From NCBI RefSeq assembly GCF_000378005.1, contig NZ_KB899040.1, positions 1,007,145 through 1,071,144 of the forward strand: 64,000 bases of DNA. The letters are read 5' to 3'. The position numbers and the translations under genes are program-made. The stretch comes from Coprothermobacter platensis DSM 11748 (GTDB lineage: Bacteria; Coprothermobacterota; Coprothermobacteria; Coprothermobacterales; Coprothermobacteraceae). This document shows, piece by piece, positions 1 to 64,000 of the stretch (position 1 is its first letter; each line of letters opens with the position of its first letter). Below the pieces are notes generated by a model. It worked only from the letters and a program-made list of their open reading frames with translations, searched no databases and was not told the origin of the DNA.

Positions 1-1616
1 ATAGGCAGATATAATCCCAAAGCGACAGGCATTATAGGTATTTCTAATATGGCAAGAACGATTGCAAAAACGACACCAATAATGACCAGCACCCAAGGCA
101 AATCAGCACTAAACACACCTTCTATGATCATCTTCATCAATGTAGCTTGCGGTGCGGCAATGTAAGAAGTACCGAAACCCCACGCTTGGTTGAGTAATGT
201 AAGAATAAAACCAATAACAGCAGCAGAAGCAACTACACCGATCATCATACCTGCTTCAATACGCCAAGGAGTACCTCCCACTAAATATCCCACTTTAGTA
301 TCCTGCACAACATCACCGGCAACTGCTGCGGCCGTACACACAATAGCACCCACAGCCAAAGCTGCAACCATACCGGTGGTACCTGTCCAACCCGTTGCCT
401 TCATGATCAATGCAGTTATCAAAACCGTAGCGATAGTCATACCAGAAACAGGGTTATTCGAACTGCCTATGAGACCGACAAGCCTGGAACTAACAGTAAC
501 AAAGAAGAAACCAAAAATGGCTGCTAACAGAGCACCAAGCCAACCCATGTGCATTTGGGGAATGAATACGGACACAATAATCGCTACGACAATACCACCA
601 ATCATGATCATGGGGTTCAAATCAGCATCTATACGGGACACTTTACCATTCGCTTTACCACCAAATCCCTTTAAAGCTTCTCTGAATGATTTAAACATGG
701 TGGGGAGCTCTTGTATGAGACTTATGAATCCACCACAAAGCATTGCACCTGCGCCCATGTATTTGAGATAGCTCGACCAAATATCCCCGTAGGACATCTG
801 TGAAAGGGGCACTGTGCTCGGGAATATGGGGCTAGCAACTGACTGTCCAAAGAAGGTGATCATTGGTATAAGCATGATCCATCCGAAAACAGCTCCAGCA
901 AACATGTATGACGAGATTTTCGGACCAACGATAAATCCTATGCCCAGAAGTGAAGGTAGTACATCAAGGCCGATAGCAGCATTTTTTATACCAGGAATAG
1001 TCCACCCAACTTCCGTGCTGAATAAGTTCATGCCGTCGCCCAAATACTTGTAGATGAAACCGACCAATCCACCCATCGCCATGTAATAAGCACCTGTTCC
1101 GCCCTCTTCACCTGCAACCAGTACTTCTGCACTGGCTATGGATTCAGGATAAGGCAGTATGCCATGCTGGCTCACAACCAGGTAGCGTCTTAAGGGTATC
1201 ATCAGCAGCGTACCGATGGTACCACCTACAAGTGTTATTAATCCCATAACCCAAGGATTCGGATTCAAACCCCACATAAATAAAGCGGGTAAGGTAAAAA
1301 TTGCACCTGCAGCCATTCCATCACCAGCAGATGCAATGGTTTGTACCATGTTGTTTTCCAAAATAGCATTTTTGCGCCCCAAAGCTTTGGAAACAGCTAT
1401 GGCAATAACCGATGCAGAAATAGAAACAGAAATAGTCATGCCTACTCGTAAACCCAAGTAAGCGTTTGCGGCGCCAAATAAAATTGAAAGAAAGGCGCCT
1501 AACAAAACCGAGACAACAGTAAATTCGGGCAAAGCTTGTTCGGAAGGGATGTACGGAACATAAGTTTGTCCTTCTTTCAAACCATAAGCCCCATCTGGTA
1601 AACCTCTTTTAGCCAA
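1..1616 (-). CDS. OPT family oligopeptide transporter (3' end outside window)
   Basis: A polytopic membrane protein of the oligopeptide transporter (OPT) superfamily, expected to import peptides or metal-peptide complexes. About 538 residues are in the window and the C-terminus lies beyond its left edge. It is closely similar throughout to the second OPT gene at 2190-4103; shared segments include AANAYLGLRVGMTIS near the N-terminus and GSS-NPVSGMTIATVL in the middle. I place the start at the TTG at 1616, 8 nt after an AGGAGGTGA Shine-Dalgarno site, giving MAKRGLPDGAYGL, which aligns with MARRGLPEGAYKL of the paralog. It is downstream of the PqqD-like gene on the same strand but has its own extended -10 promoter. 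Family assignment is firm; the substrate is not known. Confidence 0.9.
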   Translation of the reverse strand, partial: MAKRGLPDGAYGLKEGQTYVPYIPSEQALPEFTVVSVLLGAFLSILFGAANAYLGLRVGMTISVSISASVIAIAVSKALGRKNAILENNMVQTIASAGDGMAAGAIFTLPALFMWGLNPNPWVMGLITLVGGTIGTLLMIPLRRYLVVSQHGILPYPESIASAEVLVAGEEGGTGAYYMAMGGLVGFIYKYLGDGMNLFSTEVGWTIPGIKNAAIGLDVLPSLLGIGFIVGPKISSYMFAGAVFGWIMLIPMITFFGQSVASPIFPSTVPLSQMSYGDIWSSYLKYMGAGAMLCGGFISLIQELPTMFKSFREALKGFGGKANGKVSRIDADLNPMIMIGGIVVAIIVSVFIPQMHMGWLGALLAAIFGFFFVTVSSRLVGLIGSSNNPVSGMTIATVLITALIMKATGWTGTTGMVAALAVGAIVCTAAAVAGDVVQDTKVGYLVGGTPWRIEAGMMIGVVASAAVIGFILTLLNQAWGFGTSYIAAPQATLMKMIIEGVFSADLPWVLVIIGVVFAIVLAILEIPIMPVALGLYLP

Positions 1617-1654
1617 TTCTCAGTCACCTCCTAAAACCCAAAAGATTTCACTAT

Positions 1655-1663
1655 ATTTTAGCA
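1655..1663 (-). promoter_or_regulatory. Extended -10 promoter of the first OPT gene
   Basis: On the minus strand this reads TGCTAAAAT, an extended -10 element about 40 nt ahead of the TTG start. No good -35 box is visible. The other OPT gene has a near-identical element, TGATAAAAT, at 4141-4149, which supports both. Confidence 0.45.
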
Positions 1664-1777
1664 TTTAAACCCAGCTTACGCTTGAAACCACGTACAGTAG
1701 AAGCTATTCAATAACAATCTGGGGAACAAGGCCCATGTAGAACTAATTTATCGAGCAATTGCCTAATCTCTAAAAAC

Positions 1778-2119
1778 TTACTTGCCTTTTTTGAAATAAA
1801 TAAAATCGCCGTTATAAAGATAACGAATAAAGGTCACCAGTCGAGGAAATGTGGGAGATACTTTTTCTCCCATCTGTTCTTCTAAAAGCGTGCCTATCTG
1901 TGCTATGCTTCTCTCTCCATCAATGAGTAACCATACACGAGAGCCTATTTCGTCAAGATCTATGGTTATCTCTTCTGGCGTTTTAAAAAGGCGGTGCATT
2001 ATTTTGTCATACCACCTATTTCTGTAAATCTTTAAACTGACCAAACCTTCGTTTTCTACATGTTTGACATACCATTTCTTTACAGGTACCAGTTCCAGTG
2101 CATTGCGTTTTTTTGCCAC
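1778..2119 (-). CDS. PqqD-like small protein (RRE fold)
   Basis: A 113-residue protein resembling the PqqD family, whose fold serves as the peptide-recognition element (RRE) in many RiPP pathways. The family signature is seen as LDEIGSRVWLLIDGERSIAQI around residues 55-75, followed by a C-terminal helix and strand ending NGDFIYFKKGK. The start is GTG at 2119 behind GGAGGTGAAAA. It lies between two OPT transporter genes on the same strand. No radical SAM enzyme, precursor peptide or other PQQ gene is present in the window, so a role in PQQ synthesis is unlikely. An adaptor function tied to peptide uptake is only inference. Confidence 0.75.
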   Translation of the reverse strand: MAKKRNALELVPVKKWYVKHVENEGLVSLKIYRNRWYDKIMHRLFKTPEEITIDLDEIGSRVWLLIDGERSIAQIGTLLEEQMGEKVSPTFPRLVTFIRYLYNGDFIYFKKGK

Positions 2120-2139
2120 TTTTCACCTCCGTAGTTTAC

Positions 2140-2160
2140 GGGGGACGCACAGCGTCCCCC
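2140..2160 (-). other. Perfect 9-bp hairpin between OPT and pqqD-like genes
   Basis: GGGGGACGC, a three-base ACA loop, then GCGTCCCCC. It sits between the stop of the upstream OPT gene (2190) and the start of the PqqD-like gene (2119). No T-run follows it on either strand, so it is not a standard intrinsic terminator. It could protect or process the upstream OPT message and set the ratio of the two products. Confidence 0.6.
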
Positions 2161-2189
2161 AGATTAGAAACTTACTATTTTACACTTCC

Positions 2190-4103
2190 TTAACTATTCT
2201 CTTCTTTTGGCTTTCTAAAGGTGTAGAAGCACAATACAGCTGCCACCAATAAGAATAGCACCAACGTCCAACCGTTGCTAATTGGTGGCTTGTCGAACAG
2301 CGCAACATGGACATTGAAGTATGCAAACATTGCAAGCAGCAAGCCCATTAACGCTTCGCCAGCTATCAAGCCAGAGCTAAACAAGATACCTACTTCCTGC
2401 TGCTGTGAAACCTGCTCTTCATTTTTCTTGGACATCCTGTCTAAAATACCTCTGATAAAACCACCCACAGCTATAGGAGTAGAAAGATAAATGGGTAGGT
2501 ACAAGCCAATTCCTACAGGAAGAACAGGAATTCCCAATAGCTCCAGTGTTATCGCTATAAACGCACCAGCAATAACCAATATCCATGGAATGTTCGCGTT
2601 AAAAACACCTTCAATAATCAATTTCATGAGTGTAGCTTGAGGTGCAGGCACCTGAATGGAACCGAACCCCCATGCAGAATTAAGCATGATAAGAACAAAA
2701 CCAATGACTCCTGCAGATGCAGCTATACCGATGATTTGTGCTACTTGCTGTCTCCATGGTGTAGCGCCCAGTAAGTAACTCGCCTTTAAGTCTTGGGAAA
2801 TGTCACCCGCACTGGCTGCTGCTGTGCACACAATTCCACCAACAATCAATGCTGCGGCCATACCTGTGGTGCCAGAGAAACCTAAAGCTTTCATGATTAG
2901 AGCCGTCAGCAATACTGTAGCAATAGTCATACCAGAAACAGGGTTAGAAGAGCTTCCCACCATGCCAACAAGTCTGGAACTTACAGTAACAAAGAAGAAT
3001 CCAAACACAACAACAAGCAATGCTCCCATCCATCCTAAGGGAATATCCGGTAACAAAACCATGAGAACCACCATAGCAATAATACCTATGATAAGTGATA
3101 AGGGGCTCATATCTGTATCGGTTCGTACAACTTCCGTTGCTTTTGCACCGAAACCCTTCATGGCTTGTCTAAAAGAGCTGAACATCACAGGAAGCTCTTT
3201 TATCAAGCTGATCAAGCCTCCTGCGGCTACAGTGCCAGCACCAATATATCTTAGGTAAAATTTCCAAATATCAGAATAGTTCATTTGATTTAGAGGGATT
3301 GTTGACGGGAATATGGTTGCAGAAACGCTTTGGCCAAAGAACGATATGAGCGGTATAATAACTAACCAACCCAGTACAGCGCCCGCTAACATATAGAAAG
3401 ATATTTGTGGTCCGACGATGAACCCAACACCGAGTAGCGAGGGCAATACGTCAAAACCAAATGCAGCGTTCTTTATACCAGGTATTTCCCAACTTATCTC
3501 CGTTGGGAATAACAGAGCACCGTCCCCCAAATACTTGTAAATGAACCCAACTAAACCACCGATGACCAGATAATAGGCACTACTTCCACCTTCATCACCC
3601 GCCACCAGCACTTCTGCACAGGCAACACCTTCAGGATAAGGCAATATACCATGTTGCCCCACAATTAAATAACGCCGAATTGGAACCATGAACAACACAC
3701 CCAAAGTGCCACCTATGAACGTTACTGCACCAATGGTCCACGGGTTAGGGTTCATTCCCCACATAAACAATGCTGGAATAGTAAAAATGGCACCAGCCGC
3801 TAATGATTCTCCTGCAGAAGCAATGTTTTCCACTGTCATGTTTTCCAGAATAGACTTACGATGCAATAACCCTCGCGTTATTGCCATGGAAATGACAGCT
3901 GCAGGAATGGAAGCTGAAATCGTCATACCCACACGCAATCCCAGGTAAGCGTTTGCGGCACCAAAAACTACAGACAAAATCACACCAAGAATGACCGAGT
4001 AAATCGTAAATTCTGGCATTACCTTGTCTGGTGGAACATAGGGAATATACACCTGTCCCTCTTCAAGCTTGTAGGCGCCCTCTGGCAATCCCCTCCTTGC
4101 CAA
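2190..4103 (-). CDS. OPT family oligopeptide transporter
   Basis: A complete OPT-family transporter of about 637 residues with many hydrophobic segments, paralogous to the gene at 1-1616. It should import peptides, the main carbon and nitrogen source of a proteolytic fermenter. The start needs care: a TTG at 4109 sits directly on the SD, while the TTG at 4103 lies 6 nt after GGAGGTGA and gives MARRGLPEGAYKLEEGQ, which aligns with the start of the paralog. I therefore choose 4103. The gene has an extended -10 box upstream and is followed by a strong hairpin and the PqqD-like gene. The long plus-strand frames opposite it are shadows of its codon use. Confidence 0.92.
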   Translation of the reverse strand: MARRGLPEGAYKLEEGQVYIPYVPPDKVMPEFTIYSVILGVILSVVFGAANAYLGLRVGMTISASIPAAVISMAITRGLLHRKSILENMTVENIASAGESLAAGAIFTIPALFMWGMNPNPWTIGAVTFIGGTLGVLFMVPIRRYLIVGQHGILPYPEGVACAEVLVAGDEGGSSAYYLVIGGLVGFIYKYLGDGALLFPTEISWEIPGIKNAAFGFDVLPSLLGVGFIVGPQISFYMLAGAVLGWLVIIPLISFFGQSVSATIFPSTIPLNQMNYSDIWKFYLRYIGAGTVAAGGLISLIKELPVMFSSFRQAMKGFGAKATEVVRTDTDMSPLSLIIGIIAMVVLMVLLPDIPLGWMGALLVVVFGFFFVTVSSRLVGMVGSSSNPVSGMTIATVLLTALIMKALGFSGTTGMAAALIVGGIVCTAAASAGDISQDLKASYLLGATPWRQQVAQIIGIAASAGVIGFVLIMLNSAWGFGSIQVPAPQATLMKLIIEGVFNANIPWILVIAGAFIAITLELLGIPVLPVGIGLYLPIYLSTPIAVGGFIRGILDRMSKKNEEQVSQQQEVGILFSSGLIAGEALMGLLLAMFAYFNVHVALFDKPPISNGWTLVLFLLVAAVLCFYTFRKPKEENS

Positions 4104-4140
4104 CTTCAATCACCTCCCACAATGCATATTGAATAATGTT

Positions 4141-4149
4141 ATTTTATCA
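4141..4149 (-). promoter_or_regulatory. Extended -10 promoter of the second OPT gene
   Basis: Reads TGATAAAAT on the minus strand, about 40 nt before the TTG start, matching the TGCTAAAAT element of the paralogous gene. No clear -35 box is visible. Confidence 0.45.
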
Positions 4150-4197
4150 CCGTTATGTGTAGGAGATGCCTAGTATGAATAGCAAAAAGTTCTTTGT

Positions 4198-4851
4198 TTA
4201 ACTTTCAAGCAATTTCTGCAGCCAAAATGCCAAAAACGATGCGACAATGCCAACCAATAATGCTATGGCCAAAACCGCCCAAAATGACAACGAGAAAAAG
4301 AATGTATGTATCCACAATGTCGATAAAAAAGTCACCAAAAATGAACGCCAAAGGATAGCATCAGCGCCAGACCCAAACGGGATTAACAGAGAAAGTAGCA
4401 TAAAGACCATGGGAAGCGGAAAAACATTATATAATAACGAGCCTTTTTCAGCAAGTACAGATAACTGCGTATAGTCCAAGGTGTTAAGGGAAACGAATAC
4501 AGAAAGATAACCAAGCGCCCAGATACCAAGCAGTAGCAAAGTCCAAATGCGTGACCACGGATGATCTATGTCTTTTAAAACCAAACCAAAACCCATCGTA
4601 CAAACCAAAGCAATCAAGACCACGTTAATGGGCAGAATCCATACAAAGGTACCTCCAAAAGACATACTCGAAAGCATGAGCCACAAGAATGCAACACCAA
4701 GTACGAAACGATTATCCTTAAATACAAAATCTTCTCTGCTGATAAACTTGCCATCTTCTCTTTTTTGTTTAAGCACTAACTTCGTCGATGCAACATGAAC
4801 TACCATAGCAACGACAGCAAAAACAGCCCAGACCAATAGCATTTTCCACAT
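4198..4851 (-). CDS. Membrane protein of unknown function
   Basis: I do not recognise this 217-residue protein. It begins with a hydrophobic segment, has a charged stretch around residues 28-50 (KQKREDGKFISRED), and then several further hydrophobic segments to the C-terminus, so it is a polytopic inner-membrane protein. It starts at ATG 4851 with its SD (GGAGG) encoded in the last codons of the upstream gene, which ends at 4857. The tight spacing means the two are translated together and probably act together. See the neighbouring 381-residue protein for a possible functional hint. Confidence 0.7.
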   Translation of the reverse strand: MWKMLLVWAVFAVVAMVVHVASTKLVLKQKREDGKFISREDFVFKDNRFVLGVAFLWLMLSSMSFGGTFVWILPINVVLIALVCTMGFGLVLKDIDHPWSRIWTLLLLGIWALGYLSVFVSLNTLDYTQLSVLAEKGSLLYNVFPLPMVFMLLSLLIPFGSGADAILWRSFLVTFLSTLWIHTFFFSLSFWAVLAIALLVGIVASFLAFWLQKLLES

Positions 4852-4856
4852 CGCAG

Positions 4857-6002
4857 CTACCTCCCTTCACCAAAAAACACATAGCTTGCTAAAAGCGCAA
4901 TAATGAATGGCACCAACGTGTTTATGACGTCCAATTTTATATTGGCCCAGCCCAGAGTGGAATTGAGTATGTTTTGGATTGAGAAAAATGCGCCGCTCCC
5001 ACCCCAAAGGTTGACGGCTATAGAAGAAACGAAACCGGTAAAGATGCCGGCAATTGAGAGAAACAATCCTATTATGACGGGGACAATCCCTACGTTGATG
5101 CTTGGTTTAGCTATTTGGTAACACAACCCCAATAAGAGGATAAGGACATAGATCCTTACAATGGCCACAGTAGGAGCGGTAATGAGCATCGATGCAAGGC
5201 CCGTAGCTTTAAACAGAAAGCCGACAGATGGTGGTAAACCAGCTAATACGATGGTCTGTAAAGAAGGGCTCGCCAATCTGCCTAGAACAGCCCATGGAAA
5301 AGCGATCATAGCGAGTAAAGCCAACTCAAAGCTGCCTCCCCGAGGAGAGGCAAACAAGACTGCGTATGTAATCATGAAGAAAAAGAAAAAGTCTGATTCA
5401 GCAGAATCTGTCTTTCTAAAAACACAGAACAGATAAACCATACACGGGATTAATCCTATTAACCAGAGTACAGCATCAAGGTATGATGGAGTTAGCCTTA
5501 CTTCAAAAGTTGGATACCACAGAAAGAAAACAAACATGTAGCTTACTAATGTTCCCAAAACCTTTAACGTGGAAGAAGTCAAACGTGTTAAGCTAAGCGG
5601 GAGCAGGGTCAGCGATAATACATCCAATAGGAGAGAAATATTCCTTGTGAAATCGGCATTGTTTGCGAAATCAGCTCCACGCTGAGCCATCTTTTGCGGC
5701 AGTAGCCACCAATAAGAAGATTTATCTGGTTCGCCCATAGCTAAATATGTTCGAAAAATGGTAGAGCCTACCAATATGGCTGTTCCGGCCCAAAACGTCC
5801 AAGGAATACGGTCTTTGGATAACATAAAAACCAGCACATATGTTGCAAGCAAAACAATTATGGCGATCCAGTAGGTTGATCTGACTAACGGGATAAGCCA
5901 TAACGCAGACAGAAGCAAAACACCGACAAACTTTACATTCTTTGATTCCACCAACTCCCAGACGCTTACAACTAAAGACGGTATTACCATAAGAAAATCC
6001 AT
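4857..6002 (-). CDS. Polytopic membrane protein, possible distant NuoN/MrpD-like subunit
   Basis: A 381-residue, almost wholly hydrophobic protein with about ten membrane segments. Near residue 255 it carries LAGLPPSVGFLFKATGLASM, which recalls the conserved LxGLPPxxGFxxK segment of NuoN, HyfB and MrpD proton-channel subunits. It is much shorter than the roughly 480 residues of those proteins and their other motifs are not obvious, so the link is tentative. It lies 12 nt after the RNase H-like gene and 5 nt before another membrane protein, forming a three-gene unit. No other complex I or Mrp gene is in the window. Confidence 0.6.
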   Translation of the reverse strand: MDFLMVIPSLVVSVWELVESKNVKFVGVLLLSALWLIPLVRSTYWIAIIVLLATYVLVFMLSKDRIPWTFWAGTAILVGSTIFRTYLAMGEPDKSSYWWLLPQKMAQRGADFANNADFTRNISLLLDVLSLTLLPLSLTRLTSSTLKVLGTLVSYMFVFFLWYPTFEVRLTPSYLDAVLWLIGLIPCMVYLFCVFRKTDSAESDFFFFFMITYAVLFASPRGGSFELALLAMIAFPWAVLGRLASPSLQTIVLAGLPPSVGFLFKATGLASMLITAPTVAIVRIYVLILLLGLCYQIAKPSINVGIVPVIIGLFLSIAGIFTGFVSSIAVNLWGGSGAFFSIQNILNSTLGWANIKLDVINTLVPFIIALLASYVFFGEGR

Positions 6003-6014
6003 AAATCGGCCTCC

Positions 6015-6605
6015 TCAGAAAAGAGATTGTTCAATGTGAAGGTATAAATTGGCTAACCCAGTAATGTCATAAAAATTGTGCTTCAGCACTTTTTCCAAAC
6101 TTTCCGTGTCTCCATCATAAAGAAAATTCTGGTAATACTGCGGAACAAAACGCGAAGGAACATCGTCAACGCGTTCAATGCCGAGAAAATGCTTTTCCAA
6201 AAATGATTGCTTCAAAGAAGGAACTTTCCCTTGAAAACGTTTTTTTGCAGTCAAGTATAAATCAATGTGCAGCTCAGGAGAAAACGGCTTAAGACCATGG
6301 TATCGTAAACGTTGGTTGATAAATGGGATATCGAAATTTGCTCCGTTATATGTGACAACATCGCCTCCGTCGGTAAGTTCCAAAAACCTTTCTAAAAGGT
6401 TTTTCTCGCCTTCTTCGTCCAAAAGATAAAGTTGCGTTGCCCTTACTTCCGGTCCTCCCCGTAAGAGCCCAATAACAGTAAGGGGGCTACCCACAAGAGA
6501 CAACGTTTCTATGTCTAAAAACGTTTTCGGAACCCAAATGTCGTCGCTTATCTCATATCCGCGCTCAGCAAATCCTTCATGACGTATTTCCGTAAAAACA
6601 GCCAT
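6015..6605 (-). CDS. RNase H-like 3'-5' exonuclease (YprB type)
   Basis: A nuclease-fold protein of about 196 residues resembling the YprB ribonuclease H-like domain. From the ATG at 6605, acidic residues D31 and E33 lie in FLDIETL, a third in YNGANFDIPFI and a fourth in HNFYDITGL, the DEDD arrangement of two-metal exonucleases. Bacillus YprB has extra C-terminal regions; here only the nuclease domain is present. An upstream TTG (6620) is possible, but the ATG lies just after a TATCAT -10-like sequence and there is no SD, suggesting a leaderless message. The gene is head-to-head with a membrane protein gene starting at 6620. Confidence 0.75.
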   Translation of the reverse strand: MAVFTEIRHEGFAERGYEISDDIWVPKTFLDIETLSLVGSPLTVIGLLRGGPEVRATQLYLLDEEGEKNLLERFLELTDGGDVVTYNGANFDIPFINQRLRYHGLKPFSPELHIDLYLTAKKRFQGKVPSLKQSFLEKHFLGIERVDDVPSRFVPQYYQNFLYDGDTESLEKVLKHNFYDITGLANLYLHIEQSLF

Positions 6606-6619
6606 GTGTATATGATACA

Positions 6620-7081
6620 ATGAACTTCGTTATGTGGCTTGCATTTTTGTTTTCAATATCTGCCTTTAACAACTTTCACAGGCAAAAATTTGCCCTTTCT
6701 TTTGCTACCGCTTTAGTTATACTTGGGTATCTTTACTCGAGCAATTATTTTATATTTGTGGACATAGGCCTTCTTATCATACTGTGGATTCAGAGACCGA
6801 CGCGAATACTTGTGGGCTCAGTAGTGGCTTTAGCTATCTCGCTCTTTACATTCTCTTTGATGCCATATAGCATTGTCCCCGCTTATCTATCTTTTACCCA
6901 TTATTTTCTTTCTCTGGCACTTATGGCTTCTATAACAGAAGATTCACTTATCGGGGCTGCCATCCTTATTTCGGTGTTCAACAGTCAGTGGGCTGCAGTA
7001 GTTATTGCTCTTTACGCAGTCATTACAGGATATCAAGCACTTAAGAAAGCTGATCTTCTTCCGAAACTTCACGTTCGATAA
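6620..7081 (+). CDS. Small membrane protein of unknown function
   Basis: A 153-residue hydrophobic protein with four or five membrane segments and a basic C-terminus (KKADLLPKLHVR). I do not recognise a family. Its ATG at 6620 has no SD and follows TATGAT at 6611-6616 by only 3 nt, so translation may instead begin at the ATG at 6632. Its 3' end overlaps the convergent CorC/HlyC-type gene by 41 bp. It faces the RNase H-like gene across 14 bp. Confidence 0.55.
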   Translation: MNFVMWLAFLFSISAFNNFHRQKFALSFATALVILGYLYSSNYFIFVDIGLLIILWIQRPTRILVGSVVALAISLFTFSLMPYSIVPAYLSFTHYFLSLALMASITEDSLIGAAILISVFNSQWAAVVIALYAVITGYQALKKADLLPKLHVR

Positions 7082-8345
7082 GAACTTTGTCTATACGCTT
7101 ATTTGTAACAGAAAGAACAGTGAACTTTGTTCCATCAATTTTCAATTTCTCCCCTACTTCTGGAAAATGTTGAAGTTGTAAGAGAATAAAACCGGCTATG
7201 GTGTCTACTTCCTCTGCCTCCAAGTTTAGATCCAAAGCGTCATTAACATCCCCTAAAGAGACCTGGCCTAAAACCACAGCCTTTACGTAATCATCAGATT
7301 TTTCTACAATCCTTATGGGCTCTTCTTCCTGGTCGTACTCATCTCGTATTTCTCCTACAAGCTCTTCAAGGATGTCTTCCAAACTTACAACGCCCGCGAC
7401 AGCACCATATTCATCAACTACCACAGCCAAATGATTACGTAAACGTCGCATTTGGAAAAACACTTCATTTATCATTTCTGTTTCAGGAACAAACAGTACA
7501 TCACGCCTAATACTGATCAAATCCTGCCCCATATTTCCTTGAACCTGCAAACGCATCAAATCCTTTATGTGAACCACACCAAGTACGTTATCCAACGTTT
7601 CATCACAGAGCAAAGCCCTGGAGTAACCAGAATCGAGCATAAGTTTTAGGGCATCTTCCACACTGGTCCTTTTATCAAGCCAGAACACCGCAAGACGAGG
7701 AGTCATGATTTCTCTAACCGTTGTGTCACTGAATTCAAGAACAGATTTAATCATTTCCTCTTCTTCTTGAAGAAACTGCCCTTCTGACCTGCCACGTTCT
7801 ACTATTCTCAAAACCTCTTCATCGGTAACCACACTGCTATATTCCAGGCTGCCTACGCCTACAAACGCCAAAACAAGTTTCTGAACACTAGCCAGCAACC
7901 AAACAAATGGGTACAATACATAAAGAGTGGTAGCAAGGCCAACTAAAGCTCTTGGAGCAAAATAATCCCTATACCTGACAGCTAATGATTTAGGAATAAG
8001 CTCACCAAAGATTATAGAGACAAAAGAAACAAGAGCTGTGATGATGATAGCGGCTATCGTTCCACTGTTTGGTATCCCGATGCGGGATAGTACCACGCCC
8101 AAGGGAGCAACCCAGCCTAACGTGGAAAAAGAAGACATGAGGAACCCTGCAAGAGTGACACCTATTTGGACAGAAGAAAAGAAAAACGGAGGATCATCCA
8201 GCAGCTTTTTAACGAGACCACTTTTTGCACGAGCGCCCAGAACTTCCCCAATCTCATCCTTATCCATTGATACAACAGCGATCTCTGTTGCGGCGAAATA
8301 ACCATTTATAAGAACCAACAAAACTAACACAAAGAACATATTCAC
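7041..8345 (-). CDS. CNNM/CorC-HlyC family membrane protein with CBS pair
   Basis: A 434-residue protein with the layout of the HlyC/CorC (UPF0053, CNNM) family. It has an N-terminal DUF21 membrane domain (residues 1 to about 180; begins FVLVLLVLINGYFAATEIAV), a CBS pair (about 210-330; IMTPRLAVFWLD and VVVDEYGAVAGVVSLEDILEEL), and a C-terminal CorC_HlyC domain. Family members are linked to Mg2+ or Co2+ efflux and tolerance; the older name 'hemolysin C' is misleading. Start is GTG 8345 or ATG 8339; no well-placed SD decides between them. It is the last gene of a run that begins with a CsoR-type metal regulator, which fits a metal-handling role. Confidence 0.85.
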   Translation of the reverse strand: MNMFFVLVLLVLINGYFAATEIAVVSMDKDEIGEVLGARAKSGLVKKLLDDPPFFFSSVQIGVTLAGFLMSSFSTLGWVAPLGVVLSRIGIPNSGTIAAIIITALVSFVSIIFGELIPKSLAVRYRDYFAPRALVGLATTLYVLYPFVWLLASVQKLVLAFVGVGSLEYSSVVTDEEVLRIVERGRSEGQFLQEEEEMIKSVLEFSDTTVREIMTPRLAVFWLDKRTSVEDALKLMLDSGYSRALLCDETLDNVLGVVHIKDLMRLQVQGNMGQDLISIRRDVLFVPETEMINEVFFQMRRLRNHLAVVVDEYGAVAGVVSLEDILEELVGEIRDEYDQEEEPIRIVEKSDDYVKAVVLGQVSLGDVNDALDLNLEAEEVDTIAGFILLQLQHFPEVGEKLKIDGTKFTVLSVTNKRIDKVLIEREVSEEDQLS

Positions 8346-8364
8346 TTGCTAATTGGAACCTCCG

Positions 8365-9282
8365 TTATCCGCGATAGAACACAGTGCGCCAATCTGCTCC
8401 AACTGGCCTTTCATCTATCTCGGTATCCATGACCATACCTTCAATATAGGTCGTGTGCAAAAGAACCATTGTTGAATCGATTATCATAACATCAGGCACT
8501 GTTATGTTGTAATTCTCAGCAGAACCTTGACGTTGAGGCACTAGGCCTTCTGTAAAAACTTTTCCGTTTACTTCATTAAAAAGATTTTCTAAGTCATTAT
8601 CAATGGTCTTGACATTAAAACCAAAGGAGGCGAGAACATTAGGACCCCATGGTAGACTCGCTCGTGAATAATCATCTTCAATGACTTTTCTCAGCTTCGC
8701 CAATGCATCATTTTTCCCAGAAGCCATTGATTCCAAAGCTTCTAAAGAACGCAGCGTACGTTTGTAAGCATTGTAAGCAGCACTCACGGATAAGGGGCTA
8801 ACATCCTTTGTTATCGGTTCTACTGCCTGAGGGAAACTCTTAAGTAGTTCCAGATAACCCAAGAAAAGGTCCACGTCTAAAGGAATATAGCGGTGATTCT
8901 CATCAACGGGATTCCAAGGCGTATTAATAGAACCCCACCACATACCCATCTCACCTGTTTGTGTAAAGTAAACCGTATCTGCACCACATGCTATCAAGTT
9001 AGCTCCACCATAACACGGCCCATTAACGACAAAATCAAAACGTTCCTTAGAACGCTTGATGTGGTCAACTATGCGGAAACCAAGCTCAGGGCGTAAAGTT
9101 GTGGTTACAACAGAAAGCAAAACAGTTTTCGGAGCACGTTCAACAGCGTTCAGTATGTAACCCAGGATATCGTCCCCTACTTCTGTCTGAGGACGAACAA
9201 AAACTACAACCGGCCACTCACCGGTTGCGTCACCAACGTTTTTAACTATGTCAGATAGTAAATGATAACTTTCACTGTCCAT
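8365..9282 (-). CDS. ClpP/SppA-fold (SDH proteinase-like) protein lacking the catalytic Ser
   Basis: A 305-residue protein resembling the serine dehydrogenase proteinase family, membrane-linked relatives of SppA and ClpP. The conserved helix after the active site is visible as CYGGANLIACGADTVYF (about residues 90-106), followed by TGEMGMWWGS. In the family the segment reads roughly AMSGGTLIALAADEI, so the nucleophilic Ser is replaced by Tyr. The upstream HTPGG-type oxyanion motif is also degenerate (SVVTTTL). It is therefore probably a non-catalytic paralog. Its ATG overlaps the stop of the PEGA-like gene by one base, so the two are translationally coupled. Confidence 0.65.
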   Translation of the reverse strand: MDSESYHLLSDIVKNVGDATGEWPVVVFVRPQTEVGDDILGYILNAVERAPKTVLLSVVTTTLRPELGFRIVDHIKRSKERFDFVVNGPCYGGANLIACGADTVYFTQTGEMGMWWGSINTPWNPVDENHRYIPLDVDLFLGYLELLKSFPQAVEPITKDVSPLSVSAAYNAYKRTLRSLEALESMASGKNDALAKLRKVIEDDYSRASLPWGPNVLASFGFNVKTIDNDLENLFNEVNGKVFTEGLVPQRQGSAENYNITVPDVMIIDSTMVLLHTTYIEGMVMDTEIDERPVGADWRTVFYRG

Positions 9283-10430
9283 TATCTTGTAAGAATAATT
9301 ATATCATGATTGCGCGTAACCAAAGCCAGCCATTTTTCGTTCCACGAATAATCCATTACCTCAACACCTGAAAACCAACGTCCGTCACTGGAATAAAGAT
9401 ACCTCTCGCCAAGTAAGTATTCACTATGAGACGGAGAAATTGTAAATTTTGGAGAATCTACAGGCTCTCCCGTAAGGAAATCCCAAAATATCATGCCATT
9501 CTTTGTTTGGAAAACGATGTAATTGCCCTCTACGTCTACCAATTCACCCGGCGCTTCATGTACCCATAGCCAAGCGCCATTGTCTTTATATGCCCATACT
9601 TTATTCCCGTAAAAGACAAAGCCAGAACCGCTTTTATACCAGCTACCACTTTTTTCTGGTGCATCCACCGACCAAACACGCCAACCATATTCGACATTGT
9701 ACTGACTCACCGTCGTAGAGGAAAAGGCTAACATTGAAGTATCGCTGACAATCTTCACTTTGGAAAAATCATCAGTGGCAGTTCTCAATATGCTTCCTGT
9801 AGATAAAGAGGGAGTAAGTACCAAAATGTTACCATCTAAAGAGTATTCATCGCTTATCTGGGCACTGGCAGTAACAATAGCAGGCATAGTGATAGTGCTG
9901 GTACCAATAGTTACCGTGGATTGCATGGGAACAGATTGGTAGTAAACGCCGTACAGCGGAACAACAGATCCTTGGTCATAATCAAACCCAACGAAGGAAC
10001 TTTTAGCAACATTTAATGGCAAGGCTTTGCCATTTATCATAACAGTCGCTTCTCCAGAGAAACCAGGCAGCCATAAATAGTTGCCTTTTGCATGATATAA
10101 CCCATCTATGGTTTGTACAGTAAAAAGAGATCTTGCAGGTCCTCTCAGAAGTAGGCCTGTAGGCATTATATTGATTTTTTTATTGTCCTCTGGTTTTATG
10201 TAAATATCCTCTTTTACTAATGTCAATCCGCTATACTTAACCTCCACCACATGCTTTCCTGCTGAAACAGACCCAGAGCTGAACGCTGCATTGTCCAGAA
10301 AAGTAGCAAAACCATTAGGAACCGACAATGTGACTTTTCCATAAGGAGCTGGTACCACCATGGAAAATATAAGCCACACACCACCAATAATCGCTATTAT
10401 GGTGAAAACTAAAAACACACGCCACTTCAC
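9282..10430 (-). CDS. Membrane-anchored extracytoplasmic protein with PEGA-like N-terminus
   Basis: A 382-residue protein with one N-terminal membrane segment (residues about 5-27) and the rest outside the membrane. Residues about 30-70 (GKVTLSVPNGFATFLDN then AGKHVVEVKYSGL) resemble a PEGA domain, a small beta-rich surface module. The remainder, with repeated WxW-like and short aromatic patches, reads like a beta-propeller or similar beta-rich domain, but I cannot assign a family. It follows the csoR-type gene by 18 nt and overlaps the next start codon, so it belongs to that operon. Confidence 0.6.
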   Translation of the reverse strand: MKWRVFLVFTIIAIIGGVWLIFSMVVPAPYGKVTLSVPNGFATFLDNAAFSSGSVSAGKHVVEVKYSGLTLVKEDIYIKPEDNKKINIMPTGLLLRGPARSLFTVQTIDGLYHAKGNYLWLPGFSGEATVMINGKALPLNVAKSSFVGFDYDQGSVVPLYGVYYQSVPMQSTVTIGTSTITMPAIVTASAQISDEYSLDGNILVLTPSLSTGSILRTATDDFSKVKIVSDTSMLAFSSTTVSQYNVEYGWRVWSVDAPEKSGSWYKSGSGFVFYGNKVWAYKDNGAWLWVHEAPGELVDVEGNYIVFQTKNGMIFWDFLTGEPVDSPKFTISPSHSEYLLGERYLYSSDGRWFSGVEVMDYSWNEKWLALVTRNHDIIILTR

Positions 10431-10448
10431 AACGATAAACCCCTTCGT

Positions 10449-10700
10449 TTAAGAAAGTGACGCAATAATCTTGAGGATTTTACCAATTTCTGCTTCTTCA
10501 TTATCGTCATATGATACGCAATTGCAAAGGTGTGCCTTAGCAATCTCCACACCCACGCTTTTTAGCGCTTCGCGGGCAGCTACTATCTGATATAAGATGT
10601 CGCTGCAATTTCTTCCATCCAAAACCATTGATTCAATGCCCCTTATTTGCCCGTCAATTCTCCTCAAATGTTTTATGACCTTATCCTTGGCGTCTTCCAA
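10449..10700 (-). CDS. csoR: CsoR/FrmR family metal-sensing repressor
   Basis: A small all-helical repressor of about 83 residues. The Cu(I)-sensing fingerprint is intact: C32 in GRNCSDILYQ, then H57 and C61 in AHLCNCV (numbering from the TTG at 10700). The spacing matches the C36-H61-C65 triad of Mycobacterium CsoR. A GTG at 10706 overlaps the SD (AGAGGTGA); the TTG 6 nt further on is the better start. It has a good promoter and leads an operon of PEGA-like, ClpP-fold and CorC-type genes. Copper is the likely inducer, but FrmR or RcnR-like specificity cannot be fully excluded. Confidence 0.88.
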   Translation of the reverse strand: MEDAKDKVIKHLRRIDGQIRGIESMVLDGRNCSDILYQIVAAREALKSVGVEIAKAHLCNCVSYDDNEEAEIGKILKIIASLS

Positions 10701-10720
10701 CGGCACTCACCTCTGTGCTT

Positions 10721-10749
10721 ATTATAACCTTGCGGCTTTCTCTTAGTAA
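10721..10749 (-). promoter_or_regulatory. Promoter of the csoR operon
   Basis: On the minus strand: -35 TTACTA (10749-10744), 17-nt spacer, -10 TATAAT (10726-10721), about 20 nt before the TTG start of csoR. No G-tract dyad typical of CsoR operators overlaps it. Confidence 0.65.
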
Positions 10750-10912
10750 GGAACTATTGAAAACCGCATTCATATATTTCTTTGAGAGCAGGTAGCTGAC
10801 CGCTATTTATCTTATCTCTAAAATGATGGAACCTTAAACAATTTTTCTTGCGTTCAGTTTCTTGTAAAATATTAGAGCTCAAAAAAATTTATTGTCTATT
10901 GAGGAGGATGTC

Positions 10913-11077
10913 ATGATCTTACAAAGTATATTGGCCACTATTGCCGGCTTCGCTGTAGGTTTTCTGTTTTCGCTATTAAAATTGCCCGTTCCAGCGCCTG
11001 CAGAGCTCCCCGGTGTCATGGGTGTTGTAGGCATGTTTTTAGGATTTGTAGCAGCTCGTGCTGTATTCAAACATTAG
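10913..11077 (+). CDS. XapX domain small membrane protein
   Basis: A 54-residue protein with two hydrophobic helices and the XapX-type motif LPVPAPAELPGVMGVVGMFLG. The family is common, membrane-embedded and of unknown function. The start is ATG 10913, 4 nt after GAGGAGGATG; an upstream in-frame ATT codon region is excluded because the SD clearly serves this ATG. It is a single-gene unit ended by an intrinsic terminator at 11102-11140. Confidence 0.75.
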   Translation: MILQSILATIAGFAVGFLFSLLKLPVPAPAELPGVMGVVGMFLGFVAARAVFKH

Positions 11078-11101
11078 TTTTGTAATAGAACGTTATTTCT
11101 G

Positions 11102-11140
11102 GGCGGGACATACATGTTACATACCCGCCTGTTCTTTTTT
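11102..11140 (+). terminator. Intrinsic terminator after xapX-type gene
   Basis: GGCGGG (11102-11107) pairs with CCCGCC (11124-11129), followed by TGTTCTTTTTT. The distal part also carries a candidate promoter for rlmH: TTACAT (11117-11122), 17 nt, TAAAAT (11140-11145). Confidence 0.75.
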
Positions 11141-11153
11141 AAAATAGGATTAT

Positions 11154-11573
11154 ATGAAAATAAATCTTATAGCGGTGGGTAAGTTAAAGAAAGACTATGT
11201 CTCCGAAGGTATGTACGACTATATGGAAAGAATTAAACATTACATACCCTTTCACCTCATTGAAACAAGTAGTGAAAACCCTATTCAGTACTTACAAAAG
11301 AAAGGTATGCACATAGCCTTGGACATTAATGGAAAAGAGATGTCTTCTGAAGCATTTGCTACGTTCATAAACAATCTAATGAACACTTCTACTGATGATG
11401 TTTATTTTTATATTGGGGGAGCCAACGGGTTCAATAGTGCTTTCATGAAACAAGTAAACGAACGCATATCTCTTTCTCAGATGACTTTTCCTCATGAGTT
11501 AGCGCGTTTGCTGTTTCTCGAACAACTTTATAGGGCGCTAACAATCATTAGAGGCGAACATTACCACAAATGA
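11154..11573 (+). CDS. rlmH: 23S rRNA (pseudouridine1915-N3)-methyltransferase
   Basis: RlmH methylates pseudouridine 1915 in helix 69 of 23S rRNA. The 139-residue protein is slightly shorter than the usual 155-160. It begins with the family signature MKINLIAVGKLK. It has the SPOUT knot with YIGGANGF near residue 105 (usually IGGxxG) and the C-terminal LLFLEQLYRALTIIRGEHYHK. There is no SD; TAAAAT ends 8 nt before the ATG, so the message is probably leaderless. Confidence 0.95.
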   Translation: MKINLIAVGKLKKDYVSEGMYDYMERIKHYIPFHLIETSSENPIQYLQKKGMHIALDINGKEMSSEAFATFINNLMNTSTDDVYFYIGGANGFNSAFMKQVNERISLSQMTFPHELARLLFLEQLYRALTIIRGEHYHK

Positions 11574-11576
11574 AAA

Positions 11577-11597
11577 GGGCTGCTTATTGAGCAGCCC
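11577..11597 (-). terminator. Terminator of the DUF59 gene
   Basis: GGGCTGC, 7-nt loop, GCAGCCC. On the minus strand it is followed by TTTTCATTT, which lies in the end of rlmH. The stop codon of the DUF59 gene is in the loop. On the plus strand there is no T-run. Confidence 0.65.
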
Positions 11598-11919
11598 CAG
11601 GGTTCATTATGGCAGGGTTGATAAACTCCGGCGTCCAGCTCGGGTCAAACACTAATTCCACGTTAACATGTGGTCTTAGTGCTAAAGATGTAAGTATATC
11701 TTTAACCTGGGCAACCATATAGTCCATTAATGGGCAACCAGCAAAGGTCATGGTCATCTTGACATTAATGGTATCTTCTGTTATGCCCAAGCCATAAATA
11801 AGGCCAAGGTTGACCACGTCAAAACCAATTTCAGGATCTATTACCTGCTGCAAACTTTCTAAAATCGTTCTTTCCTCTTCTGTTTTTGCATCTTGCAAAT
11901 ATACCGGTCTAAAATCCAC
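11584..11919 (-). CDS. DUF59/MIP18 family iron-sulfur assembly factor
   Basis: A protein of about 111 residues of the MIP18/PaaD/SufT (DUF59) family, which supports Fe-S cluster assembly or insertion. The signature is visible: LQQVIDPEIGFDVVNLGLIYGL, then MTMTFAGCPLMDYM with the conserved Cys. A longer frame reaches 11973, but the region above 11919 holds a promoter. The GTG at 11919 lies 6-7 nt after GGAGGTG, giving MDFRPVYLQDAK. The gene is divergent from mnmA, a sulfur-transfer enzyme. Its promoter contains a CsoR-like dyad. Confidence 0.85.
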   Translation of the reverse strand: MDFRPVYLQDAKTEEERTILESLQQVIDPEIGFDVVNLGLIYGLGITEDTINVKMTMTFAGCPLMDYMVAQVKDILTSLALRPHVNVELVFDPSWTPEFINPAIMNPGAAQ

Positions 11920-11938
11920 TTCATGCACCTCCACGCAT

Positions 11939-11968
11939 ATTATATACCCCCTCATAGGGGGGTTCCAA
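11939..11968 (-). promoter_or_regulatory. DUF59 promoter with G-tract dyad in the spacer
   Basis: Minus strand: -35 TTGGAA (11968-11963), 18-nt spacer, -10 TATAAT (11944-11939). The spacer holds a C5/G5 dyad; on the plus strand 11945-11963 reads TACCCCC, TCATA, GGGGGGT. Such G-tract dyads resemble operators of CsoR/RcnR-type repressors. A csoR gene lies 1.2 kb away. Confidence 0.6.
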
Positions 11969-11993
11969 TACAAAATAGTATAATATTGTTCCG

Positions 11994-13019
11994 ATGAAGA
12001 TCGCAGTCGGTTTATCAGGTGGAATTGACTCTACAGCCAGCGTTCTTAAACTGCTCCACGAAGGACATGACGTTGTTGCTGTTTTTCTGAACATGCTTCC
12101 AGAAGGCGTTTATCAAGAGAAAACATGTTGCTCATTGGACAGCAAGCTTTTGGCTAGGCGAGTCGCTAAACAAATAGGAGTGCCTTTTGAAGAATGGAAT
12201 TTGCAAGAAGATTTTTCTTCAAATGTGATAAGTATTTTTAAAGCCATGATGAAGAGAGGCCTTACACCGAACCCATGCGTTTTCTGTAATAGATCTGTAA
12301 AGCTCGGAACTTTCGTAAGAATGGCATTGGAACGTGGTTTTGACGCTGTAGCAACAGGGCATTACGCTCGTCAGTGTGAAGGTCAACTTTATAAAGGAAA
12401 AGATTTATGGAAAGATCAATCATATATGCTCTCTTTGGTATCTCCAGACATACTCAAACACGTTATCTTCCCTTTAGGGAACTTAACACGTGAAGACGTC
12501 ATCGATTTCGCACAGTCTAACGGTATCACCTATATACCACGCAGTAGTCAAGACATTTGTTTCATGCCACAGGGCGGTTTTGATGCCTTCGTTCAACAGT
12601 CGTTTCCAGAACTGTCAAAAGAAGGAAATGTCATTTACCATGGCAAGACTATAGGGCAACATCGTGGCTATGCATATTACACTATTGGCCAAAGAAAAGG
12701 CATAGGTATCGGCTTTAAGGAGCCTCTATACGTTAAAGCCGTAGAACCAAAAACGAACACTGTTTTCGTAGGTACATCAGAAGAACTTTTCTCTGGTGCC
12801 ATGGATGTTGCTGTTATAAATAACTTTATGCCTGTTTCTGAAATGTCTCAAATCAAAATACGTTATCACGCCCCATCGGTTAATGCGCATGTAGAGAGAA
12901 TCAAAGGAACAATACTTCATGTCGTTTTTGAGAAACCTGTTAGGGCAATAACACCGGGTCAAGTAGCAGTAGCGTATGAAGATGATGCCGTACAATGGGC
13001 GGGTATCATTCTAAGATAG
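11994..13019 (+). CDS. mnmA: tRNA-specific 2-thiouridylase
   Basis: MnmA installs 2-thiouridine at position 34 of tRNA-Lys, -Glu and -Gln using ATP and sulfur from a cysteine desulfurase relay. The PP-loop SGGIDST is at residues 8-14, the catalytic cysteines are C95 in NPCVFCN and C189 in QDICFMP, and the length (341) is normal. TATAAT (11979-11984) ends 9 nt before the ATG and no SD is present, so a leaderless or near-leaderless message is likely. It is followed by mnmG, whose product modifies carbon 5 of the same wobble uridine. Confidence 0.96.
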   Translation: MKIAVGLSGGIDSTASVLKLLHEGHDVVAVFLNMLPEGVYQEKTCCSLDSKLLARRVAKQIGVPFEEWNLQEDFSSNVISIFKAMMKRGLTPNPCVFCNRSVKLGTFVRMALERGFDAVATGHYARQCEGQLYKGKDLWKDQSYMLSLVSPDILKHVIFPLGNLTREDVIDFAQSNGITYIPRSSQDICFMPQGGFDAFVQQSFPELSKEGNVIYHGKTIGQHRGYAYYTIGQRKGIGIGFKEPLYVKAVEPKTNTVFVGTSEELFSGAMDVAVINNFMPVSEMSQIKIRYHAPSVNAHVERIKGTILHVVFEKPVRAITPGQVAVAYEDDAVQWAGIILR

Positions 13020-13056
13020 CAAAATTGATCAATGTTAGGAGGTATCAATCGTAACC

Positions 13057-14898
13057 ATGTCATATGACGTAATTGTAGTAGGAGGTGGCCATGCAGGCTG
13101 TGAAGCCGCCTATATTTCTGCTAAACTCGGCGCAAAAACGCTTCTCGTAACAAGTTTCATAGATACCTTAGCGCTTTTACCTTGTAACCCAGCCATAGGT
13201 GGCCCAGGCAAATCGCAGCTCGTTAGGGAAATAGATGCTTTAGGCGGCCTCATGGGAAGAGTAACTAACAATTCTTACATACAAGCACGTGTACTCAATA
13301 AAAGTAAAGGGCCAGCAGTTTGGGCAAATAGAGGACAAGTAGACAAATACAGATATCCCAGCGAAATGTTGCACAGATTAAGTGAAACAGATAACTTAGA
13401 GATTATGCAAGCATTCGTAAATGGTCTTTTATTTGATAATGACAAAATCGTCTATGGTATCAAAACAGAAGATGGCAGATCTATTGAAGGGAAAACTGTT
13501 GTATTAACTACGGGTACGTTCTTGGAAGGGAAAATATATATTTCAAGTTGGAGCAAACCTGCCGGTAGATGGGGTGAATTTCCAGCTATAGGCATATCGA
13601 AGGACCTTAGGAACTTGGGCCTTTCCATGGGACGCTTCAACACAGGAACAACACCCCGTGTAGATGAAAAAACTATTGATTACAGCAAAGCAGACAAACA
13701 AGAAAATGATCCTGGGCTGACATTTTCATTTTGGGAAGAGCCAAACCCACCGGGTTATAAAGACGTTTACATGGTCAGGACTAATGCAGAAACAATGAAA
13801 ACAGTAAGAGATAACATACAGCTTACAGCCTCTCGAGCAAGCACCATGGTAAGAATAGGGCCAAGGTATTGTCCTTCCATAGAGGAAAAAGCCATATGGT
13901 TCCCTGACAAGACGGAGCATCTTATTTTCTTAGAACCAGTGGGGTTAACTACCTGTGAAATATACCCTAACGGCCTCGCTATCTCTTTACCGGCAGATAT
14001 CCAACTAAGAGTACTAAGGACTATAAAAGGGCTGGAAGAGGTTGAAATTATAAGGCCAGGTTACACCATAGACTATGATATGGTATGGCCGTCTCAACTG
14101 AAAACAACTTTGGAAGTCAAAGGAGTTAGTAACTTATTCTTGGCAGGGCAGATAAACGGTACTACGGGGTATGAAGAAGCCGCAGCACAAGGCGTAGTTG
14201 CAGGCATAAATGCAGCGCTTAAAGCATTAGGAGAAGAACCATTTGTGGTACAGAGACATGAAGGGTTTATCGGTACGCTTATCGATGAACTTACAACAAA
14301 AGAGTTAGCAGAACCATACCGTATGCTAACGAGCAGATCTGAATTTCGGATGCTGCATCGTCAGGATAATGCCATATGGCGCCTATCAGAAAAGGCACAT
14401 GATAGAGGCATATTGGCTGACTCAGAATACAATAAAGTTCTTGAACACAAAGAAAAAATGAACGATGTAAGAAAGAAACTCGCAGAAACAAGCGTGAGTC
14501 CCATATACTTCCCTATTCTCAAACAATCAGTAAAAGCTCAGACCATCCTCAAAAGGCCAGAGGTGCACATCACCGATTTGCAGAATGTTATACCGGAAAT
14601 AGCACAACTTACTCAAGAAGAACAGCTCACACTGGAGATTGAGAACAAATATGAAGGATACATGGAAAAAGAAATGAGTTTACTTAATTCTATTAAGAAA
14701 CTCGATAATTTGAATATACCGGCTGATTTCAGTTATGAGAATCTCCCCATAAGCAGAGAAGCATTAGATGCATTAAACAAGACGCGTCCATCTACTTTAG
14801 GGCAAGCATCAAGATTGGCAGGTGTACACATGAGTGATTTAGCCGTGATTCTGGCCAACATAAAAAAACGGCCGAACAGGGGCAAAAAGTTATCTTAA
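13057..14898 (+). CDS. mnmG: tRNA uridine 5-carboxymethylaminomethyl modification enzyme
   Basis: MnmG (GidA) is the FAD-binding partner of MnmE in forming the cmnm5 group at wobble U34. The 613-residue protein starts with the dinucleotide-binding motif [12 protein letters not shown] (residues 7-18), then has the family signatures [21 protein letters not shown] and [13 protein letters not shown]-terminal helical domain contains [16 protein letters not shown]. It starts at ATG 13057 after TTAGGAGGTATC. Its stop overlaps the convergent tldE-like stop by 4 nt. Confidence 0.97.
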
Positions 14899-16211
14899 CC
14901 GCTTACCGTTATACCATCTAATGCTACCAAAGGGCTTACGAACCAAGGACCAGTGGGGTTAGGAAATATGCCAATAGGATAAGCTGTTTCCTCTTTGCTA
15001 GTAGCAACAATCTGCTTAAGTGCGTCCCAAATATTCCCGCTTAGAGTAATGCCACTCAAAGGAATATGCTCGCCTTTGTCGACTAAAACACCGCTGGCAC
15101 CCAAGGAAAAGTTTCCACTTAGGCTGTTCAATCCACCTGAGAATATCCCTTGTAAGAAAGTAATAAGAACATACTTATCCAAGGACTCAATCGGTTGCGT
15201 ACTTGAAACTTCAAAATGAACAATAAAAGGTTGTTCTGATGGTTCGTTTCGGAAAGACTCGCGGTAACCTACTCCAGTCGGCCTTTTATTGAACTGCGCG
15301 GCAGACGCTAAGGAATAGTAAGGTGTAAGGAACATTCCGTCTTTCATCAAATACGTCGTATCGATTGGAGTACCCTCTTGGTCAAAACAATACTTTTGTG
15401 GTATGCAAGGATGCTCACCGCAAAGAACCAAGCTCGCATTTTTTGCTACAACTTGACTGTTCTCCTTATGAGTGAAAAAGCTCATGCCTCTACCTACATT
15501 TGCCCCGCTAAAAGCGTTCAAGAGCATCAACCAGATTTGTGACCATTCTGGGGAGTCGAAAACTACTGGAACATCTTTCATGTTTGCTTTTACGCCATCC
15601 AAGGAACTATAAGCCCTATCCAATGCTTTCCCTACAAGTTCATCTTCGTTCAAAGATTGAGGATTACCTGTTATGTTAAGCCAGAAACTTGTATTGCTCT
15701 TTTTACCTGTAACGACGGGATCTACTTCAAAATAATAAACTTGTTCTTCAGATCGTACATGCCCCTCATTGGTGTTAAACAACTCCCAATTTTTCAATAC
15801 TCTTTTTGAGATAATGTCAAATGTTTTTATGCCCTTGCTAAGAAGCACACCCGATATTTGATATGCCAAAGAGGCAAGTTCAACATTGGACTGGGCCTCA
15901 GATATTTGCTCCCCTTCGCTGCCAGGCAGCATTAGTTGGCTCTTTTCACCAATCAATGCGCACTGAGCACTATTACTTATGGTTTTTTGCATTTCATCAT
16001 CGGTCATCTTGTTGCCATAACTGAAACCAATTTGTCCATTCCTAATAACTCTGACTCCATACCCATTCATATGAGATAAGGATGAATCTTCTACTTTAAC
16101 CCGCCAATCAGAACCAGAAAGTCTTACACGTTCAGTTTCTTCCTTCATATAAAATATGTCACCTTGCCCATATTTTTCAGATATGGAAGGCAAATAAGTG
16201 CTAAATTCCAA
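14895..16211 (-). CDS. TldE/PmbA-like protein, pair 1
   Basis: The TldE (PmbA) half of a TldD/TldE heterodimeric metalloprotease that degrades unfolded peptides and, in E. coli, trims microcin B17 precursor and CcdA. TldE proteins lack the HExxxH zinc motif, as here. The end [11 protein letters not shown] is typical of PmbA. I set the start at TTG 16211, which is 5 nt after GGAGGTGA and 1 nt after the TldD stop. This gives [18 protein letters not shown], aligning with the second pair's MDFSKYVSLIAKNNEAGD. The SD is encoded by the last codons (Gly-Gly-Asp) of TldD. Confidence 0.88.
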
Positions 16212-16212
16212 C

Positions 16213-17598
16213 CTAATCACCTCCGACAAAGATTTTCGAAATCATGACGTAAGGCTCGCCGCACCCCACAGGAATTAATTGATTCTCTTTCCCACATAAC
16301 CCAGCCGAGATCTTCAAGTCTTCTTTACTGCTCACCCCTACAATATCCTTGAGCGTGGTTAACCCGTTTCCAATCATACTCACTTCTTTAAGAGGAAATG
16401 TTATTTTGCCGTTTTCAATTAGCCATGCATCGATTACATCAAAAATGAAATCTCCTGTCGCTTGATCTACTTGTCCGCCTCCAAGCATATTCACTAAAAT
16501 ACCTTTTTCAATAGAGGAAAGCATATCTTCATATTGATCATGACCTGGCTCAATGTATGTATTGCGCATTCTCGGATAGGGTATGCATCCATAATTTTCT
16601 CTACGACCATTTGATGAATGCGGAAAGTTCCCAATGAGATGCTCTGTATAATCACTCATATAGGAAATCAACACGCCATCCTTTACAAGGATGGTCTCCT
16701 GATTAGGAAATCCTTCGTCATCAAAAGCATTAGACCCCCACTCGCCAGGAATAATTCCTGAGTCAATAAGTGTAACTTTAGAGTTTCCTATCACTTGACC
16801 GATTTTATCCTCCATTACCGAAACGTGTTTTCTTATGAAATCTGCTTCCAGCGAATGCCCTACTGCTTCGTGGAAAATAACACCACCTGGTCCAGGTGCC
16901 AGAATAACAGGATACTCTCCTGAAGCTGGCACTATCGCTTTAAGCTTAGAAATAGACATTGCTACCGCATCCAAAGCTGTTTTTTCAGCACTGGTTTCTT
17001 CTAATAATTCCAGTCCTCCAAGTTTTCCATTAACAGAATAGCCAACTTCTGTGTTTTCACCATCTGTTGAGTAAATGCTACAAGAAATGTGAGCTCTCGG
17101 GCGCTCTTCCTCAGCATAATTCCCCAAACTGTTAAGCATTTCAACTTTAGATATTGTTTGCGTTATACGTGCTGATACCTGAATTACTTGCGGATTTTTA
17201 CCTCGCGCGTATTCATCAATGGCTCGCAAATAGGTCTCTGCTTCATCCAATTTGTTCCATTTACTCCATGATGTTCCTTTCAGAGTGCCTTGCATCTTCA
17301 TAGTTAAAAAAGTAGTATTAGAAGGGTGGCTATTGTTTCCTAACCTGTTTCCAAGCGTATTTGCCATGGAAATTAGATCATCTAAGGAAGGATCATCCAC
17401 AACTCCGAAATAGGTAATCCCATTGTGTATTAACCTTATACCTGCCCCAAAGACGGAGCCCATAGAAGGCTTTTCAAGTTTGCCATCTCCTATAGAAAGA
17501 GTCATATCGCTCCTGTCTTCAACGTAGACATCAAAAAACTCATGAGGAAACTTGTTCAACTCTTTACCAACTTCTTCTAATAAAGATTCACCGAACAA
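16213..17598 (-). CDS. tldD: TldD-like zinc metalloprotease, pair 1
   Basis: The catalytic half of a TldD/TldE protease, 461 residues. The zinc-binding helix is VIFHEAVGHSLEADF, followed by GEWGSNAFDDEGFPNQ and further on SNGRRENYGCIPYPRMRNTYI, all conserved in TldD. Start TTG 17598 sits 4 nt after GGGGGTGA. Separated from the upstream pair by 158 nt containing a long hairpin, so this pair probably has its own transcription. Confidence 0.92.
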   Translation of the reverse strand: MFGESLLEEVGKELNKFPHEFFDVYVEDRSDMTLSIGDGKLEKPSMGSVFGAGIRLIHNGITYFGVVDDPSLDDLISMANTLGNRLGNNSHPSNTTFLTMKMQGTLKGTSWSKWNKLDEAETYLRAIDEYARGKNPQVIQVSARITQTISKVEMLNSLGNYAEEERPRAHISCSIYSTDGENTEVGYSVNGKLGGLELLEETSAEKTALDAVAMSISKLKAIVPASGEYPVILAPGPGGVIFHEAVGHSLEADFIRKHVSVMEDKIGQVIGNSKVTLIDSGIIPGEWGSNAFDDEGFPNQETILVKDGVLISYMSDYTEHLIGNFPHSSNGRRENYGCIPYPRMRNTYIEPGHDQYEDMLSSIEKGILVNMLGGGQVDQATGDFIFDVIDAWLIENGKITFPLKEVSMIGNGLTTLKDIVGVSSKEDLKISAGLCGKENQLIPVGCGEPYVMISKIFVGGD

Positions 17599-17679
17599 GA
17601 AATCACCCCCATAGATTGAATCTAAGAATAATATTAGCGCAAAAATGTCTAATTTGTCGTTTTATATGCTTTTAATGTA

Positions 17680-17728
17680 AAGGGACATTCTGGCGTCTTT
17701 TTCAGATCTTGAAGCCAAAATGTCCCTT
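17680..17728 (-). terminator. Long hairpin between the two TldD/E pairs (possible terminator)
   Basis: AAGGGACATT (17680-17689) pairs perfectly with AATGTCCCTT (17719-17728). One mismatch is followed by a further TGGC/GCCA stem, and the loop itself contains TTCAGATCTTGAA. On the minus strand the stem is followed by TACATT rather than a T-run, so termination would be weak. Processing or attenuation is also possible. Confidence 0.5.
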
Positions 17729-17756
17729 AAAAAGGCTTGCAAATCAATAATAATTA

Positions 17757-19049
17757 TTATCCGCTAATGGTAATACCATCCAAGGCGACCAATGGACTTA
17801 CTACCCAACTACCTGAGGGAATAGCCTCTTCCTTATCCGACGCTGCAATAACTTGATTCAAAACATCCCAAATGTTACCGCTTAGAGTAACGCCACTGAC
17901 TGGTATGTGCTTTTCCCCATCCAACAAAACACCATCAGCGCCTATGGAGAAAGCACCGCTAACAGCATTGAGGCCTGAATGTATGCCTTTTAATGATGTC
18001 ACAAGTAAATACTTATCGAGTGACTCTAACGTGGGAAGACCCTCTATTTGGAAATGGCAGATAAATGGAACGTCCAGTGGTTGAGTTTCAAAAGAGAACC
18101 TTCTTCCCACACCGGTAGGCACTTTTCCAAACTCTGCTGCACTGGCCAAACCATAATAGGCCTGAACAAAGGCACCTTCTTCAACTAAGAATACTGGTTG
18201 CACGTTTACGCCCTCATTGTCATAGAGGAAGTTTCCAGGAACTTTCGGGTGGTTGTTTTCCAACTTTATGCTCAAGTGGTCAGAAAGCACACGCTGAGAA
18301 AGTTTTCCTGAGAAGAAACTTTTACCACGTTCAACATTTTTACCACTGAAAGAGTCTAGCAAGAAGGACCATAGCTCTGCCCATTCAGGCGCGTCAAATA
18401 CCACTGGAATGCCTTTCAGATTAATACCCTTTCCATCTAAAGAACTGTAGGCACGATCTAAGGAACGCAAAACCAGTTCATTTATGTCCAAATTCTCTGG
18501 GTCCAGGGTAACAGCAAACCAATAGTTTGCATTTTCTCCGATTCCCGATACCACAGGCATAACAGTAACCGAGTAAGCCTCTTCTGAAGACATGATATGC
18601 GCTCCAGAAGTATTCGTAAGCAACCACTTCGAAGATTCTCTTTCTGCAGTTGCTTCGAACTTTGTTATACGTTTGGATAGGTATATCTCTGATATTCTGT
18701 CGAGTATCTCATTGATGTCCGACTCGGACTTAAGTTCAGTAACTTCATTCCCCTGAGTGCTAGGTAAACTGATATTTAGCGGCTCTCCCAGTTCTGCAGC
18801 CTGAGAAGCATATTCTATACTCTGCAAAATACTTTCATCATCTGTCTTGTTCCCAAAGGAAAAACCCATTCGGCCATCTTTAATAACCCTAATACCATAG
18901 CCACTTACTTCCTTAGAAGAAACATCCTCCAAATGAGGTTGGCCTTCTACACAGCCAATGCGTACGCTCTTCATAGAAACGTCAGAATAAAATATGTCAC
19001 CGGCCTCATTGTTTTTAGCTATTAACGAAACATACTTGCTGAAGTCCAC
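17757..19049 (-). CDS. TldE/PmbA-like protein, pair 2
   Basis: Second TldE copy, about 430 residues, similar along its whole length to the one at 14895-16211. Shared blocks include [36 protein letters not shown] and [14 protein letters not shown]. Start GTG 19049 is 5 nt after AGGAGGTGA and 1 nt after the TldD stop, exactly the arrangement in pair 1. No HExxxH motif, as expected for TldE. Confidence 0.88.
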   Translation of the reverse strand: MDFSKYVSLIAKNNEAGDIFYSDVSMKSVRIGCVEGQPHLEDVSSKEVSGYGIRVIKDGRMGFSFGNKTDDESILQSIEYASQAAELGEPLNISLPSTQGNEVTELKSESDINEILDRISEIYLSKRITKFEATAERESSKWLLTNTSGAHIMSSEEAYSVTVMPVVSGIGENANYWFAVTLDPENLDINELVLRSLDRAYSSLDGKGINLKGIPVVFDAPEWAELWSFLLDSFSGKNVERGKSFFSGKLSQRVLSDHLSIKLENNHPKVPGNFLYDNEGVNVQPVFLVEEGAFVQAYYGLASAAEFGKVPTGVGRRFSFETQPLDVPFICHFQIEGLPTLESLDKYLLVTSLKGIHSGLNAVSGAFSIGADGVLLDGEKHIPVSGVTLSGNIWDVLNQVIAASDKEEAIPSGSWVVSPLVALDGITISG

Positions 19050-19050
19050 C

Positions 19051-20436
19051 TTACTCACCTCCTATGAGGATGCGAGAAACCTTCACATAAGGTTCACCTA
19101 TACCTGCTGCAACACTCTGTCCTTCTTTGCCGCACATACCAGGCATAAAATCCATGTCTTTTTCTGAACTAACTGCTTCTATGTTTTCAAGAATGCTTAA
19201 CCCATTACCTACCATACTCACATCTTTAATAGGAGCGGTTACTTTACCATCTTCTATTAGGTAACCTTCAGTAACCCCAAATATAAAATTACCTGTAACA
19301 GGATCTACTTGTCCACCGCCAAATTTCAGTGCTAGTATGCCTTTCTTTATGGAAGTGAGCATGTCTTCAAAAGTATCATTACCTGGTTGAATATATGTGT
19401 TGCGCATCCTCGGATACGGTATGTATTCATAACCTTCCCTGCGACCATTTGCAGTATGGGGAAAACCGGTAAGCAAATGCTCCAGATAGTCGCTCATGTA
19501 TGAGACCAGTTGCCCTTCCTTTATGAGCACAGTCTCTTGATTGGGAAAACCCTCATCATCAAAAGCATTGGAACCCCATTCACCGGGGACAATTCCTGAA
19601 TCTATTAAGGTAACTTTCGAACTGGCTAAACGTTGTCCAATCTTGCCGCGCATTACGGATACTTCTTTTCTTATTGCGTCAGCTTCCAAACTATGACCTA
19701 TGGCCTCATGGAATATAACACCACCAAAACCTGGTCCAAGAATTACTGGGAGTTCACCACTGGGCGCAACTACTCCTTTTAGCTTCGACACAGCAACCTT
19801 TGCAGCACTAGCGGCAAAAAACTCTGGACTGTATTTCTGCAAAAGCTCTAAACCGCCCATCTTTCCCTGGTTAGCAGAACCGACTTCCACACTACTTCCA
19901 TCGCTGGCATAGACCAAACAGAACACACGGGTTCTGCTCCTTTGCTCTTCAGTAAAATTTCCTAAACTGTTGAGCACTTGCACATTGGAAATCTGTTGGC
20001 TCACTGATGACGATACTTGTGCCACTTTTGAGTCATAACTTCTGGCATAATCATCCGTAGCTTTTAGATAATCTGCAACTTCACTGAGTTGACTCCACTG
20101 CTTCCATTCATCTTTCTTTAATGGTGATTCTACTTTCCTTAAAATGAACGTATTTCCTGGATTGGATGCAGTTTGCTTGACACTGCTACTTAATTCTTTA
20201 GCAGCCACAATCAAACTCTCTAATGAAGGATTATCCACCACAGAGAAATAAGTAGCTCCATTTACAACTGCTCTAATACTGGCACCGAACACTGTGCCTA
20301 CCGATGGTCTCTCAAGTTTCTTACTTTCCAGCACTAATGACTTATTTGTTCGTTCTTCTACGAAAATGTCGAAAAAATCTGGAGATATAGTTAACAACTC
20401 TTGAGCGACACGCTCTAGGTCCTCCTGCGTAAACAA
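19051..20436 (-). CDS. tldD: TldD-like zinc metalloprotease, pair 2
   Basis: Second TldD copy. The zinc motif VIFHEAIGHSLEADA and the segment SNAFDDEGFPNQETVLI are intact, so both copies should be catalytic. An apparent GTG start at 20445 lies within the SD. The TTG at 20436, 7 nt after AAGGAGGT, gives MFTQEDLERVAQEL, which aligns with the first copy's MFGESLLEEVGKEL. A 19-bp dyad just upstream (20451-20469) may be an operator. Confidence 0.92.
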   Translation of the reverse strand: MFTQEDLERVAQELLTISPDFFDIFVEERTNKSLVLESKKLERPSVGTVFGASIRAVVNGATYFSVVDNPSLESLIVAAKELSSSVKQTASNPGNTFILRKVESPLKKDEWKQWSQLSEVADYLKATDDYARSYDSKVAQVSSSVSQQISNVQVLNSLGNFTEEQRSRTRVFCLVYASDGSSVEVGSANQGKMGGLELLQKYSPEFFAASAAKVAVSKLKGVVAPSGELPVILGPGFGGVIFHEAIGHSLEADAIRKEVSVMRGKIGQRLASSKVTLIDSGIVPGEWGSNAFDDEGFPNQETVLIKEGQLVSYMSDYLEHLLTGFPHTANGRREGYEYIPYPRMRNTYIQPGNDTFEDMLTSIKKGILALKFGGGQVDPVTGNFIFGVTEGYLIEDGKVTAPIKDVSMVGNGLSILENIEAVSSEKDMDFMPGMCGKEGQSVAAGIGEPYVKVSRILIGGE

Positions 20437-20450
20437 GTGCGCCACCTCCT

Positions 20451-20469
20451 TATGCTATAATTAAGCATA
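20451..20469. promoter_or_regulatory. Dyad upstream of tldD pair 2
   Basis: TATGCT and AGCATA flank ATAATTA, an imperfect 19-bp palindrome. It lies between tldD (minus) and the divergent 3D-domain protein gene (plus) and touches the tldD SD. Possible operator; no regulator is identified. Confidence 0.35.
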
Positions 20470-20519
20470 ACATTTTTTACAGTAATAAAAGTCCATGTAA
20501 TTGTGAGGTGTAAAAAGCT

Positions 20520-21269
20520 ATGAAGCTGTTTATATCTATAATGCTTCTGCTAACACTGTCCCTCTCACCGGTAGCCGCTTTCACAAAGTTACCTATACCG
20601 ACACAAACGGTGAGCATACAAGGTAAAACCTTGAAAGTTACAAGTCCTTACACAGACAAGAACATTCTTAATGTGATAAACGCACAAGGAAATAACTATC
20701 AGGTAAAGAAACAAGGAAATATTTTACTGGTACAAAACATTGAGGTTACGACGAAGGTAAATTATGTTTACATTCCCCCAAAGGTTGTGGTTCAGCCTTC
20801 TTCAGTTGTTGCAAAAGGCAAAACAGCGATATTAAGCCAAGGTTCACCCACTGTGAAGGCTCAAACGTGGCAAATAAAGAGTATAGATGGAAAAGTGGTC
20901 AATAAAACGTTGGTAAACGAAAAAATAGTTCGCCAAGGAACAAATAAAGTTATAGCACTGGGCCAGAGTGCTTACAGAGGAGAGGCTCAAGAAATCCTCA
21001 TGGTGGCAACAGCTTATAGTGCAGAAGAAGCAGGAGTTGGCACTCGCACCGCCATAGGTACGAGAGCTCGCTACGGCGTTGTAGCTGTGGACCCAAATGT
21101 AATACCCTTAGGAACAAAACTTTATATAGAAGGCTATGGTTACGCTATTGCTGAAGATATAGGCGGTAGCATAAAAGGAAACAGAATCGATGTGTATTTC
21201 AATACGATTGATGAATGCTACAGATGGGGACGCAGAGTAGTAAAAGTTTATATCCTTGGCAAGGATTAG
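20520..21269 (+). CDS. Secreted G5-3D domain protein (YabE-like)
   Basis: A 249-residue exported protein. It has a signal peptide (residues 1-20, MKLFISIMLLLTLSLSPVAA), a middle beta-rich region with a G5-like segment (QGTNKVIALGQ), and a C-terminal 3D domain. The 3D domain shows VATAYSAEEAGVGTRTAIGT, GVVAVDPNVIPLGTKLYIEGYG and IDVYF, with the three conserved aspartates (VDP, AED, IDVY). 3D domains are thought to cleave peptidoglycan, as in YabE and Rpf proteins. In Bacillus yabE is near rnmV and ksgA; here it directly precedes rsmA, a remnant of that order without rnmV. Confidence 0.85.
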   Translation: MKLFISIMLLLTLSLSPVAAFTKLPIPTQTVSIQGKTLKVTSPYTDKNILNVINAQGNNYQVKKQGNILLVQNIEVTTKVNYVYIPPKVVVQPSSVVAKGKTAILSQGSPTVKAQTWQIKSIDGKVVNKTLVNEKIVRQGTNKVIALGQSAYRGEAQEILMVATAYSAEEAGVGTRTAIGTRARYGVVAVDPNVIPLGTKLYIEGYGYAIAEDIGGSIKGNRIDVYFNTIDECYRWGRRVVKVYILGKD

Positions 21270-22051
21270 ACATACCCAAACTGCTAAGAAGCTTCTACTT
21301 AGAACCTAAGAAAAGCTTAGGACAGTCGTTCTTGATATCTGATCATGTGGCAGATAACATCGTTTCTTATGCAGGAAGCGGCGACTGTGTGATTGAAATC
21401 GGCCCAGGTACAGGCATGCTCACAGCACGGTTGGCTAGTCATTACAACCGTGTAATTGCTGTGGAACTGGACCAAAGGCTTAAACCTCTTCACGACATCG
21501 TAAAAGCCTCTTACACGAATGTGGAATTTGTTTATGAAGATTTTCTAAAATGGCACCCCGTTGAAGCTTCGGCCGTGGTTGGGAATCTGCCCTACTACAT
21601 TACGACACCTATTCTGGAGAAAACCTTCTTGAATATAAAGCCCAAAGTAATGGTTATCATGGTGCAAAAAGAACTTGCACAGCGCATGGTTGCCAAACCC
21701 GGATCGAAAACTTATGGAGCATTGAGTGTTTTCGTACAAAGCTTTACAAAACCATTTGCACTTTTCAATGTAAAGCCCACATGCTTTTATCCAGCCCCAA
21801 AAGTTGAATCCAGCGTGCTTAAATTAGAAGGCAACTACAATCCTGATATAGATGCTGTTCTCCTGGAAAAGCTGGTCAAGAAGGCTTTTCAACAACGAAG
21901 AAAAATGCTAAAAAACGTCATAGGTGAAGAAACTATATTACTTGAAACAGCAAAGGAGGCCCACATTGATGTAAGCCTCCGTCCTGAACAGATAACAGTT
22001 GAGCAGTTCAACTATTGGGCATCGTTGCTCAAAGGTCAAAATATAGTTTGA
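21215..22051 (+). CDS. rsmA: 16S rRNA (adenine1518-N6/adenine1519-N6)-dimethyltransferase
   Basis: RsmA (KsgA) dimethylates two adjacent adenines in helix 45 of 16S rRNA. Visible features: PKKSLGQSFL near the N-terminus, the SAM motif VIEIGPGTGMLT, the catalytic NLPYYIT (family NLPYNIS), and FQQRRKMLKN. The start is unclear. ATG 21215 and 21224 both overlap the upstream gene by about 50 nt and lack a good SD; no ATG, GTG or TTG lies between them and the conserved region. The 3' end overlaps glnA by 23 bp. Confidence 0.95.
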   Translation: MLQMGTQSSKSLYPWQGLDIPKLLRSFYLEPKKSLGQSFLISDHVADNIVSYAGSGDCVIEIGPGTGMLTARLASHYNRVIAVELDQRLKPLHDIVKASYTNVEFVYEDFLKWHPVEASAVVGNLPYYITTPILEKTFLNIKPKVMVIMVQKELAQRMVAKPGSKTYGALSVFVQSFTKPFALFNVKPTCFYPAPKVESSVLKLEGNYNPDIDAVLLEKLVKKAFQQRRKMLKNVIGEETILLETAKEAHIDVSLRPEQITVEQFNYWASLLKGQNIV

Positions 22052-23396
22052 ATTCCTCTGCACTTGGCACTCTTGCAACCTGTAAATCTTCTTTTGTTTT
22101 CTTTTCAACCCAATTATCAATGAGAGGCTGCGGGAATACTGTCAAATAAGCATGGTCCTCTACTAATGCCTGACAGGCTTCTCTGAGTGAAGTCGCTAAC
22201 ATTTCTCCTTTTCCTTCTGCTGATTCCTCTATGGGCCCATAACCTAATGAAACAGGGTCCAGATTGCGTCTTATACCGTCCACACCCGCTAAGACCATTG
22301 CAGCGAAACCTAAGTATGGGTTTGTCATCGCATCAATAGTTCTGAATTCTATACGTCTTTGAGCAGGATCCTTTACGTAAGCGGGTATCCTTATTGCAGC
22401 AGTTCTGTTTCCTAAACCGAAAACGGCAGAAGTAGGTGCCTCAAAACCCGGAGTCAATCTCCTGTACGAATTTGTCGACGGATTTGTAAATGCCATTATT
22501 GATTTACCATGAGTCAATATTCCTGCTATATATGAAAGCGCCATGTTGGAAAGCCCGAACAATGCTTCCCCGGTAAAAATATTGACACCATTCTTTACAA
22601 GATACTGGTGTACATGCATTCCGTTTCCTGCTTCATCGTATAAAGGTTTCGGCATAAAGGAAACAACATACCCCATCTTCTTTGCAACATTTCTGGCAAC
22701 ATATTTAACAAGCATGGCATAATCGGCAGCTCTCAATGCCTCGGCAAAACTAAGTTCTATTTCAACTTGGCATGTTCCTACTTCGTGGTGATGGTACTTA
22801 ACTGGAACACCAAGTTTGAGCAGCTCATCAACAATCGCTCCACGTACCTTAGCCATGGTATCGAAAGGTGGCACTTGTTCGTATCCGCCTTTCTTATCTA
22901 TGAAATATTCGCCTTTACTGTTACTATTCCAGAAACCTTCCTCCGCGTCTACTTCGTAAGAGACTTGATTATGGCTGATTTGAAATTTAGCACTATTGAA
23001 AATGTGAAACTCATATTCCGGAGCCAGCATAGCATTCTCTGCTACGTCAGATATGGAACTGATAGCACTCCTCAATATGGTTCTGGGGTCTAATGGACTA
23101 TACTTACCATTATCCACATTGTATACATCACAAATCATGGATAGCAGTTTTTGGCCATCTAAATCTTCTATGAAAGCTGTACTTGGATCGGGCACCATCA
23201 ATAAATCACTGGAAACAACATTTGCATACCCTAAGTTTGAGGCATCAAAACCGACACCTTCCACGAACGTTTTCTCACTAAAATAGGTGTTGGCCAGCGT
23301 CACATGATGCCAGCGCCCCCATATGTCCGTAGTTTTCAAATCTACTTGCGTTATTCCTTCGTCTTGAATCGTTTTCATTACTTCGTCAATCGTCAA
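22029..23396 (-). CDS. glnA: Glutamine synthetase type I
   Basis: Makes glutamine from glutamate, ammonia and ATP. About 455 residues, with the GSI landmarks EYEFHIFN, HHHEVGTCQVEIE, NGMHVHQYL, GFEAPTSAVFGLGNRTAAIRIP and RRIEFRTIDAMTNPY. The length and the absence of the NLYDLP-type adenylylation site near the C-terminus suggest the GSI-alpha subtype, controlled by feedback or by protein partners rather than adenylylation. A GTG at 23405 is part of the SD; the TTG at 23396, 6 nt after GGGAGGTG, is the better start. An extended -10 (TGCTATTAT, 23426-23418 on the minus strand) lies upstream. Confidence 0.95.
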   Translation of the reverse strand: MTIDEVMKTIQDEGITQVDLKTTDIWGRWHHVTLANTYFSEKTFVEGVGFDASNLGYANVVSSDLLMVPDPSTAFIEDLDGQKLLSMICDVYNVDNGKYSPLDPRTILRSAISSISDVAENAMLAPEYEFHIFNSAKFQISHNQVSYEVDAEEGFWNSNSKGEYFIDKKGGYEQVPPFDTMAKVRGAIVDELLKLGVPVKYHHHEVGTCQVEIELSFAEALRAADYAMLVKYVARNVAKKMGYVVSFMPKPLYDEAGNGMHVHQYLVKNGVNIFTGEALFGLSNMALSYIAGILTHGKSIMAFTNPSTNSYRRLTPGFEAPTSAVFGLGNRTAAIRIPAYVKDPAQRRIEFRTIDAMTNPYLGFAAMVLAGVDGIRRNLDPVSLGYGPIEESAEGKGEMLATSLREACQALVEDHAYLTVFPQPLIDNWVEKKTKEDLQVARVPSAEEFKLYFDL

Positions 23397-23512
23397 GGTG
23401 TGCACCTCCCATTTTGTATAATAGCAATATTAATAATACTGTACTTTTAAACGCGGCATATAGCGTGCAGCAGAAAGGATGAGGCACATTTACCTAAAGG
23501 TGCTGTGGCACT

Positions 23513-24247
23513 ATGGAAAAGAGAACAGTGAGAGCTAAGATAAACCTTACATTGGATGTAACTGATAAAGCTGAAAATCTCCACCGCATCCGTTCCCTAT
23601 TTCTAAAAGTCCCTATTGAAGCTGAAGGCATGTTTTGGGATAGCCCTGGACTTTTTCGTATGGAACATCTTGAAATCCCATACAATCAGTCAAAAGCATA
23701 TAAAACATACAAGAAACACCCATGCTCCGCCTACATATATAAATCCGTACCAACTGGTTTTGGCTTAGGCGGTTCCTCAGCAGATGATGCTCTCATAGCA
23801 TCATACACACACGTTGAGCCATCTACCAGAGATGCCTATTTCTTGATGGGAAAAAGCAAACTCGCCGTAGTCGAAGGAGACCAAAGCGTGATAAGTCCGG
23901 TGCCTTTGCCATTTTCGCTTGAACTCATAATTGTATTCCCTGAGTATACTTCGCAAACAAGTGAACTTTATAGACGGTGGGACGAAGCTCCATCGTATAC
24001 AGACTTCACTCGGCGTGCTCTTGAAGCTATTCAGAAAGGCGATAAAGACACCTTTGAAAGAAGCTTTGGTAATGTGCTTGAGACGTATGTGGACGACCAA
24101 TTAGCCGAAGTCAGAAAATACTTGGGAACATGCGGTCCTTTTGTTATGACAGGTTCAGGGTCAGCTTTTTTTGCTCCCTTGAAGAAAATCAAGACATATC
24201 CTAAGTTACCATATAAAATATTGTTTATAGAAAGGTGGTCACCATAA
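23513..24247 (+). CDS. ispE: 4-diphosphocytidyl-2-C-methyl-D-erythritol kinase (divergent, short)
   Basis: A GHMP kinase of the MEP isoprenoid pathway. The N-terminal VRAKINLTLDVT, the ATP loop PTGFGLGGSSADDALIA (family PxxAGLGGGSSDAA) and the C-terminal MTGSGSAFFAP fit IspE. At 244 residues it is about 40 shorter than usual and the loop is divergent, so I keep a margin. Its place after the yabE-like gene and rsmA matches the Bacillus order around ispE. The stop overlaps the next ATG by one base. Confidence 0.8.
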   Translation: MEKRTVRAKINLTLDVTDKAENLHRIRSLFLKVPIEAEGMFWDSPGLFRMEHLEIPYNQSKAYKTYKKHPCSAYIYKSVPTGFGLGGSSADDALIASYTHVEPSTRDAYFLMGKSKLAVVEGDQSVISPVPLPFSLELIIVFPEYTSQTSELYRRWDEAPSYTDFTRRALEAIQKGDKDTFERSFGNVLETYVDDQLAEVRKYLGTCGPFVMTGSGSAFFAPLKKIKTYPKLPYKILFIERWSP

Positions 24248-24999
24248 TGATGGATGTTGGTATATTAGTTTTGGCAGGTTCATCAAAAGAAGAATGGGTT
24301 GAAAAATATGGAGTAAGAAGTAAGTTGGAATTGCCTGTTGCCAATGATGACCCTTTGATAGTTCATACATGGAACAGTGTAAGAGAAACTGGTTTACCTG
24401 CTATTATTGCCACAGACCAGTGGTTGGCCGACAAATATCGTCTTGAGCCTAACGTAGAGGCCACCTCAAATATCGTACAAACGTTGGTTAATGCGGCTCA
24501 GAAATTAGATACAAAATATCTTCTTATCATATCAGCAGATATGCCTTTTATAACGGCTGATGATATAAAGCAACTACTGGCAGAAGCTGAAGCTGGAGGT
24601 GATCGCGGTGTTTATGTACTCATAGTTCCCAAAGATGCCATAGAAGAAGCATTCCCAGGTGCTCCCAGAACATATGTAAAAATCAAAGAGGGCTATTTCA
24701 AACTGGCTAATGGTGTGCTTCTTCAGAAAGAGCTTTTTCTAAAAAATGCTGATTTAGCAGATGACTTGCTCGGAAACAGGAAGAATCCACTGAAAATTGC
24801 TTCTATGTTGGGTATCGGCACAATATTCAGAGCTATTACTGGTCGCCTAGATGTGCCTTATATATGGAAAATGATCGAGACAAAGTTTCACACAACAGCA
24901 TACCCTGTATTCACATCGAGACCGGTGTTCGGTTTTGACATAGACAAGGAAGAACATTATACAAAAACATTGGAACTGTTGAAGAAGGAGGCAGTTTAA
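24247..24999 (+). CDS. MobA-like nucleotidyltransferase
   Basis: About 250 residues with a Rossmann-like nucleotidyltransferase fold (MobA-like NTP transferase). The nucleotide-binding start GILVLAG is followed by SKLELPV (the family KLxxPVxG region) and a DxD-like ISADMPFIT (residues around 95). The GxGTRMG loop is degenerate. It is translationally coupled to ispE (TAATG overlap) and directly followed by the ligase-TPR gene. The substrate is unknown; molybdopterin or sugar-nucleotide synthesis are possibilities, and no molybdenum gene is nearby. Confidence 0.7.
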   Translation: MMDVGILVLAGSSKEEWVEKYGVRSKLELPVANDDPLIVHTWNSVRETGLPAIIATDQWLADKYRLEPNVEATSNIVQTLVNAAQKLDTKYLLIISADMPFITADDIKQLLAEAEAGGDRGVYVLIVPKDAIEEAFPGAPRTYVKIKEGYFKLANGVLLQKELFLKNADLADDLLGNRKNPLKIASMLGIGTIFRAITGRLDVPYIWKMIETKFHTTAYPVFTSRPVFGFDIDKEEHYTKTLELLKKEAV

Positions 25000-27222
25000 A
25001 TGGCTAAAAAAACAAAACAACAAACAGCAACGGCAGTGTCCCCAACACTGATGCTCAGTTTGAGTCTGGTTTTACTTATCTTCCCCATAGTCTTTTATTC
25101 ACGTTCGGTAACACGTGCTTTTGACCTTACAAAATCAGCCATGTTCACGTGGCTCTGGTTGATTATAGGTTCCTGGGTTTTGTTCTTAAATCTAAGAAGA
25201 AGTGATAAGTGGATAAAGACTCCTCTTCTCATACCCATTATTGGTTATGCTGTGTCTTTAGTTTTCTCTACTGTATTTTCTATCACTCCCATCGTTTCAT
25301 TCTTAGGCGTTTATGAGCGCCAAATCGGGCTTATCGTGCAATTACAAGCCATATCATTAGCATTCATCTTTGCAGGTATCATAGACAGGAAAAACTTCGT
25401 CAATATTTTTGTAGATACTGTCATCGTTTTTGGAACAGTAAATGGCTTAATTGGTCTTAGTCAGTTTCTTGGTTTCGACCCTCTTGGATTTGTTTCCGCT
25501 TATGGCACACAAGCATTCGGATTTTTGGGTAACCCAGACTTTTTTGGTCCTGTAATGGTAATCACGACCTTTCTCACATTAGGTCGACTGCTAAGCGACC
25601 AGGGAAGTGAAAATAGTTGGATATGGCTTGGCCTGTTTTTTGTTCAATTCCTTAGTCTTCTTCTCACCGCTCAAGGCGGTTTCATGGGTGCATTCGGCGG
25701 CTTAACTATGACTGTACTGCTATTCTTTACATTCCTAAGTAAAGAAGAACGTACAAAAACACAAAAATGGCTTTACATTGCCGTGGCCAGTGCACTTATT
25801 GCCTTTGTCATATCGTTGCTTATTTATCCTTCAGAAAGAAGCGTTAACGTGTTTTCTGGTGCTCTCGGTTTTGGAGTGGGCCTAACACTTTGGGCGTTTC
25901 TGAATGCCCTTTTTATAGACAAAAAAGCCTCTCCAAAGCTTTGGAGAACGTCCGTGGCACTGATTGTAATCATTGTAATCGTCGGCGCTGTAGGTGTGTT
26001 TGAAATCTATTCTATGTCTCCGTCTTCAATAGCAGATAAACTGGGCGGAACCGTAGGAACTCGGTTGGTGTTATGGAAGCACACGGTGGGTTTTTCTTTA
26101 CAGAATACGCTACACGGAAGGATATTCGGCATTGGTATAGAAAGCTTTAGACGTGGTTTTATGCAGTATAAACCATTAGAGCTATCACAGTTAGAACCAA
26201 ATGTTAATTATGATGATCCGCACAATAACTTCCTTGGTGTTCTCGCGAAGGTAGGCATAGTAGGGTTCATCTTCTACATATGGATGTTCATAGCTGCCGC
26301 TGGCATGCTCTACAAGACATTAAAATCGGTGGATTCAAAGAAAGAAAAATTGCTTGTCCTGGGAATAACGGCCTCGTTAATAGCTTACGCTACAAACTTG
26401 GTAACTATTTTTGACATGCTTCCTTCACTTATGATGTTCTATGCACTATTAGGGCTCATAATTGCCGTTTATAATCTGTATGCCAGGGAAGAAACAGAGC
26501 AAGAAACGCAAAAAAACACGCTGTTAAAGTTCATACCTACCTTAGCTTGGGCAGTGCTGCTCGTACTATGTATCTACAACAGCTACTACTACGTTAATGC
26601 TTGGGTAGCAGAGTCGAACTTTAGAAAAGGCTATGGAAACATGAGTTATTATGAAACAAATCAATCTTCACTTACCGATGAGCAAAAACCGCAAGTTATA
26701 CAAAGTTCTCTCTACTACCTCGATCAAGCTATGAAGTACAACCCCAATGAGTCGTACTATGCTATTAACTATTTGAGGTCAGCATCATACTACTGGGATC
26801 TAACAAAAACATCAAGCCCTACGGAAGCAAATAACGTAATAGCCACTGCCATTGCTAAGGCTGAAAAATACGGATCAACCACGTGGGCTCCTGAAAATCT
26901 ATATGCTACATTGGGAAATGTTTACGCAAAAGTTGGCGGCTTGGATGAATCAATAGAGTATTTCCAGAAAGCAGTGAGCTGGGACCATCAATTCTACTCT
27001 GCGCGCATGAATCTTGCTATTCTACTTTCTAATCGCGCTCAAAGTGAAATAGCGGCAGGTAGCAAAGATGCAGCGGTAAAAGATTTGAACGACGCTTTAG
27101 AGCAAATCAAGTATGCACAGCAAGTATTGGCATTAACCAAAGATACCAATTTGCTAAGTGTTCGCAGCCAAATGGCGAGCATACAAGCATCCATAGAGAG
27201 CATGCTCAGTAGCGTGAAGTAG
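25000..27222 (+). CDS. O-antigen ligase (Wzy_C) family membrane protein with TPR tail
   Basis: A 740-residue protein. Residues about 15-500 hold 12 or so membrane segments with the Wzy_C O-antigen ligase core, including GTRLVLWKHTVGF and the large loop HNNFLGVLAKVGIVGF. Residues about 590-740 lie outside the membrane and contain TPR-like repeats (for example ATLGNVYAKVGGLDESIEYFQKAVSW). Such ligase-TPR fusions attach glycans to lipids or proteins. It starts immediately after the nucleotidyltransferase, and no glycosyltransferase cluster is in the window, so the acceptor is unknown. Confidence 0.82.
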   Translation: MAKKTKQQTATAVSPTLMLSLSLVLLIFPIVFYSRSVTRAFDLTKSAMFTWLWLIIGSWVLFLNLRRSDKWIKTPLLIPIIGYAVSLVFSTVFSITPIVSFLGVYERQIGLIVQLQAISLAFIFAGIIDRKNFVNIFVDTVIVFGTVNGLIGLSQFLGFDPLGFVSAYGTQAFGFLGNPDFFGPVMVITTFLTLGRLLSDQGSENSWIWLGLFFVQFLSLLLTAQGGFMGAFGGLTMTVLLFFTFLSKEERTKTQKWLYIAVASALIAFVISLLIYPSERSVNVFSGALGFGVGLTLWAFLNALFIDKKASPKLWRTSVALIVIIVIVGAVGVFEIYSMSPSSIADKLGGTVGTRLVLWKHTVGFSLQNTLHGRIFGIGIESFRRGFMQYKPLELSQLEPNVNYDDPHNNFLGVLAKVGIVGFIFYIWMFIAAAGMLYKTLKSVDSKKEKLLVLGITASLIAYATNLVTIFDMLPSLMMFYALLGLIIAVYNLYAREETEQETQKNTLLKFIPTLAWAVLLVLCIYNSYYYVNAWVAESNFRKGYGNMSYYETNQSSLTDEQKPQVIQSSLYYLDQAMKYNPNESYYAINYLRSASYYWDLTKTSSPTEANNVIATAIAKAEKYGSTTWAPENLYATLGNVYAKVGGLDESIEYFQKAVSWDHQFYSARMNLAILLSNRAQSEIAAGSKDAAVKDLNDALEQIKYAQQVLALTKDTNLLSVRSQMASIQASIESMLSSVK

Positions 27223-27281
27223 GACCATGACAGGAACGCGTTTTTTGAGGTATGCTTTAGTTAAGGGAGGTGCTTATTACA

Positions 27282-27701
27282 ATGTCGACATTAAGTGTTG
27301 AAGTAAACCAGGTTGACGGGATGCAACTATTGGCACGAACAGGAAGTGGGTTTGCTTTCGTAATGGATAGTACGAAAGACAATGGCGGTCTAGACGAAGG
27401 CCCTCGTCCCAAGGAAGTACTGCTCACAGCATTAGCAGGCTGCACTGCCATGGATGTCATCTCCATTTTGAAAAAGATGCAAGAGCCTATTCAGAGGCTG
27501 GTAGTTAAAGTCGAAGGAGAAACAGCGGAAGAACACCCCAAGTATGTCAAAAAAATCTCGCTTACATACATTGCTTACGGTAATGTGAAAGAAGATAATC
27601 TGAAAAAAGCTGTGGAACTTTCTCAAGAAAAATACTGCGGTGTCAGTGCGACACTCAGACCTGACATCGAGAAACACATTAGTTGGGAGATACACCCATG
27701 A
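27282..27701 (+). CDS. OsmC family peroxiredoxin-like protein
   Basis: About 139 residues. OsmC/Ohr proteins reduce organic hydroperoxides with two cysteines; here they are in LAGCTAMDVISIL and KYCGVSATL, both at the expected places. The start is ATG 27282 behind GGGAGGTG; the GTG at 27270 is part of that SD. Its stop overlaps the next start as ATGA. Confidence 0.88.
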   Translation: MSTLSVEVNQVDGMQLLARTGSGFAFVMDSTKDNGGLDEGPRPKEVLLTALAGCTAMDVISILKKMQEPIQRLVVKVEGETAEEHPKYVKKISLTYIAYGNVKEDNLKKAVELSQEKYCGVSATLRPDIEKHISWEIHP

Positions 27702-28102
27702 TAGAACTTACAATAAAGACTTCTTCCAGAAGAGCTTCCATAGATATCACGAAGCAAGTAGAAGATGCAGTCCGGAGTGCAGGCGTTAGCGAAGGTATAT
27801 GCACGATTTATGTTCCTCATACCACGGCTGGGCTTACGATAAACGAGCATGCTGATCCGTCGGTCATCCGTGATGTCATGAATGCGTTAGTGAAACTGAC
27901 AGCTGGTATGGAGTGGACACATTTGGAAGGAAACTCAGACGCTCACTTCTTGTCTTCCATAGTAGGAACTTCTATAACCATACCTGTGCACCAAAGCAAA
28001 CTTTCTTTAGGTACATGGCAAGGTATTTTCTTTATGGAATTTGACGGTCCTCGACAACGTAAAGCTTACGTCCAAATTTCAGAGTCAGTGCGTACAGAAT
28101 AG
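27698..28102 (+). CDS. YjbQ/UPF0047 family protein
   Basis: About 134 residues of the UPF0047 (YjbQ) family, compact trimers sometimes described as having weak thiamine phosphate synthase activity. Signature: VPHTTAGLTINEHADPSV, then WTHLEGNSDAHFLSSIVG, and WQGIFFMEFDGPR near the C-terminus. The ATG at 27698 overlaps the OsmC stop. The 3' 71 bp overlap the convergent lgt gene. Confidence 0.88.
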   Translation: MIELTIKTSSRRASIDITKQVEDAVRSAGVSEGICTIYVPHTTAGLTINEHADPSVIRDVMNALVKLTAGMEWTHLEGNSDAHFLSSIVGTSITIPVHQSKLSLGTWQGIFFMEFDGPRQRKAYVQISESVRTE

Positions 28103-28919
28103 AACACACAACGATAAGTACTAAAGACAGTATTTGAGCCGTATGGAGCCCCCATAATGATGGGGGTTCTATACGGAAGAACTCCACCACAAAGCGAATT
28201 GCACTGTAGATTATCAAATATTCGAAAATCAATTGCCCTTTGAATTTTCTCTTATGTAAGAACCTGTAAGCCAAAATGGTTGCTCCTATAAGGCAAAGTA
28301 CTCCTTCATAAAAGAACGTTGGATGGTAGAAAGCTTGCTCATAGTAGTTAGGCAGGCGATGAGCAGGATCAATAAACATTTTCCATGGCAAAGATGTGGG
28401 ATAACCGTAAAGTTCTTGGTTAAAAAAATTACCAAAACGGCCGAAAGCCTGTCCTATGAGCAGGATAGAAGCACCCAAATCACCCAAGTCAAGTGTTTTC
28501 AATCCTACCCAACCGTAGAACAGAATCAGCGCAAGAACTCCAGCAACAATAGTTCCATGTATGGATAAACCAGAAAGCCCAAAACCGTTTGGCGTTATGC
28601 CAATGACCTCCAAAGGGTGATTTTGAAAATACTCTGCATTCTGTAGCACAAACCCCAGACGAGCACCTACCAAACCCAGAGGGATAGAAACTAAAGCAAA
28701 ACGATCTATGAGGTCCTCATCTATGCCTTTTGTTGGACCAAGCAAAAGTGCAGCAATATAGGCAAATACCGCCCCCATGGTTATCATTAGTGCATACAGG
28801 TGAAATGGCCCTAAGTTACTTGGTATGTGCTTACTGCCAGAGAAGAAACTAAAAGCATACAAGCTTATAACGATAAAAACAAACCAAAGAAATACGTAAA
28901 ACCCTCTGATTTTTCTCAT
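28032..28919 (-). CDS. lgt: Prolipoprotein diacylglyceryl transferase
   Basis: Lgt adds diacylglycerol to the lipobox cysteine of prolipoproteins. It has seven or so membrane segments and the signature GRFGNFFNQELYG (family GRxGNFxNxExxG), with HPTFFYEG further on. Compared with usual Lgt proteins it has about 30 extra N-terminal residues forming another hydrophobic segment; an internal start is possible, but no SD supports one. Confidence 0.93.
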   Translation of the reverse strand: MRKIRGFYVFLWFVFIVISLYAFSFFSGSKHIPSNLGPFHLYALMITMGAVFAYIAALLLGPTKGIDEDLIDRFALVSIPLGLVGARLGFVLQNAEYFQNHPLEVIGITPNGFGLSGLSIHGTIVAGVLALILFYGWVGLKTLDLGDLGASILLIGQAFGRFGNFFNQELYGYPTSLPWKMFIDPAHRLPNYYEQAFYHPTFFYEGVLCLIGATILAYRFLHKRKFKGQLIFEYLIIYSAIRFVVEFFRIEPPSLWGLHTAQILSLVLIVVCSILYALTLKFGRKLYVVEDRQIP

Positions 28920-28962
28920 GAAACATATTATACTAAATGAAGATTAAGGAGGCGGTAAGAAT

Positions 28963-30141
28963 ATGATGCCTGTGGAAGATTTCGAAAGGGAGTTAAAAGA
29001 ACGAAAAGAGCAAGGCTTGTACAACACTATCAGAAAAATTGGGTCACCTCAAGGTGCATGGATCATTGTAGATGGTAAAAAAGTCTTAAACTTATCTTCA
29101 AACAATTATTTAGGCTTTGCCAACCACCCACGTCTAAAAGAAAGTGCAAAGAAAGGTATAGACGACTATGGAGCAGGGCCTGCTGCGGTAAGAACCATAG
29201 CAGGAGACCAGTTACCTCAAGAGCAGTTAGAGGAAATGCTGGCTGCATTTAAAGGTGCCGAAGCGGCCGTCCTCTATCAATCTGGTTTTTGTGCCAATTT
29301 GGGCACCATACCAGCATTGGTAACAGAAGGTGACGCCATATTTTCTGATGAATTGAACCATGCTTCCATCATTGATGGATCGCGCTTAAGCAGAGCCAAA
29401 ATTATTCGCTATCCTCATCTGGATGCAGAGGCATTGGAAGACATATTGAAACAGGAAAGAGGAAACTACGCTAAAGCCATGATCATTACTGATGGGGTGT
29501 TTTCTATGGACGGTGACATAGCACCCATGGAAAAACTTGCTGACTTAGCTGATAAGTACAACTGCATGCTTTACGTAGACGATGCGCATGGTGAAGGTGT
29601 ATTAGGAAAATCAGGCAGAGGCATTGTAGATTACTTCGGCCTTCAAGGACGTGTAGACGTAGAAATAGGAACGTTGTCCAAGGCATTTGGTGTCGTTGGT
29701 GGCTTCGCAGCAGGCAGCAAACTTTTGGCAGAAGTGCTTAAGCAGAAAGCCAGACCATTGCTTTTCTCATCTGCGCCTACTCCAGCAGATGTTTATGCTT
29801 GTATGGAAGCAGTAAAAATTCTTCAGGAATCTGATGAATTGGTTAACAAACTTTGGGATAATGCTAAGTACTTCAAAGAAAGCATGTCTAAAGCAGGTTT
29901 CGATTTAGGAAAGAGTCAAACACCTATAACGCCTGTAATGATAGGTAATGAACTGACTGCACAAGAGTTCTCTAAGAAGCTATTTGAGAGAAACGTTTTC
30001 GCCCAAGCAATCAGTTATCCTACGGTTCCCAAAGGCAAGGCTCGTATGCGCGTCATGATATCGGCAACACATGAAAAGAAAGATCTGGATTTTGCGTTAG
30101 AGCAGTTCACCGCAGTTGGTAAAGAACTCGGCGTAATTTAA
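28963..30141 (+). CDS. kbl: Glycine C-acetyltransferase / AONS-like PLP enzyme
   Basis: A 392-residue alpha-oxoamine synthase. The family motifs are [11 protein letters not shown] (residues about 41-51), [24 protein letters not shown] and the PLP lysine in GTLSKAFG. Close in length and sequence to 2-amino-3-ketobutyrate CoA ligase (Kbl), which splits the threonine-dehydrogenase product to glycine and acetyl-CoA. BioF (8-amino-7-oxononanoate synthase) is the alternative. No tdh or biotin gene is in the window, so the reaction is inferred. SD AAGGAGG lies upstream of ATG 28963. Confidence 0.85.
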
Positions 30142-30150
30142 AACATGTTT

Positions 30151-30240
30151 TGGCGGAGGGGGTGGGATTTGAACCCACACAGCCGTCAGGCTGCCCTCGG
30201 ATTTCGAGTCCGGGCCCTTGCCAGGTTCGGGCACCCCTCC
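30151..30240 (-). tRNA. tRNA-Ser (anticodon CGA)
   Basis: A 90-nt class II tRNA on the minus strand, read from 30240 down to 30151 with an encoded CCA (30153-30151). The acceptor stem GGAGGGG/CCCCTCC is perfect, the anticodon loop CTCGAAA gives CGA, a long variable arm is present, and the T loop is GGTTCAAATCC. It reads UCG codons. TAACAT about 10 nt upstream may be its -10 box. Confidence 0.96.
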
Positions 30241-30319
30241 GCCTTAAATGTTAACACATCGCCATTTATGTTAAATTTTTCTCTCCTCCCTTTATTTGCA
30301 CGACCATGATAAGATATAA

Positions 30320-31879
30320 ATGCTTATGGAGAACGAAAAAGCTAAAACTCAACCGAGCTTAAGAAAAGCCACTGGGCAAGTAACTATCGCTGTTTTCATA
30401 AGTCGTATAACAGGCTTTCTACGAGAGATCGCTTTAGCATCCATATATGGCTTAAGCGGTATAAGAGATGCTTACAATATTTCTCAGTACATTCCTAACC
30501 AATTAGGAAGTCTTTTGAACGCTTCTACGTCCGCTGGGTTGATACCACTCTTCATGAAGCTGAAACATGAAAAGGATGAAGAAAGTGCCTGGACAGCAGC
30601 TAATGCGATACTCGGAACATCAGCTTTGACCTTAGCAGTTTTTTCCATTGTTCTCTCCGTAGTACCTCAACCATTTATTTCTTTGTTTGCACCAGGTTTT
30701 TTGAAAGAAAGCGGTTCGCGTTTTGCATTAGCCGTTTATTTTTTACGTTTCACTGCTTTTTCCACGCTTTTTATCGTTATGAACGGTATGCTTACCGGCC
30801 TTTCCCAAACATATAAAGACTTTGTCCCCTACATGATATCTGCTCCCATCCAGAACATCATCATACTAATTTTCATTCTCTTGGCTTACTTTTTCTTCCC
30901 ACAGAAGAGTGTTTTGTTTTTGGCATTGGGCACTATGATTGGTGCTGCCGTATTTGTGCTCATCCCGATGGTACGAATCTTAAGAAAACAGCCTACATAT
31001 TTCAAGCCATTTGTGGATTTTAAAAATCCTTATGTAAGAGACTTCCTTGTACTATCTTTCCCAATACTGTTGGGAAGCTCTGTGCAGTACATAAATGTTT
31101 TAGTAGATCAAATTATGGCTTCATTTTTGCCTGTTGGTAGTATTGCAGCTTTGAATTATGGGAACCAACTTATGACTATGGTAGTTGGTATATTTGCAGC
31201 AAGCATCTCTGCCGCTTATTATCCCTATATCATAGAGGACTTTAACAACGGCGCTTACACTGACCTCAATGCACGTGTGCAGAAAGCATTTGACCTCATA
31301 CAAGCCATTATGATTCCTTCTGCTGTGGGACTTTTAATTTTAGGTTTTCCTTTAGCGAAATTGCTTTTTCAACGTGGAAACTTTTCTATCCATGATGCAC
31401 AGGTAACAGGTAAGCTCGTAAGTGGTTATGGCTTGGGCTTATTCGCTGCCGGTTTGAGCATGCTGTATCCACGGCTTTATTACACTACAGGAGATACAGC
31501 AACACCAATGAAGATAGCAAGCTTAGGAGTGGTTATAAATGTTTTACTCAATTACATTCTTGCGTTTCCACTAAAGATGGGTGCTTTCGGCTTATCCATC
31601 TCAACATCCATAACCATATTTGTCAATGTTGCACTTTACCATTATCTATTAAGAGGGAAAATTCCTCATTTGTCTTTAAGACCTTGTCTTACCCCCATGG
31701 TAAAGTCCGTCATAGCTTCCTTGCTTATGGGGGTTATCACTTACACAATGTATAAGGCGCTCCCATTAAGGGACCTGTACACCGTTTTAAATGTGTTCAT
31801 CTCCATAGCGGTGTACGCTGCCCTCATGGTTATATTTAAGCACCCCGTGGTAAATGATTTAATTAAACGTGAAATCTAA
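30320..31879 (+). CDS. murJ: Lipid II flippase MurJ
   Basis: MurJ (MviN) moves lipid II across the membrane for peptidoglycan synthesis. The 519-residue protein has about 14 membrane segments and the family N-terminal sequence ISRITGFLREIALASIYG, with LNASTSAGLIPLF and DQIMASFLPVGSIAALNYG. Start is ATG 30320 or ATG 30326; neither has an SD. The 3' end overlaps ychF by 17 bp. Confidence 0.93.
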   Translation: MLMENEKAKTQPSLRKATGQVTIAVFISRITGFLREIALASIYGLSGIRDAYNISQYIPNQLGSLLNASTSAGLIPLFMKLKHEKDEESAWTAANAILGTSALTLAVFSIVLSVVPQPFISLFAPGFLKESGSRFALAVYFLRFTAFSTLFIVMNGMLTGLSQTYKDFVPYMISAPIQNIIILIFILLAYFFFPQKSVLFLALGTMIGAAVFVLIPMVRILRKQPTYFKPFVDFKNPYVRDFLVLSFPILLGSSVQYINVLVDQIMASFLPVGSIAALNYGNQLMTMVVGIFAASISAAYYPYIIEDFNNGAYTDLNARVQKAFDLIQAIMIPSAVGLLILGFPLAKLLFQRGNFSIHDAQVTGKLVSGYGLGLFAAGLSMLYPRLYYTTGDTATPMKIASLGVVINVLLNYILAFPLKMGAFGLSISTSITIFVNVALYHYLLRGKIPHLSLRPCLTPMVKSVIASLLMGVITYTMYKALPLRDLYTVLNVFISIAVYAALMVIFKHPVVNDLIKREI

Positions 31880-32897
31880 AGTAGAGAACATCATCTTCCT
31901 TGATAACGTAATCTTTCTTTTCTAACCTTACAAGCCCTTGGCGATGTGCCTCTTCCCAACTGCCGACTTTTGCCAAAACTTGCCAATCTACAACCTCTGC
32001 TCTTATAAATCCGCGCGCAATGTCAGAATGTATGGCTCCTGCAGCCTCAACAGCAGTAGCACCTTTTCTTATAGTCCAAGCGCGTGCCTCTTTCTCTCCA
32101 GCCGTCAGAAAAGACTGCAGCCCCAGAAGGTCATAAAGCGTCTTTGCTAAACGGACCACAGCTGGTTTATCTATGCCATATTCCTGCAGAAAGCTTTTTT
32201 GCTCTTCAGGTTCCAGCGATGCAATTTCCGATTCCAATTCAGCGTTAACGTTCAAAGACAGCCGCCCCTTTTCCCTCGCAAAAGACATAAAACCTTCTAT
32301 TAGGTTCTTGTCCGTGTTTTCATCGACATTGAGTACATAAATCTGCGGCCTAGCTGTTACAAAACCCATTTTCCTTAGCTGCTCTTTTTCTTCATCTCCT
32401 AAATCCGTTCCATAAATAAGTAACTGCTCACCTTCTAATACCTTTGACGCCTTTTCCAAAAGGGCTTTCTCTTCTGGCAATATTTTTCTGGCACTAAGCC
32501 TTTTTTCGGCCATATCCATGTCGGCAAAAATCAGTTCTGTGTCGAGTGTCTCGGCATCTTCCTGAGGATTGATACGTCCTAATGGATGAGGTACAGATGC
32601 ATTTTCAAATGCATGCACCACATGTACTAAAGCGTCTACACCGCGGGCGCCTTCAAGGAACCTTGACGTACTTTTTCTGTCTTTTGGATCCACTCCGGGC
32701 ATATCCACAATGTTAATGGAAGCATACACAACCTTTTTCGACTTAAAGACCTCAGCGAGTGCATCAACCCTTTCGTCTGGAACCAATGCTGCCCCAATGT
32801 TTATCTCTTTGTCCTTTACTGGTACTTTATTCCCTGTCAATGCTTTGAAAAGTGTGGTTTTACCCGATAATGGCAAACCTACTATGCCAACTTCCAT
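31863..32897 (-). CDS. ychF: Ribosome-associated ATPase YchF (OLA1 family)
   Basis: A 344-residue Obg-related P-loop protein. The P-loop is GLPLSGKTTLF (residues 7-17), switch II has VDMPGV, and the C-terminal TGS-like domain ends the protein (GFIRAEVV, KVGSWEEAHRQGLVRLEKKDYVIKEDDVLYFRF). YchF prefers ATP because the NKxD guanine motif is altered, as here (VLNVDE). It is translated just after the patatin gene (5 nt apart). Confidence 0.92.
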   Translation of the reverse strand: MEVGIVGLPLSGKTTLFKALTGNKVPVKDKEINIGAALVPDERVDALAEVFKSKKVVYASINIVDMPGVDPKDRKSTSRFLEGARGVDALVHVVHAFENASVPHPLGRINPQEDAETLDTELIFADMDMAEKRLSARKILPEEKALLEKASKVLEGEQLLIYGTDLGDEEKEQLRKMGFVTARPQIYVLNVDENTDKNLIEGFMSFAREKGRLSLNVNAELESEIASLEPEEQKSFLQEYGIDKPAVVRLAKTLYDLLGLQSFLTAGEKEARAWTIRKGATAVEAAGAIHSDIARGFIRAEVVDWQVLAKVGSWEEAHRQGLVRLEKKDYVIKEDDVLYFRFHV

Positions 32898-32902
32898 ATA
32901 TG

Positions 32903-33733
32903 TTATTCTCCTCCTTCTATGGGCAATACTCTCTTGAACATGCGTTCAAGTTCAGGAAGCATCTTTTCAGTCGCTTCCTCGCCCTTTTTTATCATCTGTT
33001 CAGCTCTTTCCTTAATAGACAAACTGGTGTCATTTGCGCAAGCCAGATCTGGCTCAACGGTTACAAACCAGAAAGCCTTTTGACGCTGCGCCGTAGACCA
33101 AAGCATAGCGTCAGACGTTCTCAACAATGTCGTTAATGGTTTCTTTAGCTTGTTTTTGGGCAGTTCCCATCCAACATAATTGTCGTAGCTATATAAGTTT
33201 ACAGCCATTACAGGTATATTACTTGACCTAAAAACATCCACAGGCAGAGGTTCAAGTATGCCACCATCAGCCAACACCATGCCATCTTTTTCCAATGCTG
33301 GAAATACACCAGGAACTGCTATGCTAGCACGCACAGCAGTCACCAAATCGCCATGCGTAAACCAAATAGTTTTAAAGTGTATCAGATCGGTAGCGCATAT
33401 ATACGTTGGAATTCTCAATTGGGAAAAATCCTCCACCAATATCAGGTCATGAACAGATTTCATCATTCTGTCTTCGCTTATGTGATTAGATATTACAGTG
33501 CTCCAAGAACTATAAGTGAAAAGTGTTTCAGCAAATTCCAGTGAATATCGTTCCATATCCTCCACACTTAACCCTTTTGCATATAATGCCGCCATAATGC
33601 TGCCTACAGAACAACCGGATATAGCATTTACTTTTATACCTTCACGCTCAAGCACTTTCAACGCACCTACATGAGCAAAACCAAAATAACCACCCGAACC
33701 AAGGGCCAAGTTTATTTGACGGACATTTGTCAT
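32903..33733 (-). CDS. Patatin-like phospholipase
   Basis: About 276 residues of the bacterial RssA-type patatin family, Ser-Asp dyad lipid hydrolases. The oxyanion segment is GSGGYFGFAHVG, the nucleophile elbow GCSVGS has S42, and the DGG motif has D156 (VLADGG). I take ATG 33733, 6 nt after GATGAGGTG, over the GTG at 33742 that overlaps the SD. The substrate is unknown. Confidence 0.88.
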   Translation of the reverse strand: MTNVRQINLALGSGGYFGFAHVGALKVLEREGIKVNAISGCSVGSIMAALYAKGLSVEDMERYSLEFAETLFTYSSWSTVISNHISEDRMMKSVHDLILVEDFSQLRIPTYICATDLIHFKTIWFTHGDLVTAVRASIAVPGVFPALEKDGMVLADGGILEPLPVDVFRSSNIPVMAVNLYSYDNYVGWELPKNKLKKPLTTLLRTSDAMLWSTAQRQKAFWFVTVEPDLACANDTSLSIKERAEQMIKKGEEATEKMLPELERMFKRVLPIEGGE

Positions 33734-33810
33734 ATTCATCACCTCATCCTTTTAGTATTAATATTATCTATGTAAGATAAATAAGATGTGTAACTACATG
33801 GGAGGTACTT

Positions 33811-34449
33811 ATGTGCAGAATTGCTTTGTTTAACAGAGAGGGGCTGCAATCATTCGGTCAAGAACTGCCACCGTTATCTGATTTTCTGTCTTTTTTGGAA
33901 CTAAGGAAGGGAGGAGACGGAAACGGATTTGCTGTTTTAAAAGAAAATGGAGAAGTCGTTTGCGAAAAAGGGATGCCTGATAAATTTAATCCTCAGATTT
34001 GTGCAGAACGTCTTTATGAGTTTCAAGAGGAAGGGAATTGGTTTCTTTTTCATACGAGAAAAGCCTCCGAAGGGCTACCCGCAGTGGAAAACCAGGTACA
34101 GCCCATGTTAATGGGGCCTTACGTACTCTGCATGAATGGGACAGAGAAAGACCTTTTGCCCATGGCTTCACAGATGAACATGAGCGATACACAGCTCATT
34201 TTAATCAAAACAGTAATGGATAAGCTTTCTCCCATTTCGTTGCTTCGATACCATAGCAACTTTGCTGGTTTTTATAATGGAAATCCATTTCTTGTCAAGA
34301 ACCGTGATGTGGACATGCATCTACATTACAATAAAATATCAAATGCTATTGTATTTGCTTCCGAGTTTCCAGAAGAAGTAAGAAACTTTAATGTGCCAGA
34401 TATATTCTATTGGGATAATAACGAACCTGTTGAACAACTTATTTCATAA
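33811..34449 (+). CDS. Class II glutamine amidotransferase-like protein
   Basis: A 212-residue protein that begins MCRIALF, placing Cys2 as the N-terminal nucleophile of an Ntn-type class II amidotransferase domain. Further family features are GGDGNGFAVL, FHTRKASEG (the family HxR region) and VLCMNGT (the NG near the oxyanion hole). Only the amidotransferase domain is present; no synthetase domain or obvious partner is nearby. It may be a free-standing glutaminase-type or ergothioneine (EgtC)-like hydrolase. SD GGGAGGT precedes ATG 33811. Confidence 0.75.
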   Translation: MCRIALFNREGLQSFGQELPPLSDFLSFLELRKGGDGNGFAVLKENGEVVCEKGMPDKFNPQICAERLYEFQEEGNWFLFHTRKASEGLPAVENQVQPMLMGPYVLCMNGTEKDLLPMASQMNMSDTQLILIKTVMDKLSPISLLRYHSNFAGFYNGNPFLVKNRDVDMHLHYNKISNAIVFASEFPEEVRNFNVPDIFYWDNNEPVEQLIS

Positions 34450-34454
34450 AATGA

Positions 34455-34476
34455 TGGGCCTCCTTGGGGAGGCCCA
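34455..34476. terminator. Hairpin between convergent genes
   Basis: TGGGCCTCC, TTGG loop, GGAGGCCCA: a perfect 9-bp stem between the amidotransferase gene and speE. On the minus strand it is followed by TCATTTTATG, a weak T-rich run; on the plus strand there is none. Confidence 0.6.
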
Positions 34477-34514
34477 CAGACAACAGTATGTTGATTAAAT
34501 CAGCAACAAATTAG

Positions 34515-35453
34515 CTACTCGTAAGGAATGATGTCCCCTTTTCGAGTAAGATAAACAGGGTTTTCTTCGTCCAATACAGGGCCATCTTTTTCCAAAGCAT
34601 GTCTTATGTTCTTTGGCAAGCAGAACATGTGCCAATGCGCTTGGGAATCATACATCTTTAGTTCACCTTGTATTCTTTGTTCTATGGCCTTATCAAGGTC
34701 TTCATCGTTCCAGTCCATAGGGTCTTTTCCCTTAGACGCTATGATAAACGACCATGGTGTATCAAACGATTCAACATATACAGCATAAGAGCGAACAATT
34801 GGAAATACAAGTTTTAATGTACGTCTTATGGCCGCGTGCATCGTGTAGACCAGTGGCCTAAGAATAGATGCCTGCAAAACGTAAATTCCATCATTGTCTA
34901 ACTTATTGTAAACAATTTGAGCAAACTGCTTTGTAAAGAGTGGAAAAGAAGGGCCCATCTCAAATGGTTCAGTAAGATCACTAATGATGACGTTCAAAGC
35001 ACCGTCTTCAAAATTGCCCACTACTTTTCGTGCATCTTCCAGCACTAAATGCATTCTCGGATCGTCGAATGCACCTTGATGCCAGGAAGGAAGATATTTC
35101 TTGGCGGCATCGATCATATCTTCATCAATGTCCACCATGTAGAGTTTCTCTACCGATTTGTGCTTTAATACTTCTCGAGCAGTTGCTCCCTCTCCTCCAC
35201 CCATAATCAACACATTTTTTGGATCAGGGTGCAAGAGCATAGCCGGGTGAACCATGGCTTCATGATAAATGAACTCGTCTTTTTCGCTTGACTGCACGTC
35301 TCCATCTAAAATGAGCATGCGCCCGAAATACGGGCTGTTAACAATGTCTAACTCCTGGAACTGTGTCGTTTTCTCGAACACATGACCAGTAAAACCATGC
35401 ATGTGGATTTCAGATGGACTGAAGTTATCAGAGAACCACAGCCAATTCTTCAC
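34515..35453 (-). CDS. speE: Polyamine aminopropyltransferase (spermidine synthase family)
   Basis: Transfers aminopropyl from decarboxylated SAM to putrescine, agmatine or longer polyamines. It shows YFGRMLILDGDVQSSEKDEF, the YHE motif (IYHEAMVHPAML), the nucleotide-binding IMGGGEGATAREVL and the acidic VDIDEDMI. At 312 residues it has a C-terminal extension of about 40 residues beyond standard SpeE, as in some thermophile enzymes. Its start overlaps speD by 26 nt. Confidence 0.92.
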   Translation of the reverse strand: MKNWLWFSDNFSPSEIHMHGFTGHVFEKTTQFQELDIVNSPYFGRMLILDGDVQSSEKDEFIYHEAMVHPAMLLHPDPKNVLIMGGGEGATAREVLKHKSVEKLYMVDIDEDMIDAAKKYLPSWHQGAFDDPRMHLVLEDARKVVGNFEDGALNVIISDLTEPFEMGPSFPLFTKQFAQIVYNKLDNDGIYVLQASILRPLVYTMHAAIRRTLKLVFPIVRSYAVYVESFDTPWSFIIASKGKDPMDWNDEDLDKAIEQRIQGELKMYDSQAHWHMFCLPKNIRHALEKDGPVLDEENPVYLTRKGDIIPYE

Positions 35454-35853
35454 CGTCGTTCTCCCTTTCTTGTGATGTTGTCATAATATGAGTGAACGAA
35501 TCACTTTGTTCCACTCCGCGAAGCATAAACGTCTGTGTGACTTCCTTTGCGCCGAGGCTACTAACAACATAATCTACCGCCTTTTGAGGATCCGTGGTAT
35601 CGCCGCACGTGTAAATATCAAGAGCGGCATAACCCTTCTCGGGCCAGGTATGTATGGCCAGATGAGACTCGGAGACCACTACTACACCACTCACACCCTG
35701 AGGGTAGAAATGGTGAAAGGTAGAAGTCACCACGGTTGCATTAGCCTGGCGAGCTGCTTCCACCAAAATGCTCTCAATCTTATCGATATCGTTTAGCACA
35801 TCGGGGTTGCATCTCGATGCTTCAACAATGAAGTGACGACCGATGGTGTTCAC
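35428..35853 (-). CDS. speD: S-adenosylmethionine decarboxylase proenzyme (pyruvoyl)
   Basis: Supplies decarboxylated SAM for polyamine synthesis. A 141-residue class 1B proenzyme. Self-cleavage is expected between E62 and S63 in SESHLAIHTWPE, making S63 the pyruvoyl group. The processing and catalytic residues S55, H68 and C83 (IYTCGD) are at the same positions as in the Thermotoga maritima enzyme. Start GTG 35853 with GGGAG upstream. It forms an operon with speE. Confidence 0.95.
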   Translation of the reverse strand: MNTIGRHFIVEASRCNPDVLNDIDKIESILVEAARQANATVVTSTFHHFYPQGVSGVVVVSESHLAIHTWPEKGYAALDIYTCGDTTDPQKAVDYVVSSLGAKEVTQTFMLRGVEQSDSFTHIMTTSQERENDGEELAVVL

Positions 35854-35900
35854 CTACCACCACTCCCTTCTTATTTTGATGTTTTTCAGTGCAGTTTAGT

Positions 35901-35928
35901 ATTTTACCACATTCAGCCAACAATGCAA
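35901..35928 (-). promoter_or_regulatory. Promoter of speD-speE
   Basis: Minus strand: -35 TTGCAT (35928-35923), 16-nt spacer ending in TGG, -10 TAAAAT (35906-35901), so also an extended -10. The leader is about 40 nt. Confidence 0.6.
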
Positions 35929-36008
35929 CTACAAAAGCTGACACCACTTCCGTATTTCTTAATAAATCTCAATCAATCTACCTTAATCGCTATAAATCGT
36001 AATGTTTA

Positions 36009-37124
36009 TCAGCTTTGAGGCCTCTCACCTAATGTCACAGAGATCTTTAATGTCTGTCCAGAACGTTGCAGGGTGATAGTGATGGTATCTCCTGGATTAT
36101 GTTTGCGAATTATACTGTTCAAATCTTCTTGGCTGGTAACTGTTTTACCATCAATTGCAACAATCTTGTCTCCGACCTTTATACCGGCTTTGTAAGCAGG
36201 GCCAGTAGCGTCTAAGTTAACCACGTTAACCCCATCACCTTTGGTCGCGTCTTGGGTAACAACACCAAGGTAAGCCCATTTAACATACCCATTTTTCATA
36301 ATGTCATTTATGACCTTCACTGCGGTGTCACCTGAAACGGCGAAACCTATTCCCTGACCCTCAGTACTTATAGCAGTATTTATCCCGACTACCTTACCAC
36401 TAAGATCCAGCAGAGGTCCACCAGAATTTCCCGGGTTAATAGCTGCATCTGTTTGCAGCATGTCTACAACCAATGCGCCATTGTCTTCCTCTATGCTCCG
36501 TTCTTTTGCAGACAGAACACCGAACGTTACAGAATAGCTTAAACCAAGAGGATTACCAATGGCCAGAACAAATTCTCCAACTCTGGTGCTATCAGTACTT
36601 CTAAATGTTAAGTACTTAACACCCGAAACGTTGATCTTCAGAACAGCCAAATCTGAAAGCTGGTCGCTTCCAACAACTTTGGCACTGTATTTTTTCCCAT
36701 CTCTTGTAATAACAGTTATGTTGCTGGCACCATCAATAACGTGATTATTTGTCAGTATGTAACCATCACTGCTAATGAAAAATCCTGATCCAAGACCTTC
36801 AGATGGAACTGGTTGATAGAAAAAATTGTATGACATAGATTCCGTCTGGATGTTCACCACAGCGTCTGATGCTTCTGCAGCAACAGTTTCTATTTGAGAT
36901 TGCAGATCAGAAATGGAAGAAGTCGATGTATAAGAGGTTGTTACCGCCACTGGGCTACTGCTTACAGCCGGTTTCTGATTGTACCCGTAGGTATAACCTA
37001 CAAAACCTGATGCAAACAACATCACAGCAATTACTAAAATCGCTGTCACACTTCTAAGCCAAGAGTTTCTTTTCTTAGGTGTCTTTGGTCCTTCTACTTG
37101 AGGTTCTTCATAAAATCCTTCCAT
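36009..37124 (-). CDS. htrA: HtrA/DegP-family serine protease
   Basis: A 371-residue membrane-anchored quality-control protease. It has a cytoplasmic N-terminal tail (PKTPKKRNSW), one membrane helix (residues about 24-47) and a trypsin-like domain with the triad H in TNNHVID, D in SDLAVLKI and S in NPGNSGGPLL. One C-terminal PDZ domain follows (LGVVTQDATKGDGVNVV to the end). Start ATG 37124 behind GGAGGTGAATGAGTC. Confidence 0.94.
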   Translation of the reverse strand: MEGFYEEPQVEGPKTPKKRNSWLRSVTAILVIAVMLFASGFVGYTYGYNQKPAVSSSPVAVTTSYTSTSSISDLQSQIETVAAEASDAVVNIQTESMSYNFFYQPVPSEGLGSGFFISSDGYILTNNHVIDGASNITVITRDGKKYSAKVVGSDQLSDLAVLKINVSGVKYLTFRSTDSTRVGEFVLAIGNPLGLSYSVTFGVLSAKERSIEEDNGALVVDMLQTDAAINPGNSGGPLLDLSGKVVGINTAISTEGQGIGFAVSGDTAVKVINDIMKNGYVKWAYLGVVTQDATKGDGVNVVNLDATGPAYKAGIKVGDKIVAIDGKTVTSQEDLNSIIRKHNPGDTITITLQRSGQTLKISVTLGERPQS

Positions 37125-37170
37125 GACTCATTCACCTCCACATTACATATACAAGATACCCAAAATGGTA

Positions 37171-37668
37171 TTAGGCTAAAGCACTGATTAAAACAGAGAA
37201 AAAGTACTGCAACACGGAGTAATCAGCCGTAGGAATTTCAAACCCTAAAGAAGTTAGTGACAGTCCACATGTACCTACAAAAATAAACCCGACAACAAAT
37301 CCTACAATGGTGCTAACTGCAAGCCCCTGCCACGTACGAGGTGTCTTTTTGTGAATTTTAAAAGCATAACACGCTAAAGCCAAAAACAAAATGGAAACAA
37401 AAGCAACGATAACAAAAAAGAACAACGCATACGCAACATTTATCTTGGCTTCAGCAGGTAGAACCTGAATACTGCTCAAAGACAGTTTAGAAAAATGTGC
37501 TACTTGGCTCTTAAGAATACCTGTATCTTTCCCAATCTCTATAGCAATATCTTTCCATACATAGCCTGCCAAACAGCCAAGTAGCATAATAGAAAGAATG
37601 GGCACGCCCCAGAACCCAAAAAAGAAAGAACAAAGGGACCAAATGAGCGCACCCAACCAGGTTATCAT
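37171..37668 (-). CDS. Membrane protein of unknown function
   Basis: I do not recognise this 165-residue protein. It has four hydrophobic segments (residues about 8-45, 80-105, 115-140 and the C-terminus), separated by a polar loop with KDTGILKSQVAHFSKLS. Its start overlaps the PGI/PMI stop by 4 nt, so it is coupled to that gene. Confidence 0.6.
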   Translation of the reverse strand: MITWLGALIWSLCSFFFGFWGVPILSIMLLGCLAGYVWKDIAIEIGKDTGILKSQVAHFSKLSLSSIQVLPAEAKINVAYALFFFVIVAFVSILFLALACYAFKIHKKTPRTWQGLAVSTIVGFVVGFIFVGTCGLSLTSLGFEIPTADYSVLQYFFSVLISALA

Positions 37669-38645
37669 GCGTTCTTCAGATACGTTTTCAGTTCAGTTAT
37701 GATGTGAACAGGCATAGGGTCTATGCCTTTTTTCTGAGCCATATAAATGGATGCAAAATCCCCTACCAGGACGCCATAAAGCAGTTTTTCTAAGCGTGTC
37801 TCTCCTTTTAAGTCAATCTTTATCGCTGGAGATCCGTTCTCTTCAGCTTTTCTCAGCAAAAATGACGACTGAAGTTCAATCCTATCCAACTTATCTGTAT
37901 CTTCATACACAACGATTCCTACGCGTTTACTTGCCCCATGCTGGAAACCCTGCAAGAAATTATGGTTAGCCTCTGTCATATAAAGAAAACCTGCTACTTC
38001 TTTTGTATTCTCAGAGATTTCTCCAGCAAAGCGCATAGAAAGTACGTAATCACGTTGCGAAGAAAACACATACACGGCGTCTGTATTAACTAACTTATCT
38101 GCGATGGCATTTGCTTTGTCTTTGATAGCATTCATTTCTCGCTTGAGAAATGCCACTGCATCTTTCCATGGAAGTTTTATTCCGTGCAGATTCTCCACCA
38201 TGACAGAGATAACGCGTGCAGAATAAGGCAAAGCCATACGCGGTGGTAAATCAGGCGGCAGTTTTACAAAAGGACGGTCATTTTCCTTACAATACTTTTC
38301 TACTTCTCCGTCAGAAGAAACTCCAACTATGTAAAGTTTTCTCTTTGCAGCTTCCTTCAACAAAGTCAATGTTTCTTCTGTATTACCAGAATAACTCGAG
38401 GCAATAAATGTGCCATCACCTATCCAAAAAGGCAAACGATAATCTCTGAGCACAGGGATAGGCGGAAGCACGTCATAGTACGCTGTGTTCACAAAATCGG
38501 CACCAATCGCTGACCCACCCATAGCACCAACTATGAGCTTTCTGCTCATCTGCTCAAAAGGTAAGTGTGTCGTAAGTGATTCTGCTTCAAGAAGCCAATC
38601 TGGAAATGATTCTGCCATTTCCTCCATAGTCATAGCCAATAACAC
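37665..38645 (-). CDS. Bifunctional phosphoglucose/phosphomannose isomerase
   Basis: Interconverts glucose-6-P (or mannose-6-P) and fructose-6-P. The 326-residue SIS-domain protein has GAMGGSAIGADF, SSYSGNTEETLTLL, PPRMALPYSARV and the catalytic E and H in MTEANHNFLQGF, typical of the PGI/PMI family of archaea and some bacteria. The start is GTG 38645 (inside the SD), TTG 38639 or ATG 38633; TTG 38639 is best spaced. It follows the GH57 genes, linking glucan breakdown or synthesis to glycolysis. Confidence 0.9.
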   Translation of the reverse strand: MLLAMTMEEMAESFPDWLLEAESLTTHLPFEQMSRKLIVGAMGGSAIGADFVNTAYYDVLPPIPVLRDYRLPFWIGDGTFIASSYSGNTEETLTLLKEAAKRKLYIVGVSSDGEVEKYCKENDRPFVKLPPDLPPRMALPYSARVISVMVENLHGIKLPWKDAVAFLKREMNAIKDKANAIADKLVNTDAVYVFSSQRDYVLSMRFAGEISENTKEVAGFLYMTEANHNFLQGFQHGASKRVGIVVYEDTDKLDRIELQSSFLLRKAEENGSPAIKIDLKGETRLEKLLYGVLVGDFASIYMAQKKGIDPMPVHIITELKTYLKNA

Positions 38646-38651
38646 CTCCTG

Positions 38652-40286
38652 TTAAGAAATCGGTTCATTCAAGAACTCAGGGATAGGCTCATCAAGTAAA
38701 GAATAAACCTTTTTTAGGTTGTTTCTGAAAAGTTCGTCAAAAACGGGCTTATCTACAGATTCATTCGGTTTCCCATACCACCAAAACCAATCTGAGCCTT
38801 CTGCAATCAGTAATTGTTCTTCTACCTGTTCAGCAATTTCATCAGTATTAGTACCTTTTCTTAGTACCAAATCCGCTGCATGCTTGACTGCCGTTAGATA
38901 GTCCCACGCTTTATTCTTTAATGGATCTCCTATCCACATATCAAAATTTGCATATATCCATGAGCCCGTTTTCATTTTTTCAAGTTTACCTAAATCATTA
39001 TCGTGCACACTGATAAAGTTGCCGACCGTTTCAGTTGTTACCCAATCAACATTGCTTAAGGCATTATAAAGCGCTGAGAGAAAATCATAGCCGTCATTGT
39101 CATAATACTCCCAACAGTTTTCTCCATCCAGCGCCACAGTTACTAAGTAATCACCCTGTAATGGCTCTATCTTTCTATAAATGGTTTCCAGCCTTGACAT
39201 GAAATCAGACACAGCAGCATCCGCAGACCATTTGGCGTATTCAAAACCGATTAAATCCGAAAGCACTTGGTCCCTAAATACTAACGTTATTTCTCTACCA
39301 TCATTCAAAGGTAGTTTGTATGGGCTATACAGAACCTGTGCCTGCTCTGGAACGTCTTTATAGCCACGTTTGAAGTACTCCATGCCCAAACTTTTCGCAA
39401 GTATACGTTCATCTGTTACTGCCCACGACACTCCAGTTTGTGCTGCGATGTCTAATACGTCAGTGGAAACAGATTCTTCCGAGGGCCAGAAACCCGTAGG
39501 TGGTTTACCGAAAAACGCTACGTGCTGTGCCCAACCTTTTTCGAGCTGACGCTTAGCGTCGCCAGGGGAATGAAATACTAAATTAGGCAAAGCCACATCT
39601 GGTTTTGCATCCCTTGCGCTACGCGTATCATAAAGCAGTGGAAGAATCGGATGATAATACGGTGAAAAAATTAGGTCTACTTCACCATTGATATTTGCCT
39701 GTTTATAATCATCGACCAACCGTTTCATGATCCTCATCTGAATATCAATTACCGTATGCACATCTTCGTGTGTGAAATCACGCTCTTTTTGTGCTATGTA
39801 TCTAAGTTCTGGATACTCCTCATAATAAAGCGGATCTATCCAGGATAAGTTAAACAAAACTTGTAAATCTCTGAACTCATTGATGGCCCACGACGATACA
39901 TTTTCTCCCAGCTCATGAGAAAAACGCTTCGCATAAAGCTCTGCATAACGAGGAAATTTAGATATCTTCTTTGTAAAATCTGCTTTGAAAAAGTTTTGCA
40001 ATATGAAAGCCTTTTCATCTTCAGAAAGCGATTCTGCCTCCTTTAGCGTGACGTCAAGATAATAGTCAGTGTTACCTTCTCCATACTCTTGTAATTGACG
40101 TATTAATGAAGGGACCATGTTGAATGTAGCTTTTATCTTGGGGTACTTCTGCTTAAGAAGAAGCATATCTAAATAATCTTTTGTTGCATGCAACCTTACC
40201 CACGGTAAAGCGAACTTACCTGTGTAAGGATCTTTGTAATACGGTTGATGATTGTGCCAGATAAAACTTAAGAACAGTTTTCCCAA
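38652..40286 (-). CDS. GH57 family glycoside hydrolase
   Basis: A 544-residue GH57 protein. Motif 1 is WHNHQPYY (residues 10-17), the nucleophile motif is GFWPSEESVS (Glu near 284), and the acid/base Asp is in VALDGENCWEYY. The amylopullulanase/alpha-amylase subgroup is the closest match I can name. No signal peptide is present, so it acts on cytoplasmic glucan. The start is TTG 40286, 9 nt after GGGAGGT. It abuts the 4-alpha-glucanotransferase stop without a gap. Confidence 0.88.
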   Translation of the reverse strand: MGKLFLSFIWHNHQPYYKDPYTGKFALPWVRLHATKDYLDMLLLKQKYPKIKATFNMVPSLIRQLQEYGEGNTDYYLDVTLKEAESLSEDEKAFILQNFFKADFTKKISKFPRYAELYAKRFSHELGENVSSWAINEFRDLQVLFNLSWIDPLYYEEYPELRYIAQKERDFTHEDVHTVIDIQMRIMKRLVDDYKQANINGEVDLIFSPYYHPILPLLYDTRSARDAKPDVALPNLVFHSPGDAKRQLEKGWAQHVAFFGKPPTGFWPSEESVSTDVLDIAAQTGVSWAVTDERILAKSLGMEYFKRGYKDVPEQAQVLYSPYKLPLNDGREITLVFRDQVLSDLIGFEYAKWSADAAVSDFMSRLETIYRKIEPLQGDYLVTVALDGENCWEYYDNDGYDFLSALYNALSNVDWVTTETVGNFISVHDNDLGKLEKMKTGSWIYANFDMWIGDPLKNKAWDYLTAVKHAADLVLRKGTNTDEIAEQVEEQLLIAEGSDWFWWYGKPNESVDKPVFDELFRNNLKKVYSLLDEPIPEFLNEPIS

Positions 40287-42110
40287 CTATGTCTTACCTC
40301 CCTTACCTAAACTTAATTCGAACGATAAGTTCATCGCCTTATCTATATCGAACTGTAACGCCATTATTGTACCTTGATATGTTATTTCTTGGAAAAGGTC
40401 GCTTCTATGAGTAATTAACAAAGGTCGCACGCTCATCATGGCTACTTTGTCACATGTTAAATGTATATCATCTTTACCTACACTCCAATGAAGTTGACGA
40501 ACATGCTCAAAATCCATCACGCTATCCATGGGAAATGGAACATCGTCAACATAAATACTTTCCTTTGAATTCCACAAATTCAAGGGGATTTCCACAACAA
40601 ATTGTCCCGGTTTCTTTAGCTCGTACTTGACTATTAGATCATTGGCAAAGAAACTATATGTCTTTTGAACCATTGAAGAATCATTGCCAAAGGTTAACTC
40701 CATAGGCTCCGCTTTTCTTTTTATGAGCTGATACGGGACAGGCTGGCCATTCCAGAAATCATCGAATAGGCCATGACTCACAGGTTCTTCATCCAAGACA
40801 TCGACCATGTTTTCCTCAGCCTGAAGCAGGTCAAACTCCAATACAGAGCCCCTATCTAAGCGTAAATAAGCATGATAACCTTCATTAGCAACGATAAGCT
40901 CTTCCCGACCATCAATATTGACATCTTCTATTTCCATATATTGCTTTTTTAGGCCATCGGCGCTTACTCTGGCACTAACCAGACGGTGGAACAGATTACG
41001 CCTCAGGTGCCCTAAATAAAGACCACCAAAGACACCATGCCAAAAAACATCGTTAGCTTCTGCTCTATAAAGCTCCATCAAAGCCTTGTTCTTTCGAGGA
41101 TGGCGCGGTGTTAAACTGTTCAAATAACGCGAAAGATTTACTACTCGGCCGTACATCCATCTATTATGAGGATGATCTTTTAAGAAGCGTCTCCAGTAAC
41201 CTGCATGCAACCAAATACGTTCTGACTCAGACAGCTTTTCTTTCACCGATATAAATTCATCATAACTTTGCTTTCCCAAAGACCATTCTGACATCTCTGG
41301 ATAAGTACTGGTAGGCAGATAAACGATACCTGTTTGAGCATTGTTCTCTACTACTTCCATAGGTAGATTAACTTCAATATCAGCCTTTTTCAGTGCATCC
41401 AAAAGCTTTTCCAGATACTTCTCTTTATAGCAGAGTTCGTTTGTCCCTTGCCATAAGCCAAACTTCTCTCCATCATCCGCGTAAAGTATGTAAACGTCCT
41501 TGTCCTCTCGTGCAAAAGATTTCAAGTACTCCACAATTTCCTCTGGTTCACGCCAAGGAATGAGGTACCTAAGCTGCATATCTATGGGGAAAACAAATAA
41601 TTGGTACCCTTGGTCATCGGTAAGATAGTATCCATGAAATGGTCCTTTCTCACCAGCTTGACTAAAATGATAATCATCCAAAAACACATACTCGTAACCA
41701 GCCTCGTTGTAAAACTTGGGAAAATTTGGTTCCCACACACGCTCAGCGACCCATGCGCCACTCACTGGCGATTGGTACGTCTTTTCAAGAAAGCTCTTTA
41801 GCAATTTCAGTTGACCAACTTTGTCTGCATCAGGAATGACAGAAAGAATAGCTTCACAGTATGTGCCTCCTATAAGTTCTATCTGTCCTTTTTCTACCAA
41901 TTTTTGTACGTCTTCGATGTAGTCTTTATCATGTTCTTGAAAGTACTCCCAAAGAGTGCCACTATTATGTAACCCCACCTTGAGGCCAGAATCTTTTAAG
42001 AAATTAAGAAATGGTTTATAAGACTTCTCATTAGCTTCATCCATGACCCATGTGAAATTACCTTCGGGCTGGTGGTTGTGTATTACCCAACTGAGATGTA
42101 CTTTACCCAA
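40287..42110 (-). CDS. GH57 4-alpha-glucanotransferase
   Basis: Moves alpha-1,4-glucan segments between chains. The 607-residue protein has IHNHQPEGNF (residues 10-19), the nucleophile E123 in GAWVAERVWEP and the acid/base Asp near 213 in YADDGEKFG. These fit the Thermococcus litoralis glucanotransferase (E123, D214). A C-terminal beta-sandwich domain follows. Start TTG 42110 with GGAG 10 nt upstream; it overlaps the branching enzyme end by 8 nt. Confidence 0.92.
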   Translation of the reverse strand: MGKVHLSWVIHNHQPEGNFTWVMDEANEKSYKPFLNFLKDSGLKVGLHNSGTLWEYFQEHDKDYIEDVQKLVEKGQIELIGGTYCEAILSVIPDADKVGQLKLLKSFLEKTYQSPVSGAWVAERVWEPNFPKFYNEAGYEYVFLDDYHFSQAGEKGPFHGYYLTDDQGYQLFVFPIDMQLRYLIPWREPEEIVEYLKSFAREDKDVYILYADDGEKFGLWQGTNELCYKEKYLEKLLDALKKADIEVNLPMEVVENNAQTGIVYLPTSTYPEMSEWSLGKQSYDEFISVKEKLSESERIWLHAGYWRRFLKDHPHNRWMYGRVVNLSRYLNSLTPRHPRKNKALMELYRAEANDVFWHGVFGGLYLGHLRRNLFHRLVSARVSADGLKKQYMEIEDVNIDGREELIVANEGYHAYLRLDRGSVLEFDLLQAEENMVDVLDEEPVSHGLFDDFWNGQPVPYQLIKRKAEPMELTFGNDSSMVQKTYSFFANDLIVKYELKKPGQFVVEIPLNLWNSKESIYVDDVPFPMDSVMDFEHVRQLHWSVGKDDIHLTCDKVAMMSVRPLLITHRSDLFQEITYQGTIMALQFDIDKAMNLSFELSLGKGGKT

Positions 42111-43674
42111 GTTCTACCAGCTCCGGTGATAAAAAGTAAAATAAGCTATCACGATCTTGCAAATCGTTTAAACGCTCATCTGAAAATGGTTTCTTATTAA
42201 GTAACGCATCAGACAAATCTTTGACATTTTCCAAATGGAAGTTAAAGCGTTCCTTGGCATAATCTACTGCCCCGCCCGTTGTTATCAAGAACTGCCAATC
42301 AGAAGCCGTTAGAAGCAAGAGCTCACGCATGAGCTGCTTAATCTTCTTATCATCAGCATTTGCTCCAGCCATTTTCAATGCATCAAACGTTGCATTTTCA
42401 GCACTATAAATTTGTGGCCACATCCATTCTACGCCTGGATTGAACCAAACTTTGTAATGGCCACCTTCCCCCCAAGATGTTTCTCCAAGATCGAATTTCG
42501 CGTCGACATCCCGCTTGTTCAAGTAGTCTTCACCAGAACACCACGCCACAGGGGTTTCAGCCATTTCTTTTACCAGAAACTCCAAGAACTTTGGCCCTTC
42601 AAACCACCAGTGCCCAAATAGCTCTGTGTCAAAAGTCAAAGTGACGATTCCTTCTTTGTGTGACGCACTGTAGTAATCAGCCAATTCATTTACTATACGT
42701 CCTGCATAATGACGGGCATGACCACCCACAGTTTTTAATGCATCCAATGGGTTATAAGGCTTTTTATCTTTAAAATCAGCGTTCTTGCTTGTTATTTTCC
42801 AAAATCGAGCGCCGCTGTAGGAACTCTTTTTGTGAAATTCCATGTAATTACCATCACCAGGATATCCAAAATCCCCTGACCACACTTGCGAGCATAATAG
42901 ATCATGCCGAGGAAATCCGGCGACATTGCTCGTATTTATCAAATAAGGTTGGAACAAATTATATTGAGACGATTTACCGGTCATCCAAGGCTCAGGAGAA
43001 ACATAGTTCTCAAATGGCTTGCTATCCAAAAAAGTGTATTGAACTCCATAACGTTCCAGAAACTCTTCCATGCCCGGCCTCAGAACAACGTTGCCTCCTG
43101 CCACATGGTAAGCACGAGGCCTATATGCACACTCTGGGAGCCAAAAACCCCTTGGTTTTTTCCCAAAAGCACCCATATGGAACAGCATTCCCGTCTTTAC
43201 TTGAAGATCTACCGTCTCATCTCGCCCTAAAAGTGGCAAAAATCCATGTGTGGCTCCACTTGTTATCAATGACAAATAATTCTGCTCTTGGAGTTCACCC
43301 CATACCCCTAAAATGTCTCGTTCTATGGATTCATAGAAATTTAACCGGTCTTTGGCCATACTCAGCCAGAAATCTTTCAATTCGCTTGGCACATCCGTCT
43401 CATCTGTTTCCAACGACTTAATGAAGTTTTTTGCGTAATCCACAAAACCCTGTTGAAGATATTCATCAAGCAACATTTCTCCCAAAACGGGCGTTACGTT
43501 TATGGTGAATTTAAATGGATACCCTTCATCGCGAAGCTGTAAAAACGTTTGTGTTAAAGGTATGTATGAATCAAAAATAGCTTGATAAAGCCATTCTTCA
43601 CCGAAAGGCCACTTGCCAGCTTTTTTCACCCACGGTAAATGAGTGTGGAGCACAATATTCACGTTCCCAATCAA
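42103..43674 (-). CDS. GH57 1,4-alpha-glucan branching enzyme
   Basis: Makes alpha-1,6 branches in glycogen. About 523 residues. It has VLHTHLPWVKK, the nucleophile E181 in GFWLPECAYRP and the acid/base D349 in LTFDTELFGHWWFEG, at nearly the positions of the Thermococcus TK1436 enzyme. A GTG at 43683 belongs to the SD; the TTG at 43674, 6 nt after AGGGAGGTG, gives MIGNVNIVLHTHLPW. In the mRNA, AACCAC and GTGGTT can pair and place the SD in a hairpin loop. First gene of the GH57 run. Confidence 0.93.
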   Translation of the reverse strand: MIGNVNIVLHTHLPWVKKAGKWPFGEEWLYQAIFDSYIPLTQTFLQLRDEGYPFKFTINVTPVLGEMLLDEYLQQGFVDYAKNFIKSLETDETDVPSELKDFWLSMAKDRLNFYESIERDILGVWGELQEQNYLSLITSGATHGFLPLLGRDETVDLQVKTGMLFHMGAFGKKPRGFWLPECAYRPRAYHVAGGNVVLRPGMEEFLERYGVQYTFLDSKPFENYVSPEPWMTGKSSQYNLFQPYLINTSNVAGFPRHDLLCSQVWSGDFGYPGDGNYMEFHKKSSYSGARFWKITSKNADFKDKKPYNPLDALKTVGGHARHYAGRIVNELADYYSASHKEGIVTLTFDTELFGHWWFEGPKFLEFLVKEMAETPVAWCSGEDYLNKRDVDAKFDLGETSWGEGGHYKVWFNPGVEWMWPQIYSAENATFDALKMAGANADDKKIKQLMRELLLLTASDWQFLITTGGAVDYAKERFNFHLENVKDLSDALLNKKPFSDERLNDLQDRDSLFYFLSPELVELG

Positions 43675-43830
43675 TGAAACCACCTCCCTGTGGTTTTGCT
43701 AGCCCTCTTCTGAAACACAGAGCTACTGTAGTGACTCGAGCACCCTTCAACAGAAACAATCACTTTCATCGTTGATGTTATTTTATAACGTTATTTCTAA
43801 GTCATTACCTACTGACAACTCTGAAGCATG

Positions 43831-44886
43831 TTAATCGTCATTAGAAGTGGCGGACCTTAATAAAGACGCTGCATCCTCAGGTGGTGTATGGTTGATAAAA
43901 AAGCCACTTCCCACTTCAAAACCTGCTAAATGTGCTAACTTTGGTGTTACATCAATATGCCAGTGGAAACTCTTACCATCATTGTCGCTGTTGTGCCAAG
44001 GCTCATTGTGTAGCCACATATTGTAAGATATATCGCCTAATGCATTCCTAAACATTTTAAAGATGTGCCTCAATGCTATCGCCAAATGTTTGACTTCATC
44101 ATCAGTCATATCCACGAACTCTGAACAGTGCTTTACGGGGGCCAACATCACTTGATAAGTCATACTAGAAGCATATGGGCAGAAACAAACGAAATCTTCG
44201 TTTTGGTAAACCACACGTTTACCATCGTACTGTTCACGGCGAATGATGTCACATATGAGACACCTTTGCTCGCGAGTAATGTACTCATTTAAAGCATTCA
44301 CTTCTTGCTCGATTTTTTTCGGTATAAGTGGCGTAGCAATTATCTGGCTGTGAGCGTGTTTCAAAGAGGCTCCTGCGTTCATACCATGGTTCTTAAATAC
44401 TAAAGCATACTTAATGCGCTGGTCTGAATGCAAAGAAAGAAGCCTGTCACGCCACGCCCATATGACATTTTCTACATCTGTTAACGACATATCAGCATAA
44501 TCGTCTGTATGAGAAGGAGTTTCGATAACCACTTCATGATACCCGAAACCTGTCATGGACTGGTAAAGACTATCGCCTGTAAGTAAAGGCTCTATTGTAG
44601 AAACAAGTGCTGGAAATTTGTTTCTTACTACGCGCAAAGACCATCCGCTTTGATTTGACCCTGTTCCGGGTTCTCTGTAAGAGAGAAGCTCAGGTGGTGT
44701 CATGAGTTCATTACCTGGGCAAAATGGGCAATCTTCTTTATCCGTTTCAGATTGTGCTTCTTCGCCACTCTCTATAGAAAACTCCATAGGTCTATGGGCT
44801 CTCTGAGGGGCAATAAGTACCCATGTACCAGAGAGTGGGTCTTTTCTTATTTCCGTATGCTCTTGCTCCCAATTATTACCAGTCAC
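43831..44886 (-). CDS. galT: Galactose-1-phosphate uridylyltransferase family protein
   Basis: A 351-residue HIT-superfamily nucleotidyltransferase. It has RKDPLSGTWVLIAPQRAHRP, zinc-type cysteines CPFCPGNE and CLICDI, and the active-site histidine motif HAHSQ. GalT moves UMP between UDP-glucose and galactose-1-P. Its start overlaps the glgA stop by 4 nt, so a role in glucan metabolism, for example as an ADP-glucose-using relative, deserves thought. No other galactose gene is in the window. Confidence 0.85.
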   Translation of the reverse strand: MTGNNWEQEHTEIRKDPLSGTWVLIAPQRAHRPMEFSIESGEEAQSETDKEDCPFCPGNELMTPPELLSYREPGTGSNQSGWSLRVVRNKFPALVSTIEPLLTGDSLYQSMTGFGYHEVVIETPSHTDDYADMSLTDVENVIWAWRDRLLSLHSDQRIKYALVFKNHGMNAGASLKHAHSQIIATPLIPKKIEQEVNALNEYITREQRCLICDIIRREQYDGKRVVYQNEDFVCFCPYASSMTYQVMLAPVKHCSEFVDMTDDEVKHLAIALRHIFKMFRNALGDISYNMWLHNEPWHNSDNDGKSFHWHIDVTPKLAHLAGFEVGSGFFINHTPPEDAASLLRSATSNDD

Positions 44887-46277
44887 TGCAATGCCTTTCT
44901 GTATAAGTCAACATAAGCCTGAGCTGACTTATCCCATGATACATCCCAGGAGAGGCATCGTTTGAATAACTGAACATGTTTATCTCTCTCGTTCTTATAA
45001 ATACGTATGGCTCTTTTCACACAGGCAATAAGAGCTTCTGGCGTTTGTTCCTCAAAAACGAAACCGTTTCCATGATCACACTGATCTACATCAAAAATCG
45101 TATCCGCCAATCCTCCGGTACGCCGTACGATAGGCACACTACCATAGCGTAGTGCAATCATTTGTCCCAGACCACAAGGCTCGAAACGAGACGGCATCAA
45201 AAAATGTGTAGATCCAGCATAAACACGTTGTGCTAGTGCGGGATCAAAAGTGATGTTTACTGAAACAAATCCTGGGTGTTTTTCCCCAGCACCGAGCAGT
45301 GCCTCTTCATATTGCTTGTCTCCTGTGCCAAGAGCCACAAACTGAGCGCCTAACCCAACAATATCATCTAAAGCTTGGGCAACTAAATCGATTCCCTTCT
45401 GTTCCACAAAACGGCTCACAAGTCCTATAAGAGGAAAATCACCTTCCTGTAATTTCAGTTCTTTCCGAAGAGCATTTGCATTTTGCAGCTTTTTCTCCCA
45501 TTCGGAGGTGAAATTCTCATAAATCATAGGATCAGTGGCAGGGTTAAAAAGTTCTGTATCAATACCATTAAGAATGCCGATTAACCTATCTTGTCTTTGA
45601 AGAAGCACATCATTTAAGCCCATGCCATATTCAGGTGTTAGTATTTCTTTAGCATAAGTAGGACTTACCGTAGTCACATAGTCAGAACACAAAATGCCAC
45701 CTTTCATGGGATTCATGGTGTGATCATCTTGCCTCATTTTGGCAGCCATGTCTCTGTTTAACATAAGAAATTCTTCCAAACTGCTGTCGCACAGCCCTTG
45801 GTATGCCAAGTTATGAATGGTAAAAACCGTTCTAAAAGGTAAATGCCTATCTTTTACTAAAACCGGAACTACAGCAGTGTGCCAATCATTCGCATGAATC
45901 ACATCGGCCTTTTCTCTCTCTGCAAGTAAGATAGAGGCTAAGCTAAATGCAAAAAACCGTTCTGCATCGTCTATTTCACCATAGACAGCATTTCTATTAA
46001 AATAATGATCTTGCTTCAGAAAATAGTGAACGATGCCGTCTTCATCAACATATTTAAAAACATCGAAAGGGATATCTCCTTTCCCTGTGTGAACAACCAA
46101 ATTGTCCTGAAATTGAAGGTGAAAACGCGTCTGGTCCACCAAGGGATAAAGAGGCAGCACTGTTACCGCTTCCACACCCAAACGCTTGATATATTTTGGC
46201 AAGGCCCCTAATACATCAGCCAGCCCACCTACTTTGACAAATGGTGCACATTCAGCCCCGATGAGGAATACTTTCAA
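44883..46277 (-). CDS. glgA: Glycogen synthase (GT5)
   Basis: Extends alpha-1,4-glucan from ADP- or UDP-glucose. About 464 residues with the N-terminal KVGGLADVLGALP (the KxGGL donor-binding motif), HANDWHTA, and the C-terminal MPSRFEPCGLGQMIALRYGS with the catalytic Glu. A GTG at 46286 overlaps the SD; TTG 46277 gives MKVFLIGAECAPF, the usual GlgA start. No glgC is in the window. Confidence 0.95.
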   Translation of the reverse strand: MKVFLIGAECAPFVKVGGLADVLGALPKYIKRLGVEAVTVLPLYPLVDQTRFHLQFQDNLVVHTGKGDIPFDVFKYVDEDGIVHYFLKQDHYFNRNAVYGEIDDAERFFAFSLASILLAEREKADVIHANDWHTAVVPVLVKDRHLPFRTVFTIHNLAYQGLCDSSLEEFLMLNRDMAAKMRQDDHTMNPMKGGILCSDYVTTVSPTYAKEILTPEYGMGLNDVLLQRQDRLIGILNGIDTELFNPATDPMIYENFTSEWEKKLQNANALRKELKLQEGDFPLIGLVSRFVEQKGIDLVAQALDDIVGLGAQFVALGTGDKQYEEALLGAGEKHPGFVSVNITFDPALAQRVYAGSTHFLMPSRFEPCGLGQMIALRYGSVPIVRRTGGLADTIFDVDQCDHGNGFVFEEQTPEALIACVKRAIRIYKNERDKHVQLFKRCLSWDVSWDKSAQAYVDLYRKALQ

Positions 46278-46300
46278 TATACCCACGCTCCTTTGAACAT

Positions 46301-47074
46301 TTAGTTCATCCTATAAGCTTCGGGAAACCTATCTTTAATCAAATCATTGTAACGGTTAATACGTTTCTCTAAAGCCTGTTTTGGATCTATATCTACTGCC
46401 ACAGCCTCTTCTTTACTTTTTGTTCCTCTATGCAAAACCACGCCACCTGGTGCAGTAATTTGACTCATACCAGTAAACTTCAAACCTCTCTCCATGCCTA
46501 CTCTATTAGCAGTAACTTCAAAAACCCTATTTTCAATACACCTTGTAATCATGGCATCTTGGCAGTAAGGCAAAACCAGATTAGCTGGATGCAAAATTAC
46601 TTGTGCTCCCATGAGTGTTAATGTTCGCATGGCTTCAGGAAACATCCAATCAAAGCATATGATCATTCCAAAAATCGTTTCACGCCATTCAAAAGTGAAA
46701 AACTCTGTCCCACGGCGGAAGAAACGCTTTTCCTCGTTAAAGAGATGCACCTTTCTATAAACACGCACTTGCCCATCTGGAGTTATGGCTGCTGCGCTGT
46801 TGTAGAACGACCCATTGTAATGTTCTGCAAAACCAAAGGTAACGAGCGCATTCTTTTTTATTGCCAGCTCTTGCATGGTTTGAACAGATGGTCCATCCAT
46901 CGGCTCGGAAAGTTGTTCCAGCTCTTTCTGATGTTTGAAAACATAGCCTGTGTTGGCAAGTTCAGGGAAAACGATTACGTCAGCATCTAACTGCTCTCCC
47001 ATTTGCACCATCTTCGAAATGTTGTAAGCTTTGTCCCCAAATCTCGGCTTGAACTGAACATAACCGATTTTCAC
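46301..47074 (-). CDS. Carbon-nitrogen hydrolase (nitrilase superfamily)
   Basis: A 257-residue amidase of the nitrilase superfamily with an intact triad: E38 in VFPELANTGYVF, K108 in YRKVHLF and C140 in GMIICFDWMFPE. Substrate unknown; omega-amidase or aliphatic amidase activity are common in this branch. It lies 15-24 nt upstream of glgA on the same strand. Confidence 0.88.
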   Translation of the reverse strand: MKIGYVQFKPRFGDKAYNISKMVQMGEQLDADVIVFPELANTGYVFKHQKELEQLSEPMDGPSVQTMQELAIKKNALVTFGFAEHYNGSFYNSAAAITPDGQVRVYRKVHLFNEEKRFFRRGTEFFTFEWRETIFGMIICFDWMFPEAMRTLTLMGAQVILHPANLVLPYCQDAMITRCIENRVFEVTANRVGMERGLKFTGMSQITAPGGVVLHRGTKSKEEAVAVDIDPKQALEKRINRYNDLIKDRFPEAYRMN

Positions 47075-47230
47075 GCCCTACCGCCTCCGTGCAGAAAATC
47101 TTGTTCCTTTTAAGTATAAGTCAAAACCATGGTAAGACGAGTAAAGCTCAAAGGCTTATAATAATGAAGGAAGTAATGCGTATTTTACAATACTATATGT
47201 GCATAAACGCACTATCAGGAGGTGAGCCCG

Positions 47231-48142
47231 TTGAACAATTTCGACGAGCTGTTGGAAACAGTAAAGAAAGCAAACCCCGTAAAAGTGTCAGTGGCTCAAG
47301 CGGACGATGAAGAAGTCATCGAAACAGTCAAGATGGCAACAGAGAATGGCATTGCTCAGTTTTATTTAGTAGGCAATGGTAAAGCCATACAGGAAAAATG
47401 CAGTCAACTGCATGTGAATATGAGCCAAGTGGAAATTGTGGATGAGCCTGATTTAGAAAAAACGCCACGAACTGCCGTCTCTTTAGTAAGCAGCGGCAAA
47501 GCACAGGTTCTCATGAAAGGGCTTATCCATACAGCAGATTATCTTAAAGCCGTATTAGATAAGGAAATAGGTCTGAGAAAGGATAAGAGTTTACTCAGTC
47601 ATGTAGGCGTATTTCAAGTTCCGGCTTTTGACCATTTCATTGTTCTTACCGATGCAGCTATGATTATTGCACCAGATCTGGGGCAAAAAGTTTCCATTAT
47701 TGAGAATGCTGTCATGGTGGCAAGAGCCTTGGGCATTGAAACACCTAAGGTAGCAGCCTTGTCGGCCGTCGAAACAGTGAACCCGGACATGCCATCAAGT
47801 GTGGAAGCAGCTATTTTAGCAAAAATGGGTGAAAGGGGCCAAATAAAGAACTGCATCATCGATGGCCCATTAGCCTTTGACAATGCTGTGTCAAAAGAAG
47901 CTGCAGAACACAAAGGTATCCACTCACCTGTCGCAGGCGCCGCCGACATACTACTGGTACCAGACATAGAAGCTGGAAACATACTCTACAAGTCATTTAC
48001 ATATGCTGCAGGTGCCACAATGGCAGGTATTGTTGTGGGTGCAAGGGCACCAATAGTATTGACGAGCCGCGCAGACACCGCTGAGAGTAAGCTTTACTCC
48101 ATAGCATTAGCTGTTCAAGTAGCAAACGCTCAAGTGCGCTAA
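47231..48142 (+). CDS. ptb: Phosphate butyryltransferase family (Ptb/Pta)
   Basis: Exchanges CoA and phosphate on butyryl or branched-chain acyl groups, so that acyl phosphates can yield ATP by kinase action. About 303 residues with QVLMKGLIHTADYLKAVL, GVFQVPAFDHFIVLTDAAM and VPDIEAGNILYKSFTYAAGA, typical of Ptb. No buk gene is adjacent. It fits fermentation of amino acids. The GTG at 47222 is inside AGGAGGTGA; TTG 47231, 5 nt after the SD, is preferred. It is ended by a strong terminator. Confidence 0.88.
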   Translation: MNNFDELLETVKKANPVKVSVAQADDEEVIETVKMATENGIAQFYLVGNGKAIQEKCSQLHVNMSQVEIVDEPDLEKTPRTAVSLVSSGKAQVLMKGLIHTADYLKAVLDKEIGLRKDKSLLSHVGVFQVPAFDHFIVLTDAAMIIAPDLGQKVSIIENAVMVARALGIETPKVAALSAVETVNPDMPSSVEAAILAKMGERGQIKNCIIDGPLAFDNAVSKEAAEHKGIHSPVAGAADILLVPDIEAGNILYKSFTYAAGATMAGIVVGARAPIVLTSRADTAESKLYSIALAVQVANAQVR

Positions 48143-48163
48143 TAAAAGAAGTAAACCCTTCTT

Positions 48164-48204
48164 AAGTGCAGCACTTTAAGAATGAGGTGCTGCACTTTTT
48201 TTAT
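48164..48204 (+). terminator. Intrinsic terminator of ptb
   Basis: AAGTGCAGCAC (48164-48174) and GTGCTGCACTT (48187-48197), an 11-bp perfect stem followed by a T-run to TTATT. Confidence 0.92.
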
Positions 48205-48266
48205 TACAACGGTTACATTTCTGCTATATAATTATTCGTAATACTTCAAATGTTAGGAGTGATAGT

Positions 48267-48701
48267 GTGCCAAGTTCAGTAAACATCGGTTTGACCTTAG
48301 GAGCATTAGCAGGACTTCTCTTTTTCATTGCAGATCTATATGCGATGCTGCATATGATTCAGCAAATTTTTGCACCAAAAAGTCATTGGGCATGGCTACA
48401 AAATATGGGGAGACGCTGGCATCCCATACATTATTATGGCAACATAGCCTTAGTGATTGTGGTTGTTATTCATGCAGTGATCATGCTTCCTTACACAGGC
48501 ATTTGGAACTGGCTTTTCTTAGCCCTCATTTGCTGGATGGGAATTGCAGGCATGCTCATGAAATTCTCACATCTGCCACCTAAAACAAAGGGGGCAATAG
48601 CAAAGTTTCACGCTCGCTGGTACATGATATTGCTTGCCTTGATTTTGCTCATCGTCTCTCATCTAACGTCTATTAGCTCTTTCCCATACAAACTCGGATA
48701 A
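48267..48701 (+). CDS. Four-helix membrane protein, possible heme-b binder
   Basis: A 144-residue protein with four hydrophobic segments. Histidines are paired within helices: HYYGN...IHAV with the two His 14 residues apart, and KFHARW...VSHLT with 17 apart. Such spacing resembles bis-His heme-b cytochromes of the ferric-reductase or cytochrome b561 type. No redox partner gene is nearby. Start GTG 48267, 5 nt after TAGGAGTGA. It forms a single-gene unit with terminators on both sides. Family not certain. Confidence 0.6.
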   Translation: MPSSVNIGLTLGALAGLLFFIADLYAMLHMIQQIFAPKSHWAWLQNMGRRWHPIHYYGNIALVIVVVIHAVIMLPYTGIWNWLFLALICWMGIAGMLMKFSHLPPKTKGAIAKFHARWYMILLALILLIVSHLTSISSFPYKLG

Positions 48702-48720
48702 ATCACCTAAACTACAATAA

Positions 48721-48756
48721 AAAAAAGGCCCTGGTGGGGTAGCCAGGGCTTTTTTT
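48721..48756. terminator. Bidirectional intrinsic terminator
   Basis: An A-run, then GCCCTGG (48728-48734), loop, CCAGGGC (48743-48749) and a T-run. It ends the gene at 48267-48701 and could also act on the minus strand. Confidence 0.9.
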
Positions 48757-48985
48757 ATCTTTCCTGAAGGGCTTGGGGTTAGCCCTAAAGGGTGGATAGG
48801 GAGGTGTAAGGTGTATCTGAACAACTCTTCAGAAACAATTATGCCAAATAGAAAACTGTATGACAATACGCAATGTTAAGTGTATTTAACACTATTTCCA
48901 GTAGATTATAGCTTGTTATTCTGCATAACAACGTTAGAAATAATCGATGAGGGACAGTCATCGGTGTTCATGCTATAATGAGCTA
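48757..48985. other. Non-coding stretch before the pyr operon
   Basis: About 230 nt without a supportable gene. It contains a 6-bp hairpin AGGGCT/AGCCCT (48768-48786) with no T-run, and a GTTAA/TTAAC dyad near 48875. A CGATGA/TCATCG inverted repeat (48945-48963) straddles the -35 box of the pyr promoter. Confidence 0.5.
48951..48979 (+). promoter_or_regulatory. Promoter of the pyr operon
   Basis: -35 GGGACA (48951-48956), 17-nt spacer ending in TGC, -10 TATAAT (48974-48979), so a good extended -10 promoter. Transcription should start near 48986, giving a leader of about 100 nt before pyrR. Confidence 0.75.
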
Positions 48986-48990
48986 AGTAA

Positions 48991-49077
48991 AGGTCCTTTA
49001 ATTCCGGTCCTGTGAGGCTGGAAAGGGCAAAACCCTTTTGTGTCTTGCTGGCCTGTGGAGGACCTCAAAAAAGGAGG
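48991..49077 (+). promoter_or_regulatory. PyrR-binding leader of pyrR
   Basis: The conserved PyrR anti-antiterminator loop is present: CCTTT (48995-48999) pairs with AAAGG (49022-49026), enclosing CGGTCC and GTGAGGCTG. AGGTCC (48991-48996) can instead pair with GGACCT (49060-49065). CCTC (49063-49066) can pair with GAGG of the SD (49074-49077). No terminator T-run lies before pyrR, suggesting control of translation rather than classical attenuation. Confidence 0.8.
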
Positions 49078-49085
49078 CGCTCCGT

Positions 49086-49643
49086 TTGGCAGAGTTAAGA
49101 GAGAAAGCAAAGATTTTAGACGACAATGACATGAGGCGAGCCATTGCGCGTCTGGCCCACGAAATCCTCGAGAAAAACCAAGGTGCTCAAGATCTTATGT
49201 TGGTTGGTATTCGACGGCGTGGTATTCCCCTGGCACAGCGTCTACAAGAAGAGATTACATCCATTGAAAATGTAACAGTACCCGTAGGTGAGCTCGACAT
49301 CACTTTGTACAGAGATGACTTGTCCATGTTAGGACCGCATCCCATTGTCCATCAAACCGTTATCCCTAAAGCAGTAGACGGTACCACTGTCGTGCTGGTA
49401 GATGATGTTATCTATACAGGAAGAACTGTCAGAGCTGGTTTGGACGCATTGTTCGACCTCGGGCGGCCAAAAGCTGTTCAACTCTGTGTTTTGATCGACC
49501 GAGGACATCGTGAACTTCCTATTAGGCCAGATTTTACGGGAAAAAACGTACCCACATCGCAAAAAGAAGTTATTGAGGTACATGTAAAGGAAATAGACGG
49601 CGAGGACGCTGTCTACATCATGGAAAAAGTAGAAAACAATTAA
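49086..49643 (+). CDS. pyrR: Pyrimidine operon regulator / uracil phosphoribosyltransferase
   Basis: PyrR binds UMP or UTP and pyr mRNA loops, and also has uracil phosphoribosyltransferase activity. About 185 residues, with the RNA-binding and PRT elements [12 protein letters not shown], the PRPP loop [20 protein letters not shown] and [25 protein letters not shown] longer frame starts at 49038, but the TTG at 49086, 8 nt after AAGGAGG, gives the usual PyrR N-terminus ([21 protein letters not shown]). First gene of the pyr operon. Confidence 0.95.
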
Positions 49644-49646
49644 ACC

Positions 49647-49706
49647 GGCACCCATCCCTTTAAATCGGCCCAGTGAGGCTGAAAAGGGTGCCAAAGAAAG
49701 GGGTGC
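49647..49706 (+). promoter_or_regulatory. PyrR-binding element controlling pyrB
   Basis: A second PyrR loop between pyrR and pyrB: CCCTTT (49656-49661) pairs with AAAGGG (49683-49688), enclosing CGGCCC and GTGAGGCTG. GGCACCC (49647-49653) can pair either with GGGTGCC (49686-49692), which excludes the PyrR stem, or via GCACCC with GGGTGC (49701-49706), which is the pyrB SD. This looks like a translational switch. Confidence 0.8.
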
Positions 49707-49711
49707 AACAA

Positions 49712-50623
49712 ATGAAGCATCTTTTAGGAATAGAAGAACTTTCCAAAGAGGATATCCTCTACATATTAAACTTGGCTACTCCCATGAAAGATATCATCCT
49801 CAGAGAAGTTAAAAAAGTACCCACACTCAGAGGTAAGATCATCGCCACCTTATTCTACGAACCGTCCACACGTACAAAAAACTCTTTTGAATTGGCAGCG
49901 AAGCTCATGAGTGCTGATCTGGTAAGTGTGGGCGTTTCTACAAGCTCTGTCCAAAAGGGAGAGAGTTTGAAAGACACCATTTACACATTAGAAGCCATGG
50001 GCGTTGATGCTATTGTGATACGTCATAGCAGAAACGGTGTACCAAATTACCTGTCCAGTTTTTCTCACGCCTCCATAATCAATGCTGGCGATGGCCAACA
50101 TGAACATCCGAGTCAAGCCTTGCTGGATTTGTTTACTATCCAAGAGCACAAGGGCCACATAGAAGGACTCAAGGTACTTATTGTGGGAGACATCATGCAC
50201 AGCCGCGTTGCAAAGTCCAATATCTATGCTCTAAACAAATTGGGTGCAAAAGTTGTCGTAAGTGGACCCCCCACCTTAATCCCAAACGAAGTCCGCGAGT
50301 ATGCGGAGATTTGCTACAGTTTAGATGAAGCTATTAAGGATGTGGATGTGGTAAATGTCTTAAGGCTTCAACTGGAACGCCAGCAGACAGGTCTAATCAA
50401 CTCTCTCCAAGAATATCACCGCTTCTACGGATTGACTAGCGAGCGTGTAAAACATGCCAAGAACGATTTGCTAGTTCTTCATCCCGGCCCCATGAACAGA
50501 GGCGTAGAAATTGATGAAGATGTCGCCTACAGTGAAAAAAGTGCCATCAATGAACAAGTTTCCAATGGCGTAGCTGTAAGAATGGCCATTTACTACATGC
50601 TCATGGGAGGTAAAGAACAATGA
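49712..50623 (+). CDS. pyrB: Aspartate carbamoyltransferase catalytic subunit
   Basis: Joins carbamoyl phosphate and aspartate, the first committed step of pyrimidine synthesis. About 303 residues with the carbamoyl-phosphate loop [13 protein letters not shown], the conserved QKGESLKDT and [18 protein letters not shown]. No pyrI follows. Start ATG 49712 after GGGGTGCAACA. Its stop overlaps pyrC as ATGA. Confidence 0.96.
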
Positions 50624-51867
50624 TACTCAAAAATGGAACAGTATTGATGAATGGCGCCTTTGAGCGTTTTGATATAAGGATTGAAAACGGTGTCATAAGC
50701 AAGGGTGGGCATGACCTCTCGCCTGACGAAGGAGAAACGGTTATAGACTGCCAAGATAAAATCATATCACCCACTTTCGTTGACATGCATACCCATGTGA
50801 GGCTCGGTCAAGAATACAAAGAAGATCCACAAGTCACCATTCGCAAAGCCATTAAGGGTGGTTATTGCGCACTCAACGTTATGCCCAATACAAAACCAGC
50901 CTTAGACTGCGCTCCCATGGTTGAACGCATGCTCAAAACGGAAGCTCCTGAAGGCTTTCATATTTTTGTTACAGGAGCTATCACCAATGAAAATGGCACC
51001 CTTGCGGAAACAGAAGATATTGCTTCTGCTGGAGCTGTGGCGATAAGTGACGATGGACATTGGACAGAAAACAGCTTCCTGTTCTATCAAGCACTCAAAT
51101 ATGCAAAAAAACATGATTTGCTCGTAATGGATCATGCCCAAGATATGAACCTTTTTAAATCCGGAAAAATTTACGAAGGAAAAGCAAGCTTTGAAACAGG
51201 CTTAAAAGGGTTTCCAAAAGCCGCAGAAGCCTCAGCCATATACCGAGACGGCACGCTAAATGCGCAGGTAGGATCAAGGCTTCATATAACACATCTTTCC
51301 ACCTTAATGGGATTGGAGACTGCTAATGCGCTTAAGCAAATCGGGGTTCATGTAACCATGGACGTAACACCGCATCATCTCATTTTTGATGAAAGCGCCT
51401 ATCTTTCATACGATACCAATATAAAAGCAAATCCACCGTTTGGTGACGAGCGAGATCGGAAAGCCTTAGTGCATGCACTTAGAAGCGGTGAAATAACAAA
51501 CATTGCGACGGACCATGCTCCTCATTCAGAGCCGGAGAAAGATCAAGAATGGGAAGATGCTCCTTACGGTATAGCTTCCATAGATAGCGCTTTTGAAGTA
51601 CTCTACCAAGAGCTTGTCACTACAAGCCTTGTTCCACTTGAAACGCTGCTTACTGCTATGAGTACTAATCCAGCTTATCTGCTTGGAATGAGACATGGCA
51701 TTGGCATAGGAAATGAAGCCAACTTGACCATAATAAAGCTGAACGAACCCCATGCTATAAGTTATGAAGGGGGAGCGAAGAATAACCCTTATGTGGGCAA
51801 AGAATCAAGTGCTGTAGTCACCATGGTCATTTTGAAGGGAAACGTAGCTTACGAGTATGGTAAATAA
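50620..51867 (+). CDS. pyrC: Dihydroorotase (class I)
   Basis: Cyclises carbamoyl-aspartate to dihydroorotate. The 415-residue amidohydrolase has the metal motif DMHTHVRLG (usually DxHVHxR), MDHAQD, ITHLST and the catalytic Asp in ATDHAPH. Overlaps pyrB by 4 nt and pyrK by 11 nt. Confidence 0.95.
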
Positions 51868-52534
51868 AACATTTGACATTCAGCAAGAAGATTTTGATAC
51901 CTATAAATTGATTTCTTTCGGTCCGGTTGATGAGATTCCTCAACCGGGCCAGTTCTACATGTTTTGCACAGACTACCTAAAAAAGCCATTTTCTGTAGCA
52001 TTCGTTCAAGAAAACGACATCTTCTTTATCATAAAAAAAGCCGGCAATTTTACCAGCAATATACCCAGTAAACTACGCATAGAGGGCCCTTACGGAAAAC
52101 CGTTTCCAAAGCCGTCCCCAAACAGTACCCTCATAAGTGGTGGAGCAGGCATAGGCCCCATATGTTTTCTTGCTCAAAACCTGACTCAGTCGCATACAGT
52201 TTACAGGTGGTTTCACGGAGAAAACGAAGAACGCAGTTTAAGGCTGCTGGATCGCCTTCCTGCTAATCCACACCAATGCACCGTTCTTCCGACCCTTGTA
52301 ACGGACATCCTAAATCCCTCTTCCTCTCCTTACTTTGCCTGCGGTCCAAGGGCCATGCTCAAAATGGTGGTGAATAAGCTGGGCATGTCAGGTTTTGTTT
52401 CTATGGAAGAACGCATGGCTTGTGGTTTCGGTGCTTGCTATGGTTGTGTCATACCCACCACCTCCGGCTACAAACGTGTTTGCAAAGAAGGCCCCGTATT
52501 TCAGGCAGGTGATGTAGCATGGAGAAACTTGTAA
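51857..52534 (+). CDS. pyrK: Dihydroorotate dehydrogenase electron-transfer subunit
   Basis: The FAD and [2Fe-2S] subunit that passes electrons from type 1B dihydroorotate dehydrogenase to NAD+. About 225 residues; FAD/NAD segments LISGGAGIGPICFLAQ and YFACGPRAML, then the cluster cysteines in MACGFGACYGCVIP and KRVCKEGPVF. Overlaps pyrD by 16 nt, consistent with a tight complex. Confidence 0.95.
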   Translation: MVNKTFDIQQEDFDTYKLISFGPVDEIPQPGQFYMFCTDYLKKPFSVAFVQENDIFFIIKKAGNFTSNIPSKLRIEGPYGKPFPKPSPNSTLISGGAGIGPICFLAQNLTQSHTVYRWFHGENEERSLRLLDRLPANPHQCTVLPTLVTDILNPSSSPYFACGPRAMLKMVVNKLGMSGFVSMEERMACGFGACYGCVIPTTSGYKRVCKEGPVFQAGDVAWRNL

Positions 52535-53343
52535 GAATAAAGCGTCTCACATTAAAGAACCCATTCATTGCAAGTTCTGGAACCTGCGGATATGCCAATG
52601 TTGAAGAGATACCACTCCATTTGTTTGGCGCAGCAGTGACAAAAACCATAACATTTACGCCACGTGAAGGTAACAGACCTCCAAGGCTTGCTGAAACACC
52701 AGCAGGTCTAATAAACAGTATAGGCTTGCAAAACATGGGGCTTTCAGCATTCAAGACATTTCTACAAGATTTTGTTAAACCGACTACGCTATTGGTTTCT
52801 GTAGGCGGAGAAACACCAGAAGAATTCAGCAGCATCCTACATGAGCTCTCGAAATACGACATTATCGATGGTTTTGAGCTGAACCTTTCCTGCCCTAACC
52901 TACGGTTAGGCGGAGAAGTGGTGGGCAAAGACTACATCTCTGTTTCAACGATTTTGGACGCTTGTGTAAAAGCCACGAATAAGCCCATACTGGTTAAGCT
53001 CTCGCCGTTTACAGAAGAATTGGGAAAAATACTCGATTATTGGGAACCGTTACTTGAAGGTTTCGTCCTCTTTAATACGTTCCCCGCCATGGAAATTGAT
53101 CTGAAGAGCGGTCAACCTTTGCTGGGTGCTGTAAGTGGAGGATTAAGCGGACCAGCTATCTACCCCATCGTGTTAAACAGTGTTTACAAACACAAAGACC
53201 ACACTATCATCGCTTCTGGGGGCATAGCTAGTCCTCAAATCGCACAAAAATTTATATTAGCTGGCGCTAAAGCATTGGAGATAGGAACAGCGAATTTGTG
53301 GAATCCTGAGTTCATCAAATCGTTGGTGAGTGAGGAGGAATGA
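52519..53343 (+). CDS. pyrD: Dihydroorotate dehydrogenase, type 1B catalytic subunit
   Basis: Oxidises dihydroorotate to orotate with FMN, paired with PyrK. About 274 residues, with NPFIASSGTCGYANV, TPREGNRPPRLAETPAGLINSIGLQN, and the catalytic Cys in ELNLSCPNL. FMN-phosphate binding is seen in ASGGIASPQIAQKFILAGAKALEIGTANL. Confidence 0.96.
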   Translation: MEKLVRIKRLTLKNPFIASSGTCGYANVEEIPLHLFGAAVTKTITFTPREGNRPPRLAETPAGLINSIGLQNMGLSAFKTFLQDFVKPTTLLVSVGGETPEEFSSILHELSKYDIIDGFELNLSCPNLRLGGEVVGKDYISVSTILDACVKATNKPILVKLSPFTEELGKILDYWEPLLEGFVLFNTFPAMEIDLKSGQPLLGAVSGGLSGPAIYPIVLNSVYKHKDHTIIASGGIASPQIAQKFILAGAKALEIGTANLWNPEFIKSLVSEEE

Positions 53344-53344
53344 C

Positions 53345-54052
53345 ATGAAACCAAATTTAGTTTTTGCGCTGGATTTTCAAGATAAAGAAAAAATAGATTA
53401 TTGGATCAATATTACAGAAAGCTCGTTCGATTGGTATAAAGTGGGCATGGAAGCATTTTACTCCATGGGTGATTATGCCCTTCAAACACTTTTTACAAAA
53501 AACAAGCACATTTTCCTCGACCTAAAACTAAATGATATCCCCAATACCGTTTACAGAGCTACAAAAGCAATTCTCATTCACTATCCGGTGGACATGATAA
53601 ACATGCATCTGATTAGTGGCAAGGAAAGTGTAAAGGCATTCAAAGATGCGGTAATAGAGGTCTCAAATATGAGAAGAAAGACCATATACAGCATCGGGGT
53701 AACTATTCTTACAAGCTTGAGTGAAGACGATATGTCCATTATAGGCATTAACAACATAGCAGAAACGGTCTCTAACCTTTCCACTATGGCATTTGAATGT
53801 GGCTTGGACGGCGTTGTCTGCTCCACAAAAGAAGCTCCCAACATAAAACAACACTTAGGGAGCAGTTTTTTAACAGTAACACCTGGAATCCGATTCGATA
53901 GCCAGGATGCTGCTGACCAAAGACGTACGGGCACCCTTGTAGAAGCAGCAAAGTGGTCGGACTTTGCTGTTATAGGCAGAGCACTCACCCAGTCTGAAGA
54001 CCCAAACTTAACGTTGGAACATATGAAAGAAATGTTGGAGGGATTGTCATGA
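53345..54052 (+). CDS. pyrF: Orotidine 5'-phosphate decarboxylase
   Basis: Makes UMP from OMP. About 235 residues with the catalytic Lys/Asp segment FLDLKLNDIPNTVYRA, VTPGIRF near the phosphate site and AVIGRALTQ. Start ATG 53345 after GAGGAGGAATGAC; it overlaps pyrE by 4 nt. Confidence 0.95.
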   Translation: MKPNLVFALDFQDKEKIDYWINITESSFDWYKVGMEAFYSMGDYALQTLFTKNKHIFLDLKLNDIPNTVYRATKAILIHYPVDMINMHLISGKESVKAFKDAVIEVSNMRRKTIYSIGVTILTSLSEDDMSIIGINNIAETVSNLSTMAFECGLDGVVCSTKEAPNIKQHLGSSFLTVTPGIRFDSQDAADQRRTGTLVEAAKWSDFAVIGRALTQSEDPNLTLEHMKEMLEGLS

Positions 54053-54636
54053 ACGTATATGAACTTCTGGAAGAGCGTAAAGCAATCATGCATGGTCATT
54101 TCTTACTTGCCAGCGGAAATCATTCAGATACATACGTGCAGTGCCAAAAAGCGTTCACATACCCTCAAGACACCATTCTCGTAGCTGAAGAACTCATAAA
54201 AACAGCCAAAGGCATATGTGATATAGAAGCGTTAGATGCCGTAGTTGCTCCCGCATTGGGAGCACTTGTTGTCGGTTATGAAGTGGCCAGGCAATTACAG
54301 AAGCCATTCTTATTTGCCGAGCGGGAAAACGGTAAACTCACTTTCAGACGAGGTTTCGCTATTGGGCCTCATAAACGTTACCTGACCGTAGAGGACGTAT
54401 TCACAACAGGAAGTTCCACCATGGAGCTTATTAACCTTGTAAAGGCCGGTGGAGGCGTGGTAGACGGTGCCGTGGCTGTAGTTCAACGTCAGAAAGAAAT
54501 AACGCTTCCTGTACCACATGCAAGTTTGGTTCTTTTGAATTTACCTATATATGAACCTGAAGCCTGTCCGCTGTGCGAAAGGCATGTGCCTTTGGAAAAG
54601 CCGGGAACTAAGCAGAATATGCAAGATCCATTATGA
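54049..54636 (+). CDS. pyrE: Orotate phosphoribosyltransferase
   Basis: Joins orotate and PRPP to give OMP. 195 residues, PRPP loop TVEDVFTTGSSTMELINLV, and GHFLLASGNHSDTYVQ near the N-terminus. A C-terminal CPLCERHVP with two close cysteines is seen in several long OPRTases. Last gene of the operon; its stop overlaps the convergent PLP-lyase gene by 6 bp, with no terminator between. Confidence 0.94.
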   Translation: MNVYELLEERKAIMHGHFLLASGNHSDTYVQCQKAFTYPQDTILVAEELIKTAKGICDIEALDAVVAPALGALVVGYEVARQLQKPFLFAERENGKLTFRRGFAIGPHKRYLTVEDVFTTGSSTMELINLVKAGGGVVDGAVAVVQRQKEITLPVPHASLVLLNLPIYEPEACPLCERHVPLEKPGTKQNMQDPL

Positions 54637-55701
54637 CAATGCCTTACTGATGTCTTGGTAAAGTTCTTCTGCATTGACATCACCTGTATAAAAGCGAACT
54701 AAGTTGGGGCTAAGCCCCCAACTTTTCAAAACGTCTACTCTGTAAGAGGCTAACAGAGGTGTTACCACAGGAGTAGTGCCGCCCCAAAAAACGCCTTTCT
54801 TAAAGAGTTCGAGCTTATCAACAAACATGGGAAGATCACTCAGGCTCATATCAAACTCTGCTGTTACAAAGCCGCCCACAGGGGATGGCTTTGAGCTATC
54901 CATTACTGGGTAATAGACATTTTTTACCCGTTCATCTACCTTTAATAGTTCCTGAAGATTGTAAGCATTGTGAGCGATATGGCTAAGCCTTTCAGGCATC
55001 TCCATTAATTCATCATAAAGGTGTTTTGCATCCCAAGGCATCATCACACCACCGAAGGTGCTACGCTCCATTTCTACCGGCTCTCTCCACATTTCATTCC
55101 CAAACAGTGCTCCGCCGAGTATTTGACTATCACCGGCAGGGTACTTACTTAATGAGACGGCTACTAAATCGGCAAAGCGTGAAGCTTGCAAAAAGCCAAA
55201 ACCGGCACTGTTATCGGCCATTATTGTCAGTTCATAGTTATCAGCCATTTTTCGGAGGCCTTCCAAATTGCAAAGCTTGTTAGTAAACGGAGAAGGCGTT
55301 TCCACATAAACAAGCTCTGTCTCAGCTTTTATGGCTTTCTCAACCGCAGTCAAATTGGTAACATCAACAAAAGATGAAGTCACACCAAAACTCGGGAAGT
55401 ATTCTTCAAATAGAAGTCTCGTGGGACCATAAACTTCCTCTTGCACAATGACATGATCCCCCTCACCTAAAACACTAAGCAGGCCAGCACTTATAGCTGC
55501 CATGCCGCTGGCAAAAACGAAAGAAAAGTCAGCAGGTTCGAATGACAAAAGTTTTTTTTCCAAGTTTTCTACCGTGGGATGGCCATCTCTGGCATAGAAA
55601 TAATCTTTACTATCGCCGTATAAAGCTGCCTGCATATCATTAAAGTCATGGAAGGTAAAATTTGTACTCCTATAAATCGGTAACTTCAACGGTTTTGACA
55701 T
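54631..55701 (-). CDS. Cys/Met metabolism PLP enzyme (methionine gamma-lyase-like)
   Basis: A 356-residue fold-type I PLP enzyme of the cystathionine gamma-synthase/methionine gamma-lyase family. Seen are IYRSTNFTF, FASGMAAISAGLLSVLGEGDHV, the YVETPSPFTN segment, and the PLP lysine in AVSLSKYPAGDSQILGG. It is shorter than the usual 390-400. Probably a C-S lyase used in sulfur amino acid breakdown; the exact reaction is not certain. It lies 3 nt downstream of the phosphoesterase gene, so they form an operon. Confidence 0.82.
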   Translation of the reverse strand: MSKPLKLPIYRSTNFTFHDFNDMQAALYGDSKDYFYARDGHPTVENLEKKLLSFEPADFSFVFASGMAAISAGLLSVLGEGDHVIVQEEVYGPTRLLFEEYFPSFGVTSSFVDVTNLTAVEKAIKAETELVYVETPSPFTNKLCNLEGLRKMADNYELTIMADNSAGFGFLQASRFADLVAVSLSKYPAGDSQILGGALFGNEMWREPVEMERSTFGGVMMPWDAKHLYDELMEMPERLSHIAHNAYNLQELLKVDERVKNVYYPVMDSSKPSPVGGFVTAEFDMSLSDLPMFVDKLELFKKGVFWGGTTPVVTPLLASYRVDVLKSWGLSPNLVRFYTGDVNAEELYQDISKALS

Positions 55702-55704
55702 ATA

Positions 55705-56490
55705 TCAAGAGTGCTCCTGCTTTAGGTCCCAATTAGGAGCACCCATCATTATAACGGTTTTGAGTTTCTCCTTACTTTGCTCTTTTATGGGCATTTTGTC
55801 GATTTCTTTACAAGTAGCGGTAGTATCATATTTTACGCGTTTTAACGAAACCACGCCATCCTCTATCAATGCGTAACTTGCCATAGGAATATAATCGCGT
55901 GGTTGACCAACGGAACCCGGATTCAGAAACATTAGCCCACTTTCACAAACCAAGAACTGCTCGTGGCTATGTCCAACCAAAATAAAATCGTAATTGTTTT
56001 CATTTCCGTTGGGGAATAGATTTACCAAACTGCCAGGATTTGCACGCTTTGCTGCTTCCGCTTCGCCTTTAAAACTACCTCGGTCGCACCCTCTTAGATA
56101 CTTGTAAAGGGGATCAGAAGGCGCGCCATGAGTAGCCAAAAATCTGTAACCGCCTATAGTCCAAGACTCCATGGGCTTTAAACGCTTTAAGTACTGTTTA
56201 TTCTGTTCAGTAAGTACTTTGATTGTGAAATTTAGCCGGGTTTCCACGCTAAGTTCATAGAACATCAAACCACATTGGCAGCTAACTCCATAAACCGCAG
56301 CGTAATCATGGTTGCCAATGAGTGAATGCCCTGTTAATTTTTTTATTGTATCTATTACTTCATTAGGCGATGGACCGTAGTCAACAAAATCTCCGAGAAA
56401 AACAACCTCATCGGCATCAGATTCCTTATTGAGCACAGCTTGAAGTGCTTCATTGTTGCCATGAACATCACTTACAACGAGAATCTTCAT
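55705..56490 (-). CDS. Calcineurin-like metallophosphoesterase
   Basis: A 261-residue phosphoesterase. Metal ligands are in SDVHGN, LGDFVDYGP, GNHDYA, ATHGAP and GHSHEQF, all family motifs, and LNPGSVGQPRD matches the MJ0936/YfcE-type branch. The substrate is unknown. Confidence 0.88.
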   Translation of the reverse strand: MKILVVSDVHGNNEALQAVLNKESDADEVVFLGDFVDYGPSPNEVIDTIKKLTGHSLIGNHDYAAVYGVSCQCGLMFYELSVETRLNFTIKVLTEQNKQYLKRLKPMESWTIGGYRFLATHGAPSDPLYKYLRGCDRGSFKGEAEAAKRANPGSLVNLFPNGNENNYDFILVGHSHEQFLVCESGLMFLNPGSVGQPRDYIPMASYALIEDGVVSLKRVKYDTTATCKEIDKMPIKEQSKEKLKTVIMMGAPNWDLKQEHS

Positions 56491-56661
56491 TGAAGTATTG
56501 CCACTTTCATGGCAAAATTATAAACCAATTCTTGGACACCAACTCATCCACTGCTTGGCTCATCAAAAAAGTTTGCATTTGATAACTACTGTTACATCTG
56601 AAAGAATTGTGCTAAAATTTCATCTTATACAACTCAAAAATTCCCTTAGGAGTGAAAAATC

Positions 56662-57561
56662 GTGAAAACTGTGCGTGACTATCAGCCTGACCAGCAGCTA
56701 CATCGGTGGTACGTCAATGCTTTTGAGATTACTATAGCAGGTAATGTAATATTGGTCGCTGTTAAAGCTATAGTAGCTTACATAACAAATAGTGCCGCAA
56801 TGTACGCAGAAACGGCAAATTCGGCATCAGATGTGATTTACTCTTTACTGATGGTTTTTGGCTTATGGGTCTCACAGAAGCCACCTGACTCCTCACATCC
56901 CCAAGGGCATAGTCGATTCGAACCTTTGGTAAGCTTAGTAATAGCCCTTTCCATGGGCTTTGCAGGATATGAAGCTGCGCGAACCTCTATCATCAAACTC
57001 ATTTCCGGTGGCGTCATGGTTCAACCAGGATGGCCTTCGCTGGTTATGCTGCTAACGGCAACCACAAAGGTGTTTATGTATTATGCACTGCTGAGGTTTT
57101 CTCAAAAAACGAGAAGCCCCGCTTTGCATGCCACTGCCCAAGACAATTTGGCTGATGTACTGTCATCCACAGCAGCATTTCTTGGCATATTAGGCTCTTA
57201 TTACATAAACCCTTTATTAGATCCAATTGCTGGTCTCTTTGTCTCAGCATGGATATTCAAGGCAGTGGTACCTTTACTGATGGAGAATTTGAAATACATC
57301 ACCGGTGGTTCTGCTACCGAAGAAGACATACAAGGCATACTGGATATAGCTTCAAAAGTTCCCGGAGTGTTGAAAGTCCATGAGCTGGTAACGGAATACG
57401 TAGGTCCTCGCTTGGTCGTAGAAATGCATGTGAACGTGCGAGGAGACTTGCCTTTGTCTGACGCACATCGTATAAGTGATGAAATTGTTAATAATGTAAT
57501 CTCTCATGTAAAGGATGTAGACCGTGTGTATGTCCATTTAGAACCAGAGGATGAAAATTAG
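56662..57561 (+). CDS. Cation diffusion facilitator transporter
   Basis: A 299-residue CDF antiporter that exports Zn2+, Fe2+, Mn2+ or similar ions. It has six membrane segments, the metal site in TANSASDVIYSLL with HPQGHSRFEPL, the second site in ATAQDNLADVLSS, and a C-terminal cytoplasmic ferredoxin-like domain (residues about 210-299). Start GTG 56662 behind TTAGGAGTGAAAAATC. Confidence 0.9.
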   Translation: MKTVRDYQPDQQLHRWYVNAFEITIAGNVILVAVKAIVAYITNSAAMYAETANSASDVIYSLLMVFGLWVSQKPPDSSHPQGHSRFEPLVSLVIALSMGFAGYEAARTSIIKLISGGVMVQPGWPSLVMLLTATTKVFMYYALLRFSQKTRSPALHATAQDNLADVLSSTAAFLGILGSYYINPLLDPIAGLFVSAWIFKAVVPLLMENLKYITGGSATEEDIQGILDIASKVPGVLKVHELVTEYVGPRLVVEMHVNVRGDLPLSDAHRISDEIVNNVISHVKDVDRVYVHLEPEDEN

Positions 57562-57592
57562 TCTTAGGTTAACACTGTATTTACTTCATAAC

Positions 57593-57631
57593 AAATAGAT
57601 GCGCATACAATAATGTCATGCGCATCTATTT
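57593..57631. repeat. Perfect 14-bp inverted repeat at the start of a phosphatase gene
   Basis: Left arm AAATAGATGCGCAT (57593-57606), 11-nt loop, right arm ATGCGCATCTATTT (57618-57631). The right arm starts exactly at the ATG. A TACAAT -10-like box (57606-57611) lies in the loop region. It could be an operator, or an RNA hairpin hiding the start codon if transcription begins further upstream. Confidence 0.85.
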
Positions 57632-58244
57632 AGTGAGACACCCTGAAACTCAATGGAACAAAGAAAACAGATTCCAAGGCCAAACGGATATCCCCATCAC
57701 AGAAAAAGGACTTCATGACTTGCAAACTGCTGCACCCATATTAGCTTCTTTATCTGTGCAAACTATTTACACAAGTCCGCTAAAAAGGGCGAAAGTCGTT
57801 GCCCAAGAAGTTAGTAAACTAACAGGGAAAGCTTTTCATGAAGACCGTAGAATCATGGAAGTCAATTGCGGCCGTTGGGAAGGAGAAACCGTACCACATC
57901 TCATGCAAGCTGAACCAAATTTAATCGAACAGTGGTGGAAAGATCCCTACAATTTTCAGATTCCTGGTGGAGAAAGTTATGAAGATGTGGAACGAAGGAC
58001 AACATCTTTTCTAAAAGAAATCGTCGATAAAGGTGAAGATGCTTTGGTCGTGAGTCACGGCATAGCCATCCTAACCATGCTCAGGTATGTCCTGCAAATC
58101 CCTAAAAACCATGTCCGCTCTATTCGTATAGACAATTTAGCAATCGTGCGTTTAGATGGCGATGGTAATGGACTAAGTTTATCCATGGTAAACCCAGCTC
58201 GCTTCTTACTAACAAGGACTGAGATTACGAACATTGATGATTAA
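57618..58244 (+). CDS. Histidine phosphatase (PGAM-like), copy 1
   Basis: A 208-residue member of the histidine phosphatase superfamily. The catalytic H8 is in LVRHPETQWN (usually RHGET), the second His in VVSHGIAI, and the acid Glu in EVNCGRWEG. Possible roles are cobalamin-type phosphatase, phosphoglycerate mutase or general phosphatase; the substrate is unknown. No SD; TACAAT ends 6 nt before the ATG, so a leaderless start is likely. A close paralog follows. Confidence 0.85.
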   Translation: MRIYLVRHPETQWNKENRFQGQTDIPITEKGLHDLQTAAPILASLSVQTIYTSPLKRAKVVAQEVSKLTGKAFHEDRRIMEVNCGRWEGETVPHLMQAEPNLIEQWWKDPYNFQIPGGESYEDVERRTTSFLKEIVDKGEDALVVSHGIAILTMLRYVLQIPKNHVRSIRIDNLAIVRLDGDGNGLSLSMVNPARFLLTRTEITNIDD

Positions 58245-58292
58245 GACATTTATTGCTTTTATGAATACTTTCCGTGAATATGGAATTCACAT

Positions 58293-58298
58293 TATAAT
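58293..58298 (+). promoter_or_regulatory. -10 box of histidine phosphatase copy 2
   Basis: TATAAT followed by 7 nt and then the ATG, which points to a leaderless mRNA. A GTGAAT/ATTCAC dyad (58274-58290) lies upstream. The -35 (TTTCCG) is weak. Confidence 0.6.
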
Positions 58299-58305
58299 AT
58301 GAATT

Positions 58306-58920
58306 ATGAGAATTTACTTACTTAGACACCCTGAAACAGATTGGAACGGAGAGTGGCGTTTTCAAGGTCGCACAGATATTCCTATCAGCGAAAAAGGTAT
58401 GAAATCCTTGGAACAAGCGCTTCCCGTATTATGCTCTCTTCCCGTAGAAACCTTATATACGAGTCCATTAAAGCGTGCAAAAATTGTTGCTGAAAAAATA
58501 AGTGAAAAGATGAATATTCCATTCAAAGAAGATGCCAGGATTATTGAAGCTCATTGTGGAGAGTGGGAAGGCAGAAGGGTTCCTGATTTGATGAAAGAAG
58601 AACCAGATTTACTTGGTAAGTGGTGGAAAAACCCATATCTAACACCCATGCCCGGTGGAGAAACATACCAACAAGTTGAACAAAGAACAAGTGCCTTTTT
58701 GGAGGAAGTTATAGAACAAGGCAAAAATGCTTTAGTGGTAAGTCATGGGATCGCTATAACCACCATGCTTCGTTATATATTAGACTTACCGCAGGAAAAA
58801 ACGGGAATATTGAGAATAGAAAACCTTGGTTTAGCAAAAATAGAAATAGACGACTTAGGTAAAGGCTTTGTTATTTCGAACCCTGCCGGCATATTAGATG
58901 TTTTAACCTTTCCCCTATAG
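58306..58920 (+). CDS. Histidine phosphatase (PGAM-like), copy 2
   Basis: A 204-residue paralog of the preceding gene, with the same RHPET catalytic start, EAHCGEWEG, and VVSHGIAITTMLRYIL. The two share most of their sequence and arose by tandem duplication, but each has its own promoter and they have diverged at the C-terminus. Confidence 0.85.
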   Translation: MRIYLLRHPETDWNGEWRFQGRTDIPISEKGMKSLEQALPVLCSLPVETLYTSPLKRAKIVAEKISEKMNIPFKEDARIIEAHCGEWEGRRVPDLMKEEPDLLGKWWKNPYLTPMPGGETYQQVEQRTSAFLEEVIEQGKNALVVSHGIAITTMLRYILDLPQEKTGILRIENLGLAKIEIDDLGKGFVISNPAGILDVLTFPL

Positions 58921-58987
58921 CAGAAGTGCCCTTTAGGGGAGCGAACTTCAGCTATAGCTATATAAGGCTTCATGAAATCAGATACGA

Positions 58988-60025
58988 TTAACCATTTGAC
59001 AACGGTATCTTTCCTGTTATAACGCCTTTTCCCCCACCATTCGCGCCTTGTTCTCTTAATTCTTGGAAGTACGTATCGCTATCAGGGCCAGCGATAGCGA
59101 AGTAGCCTTCTTCATTGATAAGTACGATATTTTTTTCTATCTCACCACAATATGAAGCGATTTGTTTCATACTTTGCATGTCTAAGGGCAGATTCTGCCA
59201 GCGCACTTGAGAGCTTTCAGATATATACTGCTTTATCATTTCTAACAGGTTTTTCTTATCATATTCCAACTGCCTTTTTTGGTCCAATATCTGCTGTATC
59301 CTTTCTTTTATATCGCCACTAAGTATGTTTTTCAATTGCTGTTCCTTGGTCACATACTTTTTGGCAATGCGACCCAAACGTAAACCTGATGCAAAAATCA
59401 CTCTGACATACCGGGTATTTTTTCGTTCGACCTTCAATAAAGCAAATCCACCGATGTCGGCGGTATTCTGCACATGTGTACCACCACATGCGCACTTATC
59501 AATGCCTTCTATGTCAACGATTCGCGGATGTAGGACCTTAGTAGGCTTGCGCAAATGCTCTGTTCCGTCTCCTTCATATATGTGAACAGGAATCCTTTCA
59601 GCTATGACTTCATTCACACGTTTTTCAAGTTGCTCGTATTTGGTCATATCATCGTCTGCTCCAAGGAGCTCTATTTTAGAATCGTCGTCAAATATGGAAA
59701 AGCCCTCTGATGGCCAGCCATAAAGATCTTCAGCTAAAGCAGAAAATATGTGTTGTGCGGTGTGTTGCTGGCTTACTTCCAAACGCCACAACTCATCTAT
59801 AAAAACATCAACATCCCCTTTTACAACATCGCCCTCTTGCTTTTCTATAACCCAAAAAACGTTGCCATCTTCCTTGGACTTTACCGTTGTTCTACTTTCT
59901 ATAGAGAATTGTGGTCCTGCTACCCGTATGCGATCAGCAGGTTGCCCACCTCCACCCTCATAAACATCCGCCTCAAGTTGAAACATTTTTCGTTCTGAAT
60001 CATAAGTCAATATTTTCCCTTTCAA
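58988..60025 (-). CDS. Alanyl-tRNA editing protein AlaX (long form)
   Basis: A 345-residue free-standing editing protein related to the C-terminal part of AlaRS. It removes Ser or Gly wrongly attached to tRNA-Ala. The zinc and catalytic motifs are QQHTAQHIFSA (HxxxH) and CACGGTHV, and the C-terminus has a DHHA1-like segment (GANGGGKGVITGKI). A coiled-coil linker lies around residues 225-265. Start TTG 60025 after GGAGGTGTAAAT. It is 2 nt downstream of the HAD gene. Confidence 0.88.
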   Translation of the reverse strand: MKGKILTYDSERKMFQLEADVYEGGGGQPADRIRVAGPQFSIESRTTVKSKEDGNVFWVIEKQEGDVVKGDVDVFIDELWRLEVSQQHTAQHIFSALAEDLYGWPSEGFSIFDDDSKIELLGADDDMTKYEQLEKRVNEVIAERIPVHIYEGDGTEHLRKPTKVLHPRIVDIEGIDKCACGGTHVQNTADIGGFALLKVERKNTRYVRVIFASGLRLGRIAKKYVTKEQQLKNILSGDIKERIQQILDQKRQLEYDKKNLLEMIKQYISESSQVRWQNLPLDMQSMKQIASYCGEIEKNIVLINEEGYFAIAGPDSDTYFQELREQGANGGGKGVITGKIPLSNG

Positions 60026-60027
60026 AT

Positions 60028-60747
60028 TTACACCTCCACTACTACATCACAAAGCGTTCTTACGCACGCATCCGCTTGGGGAATGCTCCTACCCACTGCC
60101 ACAGCATAAGCGTTGGCAGAATGTGCCATTTCTATGTCTGCTTGCGTATCTCCAAAAACAACTGTAAATTCACAACGTACACCCATAAGTGAACAAGCTA
60201 AAAGAAGCATCTCAGGATATGGTTTACCTTTTTCTACGTCTTCTGCCGTAACTATTACAGGCATTTGCATGCCCCAATATGAAAACATTTTTTTCACATG
60301 CTCACGGGAGTCAGAAGTAGCGACTGCCACAGGTATATGCTGTTGAAGAGTATTCAACAACGCCTGTGCACCACGAGATGGCTTATACAACCACTCCTCT
60401 GGTAAAGACATATCAACTTCACGAATTATCTCGTGAGTCAACACTCTGCAATGAGACCAATCTTGTATCCCACTAAGATATATTGACGCAGAGAGCAAAC
60501 ATTGCGCCTCTTCCATAGTGCATAGTGCTAAGGGAGAATCATAAAGTTCTTTATCAATACCGAATAGTTCTTTCGCTTTTTCTTCTATATGAAGCCCTTT
60601 ACTGCAAGCGACTTTCATGTACAGCCAAAATATGTCTTCTCAAAGGGAGATACCACCGGTCAGAACACCATCCTTATCAAAAACAACGCCTTTCGCCATA
60701 AAGACTTTGTCACCACATGTTAGTTTCACGCTGTTATTCGTGACCAT
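60028..60747 (-). pseudogene. HAD phosphatase interrupted by an in-frame TGA
   Basis: Read through the TGA at 60642-60640, this is a complete HAD-type phosphatase in one frame. The nucleophile motif is VVFDKDGVL, the motif II Ser/Thr is in VAVATSDS, the Lys in EKGKPYPEM and the acidic motif in VVFGDTQADIEMA. The TGA comes ten codons after that first motif. Reinitiation at ATG 60618 would lose the nucleophile Asp. From ATG 60699 the full length would be about 223 residues, normal for the family. TAAAAT ends 7 nt before ATG 60747. A TGG-to-TGA change, readthrough or a sequence error could explain it. Confidence 0.75.
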
Positions 60748-60752
60748 GGTAT

Positions 60753-60777
60753 TTATTTTATATTGAATTTGTGATAA
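60753..60777. promoter_or_regulatory. Imperfect palindrome between perR-like and HAD genes
   Basis: A 25-bp dyad centred on 60765: TTAT...A.ATT on one side and AAT.T...ATAA on the other, 8 of 12 positions matching. It fills the 31-bp gap between two divergent starts and could be the autoregulatory Fur/PerR operator. Confidence 0.45.
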
Positions 60778-60778
60778 C

Positions 60779-61234
60779 ATGAAAAATGTGGAAAACATAG
60801 AAAATAAAATTGAAACACTCAAAAACATTATAAAAAGAAACGGTGATCGTATCACAAAACCGCGGCTTGCGGTCTACCAGTATTTGGTTACCAACGCCGG
60901 CCATTTTAATGCTCAGCAGATTTTTAATGCCGTAAAGCAATCCATGCCAGATGTAACATTGGCCACCATCTACAATGTGCTTGCTTATCTATCAAATCTC
61001 GGTGTTATCCAAGAAATTCCTACTCAAAGCGAGACGTTGTATGACGGAACAGAGAGCCCTCATGCGCATCTGATTTGCATGGAGTGTGGGAAGGTTCAAG
61101 ATCTGTCAGGCGTGAATACGAGCCCTATCCTTAAAACAGCTAAAAACCAGCATTGGAGGCTAACTCAGAATCCTGTATCCGTTTTTGGTATCTGCCCAGA
61201 TTGTCAAAAACGTTCCAGCGGAAGCTTACTCTGA
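60779..61234 (+). CDS. Fur family regulator, PerR-like
   Basis: A 151-residue Fur-superfamily repressor. An N-terminal winged helix contains TLATIYNVLAYLSNLGVIQEI. The regulatory metal site is in LYDGTESPHAHLICMECGKVQD, with Asp, HxH and a final Asp as in PerR (Fur usually has Glu). The structural zinc uses CMEC and CPDC. It probably senses peroxide or Fe/Mn. No SD; the ATG directly follows the possible operator. Confidence 0.88.
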   Translation: MKNVENIENKIETLKNIIKRNGDRITKPRLAVYQYLVTNAGHFNAQQIFNAVKQSMPDVTLATIYNVLAYLSNLGVIQEIPTQSETLYDGTESPHAHLICMECGKVQDLSGVNTSPILKTAKNQHWRLTQNPVSVFGICPDCQKRSSGSLL

Positions 61235-62190
61235 TAGAACTTGCTTAGCTCCGTTTGGTACTTGTAACTCAAAGGATGTCTGACGGTTTCTAATTTAGCA
61301 TAATCCAGTTCGGCGGCAACCAATTCTTCTTGATCATACTTTGAGCTTAAAGCCATGAAACCGCTTTTGTCCTCGGTATAATCGGCAGGTGCATAGATGC
61401 CAGCTTTCCCCTCCAAAACGTATTGTCCCAACTTGCCTACTAAAAACGATTGAGCTGTGAACAACTGGCTGCTTTGAGCTCTTGCCCAAGCCCCTCTTAT
61501 TTGCTCACCTAAATAAAACGGCGAAGGGTTAGCGGAAGGCACCACGAGTAAACGGGCACCCATGTTCTCCAGTATTTTTGCTTGTTCATAATAAGTGGCA
61601 TCCATACAAACCAGAACCCCGACTTTTTCGTTGCCCACATCAAATAGACCTAATCTCGATCCTCTGGTCATGCGCCATTTTTCTTCAATGGGCATCAAGT
61701 GAGCTTTATCTTGAGTCATAATGACGCGGCCCCTTCTAAAAACAAAGCATCGGTTAACAAGTTTGTCATTGTCGATAAAAGCAAGGGTTCCAGCAACAAT
61801 GGTTGCATCTGTCTTTGATGAAACTTGTTGGAAAATGTCTAAGTAAGTGTTCAGTAGAATAGGTGAAATCATCTGGACAAGTTCTACAGTGTTCTCACTT
61901 TCCAGCTCAATAGGCTCTCCAGCGATACCCATAAGTAGGTTGCCAAAATACTCTGGGAATACGATAATGCCTGCACCATTATCCAATGCAGCCGTCATAT
62001 AATTAGCCACAGCATGAGCAAATTCCAGGGCATTCTCGTAAAAACGAAGTTTGGCATTGAAAACTGCGACAATGTTCGAACTCTGATTATTTCTCAGGAT
62101 AAGCTGATCCATGAAACTTCTATAAAGGTTAGGACTGCTGGTCCTACTCAACGTAACTTTAAGCCGCTGGCGTCTCCACCAACTAATCAT
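61204..62190 (-). CDS. Carbon-nitrogen hydrolase (nitrilase superfamily), second
   Basis: A 328-residue nitrilase-superfamily protein with an intact triad: E80 in VFPEYFG, K162 in TQDKAHLMP and C195 in GVLVCMDATYY. It has an N-terminal extension of about 38 residues before the catalytic domain (basic, WWRRQRLKV). Its start overlaps the unknown 167-residue gene by 8 nt, and its end overlaps the perR-like gene by 31 bp. Substrate unknown. Confidence 0.85.
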   Translation of the reverse strand: MISWWRRQRLKVTLSRTSSPNLYRSFMDQLILRNNQSSNIVAVFNAKLRFYENALEFAHAVANYMTAALDNGAGIIVFPEYFGNLLMGIAGEPIELESENTVELVQMISPILLNTYLDIFQQVSSKTDATIVAGTLAFIDNDKLVNRCFVFRRGRVIMTQDKAHLMPIEEKWRMTRGSRLGLFDVGNEKVGVLVCMDATYYEQAKILENMGARLLVVPSANPSPFYLGEQIRGAWARAQSSQLFTAQSFLVGKLGQYVLEGKAGIYAPADYTEDKSGFMALSSKYDQEELVAAELDYAKLETVRHPLSYKYQTELSKFYQSKLPLERF

Positions 62191-62686
62191 CCTGGTTTAC
62201 ACCTTCCAGCAAATAACGTTCATATTTTAGGTAAAGATCAGGGTTCATCATCTTCAATAACATGTATTTTGAGCGTGTTTCGTATATGGCATTCATGGAG
62301 ATTGAAAGTTTATCTTCCAACGGTTGGATAATGCCCGTTCTATCAGGGCTCATATCGACAGGCACAACACCAACAATAAAACTGCCTTCTTCATGCTGAA
62401 AAACCTCTATGGCAGCAAGCTGGTTCTCTTGAATCCCAATCCATGTTCTGTTAAATAAATCGAAGCTGTTTTCATTCCATGGTCCAAAGCAAACGATGAG
62501 ATTCTTCCCCATATAACGTGCATACCTGTAGACAGATAAATCTTGAGCATATTTATAACCCAAGGCAAAACCCCATGGTTCTTCTCTGATTTCGTCTTCA
62601 GGTTCTACAATAAATGTTTCTTTCTCGTCTAGTTCAATAGACAATTGCTCCCCATCAAACAGCGCACATATTGATCCCATCACCAT
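62183..62686 (-). CDS. Conserved-looking protein of unknown function
   Basis: I do not recognise this 167-residue soluble protein. It is acidic near residues 18-35 (DEKETFIVEPEDEIREE) and has a mixed alpha-beta look. It is coupled by an 8-nt overlap to the nitrilase-type gene, which suggests a shared pathway. A clear promoter with TAAAAT 6 nt before ATG 62686 suggests a leaderless message. Confidence 0.65.
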   Translation of the reverse strand: MVMGSICALFDGEQLSIELDEKETFIVEPEDEIREEPWGFALGYKYAQDLSVYRYARYMGKNLIVCFGPWNENSFDLFNRTWIGIQENQLAAIEVFQHEEGSFIVGVVPVDMSPDRTGIIQPLEDKLSISMNAIYETRSKYMLLKMMNPDLYLKYERYLLEGVNQDD

Positions 62687-62692
62687 GGATTC

Positions 62693-62721
62693 ATTTTATC
62701 CCATTAATGCCCAGGTTCCAA
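62693..62721 (-). promoter_or_regulatory. Promoter of the unknown/nitrilase operon
   Basis: Minus strand: -35 TTGGAA (62721-62716), 17-nt spacer, -10 TAAAAT (62698-62693), then 6 nt to the ATG. One of the clearest leaderless promoters in the window. Confidence 0.65.
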
Positions 62722-62761
62722 AATCTCATGCTGGACGAATGTAATAAAGAATAAACGTTTT

Positions 62762-63694
62762 TCAATATTCGTCAGAAACTGTACAAAGTGGTAGGTCTAC
62801 ATCCAGCCCCATATTTTCCAAAGGCGAACGACTAGCAGTCAACCAAAGTTCCTCCAACGGCATATTAAGCCATCTCGACAAGTTTATGATGCCGTCTTTC
62901 AAGTTGGTTGCACTGCCTATGAGTGTTCCATCATCGTAAGCAGCACCTTTTTCCACCTTCAGCAGTCTTCCATCGATTTCATAGACGCCATCCTCCATGC
63001 CCATGCCTTCTGTTCCATTAGAAACAAAGATAACCCGGGAGAGCGATTTTGCCTTTATTGTCATACCAACCGTTGCCGGATGAACATGCACACCATCAAT
63101 GATTAACTCTACATAGGCGTCAGAGTACAAAGCTGTTCCGATGGGTCCCGGTTCTCTATGGTGAAAGAACTTCATGGAATTATAAAGATGGGTTATCCTA
63201 TTGGCACCGATGCCAATGGCCCTTTGCATCTGTTCGTAAGTAGCTCCCGTGTGCCCTAAGCTCACTGTCGCTCCGTTTTTTACCAAATAATCTATCACTT
63301 CAAAAGCATTTGGAGCTTCTGGTGCTATCGTAACGATGAGAGGAAGTCCTTTTGCCACCTGAAGCAATTTCTCTGCTTTTTGCAGCGTAGGTTTTATTAT
63401 GTACTCCACAGGTTGGGAACCATGAAAATCTGGGTTCAAGAAAGGGCCCTCAACATGTATACCTAAGATTTTTGCTTCAGCACTGGATTGCTTTTTCGAT
63501 GCGATTACGACATTGTTTATGGTCTCCAAAATTGCATCCCACGAAACGGTTCGCGTAGTAGGGAACCAACCGTAAATGCCGCTTAAAGCTAAATACTCAC
63601 CTATCTCTTTTATAGCATCAACGCCATCCATGACGGACTTTCCTACAGCGCCGTGGATATGACTATCCACCAGACCTGGAAGTCTACGTATCAT
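62762..63694 (-). CDS. NagA-like amidohydrolase, reduced and lacking the catalytic Asp
   Basis: Resembles N-acetylglucosamine-6-phosphate deacetylase: LPGLVDSHIHG, HVEGPFL, LGHTGATY and THLYNSM supply metal and substrate ligands. It has only 310 residues (usually about 380). The N-terminal half of the beta-sandwich domain and the C-terminal strands are missing. The catalytic Asp, in VTDA of known enzymes, is Asn here (FVSNGTEGMGMEDG). It may be inactive or have a changed reaction. Start ATG 63694 with AGGAGG upstream. Confidence 0.75.
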   Translation of the reverse strand: MIRRLPGLVDSHIHGAVGKSVMDGVDAIKEIGEYLALSGIYGWFPTTRTVSWDAILETINNVVIASKKQSSAEAKILGIHVEGPFLNPDFHGSQPVEYIIKPTLQKAEKLLQVAKGLPLIVTIAPEAPNAFEVIDYLVKNGATVSLGHTGATYEQMQRAIGIGANRITHLYNSMKFFHHREPGPIGTALYSDAYVELIIDGVHVHPATVGMTIKAKSLSRVIFVSNGTEGMGMEDGVYEIDGRLLKVEKGAAYDDGTLIGSATNLKDGIINLSRWLNMPLEELWLTASRSPLENMGLDVDLPLCTVSDEY

Positions 63695-63720
63695 TTTCGC
63701 CTCCTGCAGCGCAAGTTTAA

Positions 63721-63732
63721 ATTAACGTTAAT
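63721..63732. promoter_or_regulatory. 12-bp palindrome upstream of the NagA-like gene
   Basis: ATTAACGTTAAT is a perfect palindrome 27 nt ahead of the start, in a short AT-rich gap. Possible operator; no regulator is nearby. Confidence 0.3.
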
Positions 63733-63747
63733 AGCATTACCTTAATA

Positions 63748-64000
63748 TTATAAGCTATTATTATCCTCCGTACTGTTTTTCCCATATGCGCTGTTATTGT
63801 TATCTTGGGCATTAGAATCAGATTTTACTGTTTTTAGAAGATCTTTTGTGATATCTAACTGTTCTTGCAATCCTTGTTTTTCTTCTTGAAGCTTCTTTAT
63901 TTCATCCCGCAGACCTTTTATAGTTCTTCCTCTGCTATTGAAACTCGGCAGCACAAGAAGGATGCCAAGAATGACACCCAAGAGCATAGACACAACCAAA
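63748..64000 (-). CDS. LapA-domain-like membrane protein (5' end outside window)
   Basis: At least 83 residues are in the window and the N-terminus probably lies beyond the right edge. A hydrophobic helix (MLLGVILGILLVLPSF) is followed by a heptad coiled coil (IKGLRDEIKKLQEEKQGLQEQL) and a polar Asn/Ser-rich tail. This matches the second half of the LapA (DUF1049) domain. A role in envelope assembly is inferred from the family. Confidence 0.6.
   Translation of the reverse strand, partial: LVVSMLLGVILGILLVLPSFNSRGRTIKGLRDEIKKLQEEKQGLQEQLDITKDLLKTVKSDSNAQDNNNSAYGKNSTEDNNSL

What the first reader, a model, noticed from the sequence alone, without database searches (positions are those of the whole stretch)
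57593..57631. Perfect 14-bp inverted repeat whose right arm begins at a start codon
AAATAGATGCGCAT and its exact complement are separated by 11 nt. The right arm is codons 1-5 of a histidine phosphatase gene and a -10-like box is in the loop. A 28-base match next to coding constraint is unlikely by chance. It may be a repressor site over the promoter, or an RNA hairpin that hides the AUG.
Basis: seen in the sequence. Interest (0 to 1): 0.6.

Follow-up and report, generated by a model that had tools for sequence, protein, structure and literature searches.

The report
Unconserved palindrome over a leaderless promoter
A perfect 14-base inverted repeat really does straddle the start codon of this Coprothermobacter histidine-phosphatase gene, but related species keep only the promoter box and the protein start and lack the repeat, so it is most likely an evolutionary accident and not a conserved switch.

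Summary
The repeat is exactly as described: AAATAGATGCGCAT (57593-57606), an 11-nt gap, then its exact complement (57618-57631), which is the first 14 bases of a histidine-phosphatase gene. It occurs once in the 1.42-Mb genome. Chance gives about 0.012 such repeats per window (gap ≤40), so it is unusual here, but about 0.27 are expected per genome. In the three same-genus orthologues the coding arm keeps 11 of 14 bases while the left-arm position pairs with it at only 5-7 of 14. What is conserved in the genus is the TACAAT box in the loop, exactly 6 nt before ATG with no Shine-Dalgarno sequence; a more distant relative has TAGAAT, and the downstream paralogues TATAAT, at 6-7 nt. This is the layout of a leaderless promoter. 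A leaderless transcript would lack the left arm, so an AUG-hiding hairpin could act only on read-through RNA from the upstream transporter gene. The half-site shows no regulon-like distribution. Best reading: an ordinary leaderless promoter on which one lineage acquired a palindrome, by chance or by template-switch mutation. A species-specific operator or read-through hairpin is not excluded.

The parts
57593..57606 (+). left arm of inverted repeat, AAATAGATGCGCAT
   Evidence: not conserved in orthologues
57618..57631 (+). right arm, ATGCGCATCTATTT = codons 1-4 and two bases of codon 5 of the phosphatase (MRIYL)
   Evidence: 11 of 14 bases conserved in three orthologues
57606..57611 (+). predicted -10 box TACAAT, 6 nt before ATG; predicted leaderless promoter
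   Evidence: identical in the three same-genus orthologues, TAGAAT at the same distance in G004
57618..58244 (+). histidine phosphatase superfamily branch 1 gene (208 aa); best NCBIfam model alpha-ribazole phosphatase CobC, below cut-off
58306..58920 (+). tandem histidine phosphatase paralogue (204 aa)
58293..58298 (+). TATAAT, 7 nt before the paralogue's ATG; same leaderless layout
56662..57561 (+). cation diffusion facilitator transporter; no terminator-like site found between it and the phosphatase

Best explanation
The conserved element is a sigma-70-type -10 box placed so that transcription starts at or next to the A of the ATG, giving a leaderless mRNA for the phosphatase, without a Shine-Dalgarno sequence. 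The inverted repeat on top of it is specific to this species. It most likely arose when the poorly constrained bases upstream of the -10 box came to match the coding start, either by chance or in one template-switch (quasipalindrome) mutation copied from the coding arm, and has no conserved regulatory role. Shown: the repeat, its absence in relatives, conservation of the box and spacing. Inferred: transcription start, leaderless translation, mutational origin, lack of function.
For: Box 6 nt before ATG in the window gene and four orthologues, and 6-7 nt in the paralogues, with no Shine-Dalgarno sequence. TANNNT at -12/-13 before first ATGs is about twice the internal-ATG rate in two Coprothermobacter genomes: 8.5% vs 4.3% and 9.4% vs 3.8%. 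Published surveys read a TA-like signal about 12 bp before the start codon as leaderless (PMC3160421), and such a -10 motif was tested in Deinococcus (PMC12340547). The left-arm block is among the least conserved parts of the alignment: 5, 5 and 8 of 14 identical to the relatives, versus 16-17 of 25 in the flank upstream. Its length is unchanged, which fits block replacement. Template switching makes imperfect repeats perfect in E. coli (PMC7202029) and can create hairpins in one step (PMC8794818). About 0.27 such repeats are expected by chance per genome.
Against: A perfect 14-bp repeat plus three inner pairs exactly at a promoter and start codon is rare: 0.012 per window, and the longest of 1351 starts. 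No close relative of this species is held, so neither a recent origin nor recent selection can be dated, and the direction of a template switch cannot be polarised. The lower identity of the left arm rests on few bases. No transcription start data. No good -35 box at 17 nt.
Confidence: 0.64

Rival explanations
1. A species-specific operator: a dimeric or tetrameric repressor binds both arms, which flank the -10 box and cover the start point, and blocks RNA polymerase.
For: Position over -10 and start is ideal for repression; the core ATGCGCAT is itself palindromic and repeats 19 bp apart, about two helical turns; rarer than chance per window.
Against: Absent in orthologues. No second site in the genome even with 3 mismatches; paired ATGCGCAT found nowhere else in five genomes. 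Exact half-site AGATGCGCAT occurs at only three other places in the genome. No obvious regulator gene directly beside it.
Confidence: 0.15
2. An RNA hairpin in transcripts that read through from the upstream cation transporter gene: it folds over the AUG and silences the phosphatase on that RNA, or marks the 3' end of the transporter mRNA, while the local leaderless transcript is translated freely.
For: Fold -23.9 kcal/mol, z -8.6; no terminator-like site between the two co-directional genes.
Against: Not conserved although the gene order is. No U-tract follows the stem. Relatives have no equivalent hairpin: -3.2 to -5.7 kcal/mol in the three same-genus orthologues.
Confidence: 0.16

Closest known systems
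Leaderless genes with a TANNNT box about 12 bp before the start codon (PMC3160421; Deinococcus, PMC12340547)
   Same: TACAAT starts 12 bp before ATG; no Shine-Dalgarno; spacing conserved
   Different: Transcription start not mapped; leaderless genes are a minority here; an inverted repeat overlies this one
Quasipalindrome / template-switch mutations (PMC7202029, PMC8794818)
   Same: A perfect inverted repeat where relatives have an imperfect, length-matched block
   Different: Relatives are too distant to reconstruct the single event; chance is not excluded
Promoter-overlapping repressor operators
   Same: Dyad flanks the -10 and covers the start point
   Different: No conservation, no regulon, no regulator identified

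Membership tests
Leaderless promoter / gene | TANNNT about 12 bp upstream of the start codon | tested here: met
   12 bp in the window gene and in four orthologues
Leaderless promoter / gene | no Shine-Dalgarno sequence | tested here: met
   and read directly
Leaderless promoter / gene | transcription starts at or within a few nt of the start codon | not testable with these tools
   needs 5'-end mapping
Repressor operator | dyad conserved in orthologous promoters | tested here: not met
   5, 5, 7 of 14 pairs
Repressor operator | further copies of the site at other promoters | tested here: not met
   single-site regulators remain possible
Repressor operator | bound by a protein | not testable with these tools
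   needs a binding experiment
RNA hairpin regulator of translation | pairing conserved or covarying | tested here: not met
RNA hairpin regulator of translation | member of a described RNA family | tested here: not met
   no Rfam match up to E = 1
Template-switch palindrome | cluster of changes explained by one reverse-complement copy of a nearby segment | tested here: inconclusive
   left-arm block divergent and same length, but no close outgroup
Intrinsic terminator | GC-rich stem followed by a U-tract | tested here: not met
   not listed; no U-tract after the stem

The most novel reading that the evidence does not exclude
One DNA palindrome sorts two transcripts of the same gene: the leaderless transcript starts inside it and is translated, while read-through RNA from the metal transporter gene folds it and keeps the AUG closed.
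Probability: 0.06. Interest if true: 0.5.

Novelty: new member of a known kind. Interest (0 to 1): 0.17.

Why it matters
It shows how a striking palindrome at a gene start can be real and yet unconserved, and it identifies a conserved leaderless-type promoter in Coprothermobacter, for which the paper search found no study of leaderless genes. If the hairpin did act, it would be a simple way to let only one of two transcripts be translated.

Tried and rejected
Regulon search with full site, half-site and paired 8-mer, with mismatches: nothing regulon-like. Rfam: no match. Terminator: not supported. A common dyad in the downstream paralogue's promoter: it has a different AT-rich near-palindrome (AATTCACATTATAATATGAATT) with no shared motif, so not treated as the same element. 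A shared dyad around the -10 box in relatives: only short imperfect pairing with a different centre. The apparent total separation of SD and -10 genes (0 of 104) is partly built in, because both motifs occupy the same bases; I rely on the internal-ATG control instead. One search gave a larger enrichment with a smaller start set; the more cautious figure is used. One HTH family search (PF02954) was empty and says little.

Full report
OBSERVATION. The repeat is present exactly as reported: AAATAGATGCGCAT at 57593-57606, loop ACAATAATGTC at 57607-57617, and the exact complement ATGCGCATCTATTT at 57618-57631. The right arm is the start of a 208-aa ORF beginning MRIYLVRHPET, histidine phosphatase superfamily branch 1. 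The best NCBIfam model is alpha-ribazole phosphatase, below its cut-off (147.5 vs 162.9 bits). There is no in-frame alternative start just upstream, and MxIYLxRHPxT is the N-terminus in relatives, so the start is sound. The pattern occurs once in the genome.

CHANCE. In 1043 third-order Markov versions of the window, perfect 14-bp repeats with loops of 3-40 nt occurred at 0.012 per window, and at 0.007 with loops up to 20. The real window has two repeats of 11 bp or more; the other, at 48164, is a terminator-like hairpin ending in a T-run. Scaled to 1.42 Mb, about 0.27 are expected. Across 1351 candidate starts from 404 kb of two genomes this is the longest at a start codon, followed by one terminator-like 13-bp repeat (listed under two start codons) and a 10-bp one. 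By folding energy of -40..+25 it ranks third of 605 starts sampled from its genome. So it is an outlier of roughly the one-in-a-hundred kind for the window, picked after seeing it, and chance is not excluded. Folding adds three inner pairs with one bulge.

ORGANISM AND RELATIVES. From memory, the 1,424,912-bp single contig of G001 fits C. proteolyticus DSM 5265, and the window species may be C. platensis; neither was tested. Only three other same-genus genomes and one same-family genome were offered.

CONSERVATION. Aligned without gaps from GTTAACACT to the coding region, the window and G001, G002, G003 compare as follows. Coding arm: 11 of 14 identical in each. Left arm: 5, 5 and 8 of 14. Upstream flank: 17, 16 and 17 of 25. 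Complementarity of left-arm position and coding arm: 14 of 14 in the window, 5, 5 and 7 in the relatives. Allowing the best synonymous coding arm raises this only to 8, 8 and 10. The fold energies of the three same-genus starts are -3.2 to -5.7 kcal/mol against -24.1 for the window.

WHAT IS CONSERVED. The TACAAT in the loop is identical in the three same-genus orthologues and is TAGAAT in the same-family genome, in every case exactly 6 nt before ATG. The paralogues that follow have TATAAT at 6-7 nt. None shows a Shine-Dalgarno sequence by eye. A -10 hexamer so placed puts the transcription start at about the A of ATG. Genome surveys treat TANNNT around 12 bp upstream as the mark of leaderless genes (PMC3160421); in Deinococcus radiodurans this was tested experimentally, with spacing requirements (PMC12340547). 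In the sampled parts of two Coprothermobacter genomes, TANNNT at -12/-13 is about twice as frequent before first ATGs as before internal ATGs (19/223 vs 60/1382; 11/117 vs 25/658). Leaderless genes are therefore probably a minority class here.

CONSEQUENCE FOR THE TWO PROPOSED MECHANISMS. If transcription starts at the AUG, the left arm is not in the message, so the hairpin cannot hide the AUG on it. It could form only in read-through RNA from the cation transporter gene (56662-57561), which runs the same way with no terminator-like site between. A repressor site would be well placed, but the full site has no second copy within three mismatches, the paired 8-mer occurs nowhere else in five genomes, and the half-site AGATGCGCAT has three further copies in the genome, one of them inside an ORF at about window 61062.

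MECHANISM PREFERRED. An ordinary leaderless promoter whose upstream bases, under little constraint, came to mirror the gene start in one lineage. One template-switch event would explain a same-length, strongly changed block that copies the coding arm; this mutation class is established in E. coli (PMC7202029) and proposed as a source of new hairpins (PMC8794818). Step-by-step chance is the alternative. The data do not separate them because no close outgroup is held.

VERDICT. Observation confirmed; regulatory interpretation not supported across relatives; lineage-specific function possible but unproven.

Noticed in passing
window 11994 (+), 28919 (-), 58306 (+); L038:14577 (-), L041:13051 (+): Other genes with TATAAT 6-8 nt before ATG and no Shine-Dalgarno sequence; leaderless candidates in Coprothermobacter.
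   Followed up: partly
window 58284-58305: Near-perfect 22-nt AT-rich palindrome AATTCACATTATAATATGAATT around the -10 box of the second phosphatase; no shared motif with the first.
   Followed up: partly
window 57618-58920: Two tandem histidine phosphatases (55% identical) kept as a pair downstream of a cation transporter in same-genus genomes.
   Followed up: partly
window 48164-48197: Terminator-like 11-bp hairpin with T-run after a phosphate acetyl/butyryltransferase-like ORF (47222-48142; family not searched).
   Followed up: no
L041:10555-10586: 13-bp hairpin overlapping a candidate start; looks like a terminator and the start may be misassigned.
   Followed up: no
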